NCBI GenBank assembly: GCA_963580285.1
Contig: OY757011.1
Location: 198,913,644 to 198,977,643, forward strand
Direction: 5' to 3'
Source: Lucinisca nassula
Lineage: Eukaryota; Mollusca; Bivalvia; Lucinida; Lucinidae
DNA length: 64,000 nt
Shown here: piece by piece, positions 1 through 64,000 of the stretch
Layout of the letters: every line of letters starts with the position of its first letter
How positions within the stretch are numbered: the first letter of the stretch is position 1
The notes under the pieces: model-generated
What the model saw: the letters and a program-made list of their open reading frames with translations, nothing else
Database searches by the model: none
What the model was told of the DNA's origin: nothing
Translations under genes and position numbers: made by a program

Positions 1-105
1 ATGTCGGGTAAAAGCGCATCGAAATTGGAAGCAATGCCTCCAAAATGACATAATAGTGTTGACTGGGACGTTAAACCTAAAATCAAACAAACAAACAAAA
101 CCAAA
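1..105 (+). repeat. 3' end of a LINE-tailed SINE (cut by window edge)
   Basis: The sequence matches the last ~100 bp of the SINE family seen complete at 4355-4650: the 'tcgggtaaaag' block, 'ccaaaatgac', 'gttgactgggacgttaaacc' and an (AAAC)n tail. Only the 3' part lies in the window. Confidence 0.75.
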
Positions 106-287
106 ATAATAAATATCCTTTACGGAGAAGCGAAACAGTGGCCAGGTAAACATATCAATCGGTCTATTTCGGACGTGCACATACTGTCAAATTTCGTGTG
201 TGCACTAGATATCCACAGTATTGACGTTTTGACCTCTCATTAGACATGTGGAACGATTCAAAGATTTCACGGACTTATGCTCAACTC

Positions 288-435
288 TCCTTTTGACTTT
301 CCGCTATTGATGTTTCCATTAGGGTCTAGTTATTTCATGTTTGTGTTTCTTTCCCCTTGGTGTTTCTGATGGGAGCGTGGGTGAATTGAATCGATCCTGA
401 TGCATAAATATGGCTCATTTTCCATAATTTGATAT
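288..435 (+). repeat. Naiad-type retroelement 3' UTR fragment
   Basis: This stretch matches the terminal 3' UTR segment found at 50,480-50,620, 42,200-42,345 and, reversed, at 61,030-61,180. Shared words include 'ttccattagggtct', 'catgtttgtgtttctttcc' and a 'gatgggag..gtg..ttaattg' end. No coding sequence remains. Confidence 0.7.
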
Positions 436-498
436 GGTTTACTCAAAAATGCACGTGCACAGAATCAAGTGCGAGTCAATAAAAAAAAACTGCCTAAC

Positions 499-903
499 TT
501 ATTTCTGAGAGAGATCGATCTTTTCTTTTTCGATGTAATTGCTCTCTTGTATGATACACTTGGATCAACGTTGTTCCAGTGCCATCCAGTGCCTAGAACT
601 GAAGAAGCCAGGGTCCTTGTCTCCGACCCACTCCTCAACAGCCGTCGGCGTTGGACCAGAAATGGTGTCCAAGGGTATCCTTTTTCAAGTTTGGGAATTG
701 GAAATAGTCACTAGGAGCTGAGTCAGGAGAATAGGCGGGGGCCTTATTAGCTCGTACCCATTCCGCTCAACAGCAGCCATTGCAATTTTGTGTGGACTCT
801 TGCATTGTCCTGTTGGAGCAGAATCCCTTTGGAGAGTTTACCTTGGCGTTTTTCACGGATCGCAGTTCTCTGTTGGTCGAGCAAATTTTCACAATACACA
901 CCT
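499..903 (-). pseudogene. mariner transposase, C-terminal part (broken)
   Basis: Reading the minus strand from 903 gives a recognisable mariner C-terminal region: YCENLLDQQ, then GKLSKGILLQQDNARVHT. The second matches the family's 'DNARxH' block with the second catalytic aspartate. The frame then breaks several times. A lysine-rich tail ends at a stop near 499-501. The N-terminal part lies at 4915-5602 on the same strand, separated by the 4-kb element at 904-4914. Joining the flanks restores continuity, so this was one gene interrupted by insertion. It is dead. Confidence 0.75.
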
Positions 904-1536
904 GGGGCCAGTTTCATCAAAGCGTTTACGACGTATTTTCTTAAAAAGATCGTACGAAGTTCTTACGACAAAACTCCTGTTTCATCAAATGCTCACAATC
1001 TGCGATGTTCGCACATTTTGTCGTATTTCTGAGATGAATATTTAGACGTCGCACACTGAAATTTTCGTCTTATCACAGCCATAGCTGAAGAAGATGATGC
1101 GCGGCATAGGTTAAATTGTTAAAAGGATGGTAAGCAACATTTCATTTTGTTTATACCTTCGCAGATAACGCCCATTACTTATACAAGCCCACGCAATAAA
1201 GATCCCTCGAAACTACCCCCCCCCCCCCCCCACACACACACACCACCTTGTTATAATCTTTAGGTTTTGGTCGGGGGTTTTCTTTCCCTTTGGTGTCTCT
1301 TATGGGTGGAGTAAGTTAATTGTATCAATTCCGGATCTTTGTTTTACTTCTACTTTTAGCGTCTTTTTTTTTCTTTGAAAAATTTAGATTGAGGGTACTC
1401 GTTAGAAGCGCATCGTTGTGGTTGTTCTTACGAGTACCCACAATCTATATTTCATGGTGTAACCTAGAACTGACGTTCGCTTTCGCCCATCGGGTTTGGC
1501 CTGCATAGTGCTTCCGCGCAGAGCTGAAACTGACCA

Positions 1537-1783
1537 ACATTACGAAAACATGCCTATACAAATACATTGTAATTTCTATCGCCGAAAAAAAAGAAATTTT
1601 TCAGATTAAAATTTTGATATTTTTTCTTATTTTTGCTCTATCGAGACGTGATAACGTGTACCCACGACCTATACGTAAGAGCAGAAATAAGAAAAATAAA
1701 GTTTACCCCTGTAAACCCTGGTTTTACTATATAAAAGTGGGGTTCAATGGGGTTTAAAATTATACAGGCGTGATTTCCTGATG
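1537..1783. mobile_element. palindromic MITE, subfamily A (diverged)
   Basis: The ends 'attacgaaaacatgcctata' and 'caggcgtgatttcctgatg' correspond to the subfamily A TIR (attacgaaaacacgcctata). The core 'gtgtacccacgacctata' and the 'gcagaaataagaaaaata' block match other copies, but the central palindrome is partly lost. Confidence 0.65.
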
Positions 1784-1799
1784 ATTTGATCACTGGTTT

Positions 1800-2005
1800 G
1801 CCGTTTAGATTGTATCAGCCTAGCAAAGAAAAGTGGTGCGAGTGGGACCGCTCCTTAAACCCTAGCGGTTTCTTTGGTCGATGGGGCTTAAGATGCCATC
1901 TCAAGGTCGGGTAAAAGCCCCAGAAAATCAGAAGAAGCGTCTCCAAAATGACCTATATACATGTACCAACAGTTGACGGGGGCTTAACAGCAAAATAACC
2001 GACGC
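1800..2005 (+). repeat. diverged LINE-tailed SINE copy
   Basis: It contains 'agcctagcaaagaaaagtgg', 'tcaaggtcgggtaaaagccc', 'ctccaaaatgacctata' and 'gttgacgggggcttaac', in the same order as the complete SINE at 4355-4650. No tail or duplication is clear. Confidence 0.6.
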
Positions 2006-2189
2006 GACGACCCACAATCTGCGATTAGACTTGTGATTAAAACGAAGACTCAGTGTACCTAAAATCGACACATCGAACTAGAATTGTCAATACGACACAG
2101 ATGCCTCCGTCCGGGGACCATCCTCACGAAGGAAATAAATAAACAATTAAATAATAATAATAATAATAAATACATAAATAAATAAAATA

Positions 2190-2850
2190 AAGACAGCATT
2201 TCTAGCTTGGAAAACTGTCCCTGAGGATATCGGCGTAGGTGGGGGTAATGTCGTTGAAATCTTGGAAAATGTGTGTATCATCATACCAAATATGAACCAA
2301 ATCCTTTAAAAAAATAAATTACTAAATCTGTGACATTGTCCTTGAGTTTTGGTTTTAAGGCCTCTTTTATTTCGAGCCGATCATTAATCAGATGTGGGCG
2401 AAAACTAAACGGAGTAGCCGGAGAAACGACCTGTATCTTTCATCATACCAAATACGAACTAAATCCATGATATGGATAGGGAAATTTGACTCCTATTTAA
2501 ACGTTGACATTAAAATATTCTGAGTCCGTGACCTTGACCTTGAGGTCATGGGCATGGGCGCGGGTATTCTGAATAAAACTTTTAATGAGTATCGATCATC
2601 GTACTAAATATGAACCAAATCCATTATATGGTTTTAAAAAATATGAGCTCTTAAGTAATTTCTACATTTAAAGTTTTCTAAGATGCCTTGACCTAGATAT
2701 TATATTTAAGGGCAAGTGTACGTATTGCTAAATAAACATATTGGCCTATACCTATCATCACAGTTCCATCATATGGTCTGGAAAATATGAGCTCATAAAA
2801 GTTTAGGTTCTTCCTGGTACAATGTCAAGGCTGAGGTTAAAGGATCACCT
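2190..2850. repeat. degenerate tandem array (~170-bp unit)
   Basis: Four diverged units are marked by 'catcatacca aatatgaacc' near 2279, 2450, 2598 and 2755, each followed by 'aaatccat.atatgg'. 'ccttgaccttgaggtca'-like words lie between them. No ORF of note. Confidence 0.6.
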
Positions 2851-3239
2851 ACGTACATCCCATACGGAAGGACGAACGTACATGTGTGTACACTCGTATG
2901 TACGAAAAAGCTTCACGGCATCATGCAGATGGCACGTGTGGGGTCGTGGGTCATAGTCTTGCGTACTCTCATTTCGTCTACATTTTGCAGGCGATTGTAT
3001 AATTGTGTATACATATATGTAGCTATAGAACTTCGTTTCAAGTCAGGTTCTTTGTAATTTAAAATCAGTCATGTTGTAGAATCTATGTTGCAAATGAAAT
3101 GAATTTATTTTTCATTGAAAACAAAATCCCCTGACCGGCCTGACAGACGGCAATCAATGAATAATATTTGCTAAGACCATTGCCAACAACAAACCGGAGC
3201 TGAAAACTGACATACGTTATACACGAAACCTTTCAGAGG

Positions 3240-3900
3240 CTTTTGATTTGTTTGTTTGATTTGAGATTTAATGTCCCCGTCAACACTGTAATGTTCATTT
3301 TGGAGACGTTGTTTCCAATTTTGTGGACTATTACCCGATATTGAGATGAAATGACATCTCAAGCTCTGCCCCAATGAAACCAATAGGTTTATAAGCATGG
3401 AAGGGCCGACTCGCACCGCATTGCTTGGGCAGGCTTAGTTGCCTGATTGGCCGAAACTAGCTAGTCTGGCCCACAAAACATGACCACTCCATATTTTCCA
3501 GTTTTGTGGTGTATTCATTGCTTCCAAAGGATAATCCTTCCATAGAACATATTTGACGTCACTACAGCTGATGTGTTGGAATGTGTGGCGGCTGTAAAAA
3601 GTCTCCCTGCCAAACATCATAGTGTAGTTTATATTTTCTTGTCCTTTTGGGTCATTGAGTCCATTGCGGAATTTTGAAAATATTTTGAGGGTCACTGATG
3701 ACGCTTAATTGTCCGAAACTAGTAAGTCTCGCGTAGAAATCATGGACACTCAATATTTTTTAGTTATGTGGTTAATTCCTTGCTTCCAAAGGATAACCCT
3801 TTTATAGAACATATTAGATCATCGAAGCGGTTTACCAGTACTCGTGTGCGGGTCGGTTTCAGCCCTGCGTGGAAGCATCATGCAGCCCATGTATTTCACG
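3240..3900 (-). repeat. LINE-tailed SINE, interrupted
   Basis: A minus-strand SINE copy runs from its tail at 3240 to 3438 and resumes at 3818 ('aagcggtttaccagtactcg') up to about 3900. The interruption (3439-3817) is flanked by TTAG on both sides, and removing it restores the family sequence. Confidence 0.75.
3439..3817. mobile_element. 379-bp insertion with TTAG duplication
   Basis: TTAG at 3435-3438 is repeated at 3814-3817, and the inserted sequence splits a SINE. The insert holds two related halves: 'ccgaaactagctagtctggc' near 3452 and 'ccgaaactagtaagtctcgc' near 3713, each followed by 'gcttccaaaggata'. Relatives lie at 17,326-17,471 (the Polinton target), 56,412-56,470 and 60,125-60,330. 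Confidence 0.6.
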
Positions 3901-4354
3901 TTACGTTATACGCGTCGTCTTTGTTAAACAACGTCATGCATTGACCTTTTAGTGTTAAAACCATGCGTAAACTGTGTTTTAAGTTCATAAGATATATTGA
4001 ATCTTGTATTCATGGCCTTGCATTACTGGATTTATTAAGGTAATAAAATGCTCAGCGAGGTCTCACCGTGATGTCCTTCCTTTTCCTCAACTAATATTAT
4101 AAACTCAACGATATACGTGCACTCACGCATTAAATGACAAACTTGCTGGTGAAAGGTTCATTACAACGTTAAATCAACGCTTATCTGACGTCACGACGTC
4201 CACAATCAGCCCAACTCGCCAGTGGTAAAGCGGAAGGGGTCCAGACAATTAAATCTGTATCTTACGACAATGAAATGGCAACCCAAGTTTGAAGCAACAT
4301 AGAATTAACGTTGATTCAACTTTGTTTGTACTGAATATTCATCTAGGTCCACAG

Positions 4355-4650
4355 AAGCCCCCGCCCATAGGGGCTTGAAGAAATATATGGGCTGCATGAT
4401 GCTTCTACGCAGAGCTGATTCTGGCCCGCACACTAGTATTGGTTAACCGTTTAGAGGATCTAAGCCTGTCCAGGAACCGCGGTGCGAGACGGACCGTCAA
4501 TGGCAATAAACCCTATTGGTTTCATTAGGCGACAGGGCTTGAGATGTCATTTCATCTCAATGTCGGGTAAAAGTCCCACAAAATTGGAAGCAATGTCTCC
4601 AAAATGACCTTTACAGTGTTGACGGGGACGTTAAACCTCAAATCAAACAA
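4355..4650 (+). mobile_element. complete LINE-tailed SINE with 14-bp TSD
   Basis: The 14-bp duplication ATCTAGGTCCACAG flanks the element at 4341-4354 and 4651-4664. The body begins 'aagcccccgcccat', contains 'ggttaaccgtttagagg' and 'ctaagcctgtccagg', and ends 'gacggggacgttaaacctc' plus an A/C-rich tail. There is no tRNA-like head with A and B boxes. The centre and tail match the tRNA-headed SINE at 46,031-46,345. Confidence 0.85.
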
Positions 4651-4914
4651 ATCTAGGTCCACAGGAACAATAATTTTAAAGCGTGTAATCTACCTTACAC
4701 GGCTATTTTAAGACGGCACGTGATCACGCATGTGACAATTAGTGGCCCTGTTTAAGCGCATATTCAAAATTACGCTTTATTTTAGTGAAACGCAAATTTA
4801 GCTCGTGCGAACACTTTGCGATGTTTTGATGAAACTGACGTACGCAGTTCTTTAAAAAGTGCGTACGAGCAATTTAAGATTAATCGTACGATGTTTATTG
4901 ATGAAACTGGCCCC

Positions 4915-5602
4915 AGGTATTGTACTTTTCTTTGCTAGGAATGCCAAATAATAATGCCTTTTGTGTCCCAAAATACTGTTGCCATCAGCTTGCCAGCAGA
5001 GTGTTGCGTTTGGAACTTCTTTGAACTTGGAGAACTCGGCCCTACCAACTGGCGATTTTGAGTTTTTATTCTCTGGCTCATAATAATGGACCCAAGTCTC
5101 ATCTACAGTCACAAGACGTGAAAGTAAACCATCTTCCTTTGACCTAAACCGCTTCAACAATGCGCTGCATACTGATGCTTTGGTTGTCATTTGCTCGTCG
5201 CTAAAGGATTTTGGGAGCGAAAGCGGCGGTCAGCTTGCGCAAACCCAAGCGATCATTAAAAATTCTTGAAACGCTAATATGTGAAATGAGTAATACATTC
5301 GCTATTTCTTCCACATTAACTCGCCTATCAGAGTTCGACAGATCCCATACTTTGTTACACATTTCTTAATCGGTGGCATCTGATGGGCGTCCAGACCGGG
5401 TGTCGTCTTCTAAAGACTTTGTACCGCGTTTGAATTCCCCAACCCATAATTTAGCTTGTGATTAAGATGTCACAGTAGACCCATAAGCATTGTTCAACTC
5501 GCAATGTATTTCCTGACCTGTTTTTCTTTTCAAATACAAGTACCGAATTACAACATGGTACTCAACTTTTGACGAAAAGGTTGCTTTTGCATCGCTAGCC
5601 AT
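4915..5602 (-). pseudogene. mariner transposase, N-terminal and central part (broken)
   Basis: The minus-strand reading starts with MASDAKATFSSKVEY at 5602 and passes a helix-turn-helix-like region ending in GEFKRGTKSLEDD and RSGRPSDATD. It then reaches LVTVDETWVHYYEPENK, the signature around the first catalytic aspartate of mariner transposases. Several in-frame stops and shifts interrupt it. The longest clean stretch is 4852-5190. It is broken at 4914 by the DNA element and continues at 903. Confidence 0.8.
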
Positions 5603-6386
5603 GTTTGACATTCAATATCATATGAGTGAATGACACAATAAGGATGCAATTTTGCCCTCATGCCTAAAACATGTATTGAAACAAGGCATGAAAATCTTGG
5701 TTGAATCGGTCAAGTGGAAATGGGATAGACTGGTTACTTACGGACTTGCCCTCGTTTTTCGCGAGAGCGGTTTTACGTGAGTGATTGATTTCTACATGCG
5801 TATATCCGTAGGAGGAAAGCTCCATAACCATACCTTTGGTACAGAATTTGAAAAGGATCCATTAAAGAGAGATATTCTAGATCTAAGAACTGTCAAGAAG
5901 CCACCTGCGACCTTGAGTTCGTATTATACGTTTAGCATATGGGAATGTATTCTGGTGTGTTTAAGACTTTGTAAGTTAGATCCAAATTCCTTGAACACTT
6001 TTGAAGAAGTTAAGTTCAGAATAATGCACGCGTTTATACATGTTAAATTAATCCCCAGTCGTTTGGACCATAGTCAATCAAGGGTAAGATATAACCTTGA
6101 TATGAGCCCCGCCAAGCGAATTAGTGTCTTCGAGCATTCCGTCATGACAACTTTGTTTAAATATTTAGTTACTTGTTTATTTTGCAGGTTTAGTTAGGTT
6201 TTTACGACTTTTCATATTTATCACATCCCGGATAATTTGGCTTGGTATTTTTTACTTTTTGCACCGAAACAAAACTAGTTCCGGTTTCGCGGCGGATTGA
6301 CATTAAGGTAAACAATTAAGTTTAAATGTGATTTTTGATGATATTGCCCAACAGAGGAGACTTTCCCAGACACCACTTTATATTTA
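5603..6386. other. unassigned spacer and LINE 5' region
   Basis: A 138-codon plus-strand ORF (5781-6197) lies here, but I recognise no family, and it has no clear start context or splice signals. The stretch from about 6240 is probably the 5' UTR of the following non-LTR retrotransposon. Its exact 5' end and target duplication could not be placed. Confidence 0.3.
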
Positions 6387-8015
6387 TTGCCCTTCAGTAA
6401 CCAAAGAGTCACCAGAAAACCAACAATAATGAGCCATTTTGCATTTGACCTCCTTTTTGGAGTATGTTGCATGTTGCTGGCAACAAGACTTGCATCTCTT
6501 CTTAGTTGCAGTGGACAGGACCTACAGGAAATCCCAGTTAACTTCTACCCAGTTTATGCGGACACACGTGGTACAACAGCAATCGACCGTAACTTTGCAT
6601 TTCATTTGCCCCATGTTTGTACAATATCAATCTTAAAAAAATCTCTAAGAATGAAGGGGTTTCCTGGTTCAAATAAACTTTTCTACTTGTATATATTTAC
6701 AGTTGTTATAGGTAATGCTTGGGATGTTGAATCAAATCCTGGTCCAGACTCCCGAAATGACAGTTCACACTTCCCTTGTGGACTCTGTCAAAAAAGTGTT
6801 GGTTGGGAAGACCGGGGAATTTGTTGCGACACCTGCAATGTCTGGTATCACATAGGATGTCAAGGCATGTCATCAACTATGTATAGTTTTTACAACAGAT
6901 CATTGAATAAAAATGTTGCATGGGAGTGTTTGAAATGTGGAATGCCAAACTTTTCCACATCTCTGTTTGACACCTCATCTTCTATAGACACCTACAACCA
7001 CTTTGAACCTTTATCTACCCTATCCGAGCCTGATAGTCCGATACCAGACAACATCGGCCCACCCACGGCAGCTTCATCGCCCATTGTGCAGCAGTCAAAA
7101 GAAGCTAAACGAAAGACCAAAAAGGCGGTCCTTAACCATCCCCTCAGAATATTGATCATGAATTGTCAGTCAATAAAGAATAAAAGGGCTGAACTTCATA
7201 CAATTATCGACTCGGCGAAACCAGACATCATTTTGGGCAATGAGTCTTGGTTAACCCCAGAAATTAAAAACTCGGAAATTTTCCCTGAATCCTTTGAGGC
7301 CATCCGGAAAGACAGAGTTGGGGATGCACATGGAGGTGTCTTCGTGGCTTTCAAGCGAGACCTACTCTGTACAGAAACTCCGGAGTTGGACACCAATTGT
7401 GAACTAGTTTGGTGTAAATTGAACATCATTGGATGTAGGACTTTGTACCTTGGATCTTTTTATCGCCCACCAGATCAGATTGACCCAGAATATCTTGAGG
7501 CTTTTAATTCATCTTTGTCTAGGATAATGTCAAATGCAAATGCCCATATTTTGGTTGGCGGAGACTTTAATTGTGGTGACATTGAATGGTGCAGCATGCA
7601 GGTGCCCCATGGGGTGCCTAAAAGGCAGACACAGCAACAACTTTTGGACATAATAAAAGAACACTGCCTGGCCCAAGTTGTTAACATACCCACCCGGCAA
7701 GAAAAGACCCTTGATTTATTGTTTACAAATTCTCCATCCCCAGTAAGCCGAGTTAAGGGGATGCCCCCGATTGGCAAAGCTGATCATGACATAGTCCTTG
7801 TTGAGTATGACATAAAAGCTAAACGAATCAGACAAGTCCCGCGTAAAGTTTTTCTCTACAAACGTGCGGATATGGATGGTCTGCGAGACCATATGGCGCG
7901 ATTTAAGGATTCGTTCCTTTCCTCTGACCTCTCACACATGTCAGTTAATGACCTGTGGGTCAGATTTAAGTCCGAATTTACCACGGCAATGGAAGGTTTA
8001 TACCAACTAAAATGA
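6387..8015 (+). CDS. non-LTR retrotransposon protein: 2A peptide, PHD finger, AP-type endonuclease
   Basis: The 542-codon ORF has three recognisable parts. Residues 113-120 read DVESNPGP, the 2A ribosome-skipping signature, after a hydrophobic stretch (FYLYIFTVVIG). Residues ~129-185 form a Cys4-His-Cys3 PHD-type finger (CGLC, CCDTC, WYHIGC, ECLKC). Residues ~253-470 are an apurinic-type endonuclease (ILIMNCQSI, GNESWL, GGDFNC, ADHD), the target-nicking enzyme of LINEs. The ORF ends where reverse transcriptase should follow in frame. The RT continues at 8012 in another frame with an ATGA overlap, so a frameshift is the simplest reading. RT style suggests the CR1/Jockey group. Confidence 0.85.
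   Translation: MPFSNQRVTRKPTIMSHFAFDLLFGVCCMLLATRLASLLSCSGQDLQEIPVNFYPVYADTRGTTAIDRNFAFHLPHVCTISILKKSLRMKGFPGSNKLFYLYIFTVVIGNAWDVESNPGPDSRNDSSHFPCGLCQKSVGWEDRGICCDTCNVWYHIGCQGMSSTMYSFYNRSLNKNVAWECLKCGMPNFSTSLFDTSSSIDTYNHFEPLSTLSEPDSPIPDNIGPPTAASSPIVQQSKEAKRKTKKAVLNHPLRILIMNCQSIKNKRAELHTIIDSAKPDIILGNESWLTPEIKNSEIFPESFEAIRKDRVGDAHGGVFVAFKRDLLCTETPELDTNCELVWCKLNIIGCRTLYLGSFYRPPDQIDPEYLEAFNSSLSRIMSNANAHILVGGDFNCGDIEWCSMQVPHGVPKRQTQQQLLDIIKEHCLAQVVNIPTRQEKTLDLLFTNSPSPVSRVKGMPPIGKADHDIVLVEYDIKAKRIRQVPRKVFLYKRADMDGLRDHMARFKDSFLSSDLSHMSVNDLWVRFKSEFTTAMEGLYQLK
6714..6746 (+). other. 2A-like ribosome-skipping motif
   Basis: The coded peptide GNAWDVESNPGP matches the 2A consensus D-V/I-E-x-N-P-G-P. Skipping would occur between G119 and P120, releasing a 119-residue hydrophobic leader from the PHD-endonuclease part. 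2A motifs are known in some animal APE-type non-LTR elements. Activity here is inferred from the motif. Confidence 0.8.
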
Positions 8016-9979
8016 CCAAAACAAAATATAGGGCACCATGGATCGATAACACGATCAAGCATCTCATCAGAAGACGGAATAGAATGTATTTTCGTGCTCG
8101 CAAGTCTAGCAGCCCTGACGTTAAGAACCATTACAAACGGTTCAGAGCACATGTGCAAAAGGTTATAAGAGATGCATATTGGAAGCATGTTTCCAGCATC
8201 TTTACCTTTGAAGATGACAATATAGATCCCGATAGTCCCCAAAAGAATGGTAAAGTTAAAAAGTTTTGGTCATTCGTAAAGTCCCTGAAAAAGGATGCGT
8301 TTGGGATCACTTCGCTAAGGGAAAATGGAATTCTAAAAACAGATGCGCGCGATAAGGCTAATATTTGCAATAAACAGTTTCAATCAGCATTTACGCGTGA
8401 AACTGATGGTGAGCTACCATCTAAAGGTGCAATTTCGTTCCCCTCTATGGGGGACATAACAGTTGACCCCAATGGGGTCGCTAAACTGTTAGGTAAGCTC
8501 AAGATACATAAGGCATCTGGGCCCGATGACCTGAATGCCAGGGTACTTAAGGAATGTAGTGCTGAAATATCTCCTGTGTTGGCCTTTATCTTCAATCAAT
8601 CACTTGCCCAGGGCACTGTACCAGATGACTAGCGACAAGCAAATGTAACCCCGGTCTATAAAAAGGGGGAAAAATATGATGCAGCAAATTATAGACCAGT
8701 GTCGCTAACATGCATCTGTTGCAAAACCTTGGAGCATATATTAGTAAGCAACATCAACAAGCACTTAGCCTTTGAGAGCATTCTTGCTGACTGTCAACAT
8801 GGTTTCCGGAGTCAAAGGTCTTGCGAAACGCAGCTTGTTCAATTTTACCATGACATTGTGAGCAATCTGGATGGGGCCATAAATCGTGGCCACAAACAGA
8901 CTGACTTGATCATCATGGACTTTGCTAAGGCCTTTGACAAGGTACCTCACAGAAGGCTATTACATAAACTGGAGTACTATGGGATAAGAGGATCCACGCA
9001 TAGGTGGATTAGCTCATGGCTCTCTGGGCGCTCACAACAAGTTGTACTTGATGGCCAAGCGTCTGATCCAGTCCCTGGAGTCCCCCAAGGTTCGGTCCTT
9101 GGACCGGTCCTTTTCTTGGTTTTCATTAATGATCTCCCCGACAATATCAGGTCATCGGTCCGTTTGTTTGCTGATGATTGTGTCCTGTATAGGAACATAT
9201 ATTCTCCTTCTGACTGTCTTATTTTACAAGATGACCTGGATCAACTTGCACAGTGGGAGGCCGATTGGCAAATGAAGTTCAATGTGGCCAAATGTCACTC
9301 AATGAGAGTGTCACGACACCCTCCGGACAAGCAAATTAAGTTTGACTATACTCTTCACCAGCAAGTTTTGGAGCATGTTCAATCCGCCAAATATCTTGGT
9401 ATCACCATCACTGACGATCTTGATTGGGGTCAACATATCTCAGAGATTACATCTAAAGCAACTAGGACTTTGGGATTCCTTAGACGGAACTTGGCTTTTG
9501 CACCTAGGCAGACAAAGGATGTTGCATATAAAACATTGGTTCGCCCTCAACTCGAATATGCATCACCCATTTGGCACCCCTATGTTAAAACTCAGACTCA
9601 GCAGGTGGAGAAGGTGCAGAGGACAGCTGCTCGATGGACCTGTAGGCGATGGCGAAATAGAAGTAGCGTCGGTGACATGCTTAATGAGCTAGAGTGGCCG
9701 TCCCTGGAGGCCCGTCGTGAGCAGTCCTCTTTAACCTTCTTCTACAAGATACACTCTGATTCAGTGTCTATTGATAAAGATAGGTACTTGACCCCTGTAA
9801 CACTGTCGACCCAAACAAGGGCATCAAAATTAAACGACTCACAATATCGTAGATACCAGTCCTATAGTGATGCCCTGAAGAACTCGTTTTTTCCTAGAAC
9901 TATTCCCCATTGGAATAGTCTTCCCTCCTCTGCGGTGAATGCCAAGTCCGCAGAAGAGTTCAAAGCCCGCACAGTGTAA
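8012..9979 (+). pseudogene. non-LTR reverse transcriptase (one nonsense codon)
   Basis: The frame runs from 8012 to 9979 with a single TAG at 8630-8632, where related RTs have tryptophan before 'QANVTPVYKKGEK'. Upstream is the RT linker (APWIDNTIKHLIRRRNR). Downstream are the RT blocks: NYRPVSLT, QHGFRSQRSCETQL, IIMDFAKAFDKVPH with the first catalytic Asp, GVPQGSVLGPVLF, and FADDC with the catalytic Asp pair at 9173-9178. The thumb and a C-terminal tail ending PHWNSLP follow. This is the LINE copy-making enzyme. Normally it is one polypeptide with the endonuclease, here separated by a frame change at ~8012. Confidence 0.85.
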
Positions 9980-10169
9980 GATTGGGTCTCAGAGGTATGC
10001 GTTTTAGGATACCTCTGTTATGCAGATTGTACATAGTTTTAAGGACGCATCCAGTGCCTCTCTTTTTTTTTTTTTTTTTTTTTCAGCTAAATTCTAAATT
10101 TAGCCACCCAATCAACTGAGGTAATGGCCAGATATGACCGACTCAGTATAAGAAGATAGATAGATAGAC
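9980..10169 (+). other. LINE 3' UTR with poly-T run and GATA-type tail
   Basis: After the RT stop comes ~190 bp with a run of about 22 T (10,062-10,083). It ends in 'agaagatagatagatagac', a short tandem-repeat tail as in CR1/L2-like LINEs. The LINE abuts an inverted-repeat element starting at 10,170. Confidence 0.55.
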
Positions 10170-13100
10170 AAAGGGGGAGTTCCAAATCTGCCCACGCACA
10201 GATTTTCTTGAAACTTCAGTTGTTGTTTACTTTAGGTCTATCAACTATATATATAACTTTGTTTTATTTGATTAATTACTATAGTTCTCAGAAGAGCTCC
10301 CTGAGGGAATCCCCTGTAGAGGTCATACACACCTGTGAACTTTCCATTCTTAAATCAACAAGCTCGATTGTTTTCAAATTGTGTTGCTTTGATTGGCAAC
10401 AGAACTCTATAAGGATTCATATAATACCAAAAATATAAATGTGTCTAGGTCTTTTAATTTTTCTGATGAATTTATTTACAAAATTTCTTAAATTTTTCAT
10501 GAAAATTTATAAAAAAGTAAAATGTTTATCCCAAGTGTTAGATGTGTTACTGATCTTGTCACCCCAAGATATTACACATAAAATTGGCCACATATATCCT
10601 CTATATAGCAAACAAATTAAAAAAAAATCAGAAACCGGTAACATTGTTTTTGATTGCATGATATGTGTTTAGGTATATTTTTGTGATGAAGTCATTTGCA
10701 ATATCTGGGGACCAGATTTTCTTTAAGTATATTTGTATTGTATTTTTATGACCATATAGTGTCACCTTTTCATGCAAAACTTAGCATATGCATTTGCGTA
10801 AGTCCACCCCTGCACCCTAACCCCCCCCCCCCCACACACACACACACAAACAAAAATACACTGTTCGACAGAGAATGATTCTTAGTTTGGGTTTTAAATA
10901 GTAGATGAGAACATACATTAGCAGAGAGAAAAATATAATGCACTCATGCAGTGATCACGATGAGTGTTACTGTTTACAGCATTGCAAAAGCGGTTATGCT
11001 GAGAAAATGTATTATGACACAATAGGATTAAGACAAGGTGGATATTTTTACCCTATTCTATTTGGTCTTTTATTTTTAAAACCCGCAATACAAAGATATT
11101 AATGTCAGTAATACACAATGGTGTATTGAGTTTGCTTAATAAATTACTTTCATAATCCTGTTGTTTCCTTAATTGTTTTTATTGTTGACATTTCCCTCTT
11201 TAAAATAAAACAGCAGTCAATAATTTGCCATCTGTGAAAGGACACACTGATTTTCTGATTTGTTCTTATTATTGATCAGTCCATGTATTGGTATTTTTTC
11301 TTACATCACTTGGTCAAAGAGACTCGCACGTCGCTTCCCCCCCCCCCCCCCCCCACACACACACAAGCACATCAAAGGTTTTGTGAGACCATTAAAAGCA
11401 TTTTCTGCGTTTTTTCTAGGTTCATTATAACATAGGCAAAAGTGTTTGCTGCAATGTTTTAGTCTTCAAAATAAATGCATAACTATTCACACTGAAACGA
11501 AACTATTTGCACATTTATCATCTTGCATACACTACCCGAACTGATAAGTATGGAAGGCAAGTTGCTGTAAAACATTTATTTGATAGCTGATATTGTATTT
11601 GGATGCTGAAATACCATTTGCATATGTAGTCTTATGTATGCAATACTTGTCATCTATGTTAAGTTTTCTGGCTCTGTATTCATCGTTTTTACAAATGGTT
11701 TGTTTGTTTGTTTGTATTGAGTTTAATATCCCTGTTAACACTATTTAGGTCATTTTGGAGATACTGCTTCCAATTTTGTGGGACTTGTTCCCGACATTGA
11801 GATGAAATGTTATCTCAAGCCCTGCCACCCTATGAGACTACAAGGCTTATATACATTGGACGGCCTGACTCGCACCATTTTGCCTGGGCAAGTCCTTTTA
11901 AGCGGTTTACCAGTAATCGTGTTGGGTTAGTTTTAGCTCTGTGTGGAAGCAACATGCAGCCAAATCAATTTCTTCAAGCCCCAATGGACGGGGGCGAAGA
12001 TTTACAAATGGCATGAATCACTTGTTTGCTGTACCACTAGCACATTGGCTGAATCAAAATCAGTGCAGCTGGCTAAACATTTTTCTAAAGTACTGCTAGC
12101 AAATGTACTGTTTGCTATTTTAAATTGTGAAGGTGTTTGAAAGTTGAATTAAGTCTTCTCAATTATATTAATTATTGCTTTCCAAAAATAACTGCTTGTT
12201 TTCTGGATCATATTTTAGAACATAGATGATCATATTTAAGAATATAACTTTCTTGCAAGGTGACAGTTAGTGCGATTGAAGTAGACTGAAGGGGCATTGT
12301 CAGATTGAGCCAAAAACAGCAGTACCATTTTGTCTACAGTAATCTGTGTATACAGTGGGCCAAAAGATCAAACATTATTGTTCTTAGCCATTCAAGCAAC
12401 CTGTGTCATTCCAGTATGACAATCAGACTTTTCAAACTTTTTAAGATTACTGCATCAGTTAAATACATACTTATTAGAGTTGAGTAAAATTGTCTGTTTA
12501 ACAGAAGCATCCAGTTTACTTGCCATTTTAACAATCTTTGTCTTACTATGCTTCAGCATTGCCTCCACTTCTATTTAGAATTACATTAATGCAAAAACAC
12601 TTGTTCTAAAATGAAGTATTTTTTAAATAAGATCTGATTGAATTGTTAACGAAAGCTCGATATGAATTGTGTTTTTGGTATTCATCAGGGCATCATAACT
12701 GATACAAATGCTGATTATATATGAGCTCACACTATACACCATCATACAAACATACATATATTCATGTTTATTATATATTGGCGAGCAATTTTTCGATTGA
12801 AAATGTTGCACCATATGATATCTACAAATGGTTTGAAACAATTCAAAACTCTTACCATTACTATTCAATGTTCAAATGCGGTATGTTACCGGTCTCAGAT
12901 TTTTAAGAAAGTTTGATAAAATGTTCAACATATATATGGTCAATTTTCATATTAAAATAATGGGGTGACAAGAACTGCAACAGTGTGAAATCAAACGTCA
13001 AACATACTCCAAAAGATTTTATGGTTGTGAATTCTGGGGTCTGCTCCATATGAAACTGAGCATGGTGTATCGAACTTTGCCTAAACAATGCTAAATGTGA

Positions 13101-13370
13101 TACAAAGATAATCACAGATGACTACAGTGATGCCTGAGAACAAAATAACTCTAAAACATCAAAAGGTGGAATGTATATATACACTAGTTTGGGGGTACCC
13201 CTACTTTCAGATGTGGAAACATTGTAGATTTGTAACTAAAACTGATATAAGAGTGAAATAGCTAAATAATGAATAGTCAGTTACCAAGCAGTAAATATGC
13301 ACAATATCATGAAAATCTGTGCGTGGGCAGAACCCTATGGAAATTTACTATAGGCTGGAACTCCCCCTTT
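10170..13370. repeat. 3.2-kb AT-rich segment between inverted ends AAAGGGGGAGTTCC
   Basis: 'aaagggggagttcc' at 10,170 and its inverse ending at 13,370 frame this stretch. Both are followed internally by 'ctgcccacgcacagatttt', so the subterminal order is also shared. That is consistent with a non-autonomous DNA transposon. No transposase and no clear duplication are seen. The interior is AT-rich and holds poly-C/CA runs (10,820-10,850; 11,338-11,364), an inserted SINE, and only short ORFs I cannot support as genes. Confidence 0.5.
11699..12000 (-). mobile_element. complete LINE-tailed SINE with 11-bp TSD
   Basis: TTTACAAATGG occurs at 11,688-11,698 and 12,001-12,011 on either side of a minus-strand copy. 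The tail (gtttgtttg...) is at the left and the 'ccccaatggacgggggc' head end at the right. Confidence 0.85.
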
Positions 13371-13454
13371 TAACTGCGCATGCCAAGCCATTCAGAGGGA
13401 CCAGGGATATGGCTTTCTGTCTGAAGGTTCCTCTTGATTCACTGCTTGTATGAG

Positions 13455-13518
13455 CGAGCAGCGAAGGTTCTGGCGAGACTGCGCGGATGCGCAGGCTCGC
13501 CTGAACCTTCGCTGCTCG
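13455..13518. repeat. GC-rich hairpin
   Basis: The arms 'cgagcagcgaaggttc'+tggcgag and 'ctcgcc'+tgaaccttcgctgctcg pair over 23 bp with one mismatch around an 18-nt loop that is itself self-complementary (tgcgcggatgcgca). It lies just outside the inverted-repeat segment and looks like part of a foldback element. Confidence 0.6.
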
Positions 13519-13960
13519 TATAGGCGATAAGTACCAAAATCGCTTGACGGGGCCCATATAGTAGTTCTAGTATTTCAGGCCGAACGCATGAAAACAGTTG
13601 TCTTCGAAGTGGTATTCGTTATATACGTGCTGTTCACAACAGAATTTCATCAATGAAAACACCCAAGAATTATTGCTTTGCAACTTGCTTTATCGTATTG
13701 TTACATGTATAAACGACTAATGCAGAACACCGCCTCAGTGTGGCAACGTTAACTAGTACCCACTGTCTGAGTACATGCAATGGGATATCCAAGGGCTATG
13801 GTTCATAAATTTTTAAAGATTAATTTTGTTAGAACACCTCCCCACGCGTCTGCTACGCTCACTTCTGGCACAAGGTACTCAAACTATTGTGGTCGGCCTG
13901 TGTCCGGCGTCCATCGCATGTCGTGTGTCTTCAGACATCAGCAATGCCTCTTCTTAAACC

Positions 13961-14239
13961 CATCACGCTAACAAGTCCGCGAAATGAACATTCCCTTACA
14001 CCCCACTTTATATAGAGAACATAGGGGTTTACAGGGGTCTAAATTATTTTCCTTATTTTTGCTTCTAGACATAGGTTGTGGGTACTCGTTAGAACCGCCT
14101 CAATGAGGCGGTTCTAACGAGCACCCACAAGCTATGTTTGCTTTATAAATAAGGAAAATATCATCGATTTTCGTCAGAAAAGTAGCCATTTTGGAGATAT
14201 AAAAACTGCAATATGTTGCACGGGTTTGTTATCGTAATG
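13961..14239. mobile_element. palindromic MITE, subfamily B
   Basis: The ends 'catcacgctaacaagtccg' and 'cgggtttgttatcgtaatg' are inverted. The centre is a long perfect palindrome around 'gaaccgcctcaatgaggcgg', flanked by 'tgggtactcgtta' and its inverse. The block 'ccccactttatatagag' is typical of this subfamily. Confidence 0.8.
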
Positions 14240-15330
14240 CATTGAGCTAATTTCTGAATAATTTCGTACAAATGTTCCTCTTATGCCCTTTACGGCCCTT
14301 TCTGGAAATTACTACGCTGAACAAAGTGGCCACAAGATCTAAAGTAGCAAAAAACTAAAAATAGCCCAGTGGCCGACGATAAAAAGATTCATACTTGTCA
14401 ACGTTTCTCTTATGCTCCCGGAGCTAAATATCGAACGACCATTAAATGACATCTAATCCTAAGTCATTTGCCCCGATTCAAAACAGATTTCCTCATATGC
14501 ATTTGATGAAAATTGCTATGATTGTGCCGCTCTGTGCCAGAGCTAAAATAAATTAAAAGGAGTGAAGGCAATGATCAAGAATCGATACAATTATCCCACA
14601 GCTCCCATCAGAGACATCATCAAAGGGAAAGAAATACAAACATGAAATAACTAGACCCTAATGGAAACATCAATAGCGGAAAACCCAAGGGACAGTCAGT
14701 TTCCCACAGAATTGCCAATTGGCTATCCAAAACAAAACAGTAAGCGATACACACACTCAACGACAAACCATAACAAAAAATAAACCGCGACAGAAGAACC
14801 GCCTTTGAAGTTTCGCTTCAGTGAACAAAATGGCCACCAGAGCTAAATAGAAGACAAAACTTTAAACTACATCTCCTCCTAAGCTGGCTGCCATGGCCCA
14901 CTCTTATGGCCCAATACCAAAATTGCTGAAATGGTACTGCTCGGCTTAACAATGTAATATAGAAAATATTTCCACGACAGCTCCTCTACGACCGGTAGCT
15001 CGATGATTTCAAAGTACATTTGTAGTTCCCAAGAATGTTTATCGTATGTCCTTAACAAAACTCACTTAAACTGTTCTGCTATGCAAAATAAAATGCCGAC
15101 CAGAGCTAAAATAGAAGCATTTTCTCTAAGGTCAGTGGTCCAGTTTCAAAAATAGTTTTACAGAAATTTTCTTCTTATGCTCCTCTTATGCAAAATGGCC
15201 ACAATAACATAAAACAGTATGTTAAATAGCCTCCTGTCATAGGCCAGTTGTCCCTATACTAAATTGCTCATTTTCTAAAATTATTCTGCTCTGGTGAACA
15301 GCGCTGCTACCAGAACTGATTTTCCGGGGA
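14240..15330. repeat. degenerate ~250-bp tandem repeats split by a Naiad fragment
   Basis: Units recur around 'aaaatggccaccagagctaaa' (near 14,310, 14,828, 15,090 and 15,190) with 'cctcttatgc' words. The array is interrupted at 14,563-14,812 by a reversed Naiad 3' UTR. No coding sequence is seen. Confidence 0.45.
14563..14812 (-). repeat. Naiad 3' UTR fragment
   Basis: The reverse complement matches the 3' UTR from 'ttctgtcgcggtttattttt' to the terminal 'cattgccttcactcct', as at 50,385-50,620. Confidence 0.75.
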
Positions 15331-15544
15331 AATACCCAGCTGTGCATTCAAGACTGGAGGAATTTCCTCTCTTCAGCTGAAAAAAATAAGAAAACTCGGA
15401 AAAACCAGAGGTCACTTTCTCATACTTAATCTGTTAACTAAGATTTCTTTCCAATATATATAAGATACAGAAGTCCAAAGAAAGTTACAGTCATCAAATT
15501 GGTAATTTTACACTAACAGAAGATACAAAATAGAAATGAAGTTA

Positions 15545-16460
15545 ATGATCTTTATACCTTTATACTCTCCATCCAAGACTGCAAAAGGAAGCACAAACAT
15601 AAAGCAACATCGCCGCCATTGAACATTACAAATAGAAAGTCAAAACAAAAGGACAGTTTCTTTTCGACAAAATGGCCATACGGCTTTCCAAAAAGAAAAT
15701 TAGCATAGGCGGCCAGAAGCGAGAAACACTGGGGAGTTTTAATCGATTCTATGTGTCCAACCTTCTCTGATAAACAACACATAAAATAGTTGGTCCAAAT
15801 GAAGGTTACGAACTCAATCAATAGACCATCACATATTAACATACAAATTAAAGCAAACTGTAATACAAATCAAGTCGTGGCCGTCACCGAGACAGAGACA
15901 TGATCCCCCACCCCCTGTCGTGTAATCAAAGAGGGAAGCACAGTCATCAACCAACTATGCATATCAGAATCAGTTTTATGGAGATTTGGTTTATAAATTT
16001 CAAAAAAGTATGACGCAACCTAATTTTCAGAATCAATTAAAAATAAAATTATACGCCATAACAGAATGGTAAACAATATAACTGTTATGCGAAGGACAGC
16101 ATGCCTAGTTTTTAACACAGTCACGGTGTACGGCTATGCTTCCCTCTTTCATTACACGGCCGGCATGATGGGGGGAGGAATGTCTCTGATTCGATGACGG
16201 CCCCATTTTAAAACTTTTATTTTATTAGTGGTTTGTGCCTGATGATTTGGTTTTGGCTTGACTCTTCGTGTTCTATTTGTTAGTTTTCTTCATCCCCAGC
16301 TTTCAGTGTATGGAATAAGCTAGGAGCTCTCATCTGTCATTCATCACAGTTATGCAATTTGATTTGTATTTCAATTTGCTCTAAGTTGTATGTTGTTCTG
16401 TGATGGTCCATTGATTGAGTTAGTAACCTTCATGTGGACCAACAATATTGTGTGTTGTAA
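15545..16460. repeat. head-to-head pair of Naiad 3' ends (variant subfamily)
   Basis: The left half (15,545-15,960, minus) and right half (16,080-16,460, plus) are inverted copies of one 3' region. Shared words are 'tgcttccctctttnattacac', 'gatgacgg', 'tgatggtc(t/c)attgattgag' and 'taaccttcatntggaccaac'. The right half keeps ATGA (16,194), AAAA (16,210) and GTGCCTGAT (16,235-16,243), the landmarks of the SECIS-like fold described at 61,545-61,606. Confidence 0.6.
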
Positions 16461-16534
16461 ATAATATAAGAACCTAGATTGAAGGTTTGGGCCTACAGTC
16501 CCCAGTGTTTCTCACTACTGGCGTTGTTTTATTT

Positions 16535-17065
16535 TATAGACGTCATTCCGATTTAGTTTCAAAATTCAATGTTGGACTTAAATTCTGTAACAATGTCTAT
16601 CGGAACACGAATTTTATGATGACTTAGTTTATAAATTCAGAAAAATGTATAATTGCAAAGACTTCAGCACCCGATTTCGTAAAATTATTCTTCGATAAAT
16701 ATTTGGTTATACGACAGACTGCATGCATGGTAGTTTACCCAATCACGGTTGGCAACTTTGCTTCCCTCTTTAATTGCACGCGGGTTGATCAGGTCTCAGA
16801 TTCTATGAAGGCTTACTGAAAATTAGAGAGAATATGATGTTATGTAATGTTGGTTGGTGCCTGATGCTCTGTCTCTGATCGGGCATATCGGAGTCTAACT
16901 GTTGGTTTTCGTTTGCTCCAGCATTTCAGTGGTTTCTTGCTGTCGAGTCCTCACCGTTGCTTCATCTCTGTAGTTGTTTGATTTTTGTGTTCTCCGAGAT
17001 ATTGCACAGATGAGTTAGGAGGCCTTCATGCGGACTGAAAAAGTTTTGCCTAAATCGGGACGGAT
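16535..17065 (+). pseudogene. Naiad RT C-terminus and 3' UTR (5'-truncated)
   Basis: Decayed codons correspond to the C-terminal RT region read cleanly on the minus strand at 61,589-61,940: a SDLISKFNIGLK-like stretch, 'cccgatttcgtaaaattatt', 'acgacagactgcatgcatgg', 'cccaatcacggttggcaac'. The 3' UTR follows ('gttggttggtgcctgatgct'). It has frame breaks and cannot encode a protein. Confidence 0.6.
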
Positions 17066-17325
17066 TTGTTTGATTTATTTATTATTTATTAACTTTTCAT
17101 TAATTGTGCCTGTTGCACCTTGATCATCTCTTGTGGAGAAGAGGAAGCTGGTTGCGGTGTTGTTTTTTATTCGTTTACTTTCCTTTTTTTTTCCTCATTG
17201 TTAGTTACTCTTGCACTTGGTGACATTAGTTGGCTGTAATATTCGATTGCGGCTTTTCTTGGGCATCCATTTCTATATTTTTGCTGTCTGTCGCATAACA
17301 GCAGTTTCCGACTCCGTTGGAAGCA

Positions 17326-17471
17326 TTGGTTCCATTGTGGAATTTTGAAAATATTTGAGGGTCACTGATGGGCCTAAATGGTCGAAACTAGCTAGTCTGT
17401 CCCAGAAAACATGTTCACTCCATATTTGCCAGTTCTGTGGTGTATTCCTTGCTTCCAAAGCATAACCCTAT
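17326..17471 (+). repeat. repeat R, target of the Polinton insertion
   Basis: It matches the inserts at 3439-3817 ('cgaaactagctagtctg', 'tgtggtgtattccttgcttcc'). The family word after it ('ataacccttttatagaacata' at ~3793) is split here: 'ataaccc' is left of the Polinton and 'ccctttctagaacata' is right of it at 32,886. Confidence 0.6.
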
Positions 17472-17477
17472 ATATAT

Positions 17478-17594
17478 AGAAAATGCTGTTTCTGGGATAT
17501 AGTGGAATATAGTCCAGTCCTGGCAGTCCTCAGACTGCTTTTTATATATGCTTTTCACAAAGCATATTCTGATTTGGAAATTCTGGATATATTC
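17478..17594 (+). repeat. Polinton left terminal inverted repeat
   Basis: It starts AGAAAATGCTGTTTCTGGGA and pairs with the inverse of 32,760-32,876 over 117 bp with one mismatch (cttttcac versus ctttgcac). Similarity stops after 'ggatatattc'. Confidence 0.95.
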
Positions 17595-17942
17595 CTATCT
17601 CACAAATTTCTCAGTCTACTATTTTTGTATTCTGAAATTAACTCTAGCAAGAGAGACAACTCTAACAGTCATTTTCAATAGGAAAGCCAGAGTAGAAGAA
17701 TTGAATTACAGCGTAATCCACAGCAAATGTTTTATGGAAGATTGTGCCGTAATTTTTAATAAATAGTATATTTATTGAGAACTATTCTGTAATTGCCAAT
17801 AAAAATAAATATACTCACCAATTACCAGTGTAACTCTTCACAGATTTCTTTCACAACTTTCATATTTTTCATTATTAGACCGAGATATCGCCGACTTGAG
17901 CATAAAAAAAATTAAATTATCGCCCTCTCAATAACACCTGAA
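17595..17942. other. Polinton left subterminal region, no gene seen
   Basis: This is AT-rich sequence between the left TIR and the first gene. Only short ORFs are present and no repeat or motif is recognised. Confidence 0.5.
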
Positions 17943-18245
17943 TCATCCTAAACACTCTATCATACTCAATCTTGCAATTTCCTGCTTAAAAGGTTTTATA
18001 GAGTTAAAATATCTCTGTTTTTCTCTAAAATTCTTTCCACCACACTTATCACAGATTTGATATTTTGCTGTAGTACCTTTACCACATTGCAAACATTTCA
18101 CTACTTTACTTTTGTTATGTTTTATAATAAAATTATGAGCCTTGCAGTATATAGAATGCTTTACTGATTTGTTTTTACATGGTTTATTTGAACCTAACGG
18201 CAACATAGCACATATATTTTGCATCTTTGCTTTTTCTATATCCAT
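17943..18245 (-). CDS. small Polinton zinc-ribbon protein (100 aa)
   Basis: The start at 18,245 (MDIEKAKMQN) is chosen because it follows an A-rich leader typical of this element and avoids running through the opposite gene. The protein holds paired cysteines: CAMLPLGSNKPC and YC in the N half, then CLQC and CDKC spaced like a zinc ribbon, in a lysine-rich context. A nucleic-acid-binding role is plausible but unproven. It is transcribed divergently from the polymerase with a 52-bp A/T spacer. Confidence 0.65.
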   Translation of the reverse strand: MDIEKAKMQNICAMLPLGSNKPCKNKSVKHSIYCKAHNFIIKHNKSKVVKCLQCGKGTTAKYQICDKCGGKNFREKQRYFNSIKPFKQEIARLSMIECLG

Positions 18246-18297
18246 TTTTATTATTATATTTAAAAAAAAAATTTTATAGTTTAAAAGAAAACAAAAA

Positions 18298-21200
18298 ATG
18301 AGTTCTGTAGAGAGACTGATACAATTGCATAGTGAAGGAAGAATTAGTGATGAGGCTTTAGACAAGGGTCTTAAATCCTTAGATATTGAGAAACAGAAGT
18401 GTGATGCACCACAACAAACTTCTGCATTAGATAATCTGCGTAAAAGACGTAGAAATAAAAAGAAAAGAAAACAAGCCGTCAATGCAGAAGTAATAAATGA
18501 TGATATAAAATTAGTTGATAATCCATTATGCAATTACTTCAAAGCGTATGAAATAGATGCTCATAAATATAAAGACCCAAATATTTTGTTTAATGATAAA
18601 AAATCTGTCATTATAGATAAAATTAATGAAAACATTAAAGAATACAATGGTATTAAATTTTCAATTGGGTTATCTATAAAGTTTTTTAAAGATGAACTTA
18701 ATGGTGAAAGAAAAGAAGTTATCGGTGCATCACACGGAGAACAATGTGCAGTTCTTAATGAAAATAATTTAGATGAAAACTATAACAAACAAACAACTTA
18801 TATACAAACATGGATTGAAAAATTCACAAATACCACAACAGGTTTAGAAATTGACCATTGTATCAAACTCTATGTTAACATAGCAAAATATGAACCACTT
18901 AAAGGCTCATCATACATTTCTTTACCTGAAGCATTGGCAAACAAAAAAGCAATAATCAACGTGCAAAACGACGATGATAGATGTTTAGAATGGGCTCTTA
19001 AATCAGCTTTATATCCAGCAAAGAATAATGTTTCGAATAAATATAGCTACACTAAATGCCCTAATCTGAATATGGAAGGAATTGACTTTCCCACACCAAT
19101 CTCACAAATACCAAAAGTTGAGAAACAAAACAATATAGCAATCAATGTTTATGGATATACAATCACAAAAAAGACAGAGAAACTTACTGTATTTCCATAT
19201 CATATTTCAAATCAATCAAATGATAAAGAAAGAATTAACCTGCTTTTGATAACAGAAGTTGAAGAGGAAATTGATGATAATGAAGAAGGAGAAATAGATG
19301 AAAATTATAATCCAGATGAAAAACCACAAAAGGAAACAAAATATCACTACTGTTGGATTAAAAGCCTAAATAGATTACTTCGTAATCAGAATAACAAACA
19401 CGGAACTACTTACTTTTGTGAAAGATGTCTTCACGGTTTTTCAAGAGAAGACCTACTAATCAAACACAAAGAAGACTGTGAAGGCATAAATAAATCTCCA
19501 ATGCGAATAGAAATGCCATCAAAAGGTCTTATCAAGTTTAAAAATCATCAAAATCAAATGCCTGTTCCATATGTAATCTACGCTGACTTTGAAAGTATAA
19601 TCAAACCCAAATCACAACAAAAAGGAGACAAATCAGAAATAACAAGCGAACACGAAGCGTGTGGATTCGGTTATCAAGTTGTTAGATATGATGGTAAAGC
19701 TAAAAAACCGGTAATCTACAGAGGTGAAGATACAGCTGAAGTTTTTTTAAATCACTTAGAACGCGAAGTAAAAAATATTAACAACGTTTTCAAACATCCT
19801 AAAAAAATAATAATGACAGAACAGAACATACAAGATTATGAAGAGGCTACTCATTGCTGGATATGTGAAAAAGAAATTAATGAAAAGAATCCAAAAGTAA
19901 AAGACCACTGTCATTTTACTGGAGAATACAGAGGACCAGCACACAAATCTTGTAATCTCAAACTTGCAATCAAACCAAATAAAACCAAAATTCCAGTTGT
20001 CTTCCACAACTTAAAAGGTTATGATAGCCATCTAATAATGCAAAAAATACACAAAGCAAAAGGCAACATCACCTGTATCCCAAATAATGCAGAGAAATTC
20101 ATCTCATTCAGCATTGGACAGCTGAAATTCTTAGACAGTTTTCAATTTATGGCTTCCTCTCTTGAAAAGTTAGTAGATGGAGCAATTGGTGTAAGTACAG
20201 AATGTGAAAAATGTAAAGATACAGAAGAAATAAACATCAATGAAAATTGGTTATTAACAGCAAAATGTAAAAAATGCCACAATACAAGATATGAACAACT
20301 CAACAAATCAGACTTACCATTAACTGTAAAACATACAACTAACTCACATCTTCTTGCTCGTAAAGGTATCTATCCATACGAATATATTGACAGTCAAGAA
20401 AGATTCAATGAAACTGAACTACCACCAATAGACAAATTCTACAGTTCTCTAACAGATGAAAGTATCAAACAAAAAGACTATGAACACGCTCAAAAAGTAT
20501 GGAAACAATTTAACTGTAAAACACTTGGTGATTATCATGATTTATATCTCAAAACAGATGTTCTCTTACTTGCAGATGTTTTTCAAAAGTTTAGAGAAAC
20601 CTGTATGAATAACTATAAACTTGACCCTCTACATTACTACACTGCACCTGGTCTATCTTGGGATGCTCTTCTAAAATACACAAAAATAGAATTACAACTT
20701 CTATCAGATTTGGATATGCATCTTTTCATTGAAAAAGGAATGAGAGGTGGAATAAGTATGGTTTCTAAAAGACACGCCAAAGCAAACAATAAATATGTAG
20801 CAGATTATAATCCAGATGAAGAAGACAATTACATAATGTATTTAGATGAAAATAATTTATATGGTCATTCAATGAGCCAACCACTTCCATATAGTGGTTT
20901 CAAATGGATAACTAATAAAGATTTAATAGATGGAGAACTTCAACCACTAAAAAAAGGTAGAGGAAGAATATATGAAGTAGATTTAGAATATCCCAAACAT
21001 TTACATAAACTACATAATGACTATCCACTTGCACCTGAAAAATTAGCAATTAAAAAAGAATGGTTATCCGACTATCAAAATGAACTAATTGAAAATAGTA
21101 TGTTAAAAACAGAAAAACTTGTCCCCAATCTAATGGATAAGAAGAAATATGTAGTACATTACAAGAACTTGAGACTATACAAACAACTTGGTATGAAAAT

Positions 21201-22101
21201 AACAAAAATACACAGAATATTAGAATTTGATGAGAAACCTTGGATGGAACCTTACATACGTCTGAATACAGAATTACGTAAAAAAGCAAAGACTACATTT
21301 GAAAAAGATTTCTTTAAACTTATGAACAACTCAGTATTTGGCAAAACAATGGAAAACATACGTAAAAGAGTTGATATTAAATTAGTCAAAACAGATGGCA
21401 GTGAAAATGAAAAAATCCGCAAGATAATAGCAAAACCAAACTTCAATCGTAGAGTAAAGTTCTCTGATGAGTTATCTGCCATTCAAGTGAATAAAACAAG
21501 ATTAACTCTAAATAAACCAATATATGTTGGCTTCTGTGTTTTAGATTTATCAAAACATCTTATGTATGATTGGTATTATAATACATTGAAAAAGAAGTAT
21601 GGTGATAACTGCACCTTGTTATACACCGACACAGACAGTTTATTAGTAGATATCAAAACCAAAGATGCTTACAAAGATATGTCTGAAATGAAAGATGAAT
21701 ACGATTTCTCTGATTATCCAAAAGAACATCCACTATACGATGAAACAAACAAGAAGGTCATAGGTAAGATGAAGGATGAATGTGCTGGTGTTTCAATATC
21801 AGAATATATTGGTCTTCGTCCTAAATTATATTCAGTATTAAGAGCAGATGAACAAGTCATCAAAAAAGCGAAAGGAACAAAAAAATATGTAATCAAAAAA
21901 CAAATCAATTTTGAAAACTACAGAGATGCATTATTCAACAAAAAGAAATACACACACTCAATGAACATGCTACGCTCAATGCATCACAACATATATGGAT
22001 TAAAAGTAAATAAGACTACACTTTCTCCTTTAGACACAAAAAGATACATAGCACCAGATGGAATCACGACATACGCGTATGGGTATCAGCCGGAACAATA
22101 A
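18298..22101 (+). CDS. POLB: protein-primed family B DNA polymerase
   Basis: This 1267-residue protein replicates the element from its ends by protein priming. A C2H2-like finger (CERCLHGF...HKEDC) lies near 375. The proofreading exonuclease shows YADFESI (~425), FHNLKGYDSH (~568) and YLKTDVLLLADVF (~745). A Cys/His cluster between Exo I and Exo II (CWICEKE...DHCHFTGEYRG, near 520) looks like an HNH/endonuclease VII fold. The polymerase motifs are A DENNLYGHSMSQ (~847), B KLMNNSVFGKTMEN (~1005) and C YTDTDS (~1107). All catalytic residues are present and the frame is intact. Its 3' end overlaps the convergent integrase gene by 38 bp. The long N-terminal part is typical of Polinton polymerases. 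Confidence 0.95.
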   Translation: MSSVERLIQLHSEGRISDEALDKGLKSLDIEKQKCDAPQQTSALDNLRKRRRNKKKRKQAVNAEVINDDIKLVDNPLCNYFKAYEIDAHKYKDPNILFNDKKSVIIDKINENIKEYNGIKFSIGLSIKFFKDELNGERKEVIGASHGEQCAVLNENNLDENYNKQTTYIQTWIEKFTNTTTGLEIDHCIKLYVNIAKYEPLKGSSYISLPEALANKKAIINVQNDDDRCLEWALKSALYPAKNNVSNKYSYTKCPNLNMEGIDFPTPISQIPKVEKQNNIAINVYGYTITKKTEKLTVFPYHISNQSNDKERINLLLITEVEEEIDDNEEGEIDENYNPDEKPQKETKYHYCWIKSLNRLLRNQNNKHGTTYFCERCLHGFSREDLLIKHKEDCEGINKSPMRIEMPSKGLIKFKNHQNQMPVPYVIYADFESIIKPKSQQKGDKSEITSEHEACGFGYQVVRYDGKAKKPVIYRGEDTAEVFLNHLEREVKNINNVFKHPKKIIMTEQNIQDYEEATHCWICEKEINEKNPKVKDHCHFTGEYRGPAHKSCNLKLAIKPNKTKIPVVFHNLKGYDSHLIMQKIHKAKGNITCIPNNAEKFISFSIGQLKFLDSFQFMASSLEKLVDGAIGVSTECEKCKDTEEININENWLLTAKCKKCHNTRYEQLNKSDLPLTVKHTTNSHLLARKGIYPYEYIDSQERFNETELPPIDKFYSSLTDESIKQKDYEHAQKVWKQFNCKTLGDYHDLYLKTDVLLLADVFQKFRETCMNNYKLDPLHYYTAPGLSWDALLKYTKIELQLLSDLDMHLFIEKGMRGGISMVSKRHAKANNKYVADYNPDEEDNYIMYLDENNLYGHSMSQPLPYSGFKWITNKDLIDGELQPLKKGRGRIYEVDLEYPKHLHKLHNDYPLAPEKLAIKKEWLSDYQNELIENSMLKTEKLVPNLMDKKKYVVHYKNLRLYKQLGMKITKIHRILEFDEKPWMEPYIRLNTELRKKAKTTFEKDFFKLMNNSVFGKTMENIRKRVDIKLVKTDGSENEKIRKIIAKPNFNRRVKFSDELSAIQVNKTRLTLNKPIYVGFCVLDLSKHLMYDWYYNTLKKKYGDNCTLLYTDTDSLLVDIKTKDAYKDMSEMKDEYDFSDYPKEHPLYDETNKKVIGKMKDECAGVSISEYIGLRPKLYSVLRADEQVIKKAKGTKKYVIKKQINFENYRDALFNKKKYTHSMNMLRSMHHNIYGLKVNKTTLSPLDTKRYIAPDGITTYAYGYQPEQ

Positions 22102-22963
22102 GTAATTCCTCTTTGACAAACCCTCTCTTAGGTGCAGGAGATTTCAAATAATAAACTCTTATTCCCTGCGTTATAATATGATAGTCAATCTTATGAATAT
22201 CAACAGACCATACTGGGTCAGTAGCCCTTCTCTTTCCACCACCTTCTAATTCTCCAGGTTGATACAAATATCTAACATTTGCATTAGGACAAATTTCAGC
22301 ATCAACTTTTCTTGTTATAATTGGAGGAGGTTTTTTCGTCTCCTTATTTAATGCTTTAATAACATCAGATAATCTCTTAACCCATTCTCTGTTTCTTTTT
22401 TTAGTATCAATCTCTTTAGCATACTGATAACCAAACAATCTTTCTGCTAAGGTTCTATTAAATCTTTCTACTATTCCTTGGTCTCTGTGTATTTCTTTTC
22501 TACCTCTTCTTATTTTGGTATTATGCTTTTCCATCAAAGTTGAAACGGAACTCATAAATTCTCTACCAGGGTCAACTTGCAATAGTTTAGGATACTTCAA
22601 ATGTCTTTTATAAATCTTCTCAAAAGCATTTGCAACTTCTTTACTATCTTTCGACGTCAAAGGTTCGGCTTCTTTATATCTTGTTCCAATATCAACCACT
22701 GTTAATGCATACTTGTATGTTTTTCTACCAATAGTATCGTGAGGTAAAAACAACAAATCAGCCTGATGAACTTCATTCTCTGCAGACACATCAAATTTTG
22801 GTCTTATTATTCTCTTAGGTGCAGGTAAATATATTTGCCAAATTGCTTGTTTCTTTAAGAACTCTAATGCTTGTTTCTGACTAACCTTTGCTTCTTTTGC
22901 TAATTTACTAACTGCTGAGTGTCCTTTCCAGAAACCTTTTGGACTATAGTATATCTTCTCCAT
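22064..22963 (-). CDS. INT: Polinton DDE integrase (rve family)
   Basis: The 299-residue integrase would insert the element with a 6-bp staggered cut, matching the ATATAT duplication. The catalytic triad is visible: D69 in QADLLFLP, D131 in QVDPGREF, and E166 in GIVERFNRTL, giving the D-D-35-E arrangement of retroviral-type integrases. The N-terminal ~60 residues are helical and basic (SKLAKEAKVSQKQALEF). The C-terminus (PVWSVDIHKIDYHII...GFVKEELLIV) resembles the usual SH3-like or chromo-type tail. It overlaps POLB at the 3' end and is divergent from the 114-aa gene, whose start is 36 bp away. Confidence 0.93.
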   Translation of the reverse strand: MEKIYYSPKGFWKGHSAVSKLAKEAKVSQKQALEFLKKQAIWQIYLPAPKRIIRPKFDVSAENEVHQADLLFLPHDTIGRKTYKYALTVVDIGTRYKEAEPLTSKDSKEVANAFEKIYKRHLKYPKLLQVDPGREFMSSVSTLMEKHNTKIRRGRKEIHRDQGIVERFNRTLAERLFGYQYAKEIDTKKRNREWVKRLSDVIKALNKETKKPPPIITRKVDAEICPNANVRYLYQPGELEGGGKRRATDPVWSVDIHKIDYHIITQGIRVYYLKSPAPKRGFVKEELLIVPADTHTRMS

Positions 22964-22999
22964 TTATTTATATTTAAGAAAATTTTATAAACATAAAAA

Positions 23000-23344
23000 A
23001 TGTCAAACAACAATATTCAAAATATCTCAACTGATGAATTTGAAGCGTTGTTAAAAGAACAAAGTCAATTTAGCACAAAGAAATGGACTGATTTAGAAAT
23101 CAACAACATTTATACAATCACTGACTACAGAACAATTGACACAGACAATGGTGTGAGTGTAATTTTAACTCTCAAAGACAATGGTGAAGTATGGAGTCCT
23201 GCACATCTCACAAAGAAGATAGAAGGTAAAGAACCACCATTTTATGTAAGACCACTTGGTTTGAAACCATGTAAGAATAATAAAAAAAATAAATATCATG
23301 CTTATGATTTAGTTTTTCCAAAGAAAGATTATGTCAAAAAATAA
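23000..23344 (+). CDS. conserved-looking Polinton protein, 114 aa, possible OB-fold
   Basis: The function is unknown. The central pattern WTDLEINNIYTITDYR..., GVSVILTLKDNGEVWSP and FYVRPLGLKP suggests a small beta-barrel, which would fit a single-strand DNA-binding protein for replication. That is inference only. The C-terminus is lysine-rich. It shares a short A/T promoter spacer with the integrase and ends 10 bp from the convergent 141-aa gene. Confidence 0.6.
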   Translation: MSNNNIQNISTDEFEALLKEQSQFSTKKWTDLEINNIYTITDYRTIDTDNGVSVILTLKDNGEVWSPAHLTKKIEGKEPPFYVRPLGLKPCKNNKKNKYHAYDLVFPKKDYVKK

Positions 23345-23354
23345 ATTTTTTTAC

Positions 23355-23780
23355 CTACATCAACTTCCAAGCAACAAATCCTGTCAATGCCATACCACCA
23401 ACAACAAATGCAATCTCTCTATTTTTCTGGTCTTCTGATGGAGTGTAAAAATCACTTAATGTAGGTTTTGGTGTGGATAAATTATCTGGTAATTGTTTTC
23501 CTGTAATATAGTAATACTGTTTCATAGCAGTATCAACATCACTGAACTCATTCAAAGCATGACGTTCCTTTTTTAACTGTTCATTAATAAAATCCAATCT
23601 TTCTGTTCTCTTCTCATTCCACGCAGTTGTTGCTGATTCTAATTGTTCCATCGCTTTATCATGCCTCTTTCTCTCTTCATCACTATTACTACCCATATGT
23701 GAAAATAAATAATTACTACCTGAAAAGGCTAAGGCGTTTGTAATTGCTCCTCCAACCATTAATGCTACTGCACTTGCCAT
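23355..23780 (-). CDS. Polinton membrane-associated protein, 141 aa
   Basis: I do not recognise the family. A small hydrophobic N-terminus (AVALMVGGAITNALAF), a charged coiled-coil-like middle (DEERKRHDKAMEQLESATTAWNEKR) and a C-terminal hydrophobic segment (IAFVVGGMALTGFVAW) indicate a membrane or virion-membrane protein. It begins after 'tataaaaATG', the context shared across this element, and is the last gene of a minus-strand cluster with the next three. Confidence 0.65.
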   Translation of the reverse strand: MASAVALMVGGAITNALAFSGSNYLFSHMGSNSDEERKRHDKAMEQLESATTAWNEKRTERLDFINEQLKKERHALNEFSDVDTAMKQYYYITGKQLPDNLSTPKPTLSDFYTPSEDQKNREIAFVVGGMALTGFVAWKLM

Positions 23781-23810
23781 TTTTATATAATGGAAAAAAA
23801 AATATTAAAA

Positions 23811-24047
23811 TTACTTCATAATATCTGCAGGAATAATACCTTGCTTAACAAGCATATCCTTTGTTGCCATTGCAAGTAATATATCAATTGACAACATACC
23901 AATATCTGTCATATTAAAATCTACTTTTGGTGCTGGTCTTTTCAATAGTTTTCTACCTAATTCTGAATATCCAACAGTTAATACAGTTTCCACTCCAGCA
24001 TGATATAACATGTTTGCAATTTGTTTTCCGTCTATTGAGGTTGTCAT
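23811..24047 (-). CDS. small Polinton protein, 78 aa
   Basis: Function unknown. It is mostly helical with an amphipathic hydrophobic C-half (TDIGMLSIDILLAMATKDMLV). It follows the gene at 24,075-24,422 in the same direction with a short A/T spacer and the 'attaaaaATG' start context. Confidence 0.6.
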   Translation of the reverse strand: MTTSIDGKQIANMLYHAGVETVLTVGYSELGRKLLKRPAPKVDFNMTDIGMLSIDILLAMATKDMLVKQGIIPADIMK

Positions 24048-24074
24048 TTTTAATGAGAATATTATTTTTTTAAA

Positions 24075-24422
24075 TTAATTAAATTCAAATGGGTCAATTT
24101 CTTTTTGTTGTATAATAGGTGCAGGTTGTTGCATCATAGGTTGTTGTGGTACAACTTGTTTAGACTTGTACATATACAATCCTATTCCAACAACTCCAAC
24201 TGTTATGCATAATGGTATATAATTTTTGTATATATTTATATTCTGTGAATTTGGAGAGCCGACTTCATCATCTTTTGTTATAGATTTTAATTCCATGTTT
24301 TCTTTCTTTATAGTATCAGTCTCCTTTCTTCTTAATTCTGCATTTCTTTTTCTTGCTTCTGCACCTTTCTTACCAGCAACTACTCGTCTTGGGTCTTTTG
24401 TTTTAACTTCACTATCACTCAT
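24075..24422 (-). CDS. Polinton protein with basic N-terminus and one membrane segment, 115 aa
   Basis: The N-terminal third is strongly basic (DPRRVVAGKKGAEARKRNAE), as in DNA-condensing or nuclear proteins. A single hydrophobic segment (YIPLCITVGVVGIGLYMY) and a Gln/Pro-rich tail follow. A virion-core or membrane-anchoring role is possible. Its start overlaps the end of the upstream gene by 8 bp, suggesting one transcript. Confidence 0.62.
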   Translation of the reverse strand: MSDSEVKTKDPRRVVAGKKGAEARKRNAELRRKETDTIKKENMELKSITKDDEVGSPNSQNINIYKNYIPLCITVGVVGIGLYMYKSKQVVPQQPMMQQPAPIIQQKEIDPFEFN

Positions 24423-24894
24423 TATCTTTTTCTAAGGGGATATTTTCTTTTTTATTAAAATCAATATGTCTTGCTGTTGTTAGCATTGCAGTTAATGGAG
24501 CAAGATACATTCCATATCTATAATACAATTCACAACACGAACTTGTCAAAGCGTGATTGATAAAAGGGTCTTCCTCTAAGTCTTGTATCAGTTTAGGTGG
24601 ATTAACAACATTGAAATACTTTGATACACCCATAACGTATGAGCTAATGAAAGAATTACCCAATGTCTTAGTCATACTTGCTCCCAATCTTGCTTCATAT
24701 CTGCAGTAAAGTTTGTTTATTTGTTCTGCTGTCATTGTATCAATGTCTGATAGTTGTAAGTCTTTACCAAGATACTGCTTACTACCACCACCAGCAACAA
24801 TGGCTGATAATCGCTCACGTTTTGTTTCTTGTTCATTATTTTCTACATAAGTGCTTTCACATTCAATGTCTTGTAATAATTCTTCAGCATTCAT
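24415..24894 (-). CDS. Polinton protein, 159 aa, unknown function
   Basis: The start at 24,894 (MNAEELLQDIEC) is preferred over an upstream ATG because it has the 'aaataaaaATG' context. The protein is acidic at the N-terminus, then helical (TMTAEQINKLYCRYEARLGASMTK), with a C-terminal Cys/Tyr-rich stretch (SSCCELYYRYGMYLAPLTAM). No family is recognised. It leads the minus-strand cluster that runs down to 23,355. Confidence 0.62.
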   Translation of the reverse strand: MNAEELLQDIECESTYVENNEQETKRERLSAIVAGGGSKQYLGKDLQLSDIDTMTAEQINKLYCRYEARLGASMTKTLGNSFISSYVMGVSKYFNVVNPPKLIQDLEEDPFINHALTSSCCELYYRYGMYLAPLTAMLTTARHIDFNKKENIPLEKDNE

Positions 24895-25137
24895 TTTTAT
24901 TTTATGTAATTTATTTTTTATTTTTAAAAAAATAAAACATCGCATATCCGACTATTGATAAGATTGCAGTGTTTGTTATGATTATTGATAAGATTGCAGT
25001 GATTGATAATATTTCTAACAGCATTGTTTTTTAGTATTGCTATTTTACTTAAAACATTACTTAAGATTTGCTATAGCATTACTTAAGATTTGCTACAGCA
25101 TTGCATAAACATTACTTAATCATTGCTAAAAAAATAA
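24895..25137. promoter_or_regulatory. A/T-rich intergenic region with direct repeats
   Basis: 'attgataagattgcagtg' occurs twice (near 24,955 and 24,985) and 'cattacttaagatttgct' twice (near 25,060 and 25,079), with further 'cattactta' and 'cattgc' words. It lies between the ATPase stop and the start of the 159-aa gene, so it is the natural place for that cluster's promoter. Confidence 0.5.
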
Positions 25138-25767
25138 TCAATCAACCAACCAATAACCAGTAGGCTGGTCAGTCTTCAAAATTAACTTACGATGCTTCTT
25201 TTTTTTCAGTTCTTCTTTTATTCTCTGTCGTTCTTCCAAAGTAGGAATAACATCATTCTCTCTTAAACAATTTTCAAAACTATCTCTATCTTTTGTGTAG
25301 AACATGCATAACCATTTTGTTTGTTCTCTTAAATCTTTTAACACAGAATTATATCTCTGCGAAATAACCCACACTGATTGTTCTGCATGCCTACCAGAAA
25401 ATGCTAATTCTGATAACATATCTTTTTTCTTTGTTAGTTCTTTCGTTGCACTGCAATCATCAATAATGTAGAGAGTAGAATGACCAGCATATTTATTAAA
25501 GAACATTCTTAGTAGTTCTTGTAATTTCTCTTCATCATTAATAATAGGATTAACAATTATAAGATTCTTTGTTTTAGGTTTCCTGACATCACCAATCCAC
25601 TCACGATTTTTATAAGCCTTGTTCCATTGAATGGTTGGGCAAAGTATAACAATATGTTTAAATACTTGACGATATTCCTCTTCCAAAAGGTCAAGGACAA
25701 ACTCTGTTTTCCCGCATCCAGTTTGACCACATATAATAGCACAATGAGGATATTTTGGTAGTTCCAT
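25138..25767 (-). CDS. ATP: genome-packaging ATPase (A32/FtsK-HerA type)
   Basis: This 209-residue P-loop ATPase has Walker A GQTGCGKT (residues 14-21) directly after a beta strand (HCAIIC) and Walker B TLYIIDD (98-104). A following SGRHAEQSVWVISQRYNSV matches the region after Walker B in viral packaging ATPases. In Polintons and related viruses it pumps DNA into the capsid. The C-terminus is lysine-rich. It sits just downstream of the capsid gene on the same strand (23-bp gap), and the frame is intact. Confidence 0.9.
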   Translation of the reverse strand: MELPKYPHCAIICGQTGCGKTEFVLDLLEEEYRQVFKHIVILCPTIQWNKAYKNREWIGDVRKPKTKNLIIVNPIINDEEKLQELLRMFFNKYAGHSTLYIIDDCSATKELTKKKDMLSELAFSGRHAEQSVWVISQRYNSVLKDLREQTKWLCMFYTKDRDSFENCLRENDVIPTLEERQRIKEELKKKKHRKLILKTDQPTGYWLVD

Positions 25768-25790
25768 TTTTATTTGTAAAAAAAAAAATA

Positions 25791-27056
25791 TTAATAACTG
25801 ACTTCTTTAAATCTACCATCTTCAAAGTTGATTTGTGCATCTTGTATAACAAACAAATAAAGATTGATTGGTTCATCTGCTCCTGCTTCTTTCGTTATTT
25901 GTATTGTGATACCTTCTGATGCATTTTCAATTCTTCTTCCAGAACCATGAAGTGTATTATCATCAGTTGAACATAAATCCAACCATAAAGCATACCTGTT
26001 CGTTAGATATTTTTCTATTGTTGTATCTGTAAAATATAAATCTTTAACGACCATACTTGTTTCTTTGTTTCTTTTTGAATTCAAAGCAAAGAATTTATTT
26101 ATTTCGTCCCACTGTTGGTACGATTTCATTCCTTGACTGTACAGTTGATTCGGAATCCCTTCTATTGTCATTTCCACTTTTGTAATTTCTTGATTATAAT
26201 ATTCGTCTGTGCTGGTCCTTTCAGAATCTTCGAATAGCATAAGAATACCTTTCATACTTCTTGCAGGAACATTTAGATTGATATTCCATAGTGTATCAGA
26301 TTTGTTTTTAGTTATTTTTCTGTGTCTTAGTATTCTGTCATACAAAATAACCATTTTACCATCAACTTGCTGTCTTATTTGTCTTGCTAATTCAGTATCA
26401 GAAACAATATCAAATTCCAAACAAATATTTTTGATTGTATAAGATGAAGTTGCATCGCCTGATTTAATTACTTTATTATAATCATTGAATGTAAGTTCAT
26501 ATTCAAGTCTATCACCGAGTCCTGCTTGATAAAAAGGTATATGGGTTTCCAATAATTCAAAATCAAGTGGGATACAAAATCTATTACCAAATGCTTTTGC
26601 GATGGCTTTATCTTCTTTATCTTCTGCTGCGTTTTCTGCACCCACTCTATGTTTCAACATGTTCTCTTTGCCAACGCCTTGATATACCATATTTACACGT
26701 TCTGTAATAGACTTCCATAAATCAATATAACAATGATAGATGTCGCTGTCATCAATTGACATGATTTCATTTCCACTAATTCTAATTGTTGTTTTCTTAA
26801 TTATTGCTCTTCCTATGTTTTGAAATATAGTTGCATTTACATCTCTAGAGGTTAGTTCAATTTCAAATGCTAATCTGACTGTTCTGGGAACAATAACATC
26901 ATTACCACTTAGATTAGGAAATCTCACTAACAATTGTTGATTTTGGTCAATAGTTGACGGATTATTGGTTATCACTACACTTTGACGGATGCCTCTCACA
27001 CCTCGTGGTTCTCTTATTTTTCTGTAAGGGTTTAATTTATTTCCGTAAGCTGACAT
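25791..27056 (-). CDS. MCP: putative major capsid protein (double jelly-roll)
   Basis: This 421-residue protein is rich in beta-strand patterns. A segment at 160-190 (FCIPLDFELL...IPFYQAGLGDRLEYELTF) closely follows the loop-strand pattern of the first jelly-roll end in nucleocytoplasmic and Polinton capsid proteins (IPLxF...ALPxxAL...). It lies next to the packaging ATPase, as expected for a capsid operon. It is shorter than some Polinton capsids. It would form the hexameric capsomer shell. The assignment rests on pattern and position, so a structure prediction is decisive. It starts 45 bp from a divergent gene. Confidence 0.7.
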   Translation of the reverse strand: MSAYGNKLNPYRKIREPRGVRGIRQSVVITNNPSTIDQNQQLLVRFPNLSGNDVIVPRTVRLAFEIELTSRDVNATIFQNIGRAIIKKTTIRISGNEIMSIDDSDIYHCYIDLWKSITERVNMVYQGVGKENMLKHRVGAENAAEDKEDKAIAKAFGNRFCIPLDFELLETHIPFYQAGLGDRLEYELTFNDYNKVIKSGDATSSYTIKNICLEFDIVSDTELARQIRQQVDGKMVILYDRILRHRKITKNKSDTLWNINLNVPARSMKGILMLFEDSERTSTDEYYNQEITKVEMTIEGIPNQLYSQGMKSYQQWDEINKFFALNSKRNKETSMVVKDLYFTDTTIEKYLTNRYALWLDLCSTDDNTLHGSGRRIENASEGITIQITKEAGADEPINLYLFVIQDAQINFEDGRFKEVSY

Positions 27057-27101
27057 GTTTTTATTAAAAGATAAAAAATATTTTTAAATAATATATAAAT
27101 A

Positions 27102-28457
27102 ATGGCTGAATATGAAAATCCTGAGTATGATAAGGATGATTATGATGAAGAAGCAGAAACATCTTTTACAGATGAAGAAGAGTTTCAGAGAACATTAAAT
27201 AGTCAGTTTGCTGGTTTGAATGATTTAACCGGTGATGATAGGAAAACTCTGTTTAATAGCATAGGTCAAAAAATGATAGATAGATTTTACGAAAGGAATG
27301 AAGAACCTAAACGTAAAATCAAAGGTTTGTCTCTCAAGAGTGATGGTTTTGGAAGGCCAATGTTATATGTTAAAGATGAAGGTGGAAAGGATATTGCATT
27401 AACACATTATCGTTCCAATGCACCAGATAAAATAGCAACATTTTTATCATTTAATACTTTGCAAAGGAAATATGGTCTTGATTTTGTTAGGAATGTATTA
27501 GGTGTAGATGATTTTAAACCAACTGCTACAAGACTTAAAGAAGGTAGAGCTGAGTTTAGAACTTTAACAGAGAGAGAAAACCAGTAGAGAGAGACACAAT
27601 CTGATTTATTATCAGAAAAATTCAAGAATCTTGATAATGATGTATCATCACAACAAGAAGCACAAGAACTATTAGAAACTGCAAATAATGCAGAAACATC
27701 TGTGAAAACATTAGAGACATCATTCATTGAAAGTGTTAGTAGTGAAGCAGGAACACAAACAGATTGGACAAAAAGAGAGATTGATGGAATAGCAAATGCA
27801 ATGACAACAGTCAAAGAAGAGATAGCAAATGAATTGGCTAAACTAAATGAAACAAATAAAGACTTAGCAAAAGAAAATACAAAATTAGAACAAGCTAAAG
27901 CAGACAATGATGAATTTCAAATAGAAAGGATAAGTAGTCGAATCAAAGAGTTAGAAAGTGAGAGAAGTGCAAGATTGGAAGTTATTAATGTTAATAAAGA
28001 AAAACTACGTAGTCAGGTAAATAGAATCAAAGAGACTATAAACAAAGTATTAAAAGAAGACACTACATTGGGTGAAAGAATTAGAACATTATTCAGAGAA
28101 CAAGGCATTACAATTGTTAGTGTTTTAACTGCTTTTGGAATGATTATTGGTGTTATTGTTGAGGCTGTTATTCCTACTGGTGGTGGTACTACTTCAACCC
28201 CTCCTTCTCCACCAAAAGGTGGTGTTAAAGATTGGGTTAAGAAACAATTATCAAATCTTGGTAAATTACTTTCTACCCTTGCAGGAAAAGTAGCTACTGC
28301 ATTACCAAGTGTTATTGGTTCTATTGTGTCTTGGTTGTTGTCTTCTGTGGGTAAAGTTGTTAATTGGTTTGGAGAACATCTATGGGCATTAGTTGTATTG
28401 GTTGCTGGATTATTATATGCATCTGTCAGAGAGTTTATAAGAAAAAAAAGAACTTAA
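27102..28457 (+). pseudogene. large Polinton membrane protein interrupted by an in-frame TAG
   Basis: The frame from 27,102 stays open to 28,457 except for TAG at 27,585-27,587 (codon 162). The first part is acidic (DKDDYDEEAETSFTDEEEF). After the stop come a coiled coil rich in E/K/N (~200-310) and a hydrophobic segment (ITIVSVLTAFGMIIGVIVEA). A proline/glycine linker and two further hydrophobic or amphipathic stretches follow (ALPSVIGSIVSWLLSSVG, LWALVVLVAGLLYASV). The downstream half is well preserved, so the stop is a recent mutation or is read through. Function unknown, probably virion-membrane related. It ends overlapping the convergent gene by 4 bp. Confidence 0.7.
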
Positions 28458-29736
28458 TAAATTTCATACATAATTAATAGTCCAATTGCAATACTACCAA
28501 CTATTAATGCTGTTTTGTTGTCTTCATGTTGTATTGCTTCTTTCTTTTCAACGGGTTCTGGTAGAGATTTGATTTTTGTTTCCTGATGTTTTGGTTCTGG
28601 TAGAAATTTCTTTGTTTTTGTTTCCTGATGTTTTGGTTCTGGTAGAGATTTCTTTGTTGGTGTGCCTTGTATAGTTGCAGGTTGTGTAGTAGGTGCAACA
28701 GGTTTAACATTTACATCACTATTGAAACCAAGTGTTTGATTTTCTGTTGCAATTACAATTTTATTATTATATCCAGCGATAGTGCCAATTTGTAAAATCA
28801 TATCACTGGGAGACATATATAATCCAATACCATAAACAAAATCTACTTTACTTCTTGCATATTTGAGTGTGTTTTGATATCTTTGTATTTGACTTGGTAA
28901 ATCAACTGGACTATTAATAGCGTCTTCAATGTTAGCAAGAAATTGTTTCTGAGCATCAAATCCTGTGCCTATTTTTAGTATTTCTACACGTGTTTGAGAT
29001 TGTGCTCCTAATAGAGCCCATACAAACATTCTAATACTTTCGTTAATTCGTTCAATACCTGTTTTTGTGAAGCCTTCTGATTTGTCTAATATAAACATTG
29101 TCCAGGCGTCACTTATATCTACTGTATGTTCTATTTTATCATTTGGATTAAAGAATGGACCTTCACTTCGATGTTCTTGTCTGTATTTTCCATCTGGTTT
29201 AAAATATTGTGTGTAACTCCCTAGACCACTGCATTTAGAACTACTTTCTAATTTTTGACGCCAATCTGTATTAGGTGAAACATGAATTCATTGCATAACT
29301 TTTGATAGGTTGCTTTGTCGTATGGGTTTTTGTAATAACAAAATGATTCATCTGTCGGTAAAGGTGTTTCAAGTTCTTTCAAAATACGAGCAATACAATA
29401 ATAAACATGAAATGTATATACTGTTTTAGTTAGTCCTGAAGTGTTTTGCAAATGGTCTTGATAACTTACTCCACATCCTGCAGTGGCACACCAGACAGCA
29501 AAATTTAATTGACATTGCCACCAGTCAAATGATGAATGAAGCCATGTATTCCACGGTTCATTGGTGTTTAATGTTGGATTTTGATAGTTTTGAAATAAGT
29601 CGGGAAACGTTACTGGAAAATGGTCGTCTTTGTTAACATAAATCGTTTGTTTTATAAGTTCAATATTCTTTTCGGTATATTTAGTATTGGGGTTATATGA
29701 TGCATTGGGATTGTACTTGAATTCTTTAGGTATCAT
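28454..29736 (-). pseudogene. Polinton structural-type gene with a frameshift near 29,280
   Basis: Two minus-strand ORFs, 29,736-29,248 and one ending at 28,454, are parts of one gene. The second frame is open upstream of its first ATG (29,098) as far as ~29,282, exactly where the first departs from a plausible sequence, so a 1-2 base indel lies near 29,275-29,285. The N half is Trp/Cys-rich (SFDWWQCQLNFAVWCATAGCG). The C half ends with three LPEP(K/V)-type repeats (LPEPKHQETK units) and a C-terminal membrane segment (TALIVGSIAIGLLIMYEIY). Function unknown. Confidence 0.7.
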
Positions 29737-29767
29737 TTTTATTATTGATTATATATAAAAAATAAAA

Positions 29768-30406
29768 ATGTATCATACAATTTCGAATATTGACAAGGCA
29801 ATAAACTTGCAACAATACATTGATAACAGAGATGGGAATAAACGTATTGGTTTGAAATCTATAACATATGGTGTTGGATGGTATAATGTTGTTGATGAAT
29901 ATTTGCAGAAGACTGGAGAGAGACCTCATAAGATTATAGATGGTTATTATAGTTTCCAACAAATAGCAGATTTATTTCAAAGTAATAATATTACATTATC
30001 TGTAAATGAAACAAATGGAATTGCTTCTTTAATTACACCGGATGAATTGAAGATAAGCAAGGGCTTAAAACAAATGTTGGGGTTTGGAAATAAGCGAAAG
30101 TTTACTGTTAATGAAACTCATTATGGTGAGACTGTAGATTTTGCTGTTTATAAATCATTGTATGTTCATTTGGAACAGATTAATACTTCAAATAATTATT
30201 TAGATGGTATGCCGAGTACTGTGTTGGCTGTTGTTCCAGTGGAAAATAAAGAGTTTGGAGAGATAACAACAGTGAGATTTGAGCATCCAGAATATAAGTG
30301 TTTGGTGAATGATGCTATAGCAGAATTGAAATTAGAAATCAGGGATGAAAATAACAACAAGGTAATTAATCATCTACCAATTAATTGCGTTTTGGAAATT
30401 ATATAA
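29768..30406 (+). CDS. putative Polinton penton/minor capsid protein (212 aa)
   Basis: The protein alternates short beta strands and turns: KRIGLKSITYGVGWYNV, IDGYYSFQQIADLF, ELKISKGLKQMLGF, AVYKSLYVHLEQI, PSTVLAVVPV, AELKLEIRDENN. This is like the single-jelly-roll minor capsid proteins accompanying Polinton capsids. The assignment is by strand pattern and context and needs structure prediction. It is divergent from the broken gene at 28,454-29,736 with a 31-bp A/T spacer, and carries the shared 'aaataaaaATG' start. Confidence 0.55.
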   Translation: MYHTISNIDKAINLQQYIDNRDGNKRIGLKSITYGVGWYNVVDEYLQKTGERPHKIIDGYYSFQQIADLFQSNNITLSVNETNGIASLITPDELKISKGLKQMLGFGNKRKFTVNETHYGETVDFAVYKSLYVHLEQINTSNNYLDGMPSTVLAVVPVENKEFGEITTVRFEHPEYKCLVNDAIAELKLEIRDENNNKVINHLPINCVLEII

Positions 30407-30419
30407 TTATAATAAAAAA

Positions 30420-30974
30420 ATGAGTATATTTGGTGCTAAGAGAAAACACGTAGATGCATTGGGGCTGAAACAAGAAATATTTAATATGAGAAGTCAAGCA
30501 TTTACACAAATAAATACTTTGAATGATAGACATACAGAACTTCAAAATAGAGTTCGGGATATACATCTCAATCATCGGTTGTTATACAATAAAGTTGAAA
30601 ATACGTCAGACAAAAAATTGATAAGCATCTGTGCAGAGAGCAAAGGACCATTGCAGAAGAATGAAGTGTTTAGTTTTGGTAATGGTGGTAGAGAGGTAGG
30701 TGTTGGATATGTGATGAACTTTTCAGGTCAAATATTGGGTGTGGGGTTATCGAGTAAAAGAATAAGAGGTGATGTATCTGTTGTTGTTTCTATAAATGGA
30801 AATCCACAAGCAGGATATGGTATATCATTGAATGATATTTTAAGGAAACACGATAACTTTGCTACACCGTTAAAGGTTAGGGCTGGTGATGCGATTGATT
30901 TTGTTTGTCAGACTAATAATGCTACATGTGTTAATACTGTGGCTTCGATGATAATTGAATTATTTATTGAATAA
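30420..30974 (+). CDS. Polinton protein with coiled-coil stalk and beta-rich head (184 aa)
   Basis: The first ~65 residues form a coiled-coil-like helix (LNDRHTELQNRVRDIHLNHRLLYNKVE). The rest is glycine-rich beta structure (FSFGNGGREVGVGYVMNFSG, ILGVGLSSKRI, SVVVSINGNPQAGYGISL) ending SMIIELFIE. A trimeric fibre or spike architecture is a reasonable guess. It follows the putative penton gene by 13 bp in the same direction, consistent with a vertex protein. I know no family name for it. Confidence 0.58.
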   Translation: MSIFGAKRKHVDALGLKQEIFNMRSQAFTQINTLNDRHTELQNRVRDIHLNHRLLYNKVENTSDKKLISICAESKGPLQKNEVFSFGNGGREVGVGYVMNFSGQILGVGLSSKRIRGDVSVVVSINGNPQAGYGISLNDILRKHDNFATPLKVRAGDAIDFVCQTNNATCVNTVASMIIELFIE

Positions 30975-31000
30975 AAAAAATATATGTTATTAAGAAAAAA

Positions 31001-31639
31001 ATGAAACAACCTACTGCACCATTATATCCTGAATTGCCTGTTGAAGATGGGCAGAACTATAGATTACAGAAGATCTCTGAGATAGAGAAGACATTAATTA
31101 ATGAGAGAGATGTGAGAAAAGCATTATACAAGAAATATAAGCGTGGAATAAATATTACTGATGGAGTTGATACTGGTTTGATATCAACAAGTGTTATTTT
31201 GGCAGGTGTTGGATTAACTGTTCCAATTATGTTGCCTTTAGAGATTGGTGCTGTTGTGTGTGGGAGTTTGGGTGTGTGTGTTAAACTAATTAGGCGTAAA
31301 ATGACTTCAAAAGCACATAAACATTATGAGATTAAAACTATTGCTGATAGTAAGTTGAATAGTATAAAGGATTTGATTTCTAAGGCTTTGACAGGCGGAC
31401 AGATATCTGAGAATGAATTTAAATTGATTTTAGATGAATTAGACAAATATAATAAACTGAAAGATAGCATACACTCAAAACAAACAGGATTAAGTGAGGC
31501 GGAAAGAAAAAAACTTATTGAGGAAGGAAAGGCCCAGGCTTTAGCTGAGGTAAAAAAAAATAGGGGATGCTTGATTTTATTTAATAAAATTATAATAGTA
31601 AATAATGACCCACCACCTATTTATAGGAGCGTAAACTAA
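31001..31639 (+). CDS. Polinton protein with a hydrophobic hairpin (212 aa)
   Basis: A Pro-rich N-terminus (MKQPTAPLYPELPVED) precedes a helical charged region. A hydrophobic hairpin (DTGLISTSVILAGVGLTVPIMLPLEIGAVV in parts) could insert in a membrane. A long helical region follows, with ISENEFKLILDELDKYNKLKD, and then a low-complexity end. Function unknown. It is the last gene before the right end, 26 bp after the preceding gene, and starts after 'aagaaaaaaATG'. Confidence 0.6.
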   Translation: MKQPTAPLYPELPVEDGQNYRLQKISEIEKTLINERDVRKALYKKYKRGINITDGVDTGLISTSVILAGVGLTVPIMLPLEIGAVVCGSLGVCVKLIRRKMTSKAHKHYEIKTIADSKLNSIKDLISKALTGGQISENEFKLILDELDKYNKLKDSIHSKQTGLSEAERKKLIEEGKAQALAEVKKNRGCLILFNKIIIVNNDPPPIYRSVN

Positions 31640-32759
31640 ATATGCAGATTTCTTCATTCTAATTCTTTGCAAATTTCTTTTACTAACTGTTAAAAGCTAC
31701 GCATTACGGTGATTCACAGTCCTTTCGGTGCTTTGATTATTCCCGTAACGACTTTCAGGCCTTTCTGTACTTTGATTATATCCGTAACGACTTTCGGATT
31801 ATAAGGGTGCGCAGTCTGGTCAGGGTCTTCCCTATTCATAAATGCTAAAAGATACCTTTATCAATAGTTAACAGTATGGCTATTGATAAAAGCTAAAACT
31901 TGTAATTACCGGTATTTATCATGCTCGTTCTATATATAGAATAAGTACGCATTTATCTTTTCACTTCCTCGTTTTATTATGGTGTTAAAACATTTATATT
32001 CAAGGATATTTATTTTAGAAGGAAGTTTTATGGTGAGTTTTTGTTTTCTTGGCAATTTAGATAGTGAAACAAAAAGTACACATTTTAACAGAATAAAAAG
32101 ATACATTTGTTAAAAATATGCAAATTTAAAACCCATTTTTTAATGATATTCGTAAGTGCTATGTATATATATAAGAGACTCACATTCAATATTTGGTTGT
32201 GTCTGTTACAGCATGGTTTGTCTGGTCTCTGAGTATGACGCTCACCTGTCTGTTTAAGGGTAAATGGCTTGCTCGATGCCATGCATTTGTGAAGGGTGAC
32301 TTTGATGGGTTGCGCGCGCACAAATAGAATTCTCCCTGTTGAAGTCGCCATTCACAATGCATTGTGCTCACCTTACCTCAGACCGGTCTAGTGTTTCGTT
32401 TCGGCTAGGCTGGGAATATGGGGTTAAAGGTGACCCTGGGGCGGAGAGCTTGTCGTGAGCCTACAGGCAGGAGTTCTTAAGAAAGGGGGCTGGCAGCCAC
32501 TACCCGGTGCTGGGGTGTGTGTGTAAAGAATTCTGCCCAGTGCCGGGTGGTTAAAAAGTGCTGTAACAGATGCGGCTTTTGCTAAATTTTGATTTGATTT
32601 TTTAAAATCTGTGAAACATTTTAGGTAGAATTCCTCACCCGGAGTCCGCGGACTGATTTTTTTTTATTTTTTTGAGGGACAGTGTAATAGTAGTACAACG
32701 TAATAGTACTACAGCGTAATAGTACTATGGGAAAACCCCACCAGAGAACTTTTAGACAA
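31640..32759. other. Polinton right subterminal region without genes
   Basis: Over 1.1 kb carries no supportable ORF. It holds a ~40-bp imperfect direct repeat ('cccgtaacgactttc' and 'tccgtaacgactttc' near 31,745 and 31,785). A GC-richer block of unknown origin runs from 32,190 to 32,570. Three 'taatagtac/gtac' repeats (32,685-32,728) abut the TIR. Confidence 0.45.
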
Positions 32760-32876
32760 GAATATATCCAGAATTTCCAAATCAGAATATGCTTTGTGCA
32801 AAGCATATATAAAAAGCAGTCTGAGGACTGCCAGGACTGGACTATATTCCACTATATCCCAGAAACAGCATTTTCT
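32760..32876 (-). repeat. Polinton right terminal inverted repeat
   Basis: It is the inverse of 17,478-17,594 with one mismatch, ends CAGCATTTTCT, and is followed by the ATATAT duplication at 32,877-32,882. Confidence 0.95.
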
Positions 32877-32894
32877 ATATATATACCCTTTCTA

Positions 32895-33120
32895 GAACAT
32901 AATTCAGGTATTGTACTGAATGGAGTTTTTTGTTTGTATTCATTAGAATTGCCTCGTTAAACTATTATCATGAGTATACACACCAAATAACGTTTGTAGA
33001 TGAAATAAGAAATAATATTCTTCTTAAATAACCCTTAATATTTTGGAAAAAATCCTCTAGGGACTGAAGGCGAGTTCGAAAGAGAAATCGTATACGAGCC
33101 ATCCGTGTGAAGTAACTGTA
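32895..33120. repeat. family C foldback element, diverged
   Basis: It contains 'gtattcattagaattgcctcg', an inverted partner 'atcatgagtatacac', and 'gagttcgaaagagaaatcg'. Relatives lie at 35,195-35,520, 47,370-47,720 and 54,450-55,015. Confidence 0.45.
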
Positions 33121-33137
33121 ATCTCACTATATTTTAG

Positions 33138-33267
33138 GATGACAGAGTATTCCTGCTTTTGAAAAAAATAACTGAAGAAGATATAGTAGTCAATGTCCAT
33201 GAAGATGGCAGCTTTATACAACCAGAATTTATCCACAATGTTTATTGCTACACATTCAAGTGGACAG
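33138..33267 (+). CDS. host gene exon 1 in window (internal exon)
   Basis: It opens after 'atattttag' and closes before GTACAC, leaving phase 1. It encodes DDRVFLLLKKITEED... ending FKWTG, a beta-rich stretch I cannot assign. It joins in phase to the exon at 36,159. Any earlier exons lie upstream of, or beyond, the Polinton. Confidence 0.65.
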
Positions 33268-33307
33268 GTACACTGTGTAAACATACTTTAGCCACGTCAA
33301 GCAAATC

Positions 33308-33585
33308 CATTACAATTACTCAGCCGTGGGACATTGTGCATTTTCCAAATCTCCAAAATGGCTACTTATCTGATAAAAATCCATGATATTTTTCGTATAA
33401 ACGCCCAAAACATAGGTTGTGGGTGCTCGTTAGAACCGCCTCAATGAGGCGGTTCTAACGTGTACCCACAACCTATGTCTTGGAACAGATATAAGAAAAA
33501 TAATATTTACCACCTTCAACCCCAGTTTTCTCTATATAAAGTGGAGTTTAGGGGGTCTTCAGTTCACGGTCTTGTTCACGTGATG
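33308..33585. mobile_element. palindromic MITE, subfamily B
   Basis: 'cattacaattactcagccg' and 'ttgttcacgtgatg' are degraded subfamily B ends. The centre is 'gttagaaccgcctcaatgag' and its inverse, with 'ctctatataaagtgg' to the right. It lies 40 bp downstream of the exon at 33,138-33,267. Confidence 0.75.
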
Positions 33586-33733
33586 TCGGGTATGTGCGCC
33601 AAACGGAGAACGAGATCAGCTGCGCATGCATACGCTCATCAGAGTCTTCGTTGTGCACTATATGGAAGATAGTTTGCACAAAGTTTCTTCATACATACGA
33701 AGAAGGATGCACTGTTAAAATCCGAAAAATTCT

Positions 33734-34001
33734 ATTACGGAAAGACGCCTATACAAATACATTGCAAACTTTTCCGCCGAATTTTAAGCTGAAAAATTGT
33801 GAGAGTTTTCTTATGTCTGCTCAAATATAGATTGTGGGTACACGTTAGAACCGCCTCATCGAGGCGGTTCTAACGAGTACCCACAATCTATATTTTAGAG
33901 CAGAAATAAGAAAAATAAGGTTTACCCCTGTAAACCCCAGTTTTACTATTAAAAAGTGGGGTTCAGGGGGGTCAGATTTATATAGACGTGTTTTCGTGAT
34001 G
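33734..34001. mobile_element. palindromic MITE, subfamily A
   Basis: The ends 'attacggaaagacgcctata' and 'tatagacgtgttttcgtgat' are inverted. The central palindrome spans 'agattgtgggtacacgtta' and its inverse around GAACCGCCTC/GAGGCGGTTC. Confidence 0.85.
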
Positions 34002-34396
34002 GAACATCTTAAGGACTTGTTGTAATTCTCCTAAATTATTCACAAATTTGTTTCACCGTCAAGCAAGGAGTCCAAGAGGTACAGACGGAATGCCAAATAC
34101 TGTAGATCTTAATCAGAGCAGTGTTATCTGGGTTTGCACTGTTTTGTACATTACGGATTCCAGAGTAAGTGTGTGTACGGACTGATCTGGGACTTTACTC
34201 GGCGTACACATACTCGAAATCCTTTTGTTTGTTTGTCGACGCCAGTATCTTCTCGTTCTTCGTTTGAGCAGCTATTTAAGAAGAATGGATACATATGTCA
34301 TACTTGCCGAAATTTTTATATACCCGGTAGCGATAGCGTGGACATACTGTTTTTGCCCTGTCTGTTTGTGTTGGTTTATTTGTTGTTTGGGCAACT

Positions 34397-34750
34397 TTAA
34401 CATTGGTTATAACTTTTGGACCGTTTGAGATAGAGCCTTCATATTTGGCCTGTAGGTTCCTTTTGACAAGGCTTCCCCCTCAAACAAAATTTTGACATGT
34501 GACCTACTTTAAGAAACAATTAACATTGGTCATAACTTTTGAGCCGTTTGAGATACGGCCTTCATGTTCGACACGGAGGTTCCTTGTGACAAGGGCTTCC
34601 CACTCATACAAAACATTGCCTGTGACCTTGACTTTGTCTTGTGACCTACTTAAAAGAAAATGTTAACATTGGTATTAATTTTCGAATCGTTTGAGATACA
34701 GCCTTCATATCTGGCGTGTAGGTTCCTTGCGAACAATCACATTAACCTTC
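34397..34750 (+). repeat. tandem repeat, ~140-bp unit, three copies
   Basis: Units begin 'taacattggt(t/c)ataactttt' at 34,397 and 34,522 and a variant at ~34,665, each with 'cgtttgagatanngccttcat' and 'gtaggttccttntgacaag'. Confidence 0.7.
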
Positions 34751-34997
34751 ATGTCAGCCTCTGAGCTATCCAAAAGAAAGAGCGATAATTAATAAATATC
34801 AAGTCTTGGCGCATGCGTAGGCTGATCTGAGACTTTGCTGTCGCACATGCCTTCTTGCTGAAGTTCTCTTGGTCTTGTTCATAGAGAAACTAATTGTTAC
34901 TGACATCATAGTGCGGTTGAATGTAAGGGAAATGGGTACACTTTCAGGGGAGGCAACTCTTTCAAACGTCTTTTTGTCTAGCATGTCAATAGAGGTA

Positions 34998-35052
34998 AAC
35001 TCTTAAAGGAAAGAATTTGTTCCTACGCAGCAAATTCTTTCCTTTAAGAGTT
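34998..35052. repeat. perfect 22-bp hairpin
   Basis: Arms 34,998-35,019 (aactcttaaaggaaag...) and 35,031-35,052 are exact inverses around an 11-nt loop (ttcctacgcag). No terminator role is implied. It is probably a foldback repeat. Confidence 0.7.
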
Positions 35053-35194
35053 GACCACTTTTTTCGTGGGAAAGACCTTACAGAAAAGCGAACAGGAAGT
35101 TCTGAAAGTTGTCTCCCTTTGCAAAATGGCGGAAAAATCTGCCAGGTGTTCCCAGTCCCCTTAAGAAGCCGAAATACCTTTTGCGCTATGGAAA

Positions 35195-35520
35195 ATTGTT
35201 CGAGATAAGGGTAGTTCGAGCCACTTAGTGTTCGTTATAGCGTCAGATATCGAAATTTAATTGGGATATCATTTCTGTTTCTATTATTTTATTCTTAAAC
35301 GAAAAGGTATGTTGTGTGTAATCACTAGAATTGTACAATGAAGTGATTATTATGAGTACACATTACACACCTTTTCAAAATATAATAAGGAAAGCCTCCC
35401 TATTTTAACATCACTATTTGAATATGGGCTATACAGAAAATTTTCTACAGGCTCAAGATTGAGTTCGAATAAACCAATATACATACCCGCTACAAAAACA
35501 CGTGAAGCCATATCTTAACC
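35195..35520. repeat. family C foldback element
   Basis: 'tgttcgagataagggtagttcgag' words, 'atgttgtgtgtaatcactag' with its inverted partner, and 'attgagttcgaataaacc' match the element at 47,370-47,720. Confidence 0.45.
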
Positions 35521-35589
35521 CATATATGACAATGGAATCTTCCATCTAGTAAGTTTGGAGTGGTAAATTTCCAGCGATAGGGGTGTCTG

Positions 35590-35745
35590 GTTTGTTTTTG
35601 TTTAGGGCAAATTTTACAAAAATGAATACTCTATAGGCAAACAGTGTAGATCCAGATCAGAGAACACGGCTTCTGATCTGGGTCTACACTATTTGCCAAT
35701 GTCCTAAAAATGGGTCGCTAGGCATATATGTGTTAACAATCATTT
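35590..35745. repeat. hairpin element, family D
   Basis: 'ggcaaacagtgtagatccag' and the near-inverse 'ctgggtctacactatttgcc' form a long stem around 'atcagagaacacggcttctgat'-like arms. The same stem recurs at 43,540, 51,090 and 56,150. Confidence 0.6.
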
Positions 35746-36158
35746 AGAAAAAAATGCGCATGGTATTACGCTAAAAAATCATTGATCAAATACGATAAAT
35801 TCCTGTCTCAGGACAGTGAATGATAGATAGGAAACATAATGAGTGCCTTGGCAGACCCCATTTTATCAAGAGTGGAGTGGCTTCCACTATACACTACTGT
35901 GTCTTTTTCATAAATATATACATGTTTTGTTGGAGCTCACTGTAGCCGCTTTTGTGAGCCGTGTATTTTAACACCTTAATAATTCTGTTCAGTGAAAGAA
36001 AAAGAAAAGAAAAGAAAGGATAAAAAAATGAAATGAAAACCAGATTGCTTGTTATAATACATGTACTTTACGGGAGACATCCTCACCCTATTACTGTAAC
36101 AACCCCAGTCAATCCTCCCCGAGCTGCCAGTTTTAATAATAATGTATATTTATTGTAG

Positions 36159-36884
36159 GTGATTCTAAAGAAAGTTTTAGAGTCCAAATTAAAGAAGGGG
36201 AGTTAAGAAGTGCACACATTCATGACAAGCTGTTTAAAACAACCCAAGATTCTATTAATCCGGAAAGCCCTGATATAGACTCTACGGCAACACTAGAAAC
36301 TGATGATAGCCCTTATGATGTGCTACCGTCAAGGGGCCAAACTGCAATAGCGTACCTGCCAAGCGAACCATTTGTTGCTTGTAATTCTGAATGCGAGAAG
36401 ACAGATAATGGCACAGCTCAAGCATTACCAACTGATTCAACTGAATTGGGAACAATGGAATCTGCTCTTGACGATTCGTTACACAGAGGCATTGACAATA
36501 CTCAAGCTGCGTCGGCTAAGACATCGCAAAACGCCAAGGAATATTCTGAAGATTGTTCTAATGGCAGAATATGTTTGTCCGAAGAAGACCTATCATTCCG
36601 CATTTCAACGGAGACCGGGCGCTTAAGCTCACCAAACGATTTTGTCATTGATTTGCAAACTGAAAACCACAATGAAAGTCAAATATCACCAGAAAGGGGC
36701 TCTAAACATGATAAATTGCGTTCATTGCTAGAACAGGAAATAGCCCGGGTGAATGATTTCACTGACTTGTGCGGATCTAAAAACGAAAATAGTGAAGTCA
36801 TATTGCGTCATCGTACACATCAAGATGTTGCTCCAGTTATTGAACAAAATGTAGACAGCGTCTCAGAATCTGAAAGAGCCATAG
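36159..36884 (+). CDS. host gene exon 2 (large, acidic, low complexity)
   Basis: The acceptor 'tttattgtag' and donor ATAG/GTAAAA bound 726 bp, phase 1 at both ends, matching the exons before and after. It encodes DSKESFRVQIKEGELR..., then a Ser/Glu/Asp-rich, probably disordered region ending SVSESERAI. The open frame runs on past 36,884 into a (GT)n microsatellite, but the splice phase argues that is intron. I do not recognise the protein. The 11 exons between 33,138 and 57,932 encode a mostly disordered C-terminal part of an unidentified host protein. Confidence 0.7.
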
Positions 36885-36979
36885 GTAAAACATTGTTTCA
36901 TTCACTGACAAAAATCGTTCGGTTAATACCTTGTCACGATTTTCAGGCTGCAGAAATATTCTGTTTCTGGTTGGTTGTG

Positions 36980-36989
<10 letters not shown>

Positions 36990-37035
<46 letters not shown>
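36990..37035. repeat. (GT)n microsatellite
   Basis: About 23 GT units lie in the intron just after the exon 2 donor. Confidence 0.98.
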
Positions 37036-37037
<2 letters not shown>

Positions 37038-37520
37038 GCATATTGGTCAGTTCCATTTACATTGTTGCTACCCTTTCGAGGGAGATGGTTTATATGAAAA
37101 CCTTAATAGAAATTAAGAAAAGGCATTTTTCATTACAAAAAAGCCCGATGCAATTAAGAATCCATGCGACAGACTGCACGCTGTATTGTTGAACGGCTCA
37201 TGATTGATAGTTAAGTGCACGGCAGCGGTTAATGCCGTTCTAAACATTAAGTTTCTTTACGTTTGGTTGAGACCTGATGTCATAAGCTGGACTTGCCGTG
37301 GTTTAATTGGTTTTATTTTGCTCTGGCTGACAAAGTTAGGGGTATATGTAAACAAACCTCGCTCTGCATCATATCAGAGATTTATTTGAATAATGCGTGT
37401 CTATGACGATGCAACAATTGAGTAAAGCCTCCATTGTGCGAACCGAATATTCAAACATAAGCTCTTTGCTGATGATACCGCGGCTTACTTGACTACAATT
37501 GTCATTGCTCGTCTGTGCTT

Positions 37521-39176
37521 GTAATTGCACGACCCGCAGAAAAAGCGACCGACTGAAGTCGGTTGATTTCTAAGAGTGCCCTAAAATCACCGTGTCATTC
37601 TGTCATTCTGTCAGTCCGTCTGTCCGTCCGTAACCCGTTTGTGAAAATTGGTGATAGTGACTTAACCGCTTGGAATATTTATACAATTTTTGGCATACTG
37701 ATAGATATCAATGAGATCTAACCAATGAACTTGCTATATATTACATTCCATTTAGTATAGCCTCGCCGAGGCGAAAAATGTGAAAAATTTCGAACTGCTT
37801 CTCCTCGGAAACCGTTGGGCCGATTGAAGTCAAATTTCATATGGAGCCTCTATGGGATGGGGGAAACCGAAATTTGCTCATGGGGTCCAGGTCACGTGAC
37901 CAAAATGGCCGCCAAGCCATATATGGTCTGTCTGTCTGTCCGTCTGCAACGCAACCCGTTTGTGAAAATTGTGATAGTGACTTAACCGCTTGAAATATTT
38001 AAACAATTTTTGGCATACTGATAGATATCAATGAGATCTAACCAATGAACTTGCGAAATATAACATTCCATTTAGTATAGCCTCGCCGAGGCAAAAAAAC
38101 GTAACCCGTTTGTGAAAACTGGTGATAGTGACTTTAACCGCTTGGAATACTGAAACAATTTTTGGCATACTGATAGATATCAATGAGATCTAACCAATGA
38201 ACTTGCGATATATTACATTCCATTTAGTATAGCCTCGCCGAGGCGAAAAATGTGAAAATTTTCGAACTGCTTCTCCTCGGAAACCGTTGGGCCGATTGAA
38301 GTCAAATTTCATATGGAGCCTCTATAGGATGGGAGAAACCAAACTTTGCTCATGGGGTCCAGGTCACATGACCAAAATGGCCGCCAAGCCATATATGGTC
38401 TGTCTGTCTGTCTGTCCGTCCGTAACCCGTTTGTGAAAATTGGTGATAATGACTTAACCGCTTGGAATATTTAAACAATTTTTGGCATACTGATAGATAT
38501 CAATAGGATCTGACCAATGAACTTGCGAAATATTACATTCCGTTTAGTAAAGCCTCGCCGAGGCAAAAAATCCGTAACCCGTTTGTGAAAATTTGTGATA
38601 GTGACTTAACAGCTTGGAATACTGAAACAATTTTTGGCATACTGATAGACATTAATGAGATCTAACCAATTAACTTGCGATATATTACATTCCATTTAGT
38701 ATAGCCTCGCCGAGGCGAAAAATGTGAAAATTTTCGAACTGCTTCTCCTCGGAAACCGTTGGGCCGATTGAAGTCAAATTTCATATGGAGCCTCTATGGG
38801 ATGGGGGAAACCAAAATTTTGCTCATGGGGTCCAGGTCACATGAACAAAATGGCCGCCAAGCCATATATGGTCTGTCTGTCTGTCAGTCCGTAACCCATT
38901 TGTGAAAATTGTCGATAGTGACTTAACCGCTTGGAATATTTAAACATTTTTTGGCATACTGATAGATATCAATGAGATCTAACCAATGGACTTGCGAAAT
39001 ATTACATTCCATTTAGTATAGAATCACCGAGGCGAAAAATGTGAATGACCGCATTTATTGGGGGAACCGTTTTAGGTCCAGGTCACATGACCAAAATGGC
39101 CGCCATACCCATATATGGTAACACTCATAAAGCTAAATGCATCCGGCGGGTCGTGCACTTCAGCTGAAGCACTGGT
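37521..39176 (+). mobile_element. element with internal tandem units, ends GCACGACCCGC
   Basis: The left end 'attgcacgacccgcagaaaa' and right end 'ccggcgggtcgtgcacttca' share an inverted GTGCACGACCCGC-type word, and each end also has a small hairpin (gactgaagtc; cttcagctgaag). Inside, a ~150-bp part ('taacccgtttgtgaaaa' ... 'cctcgccgaggcg') and a ~170-bp part ('ttcgaactgcttctcctcgg' ... 'ccatatatggtctgtctg') alternate several times with (TCTG)n. A second copy is at 44,751-46,760. The layout recalls bivalve pearl/Helitron-related elements. That naming is tentative. Confidence 0.7.
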
Positions 39177-39183
39177 TTAGTCT

Positions 39184-39720
39184 AATATCTTTTTAGTTTG
39201 GATAGCAGTTTGTCCATTTTGTGGGAAAAAAACTTTTTGGCTTTCTACTCTTGTGGTATTTTTATTTACGGATCCGTTAGTTTATATTTTCTACTTCCCG
39301 TTGGCGTTTTCGATGGAAAGGGTTGTTTATTTTTGTTATGGTTTGTCTTTGGGTGTTTGTGTCGCATATATATTATTTTATTTTGGATAACCTATTGACC
39401 ATTTTGTGGGAAAGTAACTGTCCTTTTGGCTTTCCACTATTGATGTTTCCAATAGGGTCTGTTGTTTCATGTTTGTGTTTCTTTCCCTTTGGTGTCTCTG
39501 ATGTTAGTTGTTGGTTAATTGTATCGATTCCTGACCAGGGCTGGAGCCGAGCGATGGTCTATTTGTTCACCGGCAACGGTGAATAGGGGTACCACCGAAA
39601 CGGCTACAGTGTAGTGCCTGCATAGATTCGTTCCCTGGGACCCCACCAGCTGACGACCCGCGACACGGGGAAACTGGAAAACAACGATTCCTGATCATTG
39701 CCTCCACTTCTCTTTTGGTA
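39184..39720 (+). repeat. rearranged Naiad 3' UTR copies
   Basis: Two partial copies of the 3' UTR lie in series ('ccattttgtgggaaa' at ~39,216 and ~39,400; 'ttccantagggtctg'; 'tttctttccctttggtgtctc'), followed by an unassigned ~130-bp piece and the terminal 'tgatcattgcctccacttct'. Confidence 0.65.
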
Positions 39721-39780
39721 ATTATATCGATTCTTATTCTTCTTTTTTTACCAATTAATTATCAAGACAAAATACAAAAT

Positions 39781-40069
39781 CATCACGAAAACACGCCTTT
39801 ATTATTTGACCCTCTTGAACCCCACATTTATATTGTAAAACTTGGGTTTACAGGGTAACCCTTATTTTCCTAATTTCTGCTCTAAAATATAGATTGTGGG
39901 TACTCGATAGAACCGCCTCAATGAGGCGGTATTGAGGCGGTTCTGACGAGTACCCACAATCTGTATTTTGAGCAGAAATAAGAAAAATATCACAATTTTT
40001 CATCTTAAATTTTTCATTTTTCGGCGATAAAGTTTACAATGTATTGGTATAGGCGTGTTTTCGTAATGG
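39781..40069. mobile_element. palindromic MITE, subfamily A
   Basis: 'catcacgaaaacacgcct' and 'aggcgtgttttcgtaatg' are exact-style inverted ends. The central palindrome is extended by an extra 'gaggcggtattgaggcgg'. Confidence 0.9.
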
Positions 40070-40288
40070 ATGCTGACAAGGAGGTGCCACAATCACAGAA
40101 CTACCAACGGCACCAAAACGAAGAAGAAACCAAATTATTCGTATAAAGAATAAACGCAAAAGGAAGCAACGCTCTTTTATCCACTACAAGATGACTACAA
40201 TGTTGTAAAAGAAATACAAGATAATGTAGCTCATAGTACTTTATCTTTTCTACTACGCAGACTGTTGTTAACAGTAAATAATTTTCAG

Positions 40289-40446
40289 ATGAATCAGCTT
40301 CCAACAAAGATGGTCAAGGTTCAGAAACAAGCGAAATACTTGAAACCATTGTTGAAAAGTCAGAAGCTACCCATGATACGCACCCGACTTTGGTTGAAAC
40401 CATTGTTGAAAAGTCAGAAGCTACCCATGATACGCACCCGACTTTG
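40289..40446 (+). CDS. host gene exon 3 with duplicated 54-bp segment
   Basis: The acceptor 'aattttcag' begins phase 1 and continues from exon 2. The donor is TTG/GTTAGT. It encodes DESASNKDGQGSETSEIL, then two exact copies of ETIVEKSEATHDTHPTLV (54 bp each). The in-frame duplication lengthens an acidic low-complexity region. Confidence 0.7.
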
Positions 40447-40769
40447 GTTAGTATAATTAGTAAACCGTGAGCCATTCTTCAGCCAGTTGTATTCTTTATA
40501 GGTGTTAAACAATACCAGATATGCCAAATACGAACATTGACAATCAGTCTAGAGCAAGAGTAGACTCCGCAGAGTCTACACTGTTTGCTTCAAGCATTTA
40601 AGCATTTTTGTAAAACGTACAACAGACAATTGGAAATGGATTTGTTCAAATTTCCCACGCGAACGATTGTATGTGACATAATATAGATAAATACAACTTC
40701 TGTTTTTAGCCTTTAGCTTGAAATCCTTGATGTCCCTTTCCGTTAGAAACCATTCTGAAATCACTGAAA

Positions 40770-42345
40770 AACAGAAGTGTAGGCAAAGATCAGGAAGCGA
40801 TACAAAAAACCCATAGCTCCCTTCAGAGACACCAAAGGGAAAGAAACACAGAAATGAAATGACTAGACCCTAATAAAAACATCAATAGCGGAAAGCCAAA
40901 CGAACAGTTACTGTCCCACAAAATGGCCAGTTGGCTTCCAAAACAAAACGATAAGCGACACACACAAAGATAGACCACAACAAGAATAAACCACGACAGA
41001 AAAACTGCCTTGGAACGATCAGTGAAACGGCTTAAATCGATTTGATGTGACCGCTATTCGTGCCCTTACTTCCGTCGCAATTGTTCAGTCCGCATATTGG
41101 CCTCCTAACTCATTTGTGCAACATCTCCGAGAATACAAAAAATCAAACAACCACAGAGATGAAACAACGGATAAGACTCGGCAGCAAGAAACCATTGAAA
41201 TGCTGGAGCAAAACAAAACCAACAGTTTGTCTTCAATGGGCCCGCCCAGAGACGGAGCACCAGGCACCAACCATCATTACATAAAATTCAATACTATTCA
41301 AATTCTCAGTAAGCCTTTACGCAGGAACCGTCATAGAATCTGAGGCCTGACCCCAAGCGTGCGATTGAAGAGGGAAGCAAAGTTGTCAACCGTGATTATG
41401 CATGCAGTCTGCCGTATAGCATTTATGTTGTATCCAATCTTTTTATATCGAAGGATGATTTATCAACATCGGGTGCTGAAGTCATTGCATGTATATTTCT
41501 TTCTAAATTTAAATACTTAGTCACAAAAAGTTCTAGGTCCGATAGACTTTGTTGAAAAAGAGATTTAAGTTCAACATTGAATTATGAAATTAAATCAGAA
41601 TGACGTCTATAAAATTTTGAAAAGGCTTTTTATATCGTTCTTCGATATAAAAAGATTGGATACAAAATGTTATACGACAGACTGCATGTATGGTAGTTAA
41701 CCCAATCACGGTTCATAACTTGGCTTCCCTCTTTAATTGCACGCCTGTGGATCAGACCTCAGATTCTATAACGGTTTTAGTGTAAAGGCTTGCTTATTTA
41801 ATGTTGGTTGGAACATGATGCTATCACTGGCTGGGCCCATTTGAGAATAACGGTTGGTTTTCTTTTACACCAGCATTTCAGTGGTTTCTTGCTGTTAAGT
41901 CCTCAGCATATTCTCATCTCTCTGGTTGTTTGATTTTAGTGTTCTCGCAGATGTTGTTACACTGGTGAGTTAGGACGCCTTCATGCGGATTGAACAAATT
42001 ATTTGTCTAAATCGCGACGGCAGTAACGACGAGGATTACGGCCGCGTAAAAGCGATTTAAGCAACCCCCACAGTTCTTTTCACTGACCATTCCTAGGCGG
42101 TTCTTTTGTCGCGGTTTATTTTTGTTATGGGTTGTCTTTGAGTGTGTGAATCGCTTATATCTTTTTGTTTGGGATAGCCAATTGGCAGTTATGTTGGAAA
42201 TTAACTGTCCATTTTGCTTCCCGCTATTGATGATTCCATTACAGTCTATTTATTTCATGTTTGTGTTTCTTTTCCTTCGGTGTCTCCGATGGGAGGTGTG
42301 GGGGTTAATTGTGTCGAATCCTGATCATTGCCTTCACTTCTAATC
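40770..42345. repeat. head-to-head pair of Naiad 3' ends
   Basis: The minus-oriented 3' UTR and C-terminal remnant (40,770-41,640) face a plus-oriented counterpart (41,640-42,345), meeting at 'cgttcttcgatataaaaag'. 'gacagactgcatg', 'cttccctctttaattgcacg' and 'cctcagattctat' recur inverted. The minus arm keeps ATGA (41,331-41,334) and AAA (41,316-41,318) of the SECIS-like fold. Confidence 0.7.
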
Positions 42346-42441
42346 TGTGTCTATTATCTCAAAATTAACGGAGTTTTTTTTTACAAACGTATCGTTAGAA
42401 CATTGATCACTTTATTGGCAGACATGCATATATATTTGCAG

Positions 42442-42532
42442 GTAACAATTCGGGTAGCTTTTGAATTTGCAAAAGCTCCTCACGTTTCCAGCAAAACTAC
42501 TGCAGTATTAGATATTGATCTTGTTAGAACAG
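42442..42532 (+). CDS. host gene exon 4
   Basis: It lies between 'tatttgcag' and the strong donor ACAG/GTAACG, and encodes VTIRVAFEFAKAPHVSS...VRT, joining exon 3 in phase 0. It leaves phase 1, which does not fit exon 5 directly, so an exon is probably missing in 42,533-43,286 or another donor is used. Confidence 0.65.
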
Positions 42533-43286
42533 GTAACGCTCTACCACTAACGAGTTTGTTAAGCTAGAACTGTGCTATGTTCCTTTCCGTTTTCAGTCAG
42601 CATATGTATAACTGCGCTGATTGAACCGTTGCCATGAGCTGTAATGTGTCAACTGGTATAATATCGAAATTCAGAGCCAAATCCAACATCTGAAATGATC
42701 CAAAAAGACTATGGAAGGGCAGGCAATATACGCTTTATTCATTTCACATAGCCTAGGTGGGGGACGCCTATAAGTTCCCTGGTAGGCGTCTCTTGCCTGA
42801 TGCCTCCAGTTGACCTGTCTCATGAGCTACGTCTGTCGGTGTGTGCTCGGAGGGGGATGTGCTGTGTTTGCCGGGTCTTGTCCATCATCCGTTTCGGTTT
42901 CAAAACGTTGGGGTTTAGACACACCGATGAAGATCAGAAAGGCCTCTGTGTCACTAAATTTGATATAGTTACGCATTAATTGTTACCTATGAGATTGATA
43001 AACCTCGGACGGTAAAATATCCTATATAGAAATTTGTACTTCACATGGTTTCTTTACCGCCCCCAGTTTATAAACCCCATATTTAGCATAGGAGAGTGGG
43101 CACATGCTATTAAATATACCTTTTCTTAACTGTAATAAACATTTCTGAATGACGCGGCTCTAACCATTTTCTGTCAGATAGCAAGTATGTTATTTCATCA
43201 AAGCATTGTAAATGCATGGTAGAAACAAATATCCCACACCAATGTGTTTATCTAATAACCTAAGGTGACCGTTTATATTGTTGTAG
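42533..43286. other. intron, nothing certain recognised
   Basis: A GC-richer block (42,755-42,960) with 'ggtgggggacgcctataag' is of unknown origin. I looked for a phase-1-to-0 exon and found no convincing candidate. Confidence 0.4.
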
Positions 43287-43436
43287 GGTGACGAAGTTGG
43301 GAATCAAGAGGCTGAATTGAAAAATTCCAGAAAACCGGGGTTTAGTTTTCGACAGCAGATAAAGAAAATCATGCATAGAAGTAATTCTGAACCTAAAATG
43401 AGAGCTGTTGTTGCTACAGCACAAAATACAGAGAAG
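43287..43436 (+). CDS. host gene exon 5
   Basis: A 150-bp phase 0 exon lies between 'ttgttgtag' and GAGAAG/GTATGC. It encodes GDEVGNQEAELKNSRKPGFS and a basic stretch (RQQIKKIMHRSNSEPK) that looks like a phosphorylation-rich linker. Confidence 0.7.
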
Positions 43437-43539
43437 GTATGCTCATTAGAACGAAGAGTTAAAACCTTGATGCCTCGAACACTGATGTCAGTAATCATTG
43501 TGAACCCATTCAGTACCAGGTTCTCCTAAAGGGGTACCT

Positions 43540-43612
43540 TGGCAAACAGCATAGACCCAGATCAGACGCCGCAGAACGCGGCGTCTGATCAGGGCCTACA
43601 CTGTTTGCAAAA
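43540..43612. repeat. hairpin element, family D
   Basis: 'ggcaaacagcatagacccag' pairs with 'gggcctacactgtttgc' around 'atcagacgccgc' and its inverse. It is the same stem as at 35,637-35,702. Confidence 0.7.
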
Positions 43613-44015
43613 AGTTAAGCCATTTTCCAAAATAAATTTTGAAGAAAACACACCCTGACCCCCCTAAATTTTGGAATGGACTACTGCTATAAATAAAGAG
43701 GAAGATTCCATTTGGTACTAAAAGGGTTAATTGGAATTTTTTCTTGGGTCCAGAAAGATCCTCTATTATCGCTCCATATAACAGATACTTTATGATAATT
43801 TAGGGAGATGCTGAAAACGTATGCTATATGTTCGCATTAAAACTGGTTTATGGATGTGGTTATGATATGAGTAACACAACATACTTTAATTTTATAGAAG
43901 AAACAAAATTAGCCCCCCACCCCCACCCCAAATAATCTTCAATCCTGACCTGGTGCTAAGACTGACTCTGGATGGCTCAACATTTCCCTGTTTCTAGAGC
44001 ACATTATTTGGTCCT

Positions 44016-44280
44016 CATTACGATAACACACCCGTGCGACATAGCGCATTTTTCACAGCTCCAAAATGACTACTAATCTGATGAAAATCCGCGATATTTT
44101 TCTTACAAATGCGCAAAACATAGGTTGTGGGTGCTCGTTAGAACGGTTCTAACGAGTACCCACAACCTATGTCTTGGAACAGAAATAAGAAAAATGATAT
44201 TTACCCCCGTAAACCCCAGTTTTCTCTATATAAAGTGGGGTTTAGGGGGGTCTTCATTTCACGGACTGGTTCGCGTGATG
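44016..44280. mobile_element. palindromic MITE, subfamily B (complete)
   Basis: The ends are 'cattacgataacacacccg' and 'ggttcgcgtgatg'. The central palindrome lacks the GCCTC/GAGGC tip (ctcgttagaacggttctaacgag). A blunt-tipped copy of otherwise typical structure. Confidence 0.85.
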
Positions 44281-44324
44281 TAAAGTGTTCAAGTCATTAA
44301 AGTTTGACCGTGCTATAGAAAAAA

Positions 44325-44430
44325 CAAACGAAGGCAATGATCAGGAATCGATACAATTAACCCACAGCTCCCATCAGAGACACCAAAGGGTGAGAAGAAC
44401 AAACTCTAATGGAAACATTAATAGCGGAAA
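44325..44430 (-). repeat. short Naiad 3' end
   Basis: The reverse complement gives 'tttccattagagtttg', 'gtgtctctgatgggag' and 'cctgatcattgccttc', the terminal part of the 3' UTR. Confidence 0.65.
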
Positions 44431-44750
44431 GTCCTACCTTGTACACTGTTAATTTCTTCTTGTAAAAACCCGCTGTTGACAGGTAGGCAAATCTGGTCAG
44501 CATACATACGGTTTCAGATTACTATGAACTAGTGCGATATAGAACAGATGTACAGGAGTCCTTGTCACCAACAGTTACTTCTTGCCAAGGAGTACTCATA
44601 ACTCAACAGAAAATATCCCCAAATTACTTGAATGCAAAAGAACAAACGCCATTGTCACCTGTTTTATCCTTCTGTCAAAGAGAACTCATAGCCCGCAGAT
44701 AATGTGACGGAACGAGGGTAGTCCTCCAGTCTCCAGAAACAGTTTGTATG

Positions 44751-46760
44751 TTGTGATTGCACGACCCGCAGAAAAAGCGACCGACTGAAGTCGGTTGATT
44801 TTCTAGAGTGCCCTAAAATCACCATGTCATTCTGTCATTCTGTCATTCTGTCAGTCTGTCTGTCCGTCCGTAACCCGTTTGTGAAAATTGGTGATAGTGA
44901 CTTAACCGCTTGGAATATTTAAACAATTTTTGGCATACTGATAGATATCAATGAGATCTAACCAATGAACTTGCGAAATATTACATTCCATTTAGTATAG
45001 CCTCGCCGAGGCGAAAAATGTGAAAATTTTCGAACTGCTTCTCCTCGGAAACCGTTGGGTCGATTGAAGTCAAATTTCATATGGAGCCTCTATGGGAAGG
45101 GGGAAGCCAAAATTTGCTCATGGGATTCAGGTCACATGACCAATATGGCCGCCAAGCCATATATGGTCTGTCTGTCTGTCCGTCCGTAACCCGTTTGTGA
45201 AAATTGGTGATAGTGACTTAACCGCTTGGAATATTTAAACAATTTTTGGCATACTGATAGATATCAATGAGATCTAACCAATGAACTTGCAAAATATTAC
45301 ATTCCATTTAGTATAGCCTCGCCGAGGCGAAAAATGTGAAAATTTTCGAACTGCTTCTCATCGGAAACCGTTGGGCCGATTAAAGTCAAATTTCATATGG
45401 AGCCTCTATGGGATGGGGGAAACCAAAATTCGCTCATGGGGTCTAGGTCACATGACCAAAATGGCCGCCAAGCCATATATGGTAAAAACCCTTCAAAAAT
45501 AGTCTTCTCCAGAACCACTGAGCAGATTTCCACGAAACTTGATAAATAGCATCTGGGACGTAGGCCCATCATAAATTGCTAAAATGGTGACCCTGGGTTG
45601 ACCTTGACCTTCTTTGTGCCTAGGTCAAACTTTGACACATATGCTTTTGTATTGGAAAAGTGAGAATGCATTTTATCCTGCAAACGATTCAGAATACAGT
45701 ACTAAAGTAATGAGATCTAACCAATGAACTTGCGAAATCTTACATTCCATTTAGTATAGCCTCGCCAAGGCGAAAAATGTGAAAATTTTCGAACTGCTTC
45801 TCCTCGGAAACCGTTGGGCCGATTGAAGTTAAATTTCATATGGAGCCTCTATGGGATGGGGGAAACCAAAATTTGCTCATGGGGTTCAGGTCACATGACC
45901 AAAATGGCCGCCAAGTAATATATGGTCCGTCTGTCTGTCCGTCCGAAACCCGTTTGTGAAAATTGGTGATAGTGACTTAACCGCTTGGAATATTTAAACA
46001 ATTTTTGGCATACTGATATATATCAATACGGCCTGCCTCAGTGGCTCAGTCGGATGCGCGTCTGACTGGTGATCAGGAGGACGCGGGTTCGACTCCCGCC
46101 GGGGTCGGCAACATTCTTTCGTGGAGATTGATCATGAAATCTTTTCTACGGTCATTCTCTCCCTTCCGCTGATTCAAGAAGGGCAGTTGTCAGTTTCTGG
46201 CGAAAGAATGTGCACTGTACTGGTTAACCGCTTACGTATAAGCCTGCCAAGGAAAGTGTTGATAGGTAAACTGACCGGCTCAAAAATGACCTAAATAGTG
46301 TTGACTGGGCCGTTAAACTCCAATACAAACAAACAAACAAACAAGATATCAATACGATCTAACCAATAAACTTGCGAAATATTACATTCCATTTTGTATA
46401 GCCTCGCCGAGGCGAAAAATGTGAAAGTTTTCGAACTGCTTCTCCTCGGAAACCGTGGGGCCGATTGAAGTCAAATTTCATATGGAGCCTCTATGGGATG
46501 GGGGAAACCAAAATTTGCTCAAGGAGTCCAGGTCACATGACCAAAATGGCCGCCAAGCCATATATGGTAAAAAACCCTTCAAAAAAGTCTTCTCCAGAAC
46601 CACTGGGCAGATTTCCACGAAACTTGATAAATAGCATCTGGGACGTAGGCCCATCATAAATTGCTAACATGGTGAACCTGGGCTCACCTTGACCTTGACC
46701 TTTAACACTCATAAAGCTAAAAGCATCCGGCGGGTCGTGCACTTCAGCTGAAGCACTGGT
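44751..46760 (+). mobile_element. second tandem-unit element, ends GCACGACCCGC
   Basis: It has the same ends and unit order as 37,521-39,176. Extra inner segments include 'cagaaccactgngcagatttcc' and 'ccttgacctt'. A tRNA-headed SINE inserted at 46,031-46,345 splits one unit, with an 11-bp duplication. Confidence 0.75.
46031..46345 (+). mobile_element. tRNA-headed SINE with 11-bp TSD
   Basis: The head has RNA polymerase III boxes (A: tggctcagtcgg; B: ggttcgactcc) in a tRNA-like ~75-nt fold. A central 'actggttaaccgctta...taagcctgccaagg' and the tail 'gttgactgggccgttaaact' with (CAAA)n follow. ATATCAATACG flanks it (46,020-46,030; 46,346-46,356). The centre and tail match the headless SINEs, so both belong to one superfamily. 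Confidence 0.9.
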
Positions 46761-46771
46761 TACTTGTTGGA

Positions 46772-47075
46772 TTTGAATTGATTGATTCGAGGTTTAACGT
46801 CCCCTTCAACACTATATAGGTCATTTTGGAGACGTTGCTTCCAATTTTGTGGGACTTCTACCCAACATTATAATAAAATGACATCTCAAGCCCTGTTGCC
46901 CAATCAAACCTTTAGGGTTTATAGGCACTGGCGGTCCGACTCGCACCGCTTTGCCCTTGCAGGCTTAGATCCTCTAAGCGGTTTACCAGTACTCGTGTGC
47001 GGTCGGTATCAGCTTTGCGTGGTGGCATCATGCAGCCCATCTATTTCTTCAAGCCCCGATGGACGGGAGCCGTAG
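46772..47075 (-). mobile_element. complete LINE-tailed SINE with 11-bp TSD
   Basis: TACTTGTTGGA at 46,761-46,771 and 47,076-47,086 flanks a minus-strand copy abutting the tandem-unit element. Confidence 0.88.
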
Positions 47076-47369
47076 TACTTGTTGGAAATGCCTCGATACT
47101 TCAAACATATGTTTCTGACAAATAGTGAACACTGGCCCTTAGTTATCTGAAGCTGTCGGCAGAAACTGACGGATCCTTACAAAGACATCACGCATCCTGA
47201 ATTCAAAAGCTTCAAGAAGTATTTACGGCATCAGAATAGCAATAATATTTTTGTTACACATTGATTTGTAGTCAGAATTAGGGCTGGCATCAGTTGATAT
47301 AGAAGTGAAGGCAATGGAGACTAAGATCAAAATATAAATGGTGATAAAGCTTTCATCGTCAGTCTTCAG

Positions 47370-47720
47370 TCTTAATTCAGAATACATTCGAACTTCAAGT
47401 GCTCGAACACCTTTGGGACCTCGAAATCTGCTCGAGACAGGGGTAGTTCGAGTTACTGAGGCTTACTGTCAGGAGGTACTTTTAGACATCTTTTCGGTGT
47501 TTTATAATGAAAACGTATTATGTGTGTATTCATTAGAATCGCCTCATCGAGGCGATTCTAATGAGTACACACAGCATATATTTACAAGATAAAAAACTAA
47601 AATCTCTTTAATTATGCCCCACTATTTCTTATGTAGAGGATTTCGCTAGGGGCCCAAGAATGGGTTCGACGCATCCATGGTAAACGAGTCATCGGTGTTC
47701 GAGCCATCGAAGTTCTACTG
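47370..47720. repeat. family C foldback element (clear copy)
   Basis: The centre is 'attagaatcgcctcatcgag' and its inverse within a longer palindrome (tgtgtattcattagaatcg). Outer parts carry 'gttcgag' words ('ggggtagttcgagttactg', 'cgagccatcgaagttctactg'). Confidence 0.6.
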
Positions 47721-47911
47721 TACTTAATTATGATTACAAAACATCGTACAAAACAGACAAAGAATAGATGTCTACATCCTCAGGGTCAAAGCCCTTATAT
47801 GCATTTTTAATACTCGTGACCTTATATTCTCTATGTATCACATGGTTTGACTGTAATAGAATGTGTCAGAACTAACTCACTAAATATAGTAATGGATATT
47901 CTGTATTTCAG

Positions 47912-47942
47912 ATAACTGTTTTCAAGTCTCTCAGTGACAGTG
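47912..47942 (+). CDS. host gene exon 6 (31 bp)
   Basis: A microexon lies between 'tgtatttcag' and GTAAGT. It encodes ITVFKSLSDS plus one base, phase 0 in and phase 1 out, fitting exons 5 and 7. Confidence 0.6.
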
Positions 47943-47957
47943 GTAAGTTCTCGTTTA

Positions 47958-48283
47958 CTTCACGAAAACACGCCTATATAATTATGATCCCCTTGAACCC
48001 CACTTTTATATAGTAAAACTGGGGTTTACAGGGGTAAACCTTATTTTTCTTATTACTGCTTTAAAATATAGATTGTGGGTACTCGTTAGAACCGCCTCTA
48101 CTGCTCTAAAATATAGATTGTGGGTACTCGTTAGAACCGCCTCTATGAGGCGGTTCTAATGAGTACGCACAATCTATATTTTGAGCAGAAATCAGAAAAA
48201 TATTACAATTTTTCATCTTTAAAATTTCATTTTTTCGGCGATAAAGGTTACACTGTATTTGTATAGGCATGTTTTCGTAATGG
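47958..48283. mobile_element. palindromic MITE, subfamily A, with duplicated arm
   Basis: The ends are 'cacgaaaacacgcctata' and 'ataggcatgttttcgtaatg'. One arm segment (gctctaaaatatagattgtg...) is repeated, making the left arm longer. Confidence 0.85.
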
Positions 48284-48506
48284 ATAGCTTTAATTGATGA
48301 GGCGGTCATATATCGGCAAATTGTTCTATAAAGACGTTGTTAAATCTACAACAGCAACAAAAAATACAAAAAAAAAAACAATAAAAGTTGCTTTTGGAAG
48401 CAAACACACATCAGGGTCCATTTGTTCAAAGCATCATTAGCTTAACAAGCTCGTTAGTAGTCAAAATGTTAACTATTCTAGCAAGTAGACTATCTGGTAT
48501 TTTTTG

Positions 48507-48788
48507 TATTATTTCAGCCCCCGCCCATCTGGGCTTGACGAAATCGGTGGGCTGCAGAGCTGAAACCGACCGCACACGAGTACTGGTAAACTGCTTAGAG
48601 GATCTAAGCCTGCTCAGGCAAAGCGGTGAGTCGGACCGCCAATGCTTATAAAATCTATTGGTTTCATTGGGCTCAGTTGAGATGTCATTTCATCTCATTT
48701 TCGGGTAAAAGTCCCACAAAATTGGAAGCAACGTCTCCAAAATGACATATACCGTGTTGACGTGGACGTTCAACCACAAATCAAAGAA
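48507..48788 (+). mobile_element. complete LINE-tailed SINE with 15-bp TSD
   Basis: ATCTGGTATTTTTTG occurs at 48,492-48,506 and 48,789-48,803, with the plus-strand SINE body between. Confidence 0.88.
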
Positions 48789-48869
48789 ATCTGGTATTTT
48801 TTGCTATTGCAATTGCAAATGTTACTCACATTATTTCACCAAAAATATGGGCTTTATCTAATATTTCAG

Positions 48870-48937
48870 GTTCTCCAGAATACTTGAAGCATTCTGCTTC
48901 AGCAGGAAGATTGTTGGAGATGTCACAGAACCCTGAG
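48870..48937 (+). CDS. host gene exon 7
   Basis: It lies between 'aatatttcag' and CCTGAG/GTTTGT, phase 1 in and 0 out. It encodes G/SPEYLKHSASAGRLLEMSQNPE, a serine-rich segment. Confidence 0.65.
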
Positions 48938-49429
48938 GTTTGTACCTTACGAAAATTGCTCGAAATATATGAACACAGGAGAAACTCTTCTTATAAACCT
49001 GGGTATTATTGATGTCTACTCATCGTTCAAGATTAGTCTTTAAACAGGGTCAGCCTCCATATGACTCTTATAGTTGGCTGGACTTGAACTGAAACAAACA
49101 AACAAATCTAATGAAATAAACATATAAATAACTACATTCTAAACGTTTGACTTTAATCGCGTTTACAGAACAGCAAAATGAACAACCATATGCGCTCTTT
49201 TTATATAGGGACTTGGGTCAACAAGGGTTTTTTTCTTATTTTTCCTCTAAGACATTCATTAGGCATTGTAAGAACCGCCATAATGAGCTGTTTCTAACGA
49301 GCACCACACCCTATGTATGTTTGGAACAGTAAGAAGACAAATATTGTAAATTGTTATGAGAAAAAATGTCAGATTTTGGTGATCTGAAAGTAGGAATCGA
49401 GCTTTAGTCAGTAATGTGCCTTATAGAGC

Positions 49430-50620
49430 AAACCAACGTCGGTGGGTCCGGTCTCAGATTCTATGACGGTTCCAGCGTAAAGGCTTACTTATTTATTTTC
49501 TATATTGGCAACGGGAAGCTTACTACTATGCTGTACGATAAACGAGATGACTTCAATTTTCCCATTGTTAACTTTCCCTTCCTGAGCAGTAATATCCCGT
49601 CTGCACCAGCCTACGGAGTATACGTTTCACAGTTAACCCGTCATGCTAGAGCCTGTTCCAAGTATCAGGACTTTATGGAACGTGGGAAGGTGCTCACAAC
49701 CAGGTTGTTATGTCAGGAGTATCAAAAATACCAAACTGGTATCAACACTAAAGAAGTTCTGTGGGAGGCATCATGATCTTGTTGATACGTACAATGTGGC
49801 CATTTCCAGAATTATTTCTGATGTGTTCGCCAATGGAAGTCCATAGGAAGACTTCCAAAATCTCGGACATATCCTTCTCGGCATTTACTCTTTTTCTTCG
49901 TTCAGGTCGATTGGCATTGTTGACGAAGCTTGCTTACTAAGTAATGCTTACTATCCTAGGACGCCTGATTACACTCTTCTGGAGTCCATGTCTGTTGATC
50001 TGAACATTAATATTTGCCATTTGACTATGGATTAATGATTTTGGATTAACGCTTTGGTACTACGACCTAAACTAATATTTAATGTTGGTTGGTACCTGAT
50101 GCTCTGTTTCTGGTTGGGCATCGGAGTCTTACTGTTGGCAGCATTTCAGTGGTTTGTTGCTGTCGAGTCCTCGCCATTGTTTCATCTTTGTGATTGTTCA
50201 ATTTTTCTGTTCTCGGAGATGTTGCACTGATGAGTTAGGAAGCCTTCATGTGGACTGAACAAACTATTTGTCTAAATCGCGACAGAATCAAGGGCAAGGA
50301 TTGCGGCCGCGTAAAATCGATTTAAGCCCCAACCCCACCCCTCTCCCCAGTGAAGTTCTTTTCACTGACCGTTCCAAGACGGTTCTTCTGTCGCGGTTAA
50401 TTTTTGTTATTGTTTGTCTTTGAGTGTGTGTGTATCGCTTATATCTTATTGCTTTGAATAACCAATTAGTCACTTTGTCGGGAAGAAGCTGTCCTTTTGG
50501 TTTTCCCGTACTGATGTTTCCATTAGGGTCTGGTTATTTGATATTTGTGTTTCTTTCTTTTGGTGTCTCCGATGGGAGATGTGGGGTAATTATATTGATT
50601 CCTGACCATTGCATTCACTT
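49430..50620 (+). repeat. Naiad 3' end with a nested retroelement fragment
   Basis: 'ctcagattctatgacggtt' (ATGA at 49,462) and 'cgtaaaggc' begin the Naiad 3' region. It is interrupted at ~49,500 and resumes at ~50,075 with 'aatgttggttggtacctgat', continuing to the 3' terminus near 50,620. The interruption holds a different RT C-terminal fragment. Confidence 0.7.
49535..49850 (+). pseudogene. RT C-terminal fragment of a second Penelope-like element
   Basis: The frame at 49,535 reads YDKRDDFNFPIVNFPFLSSN, then PAYGVYVSQLTRHARAC. The frame then shifts and continues as KKFCGRHHDLVDTYNVAISR. This is the post-catalytic C-terminal region of Penelope-like RTs, but differs from the Naiad copies here. 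It is truncated at both ends. Confidence 0.6.
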
Positions 50621-50659
50621 ATATTATCCACTATATCTGATGAAATGGCTATGCAACAG

Positions 50660-50725
50660 TTTGTCAATCGACATAGTTTCGGTTCTCATGTCCACGTGGC
50701 TATCACTGTTTTGCATAAAATCCAG
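50660..50725 (+). CDS. host gene exon 8
   Basis: A 66-bp phase 0 exon lies between 'atgcaacag' and ATCCAG/GTAACG. It encodes FVNRHSFGSHVHVAITVLHKIQ. The acceptor lacks a strong pyrimidine tract, and a Naiad 3' end sits 40 bp upstream, so the exact start is less certain. Confidence 0.55.
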
Positions 50726-50783
50726 GTAACGCTTCGTTATGTAAAAAAAAAAGCTTGTTGTAAAACAATAACTCGGCTAATGT

Positions 50784-51065
50784 TTGTTTGTTTGATTTGA
50801 GGTTTAACGTCCCCGTCAACATTGTATAGGTAATTTTGGAGACGTTGCGTCCAGTTTTGTGGGATTTTTACCCGACATTGAAATGAATTGACATCTCAAG
50901 CCCTGTGGCCCAATTAAACCAATAGGATTTATGAGCATGGACGGTCCGACTCAAACCGCTTTGCCTGGGCAGGCTTAGATCCTCTAAGCGGTTTACCAGT
51001 ACTCGTGTGTGGTCGGATTCAGCTCTGCGTGGAAACATCATGCAGTCCCCGATGGGCGGGGGCGG
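50784..51065 (-). mobile_element. complete LINE-tailed SINE with 13-bp TSD
   Basis: ACTCGGCTAATGT (50,771-50,783) and ACTCGACTAATGT (51,066-51,078) flank a minus-strand copy, with one mismatch between the duplicates. Confidence 0.85.
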
Positions 51066-51087
51066 ACTCGACTAATGTACTTGGTCT

Positions 51088-51163
51088 TTGGCAAACAGTG
51101 TAGACCCAGGTCGGATGCCGTAGAGTGTGGCGTTTGATGTGGGTTTACACGGTTTGCTAAGAA
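51088..51163. repeat. hairpin element, family D
   Basis: 'ggcaaacagtgtagacccag' pairs with 'gggtttacacggtttgc', a decayed stem of the family at 43,540. Confidence 0.6.
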
Positions 51164-51271
51164 TACAGGAATTTAAGGATTATACAAAACAGTTTAAGTT
51201 CCCGTTCAGGCTCATGTTTCCTGCCTACACTCAGAGACATTCTACTAACCAGTGTTGTCAAAGCTTCGACT

Positions 51272-53530
51272 TTTAGCTCACCCGGGGGAGCTTATAGGAT
51301 AGGCAGTTATTCGTCGTCGTCTGCGTCTGGTTCGTCTGCGTCAACTCTTTCAAACGAAATATCCTCTAAAGCCACTATGCCGATTGGGCCCAAATTTAAT
51401 CTATAACTTCCTTGGGCTCGGGGATTGAAACTTTATGTTTTTTATGAAAATCGGCTCCTTGGTTTGGTTGCTATGGCAACTCATAGTTCCCATAGACTTA
51501 TAAAGGGGAAAATTGAAAAATGGCATTTACTGCCAGGTTTTTGCAGATATTTTGGCAAAACTTCCATAGAAATGTACATTAGGCAATCTGCTATCTGCCA
51601 TATGATTTTAGGCCTACTGCTCATTTTACTGGTTGCCATGGAAACCAAAATGCAAAACACAGAAGAAAAAAAAATCTTTACAAAATCATCTCCTCAGAAA
51701 CCATATGGTCTAGGAGGCAAAGAATCATGAAAATAATCACAATACTTGCCTTCATAGGTTTTGTGTTGTTTGTTTTTTGTTGTTTTTTTTTTTTGTGTGT
51801 GTGTGTTTTTTTTTTTATGAAATTCGGCTCTTTAGTTTGGTTGTTATGGCAACTTAGATTTTCCATAGACAAATAATGGGGAAAATTTAAAAATGGCACT
51901 AACTGCGAAACCTTTGCAGATATTTTGACACAACTTTCATATTCGGACTATTTGCCTTTACAGGATTTGTGTTTTTATGAAATTCGGCTCTTTGGTTTGG
52001 TTGCTATGGCAACATAGATTTTCCATAGACTAATAATGGGGAGAATTGAAAAATGGCACAAACTGCCAAACCTTTGCAGATATTTTGACACAACTCTCAT
52101 AGAAACATTTCTTAAGCAATCTACCACCTGCTATGTGATGTTGAACCTATTGCTCACCTTTACTGGTTGCCGTGGAAACCAAAATGAAAAAAATAGAAAC
52201 AAAAAACTTATAAAATCATCTCCTCAGAAACCATATGCTCTATGAGGCTGAGAGTGTATGGAAATATTCACCATATTATGGCAACTTAGAGTTTCCATTG
52301 TCTTATAATGGGGGAAATTGAAAAATGGCATTTACTGACACGCCTTTGCAGATATTTTGACAAAACTTTCATAGAAATGTTCCTGAAGTAATCTACCATA
52401 TGCCATGTGATTTTAGTCTTATTGCTCATGTTTACTTGTTACCAAAATGAAACAAAAATGAAAACAGAAAACCTTAAAAAATAATTCCATCAGAAACCTT
52501 CAGGTTTTGTGGGTTTTCTTTTATGAAATTCGGCTCTTTGGTTTGGTTGCAAGTTAGAGTTTCCATTGACTTATAATGGGGAAAATTGAAAAATGGAATT
52601 TACTGCTAAGCCTTACCAAATATTTTGACAAAACGTTCCTAGAAATATTTTTGAGCAACAATATATCTGCCGTATGATTTTTGGCTAACTGATCTCTTTT
52701 ATTGGTTGCCATGGAAACAAAAATGCGCCCGAAAGTAGAATAAAAACACACATAAAATCGTCTTTACAAAAGCCATATGCTCTATGAGGCTGGGACTACA
52801 TGTAAATATTCACCATATTTGCCTCAACAGGTTTTGTGTTTGTTATGGAATTCGGCTCTTTAATTTGGTTACTATGGTATCTTAGAGTTTCTATAGATTT
52901 GTAATGGGAAAAAAATTGAAGATTTGCATTTACTGCCAAGCCTTAGTAGATATCATAGAAATATATTTAAGCAATCTTGTTTCTTCCATATTATTTTAGG
53001 CCTACTGCTCAATTTATCGGTTGTCATTGGAAACCAAAATAGAAAAAAAAAAAGATTTTTTTTAAAAACGATCATCTCCTCATAAACCATATGCTCTATG
53101 AGACTGAGGTTTTGTAGAAATATTCACCATATTTGCCTTTTTGTTTTGTGTTTTATGAAACTTGGCTCTTTAGTATGGTTGCTATGGGAAGTTAAAAGTT
53201 TCCATAGACTTATAATGGGAAAAGTTGAAAAATGACTTTTACACGTTTCAAGATATTTTACAAACTTTCAAAGAAATGTCCATGTTCTATCTGCCATATG
53301 AGTTTAAGGCTAATTCGTTGCCACAGATGGTTGTCAATTGTCGTTTGTTGTCTTGCAACAACACATTCAAGAGACATCAGACCTCTGAAGCCACCAGACT
53401 GATCGGGTCCAAATTTTATCTGTAGTTCTTTGGGTGCAGGGCTTCCATGAATAATTAAAATGCATGGCTGCCAGTGGGCAGTGCTCCCTGGGCTCTGGTG
53501 GCATAGTGGCCTATGGGCCTCTTGTTTATT
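51272..53530 (+). repeat. element with ~280-bp internal tandem units
   Basis: Six or seven diverged units are marked by 'ggctctttggtttggttgc', 'aaaattgaaaaatggcattt', 'gcagatattttgac', 'ggttgccatggaaaccaaaatg' and 'catctcctcagaaaccatatg'. The start block 'tagctcacccgggggagctt' and the end block 'gtggcatagtggcctatggg' are unique. No ORF of note. Confidence 0.65.
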
Positions 53531-53685
53531 GATCACAGACACTGATCGTGGGTCTCGGTTAGAAACACGTTATTAAAACGGTTCTAACCAGTGAGCAAAT
53601 TTAAGAAAAGTAATGTTGATGCTTGAATACCCCTTTCTTACATGTATATGAAATAGTGTTAACATGCCCTTATTAATCGAGCGCA

Positions 53686-53906
53686 TCACGGTAACAAGTC
53701 CGTGAAACGAAGACCCCTTTAAACCCCACTTTATATAGAGGAAAGTGGGGTTAACGGGGTATACATTATCTGCCTTATTTTTTCTTTCATCATAGATCGT
53801 TAGAACCGCCTCATTAGAGATATTATCATTTTTACCTAAAATTTGTCATTTCTGACACCATGTTGGACGCTATTATTTTACACGGACATGTTTTTCTATT
53901 GCGTAT
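53686..53906. mobile_element. palindromic MITE, subfamily B (centre decayed)
   Basis: 'catcacggtaacaagtccg' and 'cacggacatgtttttctatt' are the inverted ends. The palindrome is reduced to 'cgttagaaccgcctcatt'. Its right end lies ~4 bp before a splice acceptor. Confidence 0.75.
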
Positions 53907-53910
53907 TTAG

Positions 53911-53997
53911 GCAATGATGTATTGGCATGTATTATCCGACTGTCTGCGTGCTCTCTGCAGCTGGGTCGAACACAATTTGCAACCAAACATTTACTCG
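53911..53997 (+). CDS. host gene exon 9
   Basis: An 87-bp phase 0 exon lies between 'gcgtatttag' and TACTCG/GTGAGC. It encodes AMMYWHVLSDCLRALCSWVE, then HNLQPNIYS. The pyrimidine tract comes from the adjoining MITE end. Confidence 0.65.
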
Positions 53998-54163
53998 GTG
54001 AGCAGGTGGACAAATATGCTAGAACCGTTGTATTTTGAATTTCACTGCTTGCTTAAGAACGTGTGTCCCAAACTTGCGTCCGTAGAATTTACCTATAATA
54101 GCTCGTTTACATTTGACACTATGATTTATTCGCAATAAGGTAAGTCGAGCCTTTGAGATTAAC

Positions 54164-54442
54164 CATTATGATAACGCATCCGTGTGATAAATGTGCATTT
54201 TTCATAATTTAAAAAAGGTAATTTTTCTGATGAAAATGTGTGATATTTTTCTCATTTATGGTCCAAACTTAGGTTTTGGGTACTCGTTAGAACCGCCTCA
54301 ATGAGGCGGTCCTAACGAGTACCCACAACCTATGTCTTGGAGCAGAAATAAGGAAACTGATGGTTACCCCCGTAAACCCCAGTTTTCTCTATATAAAGTG
54401 GGGTTTAGGGGGTGTTCATGTCACGGACGTGTTCACGTGATG
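54164..54442. mobile_element. palindromic MITE, subfamily B (complete)
   Basis: The ends are 'cattatgataacgcatccg' and 'cggacgtgttcacgtgatg'. The full palindrome is around GAACCGCCTCAATGAGGCGG, with 'tctctatataaagtgg'. Confidence 0.85.
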
Positions 54443-54449
54443 CATAACG

Positions 54450-55015
54450 CCAGTGCAATGGGTGTAATATGTCTGTCTTGACCGAGGCGATTCTAAAGAG
54501 AAAACACAACATACCTTTTTAACATAAAAAGACATACCTACTTAACTATCCTAAATGTTTGTGTACAGAGGACCTGCGTTATGTTCCCTATTATTGTGCC
54601 GTTATAATGAATTTGCCGTTATAAAGAATCCCAGTTAGGAGTATGATAGGTTATAAAAGGTCTTTTCCACATCATTCCTCCAAGAAACAAATGCTATAGA
54701 CATTTCTTAGAATCGGTGAGGCGATTCAAACAAATATCTATAAAATTTGTTTCTTCGAGTATTAAATTGCAAGAATATTTCATGAAAATGGATTCAATTT
54801 CGGCATTTCCAGCCCGAGGGAAGCCAACGTCGCACGCAATCCAGGCTAAGCTTTGATCTAAGAATTCATTCCATTGAAATTGTCGTTATAACGAGTTTTG
54901 CCGTTATAACGAATGTCGGTAAAAGGGGGGGGGGTGACTGTATATGTTTCTAAGGGCTCAATAGCGAGTTCAAATTAACCACTATAAAGTCACCGGTGTC
55001 AGTTCATTGAACTTT
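54450..55015. repeat. family C-like foldback region
   Basis: 'gaccgaggcgattctaaag', 'tgccgttataa(c/a)gaat' words on both sides (54,598 and 54,900) and 'gttcattgaactttcactg' resemble family C ends. It is strongly diverged. Confidence 0.4.
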
Positions 55016-55207
55016 CACTGCAGTGTGCAGTTATAGTTTGTTTGTTTACATTTGCATTTTTGAAAATTAATTTCAGTACAGTCTCCATACTAAATGCATG
55101 TTTGTTTGAGACTTTATTTTTCTTTCATGACTCAGTGTGGAGTTAGAAAGTCTCTACCTATTTGAATATTTTATGGAAAAAAGTAAAACTTGTCATTTGG
55201 AATACTT

Positions 55208-55356
55208 CCCAGCAGGCACAGGTCGCAAGGGCAACGTCAAATCAACGTCGGTGGAACGTCATGACGTTGCACCGACGTTGATGTGACGTTGTATAAACGT
55301 CATGACGTTGTAACGACGTTGATGTGACGTCATAATTACGTCATGTGCCTGCTGGG
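55208..55356. mobile_element. short MITE with TIR CCCAGCAGGCACA
   Basis: 'cccagcaggcacaggtcgc' and 'gtcatgtgcctgctggg' are inverted ends. The interior is a run of ACGT-rich units (aacgtcatgacgttg, gacgttgatgtgacg). It ends 23 bp before an exon acceptor. Confidence 0.8.
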
Positions 55357-55379
55357 TTAGAACAGGCGTTTGTTTTCAG

Positions 55380-55442
55380 AAGTATAAGAATGAAACACCG
55401 AAGAAGAAAAAGGAAAGGAAACCAAAAGCTACTAAAGTCCAG
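55380..55442 (+). CDS. host gene exon 10
   Basis: A 63-bp phase 0 exon lies between 'tgttttcag' and GTCCAG/GTATTG. It encodes KYKNETPKKKKERKPKATKVQ, a strongly basic stretch that could be a nuclear-localisation or membrane-binding patch. Confidence 0.7.
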
Positions 55443-56039
55443 GTATTGACTGCACATATCCACCACTGTTTTATTGAACCGGACTTACCGGGGAAAACTG
55501 TGTCGTTGTAATAGTATATTAAGGGAACACATGTTTGTAACCTGCATCGCAGGAGTTTAAATAAAGATAGTTGTAAACAGTTTTATGTCATAAAGGATTC
55601 TGTTATCTTTGACAGTGATTTACCCCGTGCAATTTTTATTTTCAAGAAAACGTTTTGGTCTCTCATTTTCATACAGCAAAGGATAAAGCTTTCAAAATTC
55701 ACATGTGTGGCCCTTGGGGCATGACCTTGCCATTGATATCAAACTGTTTGACTTTTGACCTTGACCTCTGAACTTTGACCTATTTTTTTTTTTTTTACCT
55801 TGGACTTATTTCGAAAAGAATTTGGCCCAGCCGTTTGAAACTTGCCACACATCTATGTCATCACCAGAGTTACATTCTGAACACGTTCCTTAACTCTATC
55901 ATGCAATTTGACTGATTTATCTCCCTTAGCGACATACGAAAAACCACAAGCATGGCACCCGCTTGCGGTGCCCTTGTTTTACATTTATATCGTATTATGC
56001 ATTAACTCATTCCACCACAGGGTCTTGAAAATATGAAGG
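55443..56039. other. intron with dispersed repeat traces
   Basis: 'ttgaccttgacctctgaac' and 'ttgaaacttgccacacatct' resemble repeats common in this window (compare 45,590 and 46,685). No gene is seen. Confidence 0.35.
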
Positions 56040-56254
56040 TTTAACCCTTGTCCTGCTGAATATTCATATATGCCACACCCACTTCTGATTATCAACCAAT
56101 CAGATTACTTGATGCTAATTATTGCAACAAATTCACAATCTGGATGACAAACAATGTAGATCCTGATCAGATGGCTTCTTCAGAAGCCATCTGATCTGGA
56201 TCTACATTGTTTCAAAGAAAAGGCATATCCGGGCTCAGCAGAACAAGGGTTAAA
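56040..56254. mobile_element. family D MITE with 19-bp TIR
   Basis: 'ttaacccttgtcctgctga' and 'tcagcagaacaagggttaa' are inverted with one mismatch. The centre is the family D stem (gacaaacaatgtagatcctg paired with ggatctacattgttt). This copy defines the ends of the hairpin family. Confidence 0.8.
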
Positions 56255-56898
56255 ATATGTAAAAAGCTAACAAGTTTTGTATAAGTGTTTATTAATGATA
56301 ATCGAGAACCTCGTTTGTTCATCAACTGAAAACAACTCATCGTTTGTTATTGTTACATGTAATGATAGAAGTAATTCGGTACAAACTGCCCAGAAAATAA
56401 ATGGTGAAAGTGCCAACAGTTGTAAGGGTTATCCTTTGGAAGCAAGGAATACAAAACAGAACTGCAAAATATGGAGTAAAAGTAGCCATTTTCTAATTTT
56501 CATGTAAACTGATTTAAATAAGTCCGACTCCCTGTTTGTATTCCATAACATATCTATTGTATCCTTGCTTTGCCTATTGTGTATAAATTTATGCATATAA
56601 ATTGTGTTTAGATATCAGAGCAAGACAAAGACATTCTTTGGTAATCCAATCGGAGAACGGCCTTATTTGAATATATTGTTAAATTACACACATTACAAAT
56701 TCCATCATGTTAACAACTCCGTAAATGAATACCCCTCTTAACCCCAAAATATAGGGGGAACTGGGGTTAAAATGGTTTTGTTTTATTTCTACTCTAAGAC
56801 ATAGGTTTTGGGTACTCATTAGAACCGCATCATTAAAAATAAGACAAATATCACAAATTTTCATCAAAACTATCATTTTTAAGGTATGAAATTCTGAG

Positions 56899-57179
56899 TA
56901 TCACGAAAACAGGCCTATATTATTTTGACCCCCTTGAACCCCTCTTTTGTATAATAAAACTGGGAGTTTCAGGGGGAAACCTCATTTTCCTAATTTCTGC
57001 TCTCAAATAGAGATTGTTGGTACTCGTTAGAACCGCCTCGATGAGGCGGTTCTAACGAGTACCTACAATCTATGTTTTGAGCAGAAATAAGAAAAACATC
57101 ACACTTTTTCATTTTCAATTATTCATTTTTTCTGCGATACAGGTTACAATGTATTTGCATAGGCGTGTTTTCATAATGG
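56899..57179. mobile_element. palindromic MITE, subfamily A
   Basis: The ends are 'tatcacgaaaacaggcctat' and 'ataggcgtgttttcataatg'. The palindrome surrounds GAACCGCCTCGATGAGGCGG. A partial B-like copy lies just before it (56,720-56,895). Confidence 0.85.
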
Positions 57180-57490
57180 TTAAGAATATACGATGTCACA
57201 TGGGTAGTGTGTTTGGTTATGCATGTTGAATTGAGATAAGCATAGAAAGTTTAATAACATACGTACTGAAGTACAGGTGCCAGCATTACAATAACACATT
57301 CGTGTAACACAGAGCATTCTTTAAGCCTCCATATCGGTTTTTCTTTTCTGACTAACATTGTGATATGCTTTCTTATATTAACTCTGAAAGCAGAACAAAC
57401 AATCTATGGTTTGGAGAAGAAATAAAGAAAATAATGTATATCTAGTGAACCCCAGTTTCACTTAACAGTGGTGATCATTATATGAACTTG

Positions 57491-57770
57491 CATCACGATA
57501 ACAAGTCCGTGAAACGAAGACCCCTCTAAACCCCACTTTATATAGGGAAAACGGCGTTTGCGGGGGTATACATTATCCGCCTTATGTTTGCTCAAAAACG
57601 TAGATTGTGTGTACTCGTTAGAACCGCCTCATTGAGGCGGTTCTAACGAGCACACATAATCTATGTTGAAAGAAAAAAAAGTCGGAAGTTATGGAAATTT
57701 TTGCTTAATATTTGTCATTTCTGACACCATGTTGGACGCCAATATTTCACACGGACATGTTTTCCTAATG
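57491..57770. mobile_element. palindromic MITE, subfamily B
   Basis: The ends are 'catcacgataacaagtccg' and 'cacggacatgttttcctaatg'-type. The palindrome surrounds GAACCGCCTCATTGAGGCGG with 'gtgtactcgtta' arms. Confidence 0.85.
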
Positions 57771-57839
57771 TAACTCGATATATTTTCCTCTGATAATGAA
57801 GCGTATTCGTTAATACCTTTTGTTCTTGATTTGTTTCAG

Positions 57840-57932
57840 CGAAAACAATCCCTACGGATTCAACATGTCTTGGAAGATGACAGTATTACGGTCCCCTTCT
57901 TGACAGTGAAGTGCAATGATGAAACATTGTGA
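57840..57932 (+). CDS. host gene terminal exon
   Basis: The acceptor 'ttgtttcag' begins a phase 0 exon of 31 codons ending TGA at 57,930-57,932. It encodes RKQSLRIQHVLEDDSITVPF and LTVKCNDETL. RKQS resembles a basophilic kinase site. No nearby AATAAA stands out. Confidence 0.65.
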   Translation, partial: RKQSLRIQHVLEDDSITVPFLTVKCNDETL

Positions 57933-58028
57933 TTCCAACCCAAATATCTAATGCGATTTATTTACTTTACAATGCTTCAAATATACAATGGACATGCTGA
58001 TAGAGGGCATGAAGAGGACTATGTTGTA

Positions 58029-58302
58029 CATTACGAGAACACGCCCATAGATTGTAAACTTTACCACCGAAAAAACGAAAATTTTATGATGAAATATTTT
58101 GATATTTTTCTTATTTCTGCTCATAATATAGACTGTGAGTACTCGTTAGAACCGCCTCGTCGAGGCGGTTCTTACGAGTGCCCACAATCTATATTTTAGA
58201 GCAGAGATAAGAAAAATAAGGTATATCCCTCCAAATCCCAGTTTTACTATATAAAAGTGGGTTTCAAGGGGATCAAAATTATATAGACGTGTTTTCGTGA
58301 TG
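58029..58302. mobile_element. palindromic MITE, subfamily A
   Basis: The ends are 'cattacgagaacacgcccata' and 'tatagacgtgttttcgtgatg'-type. The palindrome surrounds GAACCGCCTCGTCGAGGCGG. Confidence 0.85.
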
Positions 58303-58469
58303 TTAAAATGGCGTAAGACATGCCAACCCGTACATATATCATGGTCTTATAACAATATTCTCATTCGATTCCCCAAAATGCACTATATTGTGATGTCATT
58401 TAAACTCTTTTTAACTGCATTTTAACTTTCATAACATCGAGGCATTTATCCAGTATCGTTTTTAAATAG

Positions 58470-58900
58470 AAGTGAAGGCAATGATCAGGAATTGATACAA
58501 TTAATCCACAGCTCCCACCAGAGAGAGACACCAACGGGAACGAAACACAAACATGAAACAACAGACCCTAATGAAAACATCAATAGCGGAAAGCAAAAAG
58601 GATAGTTACTTTCTCACAAAATGGCAAATTGGCTATCCAAAACAAAATAATATTAGTGACACAAACACTCAAAGACAAATCATAACAAAAATAAACCGCG
58701 ACAGAAGAACCGCCTTGGAACGATCAGTGAAACGAATTCCACTGGGGGTAATACGCGCCCTTACTTCCGTCGCGATTTAAACAAATAATTTGTTCAGTCC
58801 ACACGAAGGCCTTCTAACTCATCAGTGCAACATCCATGCATTCCCGTGAACACAAAAAATAAACAACCACAGAGATGAAACAACGGTGAGTTCTCGACAG
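58470..58900 (-). repeat. Naiad 3' UTR copy
   Basis: The reverse complement gives the 3' UTR from 'catctctgtggttgtttatt' through 'aaatcgcgacggaagtaagg', 'cgttccaaggcggttcttct' and the terminal 'ctgatcattgccttcactt'. Confidence 0.75.
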
Positions 58901-58987
58901 CAAGAAACATTTTTTTTTTACAATTATCAGTTTTCGTACTTTCTGCAGTAGCGAAAAATATCTTTCTTTAACAATGTTTTAATTTTA

Positions 58988-59023
<36 letters not shown>
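58988..59023. repeat. (AAT)n microsatellite
   Basis: About 12 AAT units. Confidence 0.97.
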
Positions 59024-59557
59024 TTTCTTAAGATCTCGGATGGCATGTTACTTAGAAGTTGACTCATCTGGTAAAATTTCTTATTTCAAACAAATGTCCT
59101 TTCCAGGAAACTATTAATTTAAGAAGTCAATTAGGTGTCGTTTTCGGCTTAGGTGTAGGTTTCAAAGAATGCAATGTTTCTTGTTATAAAATAAATCGGA
59201 ACCTTAAGAATTGTTCTTTTATATGGGCATTTAGATACATGAAAAACATTTATCCATATAGAGAAATAAAACTGATTTTAGTTAAATGTATATTTTTTAG
59301 TCAGTGGATCATTGTCGTGACGCGATAAACTATACAATGTAGCTTATACGTTGCTTTCTGAACGAGCATTTGGTCTTTGAAAATGGTTTACAGATCCTTT
59401 GGCCAATAGATAAAGAGCGAAAACTACAGTGTTACATGTAGAGAGTCTCTTTATTACAAGAAGCATCTTTCTGTTCGTTTCATGCAGAGTCCCTGATCTT
59501 ATGCGATGCATGTCATTGTTTTTCATTCCATAATTATCCTACTCATTTTTAGAAATT
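59024..59557. other. intergenic, nothing recognised
   Basis: An 89-codon plus-strand ORF (59,059-59,328) has no family I recognise and is not claimed as a gene. Confidence 0.3.
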
Positions 59558-59826
59558 ATTACGAAAACACGCCTATTCAAATGTATTGCGAATGTTACCC
59601 TCCAAACAAATGAACATTTTAACACCAAACAATTCTGATATTTTTCATATTTATGTTCAAAGTAGAAGTTGTTGGTGGTCGTTAGAACGGCGGTTCTAAC
59701 GAGTGCTCACAATTTATGTTTTGAGCAAAAATAAGTAAAACATAATGTATACTCCTGTACACCACAGCTTTACTGTAAAATTTGGATGTTAAGGGGGGTT
59801 TAAAATATAGGCGTGTTTTCATGACG
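59558..59826. mobile_element. palindromic MITE, subfamily A (centre shortened)
   Basis: The ends are 'attacgaaaacacgcctat' and 'ataggcgtgttttcatgacg'. The centre 'cgttagaacggcggttctaacg' has lost one of the two GCCTC/GAGGC tips. Confidence 0.85.
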
Positions 59827-60124
59827 ATACAATGAAACGTCACGTCAATGGATCGAACACCTTTGAATCATAAAAGTCTACTCGAAATAAATATAGTTCA
59901 GGCCTTTACGGGTTACCTATACTGCAAGGTGAGCAAGCATAATTGGAATCTGTTCAATCTGTACCATACAAGTCCACACGATGCAGTTCTAATGGGTACA
60001 CACAACATACATTTTGAAGATAGAAATAAGAAATACGTCCTTCGATATTGTAATACTTTGGAAACAAGGACAACAATACAGAACGGAAAACTGTCGTGTG
60101 AGATCATGTTTTATTTATTCTGGG

Positions 60125-60335
60125 CCAAACTAGCTAGTTTCAGATATTTTCAAAATGATGTTAAAGGGCTCGAAAATATAACTCACGCTATGGTGAAACG
60201 CAGGGCGACTTTTTAAGGCTGCCACGCATTCTTTTACCACCAGCTGTGGTGTGATTAAATGATTTCTATTGAAAGTTAATCTTTTCGAAGCAAGGACGAC
60301 AATACAGAACGGGAAGCTGTCAAGAGCGGACATGT
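60125..60335 (-). repeat. repeat R copies, diverged
   Basis: 'ccaaactagctagtttcaga', 'ggaaacaaggacaacaatac' (60,060) and 'cgaagcaaggacgacaatac' (60,296) match repeat R in reverse. Confidence 0.45.
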
Positions 60336-60437
60336 TGTCTTTTTTCTCTGAAGTAGATTAGCTAATCTCAATAAATTTTCAATCACAGTTTTATAACTTC
60401 AGCTAAAGCAAAATCCTCAGAGACCCTAGAACGAGTT

Positions 60438-60691
60438 TATTACGAGAACACACCCGTGCGACATAATGTATTTTTTCATATCTCCAAAATATTGACTTTT
60501 CTGATGAAAATCCATGATATTTTCTCCTTTATACTAAAATATACGTTGCGGTTCTAACGAGTACCACAATACCACACTCTTTGTCTTGGAGCAAAAATGA
60601 GAAAAATAATGCATATCCCCGTAAACCCAAGTTTTCTCTATATAAAGTGGGGTTTAGGGGCGGGGGTACTCATTTCACGGACTTGTTAACA
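60438..60691. mobile_element. palindromic MITE, subfamily B (centre decayed)
   Basis: The ends are 'attacgagaacacacccgtg' and 'cacggacttgttaacatg'. The block 'ctctatataaagtggggttt' is present. Confidence 0.75.
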
Positions 60692-60826
60692 TGCTGTTGC
60701 TTCGGTTTTGGAAAACGGTGTATTAATCCTTCTACTTATAAGGATGGGCATTCAACTAACTATAATTCACTAACAGGTCTGAAGGAATTTCAATGGTTGA
60801 ACTGAATATTTTTCTTACTTTTCTTA

Positions 60827-60985
60827 GAAGCCTCCGTGGTGTAGTGGTTACGCTACTCGCCTTGTTAACCAGTGGTCGCAGGATCGATCCCGGGCTTCTC
60901 CAGACTTTCGGATGAGTCTTTAAACCGAGATGCCGTCTCCGTATGACCTCAGGTGTTGTTGGGACGTAAAACTCAAACACTCACT
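60827..60985 (+). mobile_element. tRNA-Asn-like SINE
   Basis: The head 'cctccgtggtgtagtggtta' plus 'ggtcgcaggatcgatccc' resembles tRNA-Asn with GTT at the anticodon position and recognisable A and B boxes. The body ends 'gttgggacgtaaaactcaa'. Partial repeats of 'cttacttttctt' flank it. This is a separate SINE family from the LINE-tailed one. Confidence 0.75.
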
Positions 60986-61024
60986 TAATTTTCATAAATC
61001 CTGTTTTATTCAAGAATTGCGTAA

Positions 61025-61588
61025 GAGTAGAAGTAAAACAAAGATCAGGAATTGATGCAATTAACTTACTCCACCCATAAAAGACACCAAAGGGAAAGAA
61101 ATACAAACATTAAGCGACCAGACCATAATGGAAACCTAAACAAAGGAAGGCCATACGGACAGTTACTTTCCCACAAAATGGCCATATGGCCATCCAAAAC
61201 CAAAAGACACAAGTGATACACAGTAAGTAACATACAACAACATAAATAAATCGCCACAGAAGAGCCGCCTTGGAACGGTCAGTGGAAGATTTCCACTGGG
61301 GGGCTTAAATCGATTTTACGTGGCCACAATCCTCGCCCTTACTTCCGTCGCGATTTAGACAAATAATTTGTTCAGTCCGCATGAAGGCCTCCTAACTCAT
61401 CAGTGCAACATCTCTGTGAACACAAAAATCAAAGAACCACAGAGGTGAGACAACGGTGAGGACTCGACAGCAAGAAACCACTGAAATGCTGGAGCAAAAG
61501 AAAACCAACAGTTAGACTCCGATGAGCCCGACCAGAGACAGAGCATCAGGCACCAACCGACATTATCTCTCTAATTTTCAATAAGCCT
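61025..61588 (-). other. Naiad 3' UTR (long copy)
   Basis: It lies downstream of the RT C-terminal ORF on the minus strand. It contains 'gttcacagagatgttgcact', a long stem (aaatcgcgac with its partner near 61,255) and the shared 3' terminus. Confidence 0.75.
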
Positions 61589-61606
61589 TTACGTTGGAGC
61601 CGTCAT
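61545..61606 (-). promoter_or_regulatory. candidate SECIS element overlapping the Naiad stop codon
   Basis: Reading the minus strand: ATGA (61,606-61,603), C, stem GGCTCCAAC, GT, AAA (61,590-61,588), a ~31-nt loop, stem GTTGGTGCC and TGAT (61,548-61,545). The stem pairs over nine positions with one U-U mismatch, and ATGA faces TGA to give the non-Watson-Crick G-A quartet. AUGA to AAA spacing is 12 nt, as in eukaryotic SECIS elements. The AAA overlaps the ORF's TAA stop. Copies at 41,270-41,334 and 49,462 (interrupted) keep the landmarks. Confidence 0.7.
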
Positions 61607-61940
61607 AGAATCTGAGGCCTGACCCACCGGCGTGCAATTAAAGAGGGAAGCAAAGTTGCCAACCGTGATTGGGTTAACTACCATGCATGCAGTCTGTCGT
61701 ATAATATCCATGTTGTACCCAATCTTTTTATATCGAAGAATGATTTTACGAAATTGGGTGCTGAAGTCATTGCGGTTATATATTTTTCTGAATTTATATG
61801 CTAAGTCACCATAAAATTCGGGTTCCGATAGACCTTGTTGCAGAAGAGATTTAAGTCCAATATTGAATTTTGAAATTAAATCAGAATGGCGTCTATAAAA
61901 TTTTGAAAAGGCTTTGCGTAGTTTATGGTACCGAGGTCTG
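61589..61940 (-). pseudogene. Naiad reverse transcriptase C-terminus (5'-truncated)
   Basis: The minus-strand frame reads RYHKLRKAFSKFYRRHSDLI, then SKFNIGLKSLLQQGLSEPEF, DFSTQFRKIILRYKKIGYNM and ends ASDSMTAPT-stop. It is an RT thumb/C-terminal region with no GIY-YIG domain after it, so the endonuclease of this family must be elsewhere, as at 62,014. Above ~61,940 the ORF runs into an unrelated opposite-strand piece. It is head-to-head with the plus-strand Naiad. Confidence 0.75.
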
Positions 61941-62010
61941 TTTTGGCTCCAGCAAACAATGACACTAACAACGTCGTCGTTGTTTGACGGCTTCACGCTT
62001 CTCTGTAGTT
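61941..62010 (+). repeat. plus-strand scrap of the Naiad RT region at the junction
   Basis: 'aacaacgtcgtcgttgtttg' plus 'acggcttcac' matches 63,335-63,370, including the in-frame TGA followed by CGG. It lies between the two head-to-head copies, as expected from tandem or inverted Penelope-type insertions. Confidence 0.65.
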
Positions 62011-62013
62011 AAC

Positions 62014-63018
62014 ATGTCTGATTTGACATGACAGTCTACAGATTTAATTTATCTAATTACTTGACGTGCTGCAAACTGTAATATGCAGTACGTCGGTCAA
62101 ACTAACCGCATGCTTAAAACTAGATTGAACGAGCATTATCGTAGAATGAGTAAGCCTAAGAAAACTGACACTTTCTTGTACCGTCACTTTCGACGTACAG
62201 GTCATTCTGTAAATAACATTGTTATACAACCAGTGGAAAAACTTTATTACGATGCAAATTCTACATCTAGATTCAAAATAATCAAAAGACATGAAGCTGA
62301 ACTGAAATGGATTAAATTTTTACAGACCCCTTTTCCACTGGGATTTAATGACAAAATTTATCATGAGGGTAATATTTCCAGAATGCCGGACTTTGATATT
62401 TTCTCACTCCTGGAATGTCGAAAACGTAGAACTAGATCTCACGGCACCAGGAAAAATGGTAACTTTAAACGTAAAGCACGTGCGTTTAAACGAAACAATA
62501 CTAGACTGAAGTGACTGTCAATTATATTATTAAATCATGGACGCCACTCTATGCTTTCATTTTTAAGTTCATTACCCGTTTCTGTTTCACGTCTTCTGGA
62601 CACCGAGGCGAGTAAATTCTACGATAGTTCTCATCAGTTATATGATGCGGCTCTCTTAACTAGAGGCTATACTCCGCATACTCTCCGTCCTTACATTGAT
62701 TCTGAAATTAATCATAAACGTCATTTCTTCAAAATATCCTTCATTAATAAGGGTATGGATTTTATAGATTTGCCCAGTATCTTCCGTGAGAGATCGGTGC
62801 TTTCTTCCATTCCTGCTTATTTTCAAAATACTGAAACACCTATAATTTGCTATAAATATAACAAACCTGTTAGATCTATCATTTTTAATTTCAATAAACT
62901 TGTTTCAGATCTTGATATTGATACTAATACTCCTGATTCATGTGATTGTAAAAACTCAAAGTATTGCTATCCTGCTGCTGGTCATGTAATTACTGGCAAT
63001 TTAAAAAATTATTCCTGA
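62014..63018 (+). CDS. Naiad-type Penelope-like element: GIY-YIG endonuclease and CxC linker, with UGA codons
   Basis: From ATG 62,014 the frame is open to 63,003 except for TGA at 62,029, 62,062 and 62,512. Residues ~6-100 are a GIY-YIG endonuclease (DLIYLIT, then NMQYVGQT, RLNEHYRR, a histidine pair and the RHEAELKWI glutamate). The first two TGAs fall where Penelope-like GIY-YIG domains have conserved Cys. The linker has SMLSFLSSLPVS, IDLPSIFRERSVLSSIP and the CxC motif CDC at residues 310-312. N-terminal endonuclease plus CxC defines the Naiad group. An extra A in the run at ~63,003 shifts the frame, and RT continues in the next frame. Confidence 0.8.
62029..62064 (+). other. two UGA codons at conserved-Cys positions
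   Basis: TGA at 62,029-62,031 (residue 6, SDLT-U-QST) and at 62,062-62,064 (residue 17, LIT-U-RAANC) sit at the zinc-type Cys positions of Penelope GIY-YIG domains. The rest of the surrounding frame is well preserved, which argues for selenocysteine rather than decay. Confidence 0.7.
62512..62514 (+). other. third in-frame UGA (candidate selenocysteine)
   Basis: It lies between the basic end of the endonuclease region (RNNTRLK) and LSIILLNHGRHSMLSF in the same frame, with no TAA or TAG nearby in frame. Which residue relatives carry here is not known to me. Confidence 0.5.
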
Positions 63019-64000
63019 TTCTAGGATAAGGAATATAATTTCTAAAGGACCGAAATATCGGTTTCCTTCTAAAATTGATTTCAGTAAATGTAGAGATGAA
63101 ATCGCTGCTTCCTTGAATGAATTCGGTAATCGATGGTGTAAGCGAGAGTATGTTGAGCATAAAGCCCTTAAGGACTGGAAACTTAGCATTTTAAAACTAG
63201 TGAATAAACGCATTTCTTTCTATTCTCAAAATACTAACTTATTACCTCCTAAGCCCAAGACATCTTTACGTCATCTTAAACTAGGTATTCAAGAATTTCA
63301 TAAGAAGTTTGTTTTGGCCCCTGCAGACAAGGCCGCTAACAACGTCGTCGTTGTGTGACGGCTCCACTATGTTAACACGCTTAAGCAGGAGCTTGGTGGT
63401 ACTATGGCCTATGAACTTCAGCCTTTAGCTGAAGAGAGAGCTATAGTAGATAAACATGTTTGTCTTTCAGCCACCAAGTTTGCTGTGTGTGTTAACGAAG
63501 GCCAAGACAAGCTTCCTACGCTATACTGGTTACCAAAACTTCATAAAAAACCTTACAAAGCACGGTTTATTGCAAATTCTAGCTCTTGCACTACTACTGA
63601 ACTTTCTAAATTATTAACTTCCTGTCTTACTGCTATTAAAACGCATGTAATTAAATATTGTGATAAAGTCTTTGAAAGATCAGGTTTTGTTTTGGCCCCT
63701 GCAGACAAGGCCGCTAACAACGTCGTCGTTGTGTGACGGCTCCACTATGTTAACACGCTTAAGCAGGAGCTTGGTGGTACTATGGCCTATGAACTTCAGC
63801 CTTTAGCTGAAGAGAGAGCTATAGTAGATAAACATGTTTGTCTTTCAGCCACCAAGTTTGCTGTGTGTGTTAACGAAGGCCAAGACAAGCTTCCTACGCT
63901 ATACTGGTTACCAAAACTTCATAAAAAACCTTACAAAGCACGGTTTATTGCAAATTCTAGCTCTTGCACTACTACTGAACTTTCTAAATTATTAACTTCC
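63003..64000 (+). CDS. Naiad reverse transcriptase, N-terminal part (runs off window)
   Basis: After the frame change near 63,003 the frame reads IPDSRIRNIISKGPKYRFPS, CRDEIAASLNEFGNRWCKRE, then LAPADKAANNVVVV-UGA-RLHY and LPTLYWLPKLHKKPYKARFI, ANSSSCTTTELSKLL. These are the N-terminal and fingers region of Penelope-like RTs. The catalytic palm lies beyond the window. UGA at 63,356-63,358 is followed by CGG. A 378-bp in-frame perfect duplication repeats this part from 63,689. No TAA or TAG interrupts the frame. Confidence 0.75.
63311..64000 (+). repeat. perfect 378-bp tandem duplication
   Basis: 63,311-63,622 and 63,689-64,000 are identical over the whole visible 312 bp, offset 378 bp (126 codons). 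The second copy is cut by the window end. Confidence 0.95.
63356..63358 (+). other. fourth in-frame UGA (repeated at 63,734-63,736)
   Basis: It lies in ANNVVVV-U-RLHY, where Penelope-like RTs commonly have Cys. The same TGA-CGG is present in the duplicated copy and in the separate scrap at ~61,984, so it is inherited by the family and not private to this copy. Confidence 0.65.

What the first reader, a model, noticed from the sequence alone, without database searches (positions are those of the whole stretch)
62014..63736. Penelope-like (Naiad) element whose only in-frame stops are UGA, two at conserved cysteines: a selenoprotein retroelement
Seen: from 62,014 the frame is crossed by TGA at 62,029, 62,062, 62,512 and 63,356 (repeated at 63,734) and by no TAA or TAG, apart from the frame change in an A run at ~63,003. 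Random decay should give all three stops. Two TGAs occupy Cys positions of the GIY-YIG domain and one a common Cys position in the RT. Known: N-terminal GIY-YIG plus a CxC linker defines the Naiad clade, and selenoprotein-coding Naiads have been reported in clams and spiders. Inferred: these UGAs encode selenocysteine.
Basis: partly seen in the sequence, partly recalled or inferred. Interest (0 to 1): 0.95.

Follow-up and report, generated by a model that had tools for sequence, protein, structure and literature searches.

The report
Clam jumping gene encoding selenocysteine
This is a damaged copy of an abundant retrotransposon, probably from a clam, whose enzyme is apparently made with four selenocysteines, a rare amino acid written with a stop codon; such elements had already been reported in clams, so it is a well-supported new example with a few details I did not find described.

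Summary
The window carries a truncated, lesioned copy of an N-terminal-endonuclease (Naiad-type) Penelope-like element. Three intact natural copies read here encode 1074 aa interrupted only by UGA at codons 133, 144, 294, 575. Over 20 fetched loci these sites are TGA in 18/18, 16/18, 19/20 and 21/21; the 25 other single-base stop variants are each private to one piece. Genome-wide, 18 family matches held 70 TGA, 1 TAG, 0 TAA; 37 other Naiad matches held 28, 25, 42. A diverged subfamily copy keeps three UGAs, has TGT (Cys) at 133 and shows dN/dS 0.10-0.23 in the stretches between UGAs. A SECIS overlaps the ORF end; its helix shows three compensatory double changes between subfamilies, though Rfam scores stay below the curated cut-off. 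The host, probably a bivalve, has tRNA-Sec(UCA) and SepSecS. UGA = selenocysteine is the best reading. Codon 294 is not a conserved Cys site. As I recall, selenoprotein Naiads of clams are already published, so this is a new member of a known kind; the stop codon lying inside the SECIS I did not find described. No protein evidence was available.

The parts
61999..64000 (+). 5'-truncated Naiad copy (from codon ~128 of the family ORF), continuing beyond the window
62029..62031 (+). TGA, codon 133 (conserved Cys position in front of the GIY motif)
   Evidence: TGA in 18 of 18; relatives with an endonuclease domain: Cys in 11 of 12; TGT in L037
62062..62064 (+). TGA, codon 144 (conserved Cys between the GIY and YIG motifs)
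   Evidence: TGA in 16 of 18, others CGA and AGA; Cys in 13 of 13 relatives with an endonuclease domain
62512..62514 (+). TGA, codon 294, in the variable linker between endonuclease and RT part
   Evidence: TGA in 19 of 20, other CGA; TGA in L037; no Cys in aligned relatives
62941..62949 (+). CxC motif (CDC), codons 437-439
63000..63012 (+). private lesion in an A run, changes the frame
63356..63358 (+). TGA, codon 575 (common Cys position in the RT part)
   Evidence: TGA in 21 of 21; relatives 24 Cys, 5 Trp of 29
63308..64000 (+). 378-bp exact tandem duplication (63308-63685 and from 63686 to beyond the window end); repeats TGA 575 at 63734
61589..61933 (-). C-terminal end of a second, inverted copy, ending in TAA at 61589-61591
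61537..61616 (-). SECIS of the inverted copy; contains its TAA stop codon
   Evidence: RF00031, 26.5 bits, gathering score 35, E 0.051; no other SECIS match at E up to 10 in window 1-61000

Best explanation
A high-copy, recently active Penelope-like retrotransposon of Naiad type in a probable bivalve. Its single 1074-aa protein (N-terminal GIY-YIG endonuclease, CxC motif, reverse transcriptase) is a selenoprotein with four UGA-encoded selenocysteines. A SECIS at the 3' end of the ORF, whose 5' arm encodes the last residues and whose apical A run contains the terminal UAA, recruits the host's Sec machinery so that ribosomes read UGA 133, 144, 294 and 575 as Sec. Two Sec replace endonuclease Cys (one of them a likely zinc ligand), one replaces an RT Cys, one sits in the linker. 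Shown: the sites, their conservation, selection on the readthrough frame, the SECIS sequence and its compensatory changes, tRNA-Sec and SepSecS in the host. Inferred: Sec insertion itself, zinc binding, present mobility. The window copy is itself broken.
For: TGA at the four codons in 18/18, 16/18, 19/20, 21/21. 54 of 54 scored full-length matches have exactly two TGA and no TAA/TAG in the part covered, about codons 219-1058; 15 of 18 family matches in another search have exactly four TGA and nothing else. dN/dS 0.10-0.23 in the stretches before, between and after the UGAs against a subfamily at dS 0.48. TGT at 133 in that subfamily. Cys in relatives at 133 (11 of 12), 144 (13 of 13), 575 (24 of 29). 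SECIS matches in 5 of 9 loci scanned plus the window, none elsewhere in window 1-61000; three double compensatory changes in its helix. tRNA-Sec with anticodon TCA at two loci; SepSecS exons.
Against: No protein or ribosome data. Rfam scores (25-31.5 bits) are all below the curated 35, and L015, L028 and L040 gave no SECIS match at E up to 1 although the motif is there by pattern. Folding energies are not lower than shuffles, and for the L012 variant the minimum-energy fold is not the SECIS fold. Codon 294 is not a Cys position; 5 of 29 relatives have Trp at 575. L037, the subfamily used for dN/dS, is a single broken copy with four TAA and several indels. EFsec and SBP2 not tested. Pfam gave no family for the element protein.
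Confidence: 0.92

Rival explanations
1. A dead, UGA-bearing copy was amplified in trans by other elements, so the shared UGAs are merely inherited stops.
For: Copies are young and very alike, so shared UGAs could descend from one source.
Against: dN/dS 0.135 overall between L010 and L037, which share three of the UGAs, with low values on both sides of each; shared variants are 30 synonymous, 30 nonsynonymous, 0 stops against 127, 289, 25 for private ones (p 0.005 for non/syn, 0.059 for stops); SECIS kept with compensatory changes.
Confidence: 0.02
2. The UGAs are read through by near-cognate tRNAs (Trp, Arg, Cys) rather than as selenocysteine.
For: 5 of 29 relatives have Trp at 575 and one of 12 has Trp at 133; single copies have CGA or AGA at 144 and CGA at 294.
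Against: Cys is the main residue at three sites; TGT at 133 in L037; a covarying SECIS at the ORF end; four readthroughs in a row would leave very little full-length protein (inference). The Trp relatives look like TGA-to-TGG copies favoured by ORF prediction: in the same family, clusters of 1725 and 4545 members begin two codons after the 575 site.
Confidence: 0.05
3. UGA 294 works mainly as a partial terminator that yields endonuclease alone, the other three being true Sec sites (a variant of the best explanation, not exclusive of it).
For: It lies in the linker, no aligned relative has Cys there, yet it is kept in 19 of 20 and in L037.
Against: UGA 133 and 144 lie upstream and would terminate too; relative P0004 has Asp there.
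Confidence: 0.2

Closest known systems
Selenoprotein-coding Naiads of clams and spiders (Craig et al. 2021, Mol Biol Evol 38:5005, msab225; findings recalled from memory, text not held; the reference itself seen)
   Same: N-terminal GIY-YIG, CxC linker, tandem copies, high copy number, several in-frame UGAs in a clam
   Different: Could not be compared site by site. The stop codon inside the SECIS, the non-Cys linker UGA and the Cys-type Naiad in the same genome were not found in the held literature (listings only)
Cys-type Naiads of the same genome (L043, L044)
   Same: Same protein layout, CxC motif, Cys at the places equivalent to 144 and 575 (L043) and 133, 144, 575 (L044)
   Different: No UGA at those sites; no Rfam SECIS match in L043 or L044 (L044 does not reach the 3' end)
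Fowlpox virus GPX4, a selenoprotein with its SECIS inside the ORF (PMC6769590, passages)
   Same: SECIS within or overlapping coding sequence, reported functional there
   Different: One UGA and an unrelated enzyme; here the SECIS spans the terminal stop codon of a retrotransposon ORF with four UGAs
Canonical Penelope-like elements such as PAc of Anolis (PMC11167929, passages)
   Same: GIY-YIG endonuclease and RT in one ORF, tandem copies with pseudo-LTRs
   Different: There the endonuclease is C-terminal and a hammerhead ribozyme is present; here it is N-terminal and no hammerhead matched

Membership tests
Naiad (N-terminal EN+ Penelope-like element; features recalled from memory) | GIY-YIG endonuclease N-terminal to the RT | tested here: met
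   AF2 model of L010 residues 1-300, mean pLDDT above 80 for 91-260; best PDB match I-TevI, E 3.6e-3, TM 0.81 by target length, none at E <= 0.001; RT part downstream with RYLDD at 842
Naiad (N-terminal EN+ Penelope-like element; features recalled from memory) | CxC motif between endonuclease and RT | tested here: met
   CDC at codons 437-439, aligned with CxC of relatives
Naiad (N-terminal EN+ Penelope-like element; features recalled from memory) | Tandem or inverted, truncated copies (pseudo-LTRs) | tested here: met
   Head-to-tail copies 4151 bp apart on C3; inverted 3' end beside the window copy
Naiad (N-terminal EN+ Penelope-like element; features recalled from memory) | No hammerhead ribozyme | tested here: met
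   No hammerhead among Rfam matches at the thresholds used for window 59000-64000 and 9 loci
Naiad (N-terminal EN+ Penelope-like element; features recalled from memory) | RT falls in the Naiad branch of a Penelope/telomerase RT tree | not tested
   No RT tree was made
Eukaryotic selenoprotein gene | In-frame UGA at places where homologues have Cys | tested here: met
   Met for 133, 144 and 575, not for 294
Eukaryotic selenoprotein gene | SECIS downstream in the same transcript | tested here: met
   Core AUGA / AA / UGA in place, three compensatory double changes; Rfam score below the curated cut-off and energies no lower than shuffles
Eukaryotic selenoprotein gene | Host has Sec machinery | tested here: met
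   tRNA-Sec 80 and 77.4 bits, anticodon TCA; SepSecS in 7 pieces on C1 7.323-7.346 Mb; EFsec, SBP2, PSTK not tested
Eukaryotic selenoprotein gene | Selenocysteine found in the protein | not testable with these tools
   Needs mass spectrometry or 75Se labelling

The most novel reading that the evidence does not exclude
The terminal stop codon is built into the SECIS: the UAA is part of the apical A run and the 5' arm encodes the last residues. A ribosome that finishes the ORF must unfold the SECIS and so removes the signal that the earlier UGAs need. This would make recoding self-limiting (few ribosomes per transcript) and tie transposition to selenium supply, with the non-Cys UGA 294 setting the ratio of endonuclease alone to endonuclease-RT.
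Probability: 0.2. Interest if true: 0.75.

Novelty: new member of a known kind. Interest (0 to 1): 0.5.

Why it matters
Four Sec per protein depends on repeated UGA recoding, yet this family has multiplied and kept a long ORF under selection. One genome holds both a four-Sec family and Cys-type Naiads, plus a subfamily caught with Cys at one site. That makes it possible to ask what Sec does for an endonuclease/RT and whether selenium supply limits a transposon. It also shows how ORF-based annotation cuts such elements into pieces: 22 of 126 compared database proteins begin exactly two codons after the 575 site.

Tried and rejected
Random decay of a pseudogene: rejected by copy counts and dN/dS. 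A possible second all-TGA family (L044, four TGA, 53% to P0030): looked at and rejected, its TGAs lie in a frame-shifted stretch or at non-Cys places. A loose SECIS pattern gave two strings in L043, one inside the ORF and one downstream; neither is an Rfam match and I did not assess them further. Folding energy as a SECIS test: uninformative. My first SECIS-arm script was off by one base, corrected; there 2 of 10 arm variants pair in only 2-3 of 9 positions (chance or mis-cut matches) and are not counted as SECIS. A reading of L037 lists four TAA (codons 81, 396, 720, 1033). In my notebook I wrote 14 real relatives with Cys at 144; the recount is 13. The Naiad paper is not held. Paper searches for Sec plus Penelope-like or retroelements gave listings only and nothing on this subject; one search was on processive recoding. 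Pfam on the element: no family. Host order: the COX1 tree joins the host with Laternula but warns of long branches; left open.

Full report
What is there. The frame from 62014 has TGA at 62029, 62062 and 62512 and, after a private frameshift at about 63003, at 63356; no TAA or TAG. The window copy is 5'-truncated at about 61995-61999, carries an exact 378-bp tandem duplication (63308-63685, repeated from 63686) that repeats the last TGA at 63734, and runs beyond the window. Upstream lies, inverted, the 3' end of a second copy (61589-61933, minus strand) with a SECIS hit at 61537-61616 (minus strand; RF00031, 26.5 bits, E 0.051). A scan of window 1-61000 gave no SECIS match at E up to 10.

The whole element. 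The window is part of a 2.93-Gb eukaryote assembly. The DNA search gave 2149 first-look candidates, of which 40 were scored; its long matches other than the window itself are 87-99% identical. I fetched 20 loci. Natural copies L010, L041 and L042 hold one ORF of 1074 codons from MSITNTF to SDSMTAPT-TAA, interrupted only by TGA at codons 133, 144, 294 and 575. The start lies 127 codons upstream of the ATG at 62014. Head-to-tail copies 4151 bp apart occur.

Copy counts. Over 24 aligned pieces from the 20 loci, the window copy among them (pieces under 94% identity or under about 1 kb dropped), TGA stands at 133 in 18 of 18, at 144 in 16 of 18 (others CGA, AGA), at 294 in 19 of 20 (other CGA) and at 575 in 21 of 21. 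The 25 other single-base stop variants are each private to one piece: 14 TAA, 8 TGA, 3 TAG. An earlier tally of 41 pieces, diverged ones included, gave 18/18, 16/18, 19/20 and 23/23; there two other codons had two stops each (874, TAA and TAG; 896, TAA twice; numbered from 62014). Private variants are 127 synonymous, 289 nonsynonymous and 25 stops; shared ones 30, 30 and 0 (Fisher p 0.005 for non/syn, 0.059 for stops).

Genome-wide control. With P0014 as query, 54 of 54 scored matches (102,202 first-look candidates) are near full length with exactly two TGA and no other stop in the part covered, about codons 219-1058, which spans 294 and 575; the positions were read only in L041 and L042. With P0030 as query, 18 matches of this family (38-39% identity) hold 70 TGA, 1 TAG and 0 TAA: 15 have exactly four TGA, two have three, one has four plus a TAG. 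The other 37 matches (46-61%) hold 28 TGA, 25 TAG and 42 TAA (p 2e-22; matches are related and some are pieces of one copy, so this p is not from independent events). In L043, an open copy of that other kind, Cys stands at the places of 144 and 575; in L044 at 133, 144 and 575; neither gave a SECIS match at E up to 5, though L044 does not reach the 3' end.

Selection and exchange. Copy L037 (88% identical to L010 over most of its length, 80% at the 5' end, 95% near the 3' end) has TGT at 133 and TGA at 144, 294 and 575. Against L010, dS is 0.48 and dN/dS 0.135 over 1033 codons; 0.225 before 133, 0.127 for 145-293, 0.100 for 295-574 and 0.129 for 576-1074; the ten codons 134-143 gave no value. 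So the readthrough frame was kept under selection on both sides of the UGAs. L037 itself is a broken copy with four TAA and several indels, and it is the only diverged copy measured this way.

Relatives. Of 63 proteins found with the natural copy L012 I aligned 29. The 13 with an endonuclease domain have Cys at 144 in 13 of 13, and at 133 in 11 of 12 (one Trp; one gap); stray letters from four chimeric gene models (P0003, P0015, P0019, P0021) are left out there. At 575, 24 of 29 have Cys and 5 Trp. At 294, none of the 19 with a letter has Cys; P0014 has one in the next column. The part after codon 575 found 2831 proteins, 120 listed. Of 126 proteins compared from both searches, 22 begin exactly at codon 577, two codons after the 575 site, among them clusters of 1725, 4545 and 1743 members. 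Of the 83 that reach the C-terminus, 34 end SDSMMAPT and 21 SDSMMVPT. I take this as UGA 575 and the SECIS-coding tail being widely kept; the DNA of those relatives was not seen.

SECIS. The core reads AUGACGG...GUAAAG...CCUGAUG. The TAA stop lies in the apical A run, so the SECIS overlaps the ORF end. Rfam matched 5 of 9 loci scanned (L010, L012, L018, L009, L011) at 25-31.5 bits, all below the curated 35; L015, L028 and L040 gave no match at E up to 1 although the pattern is there, and L037 ends before the site. L010 arms GGCTCCAAC/GTTGGTGCC and L040 (3' end of the L037 copy) arms GGTTCCAGT/ACTGGTACC differ by three double compensatory changes (C-G to U-A, A-U to G-C, C-G to U-A) and keep the same U-U mismatch, although the encoded residues change from MTAPT to MTVPV. 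Folding energies are no lower than shuffles in the four cases tried. A SECIS inside an ORF is reported to work in fowlpox GPX4 (PMC6769590, passages).

Host. tRNA-Sec at two loci (80 and 77.4 bits; ARAGORN anticodon TCA). The next-best match was called tRNA-Ser (L031, the only other one checked), and the same family search also rang in all 14 control genomes, over the cut-off in 5. SepSecS: seven pieces on C1 7.323-7.346 Mb, one of them with a TGA inside the match. COX1 from the mitochondrial contig has bivalves as its best named hits (65-67%), closely followed by insects and annelids, and an unnamed record at 92%; a tree joins the host to the bivalve Laternula, with a long-branch warning. A clam is probable, not proven.

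Protein. The endonuclease part folds as GIY-YIG: mean pLDDT above 80 for residues 91-260; best PDB match I-TevI, E 3.6e-3, TM 0.81 by target length. U144, C149, H185 and H191 fit the CCHH pattern that I recall for Penelope-like endonucleases; zinc binding is inferred.

Verdict. From memory, the abstract of Craig et al. 2021 already reports selenoprotein Naiads with several Sec in clams and spiders; the paper is not held and only its reference was seen. I therefore file this as a new member of a known kind. The stop codon inside the SECIS, the conserved non-Cys linker UGA and the Cys-type Naiads in the same genome are points I did not find in the held literature (listings only); the Naiad paper itself may hold them.

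Noticed in passing
window 16532-16813, 41364-41776, 49504-49734: Further diverged fragments of Naiad RT C-terminal regions elsewhere in the window (48-78% identity).
   Followed up: no
window 61933-61996: A 64-bp, 84% identical plus-strand piece of the RT region around codon 575, its TGA included, wedged between the inverted 3' end and the main copy.
   Followed up: partly
L043 (G000:C5:124072600-124076200): A Cys-type Naiad with a long stop-free frame and no Rfam SECIS match in the same genome.
   Followed up: partly
protein P0206: A close relative (76%) filed under a Candidatus Thiodiazotropha endolucinida MAG; that bacterium is, as I recall, a symbiont of lucinid clams, so this is probably host DNA in the bin.
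   Followed up: no
window 60834-60905 and 46035-46107: tRNA-like sequences: one seen by eye, perhaps the head of a SINE, one Rfam tRNA match of 42.1 bits.
   Followed up: no
window 63308-64063: The 378-bp duplication is exact over the 315 comparable bases, so it is very recent or an assembly artefact.
   Followed up: no
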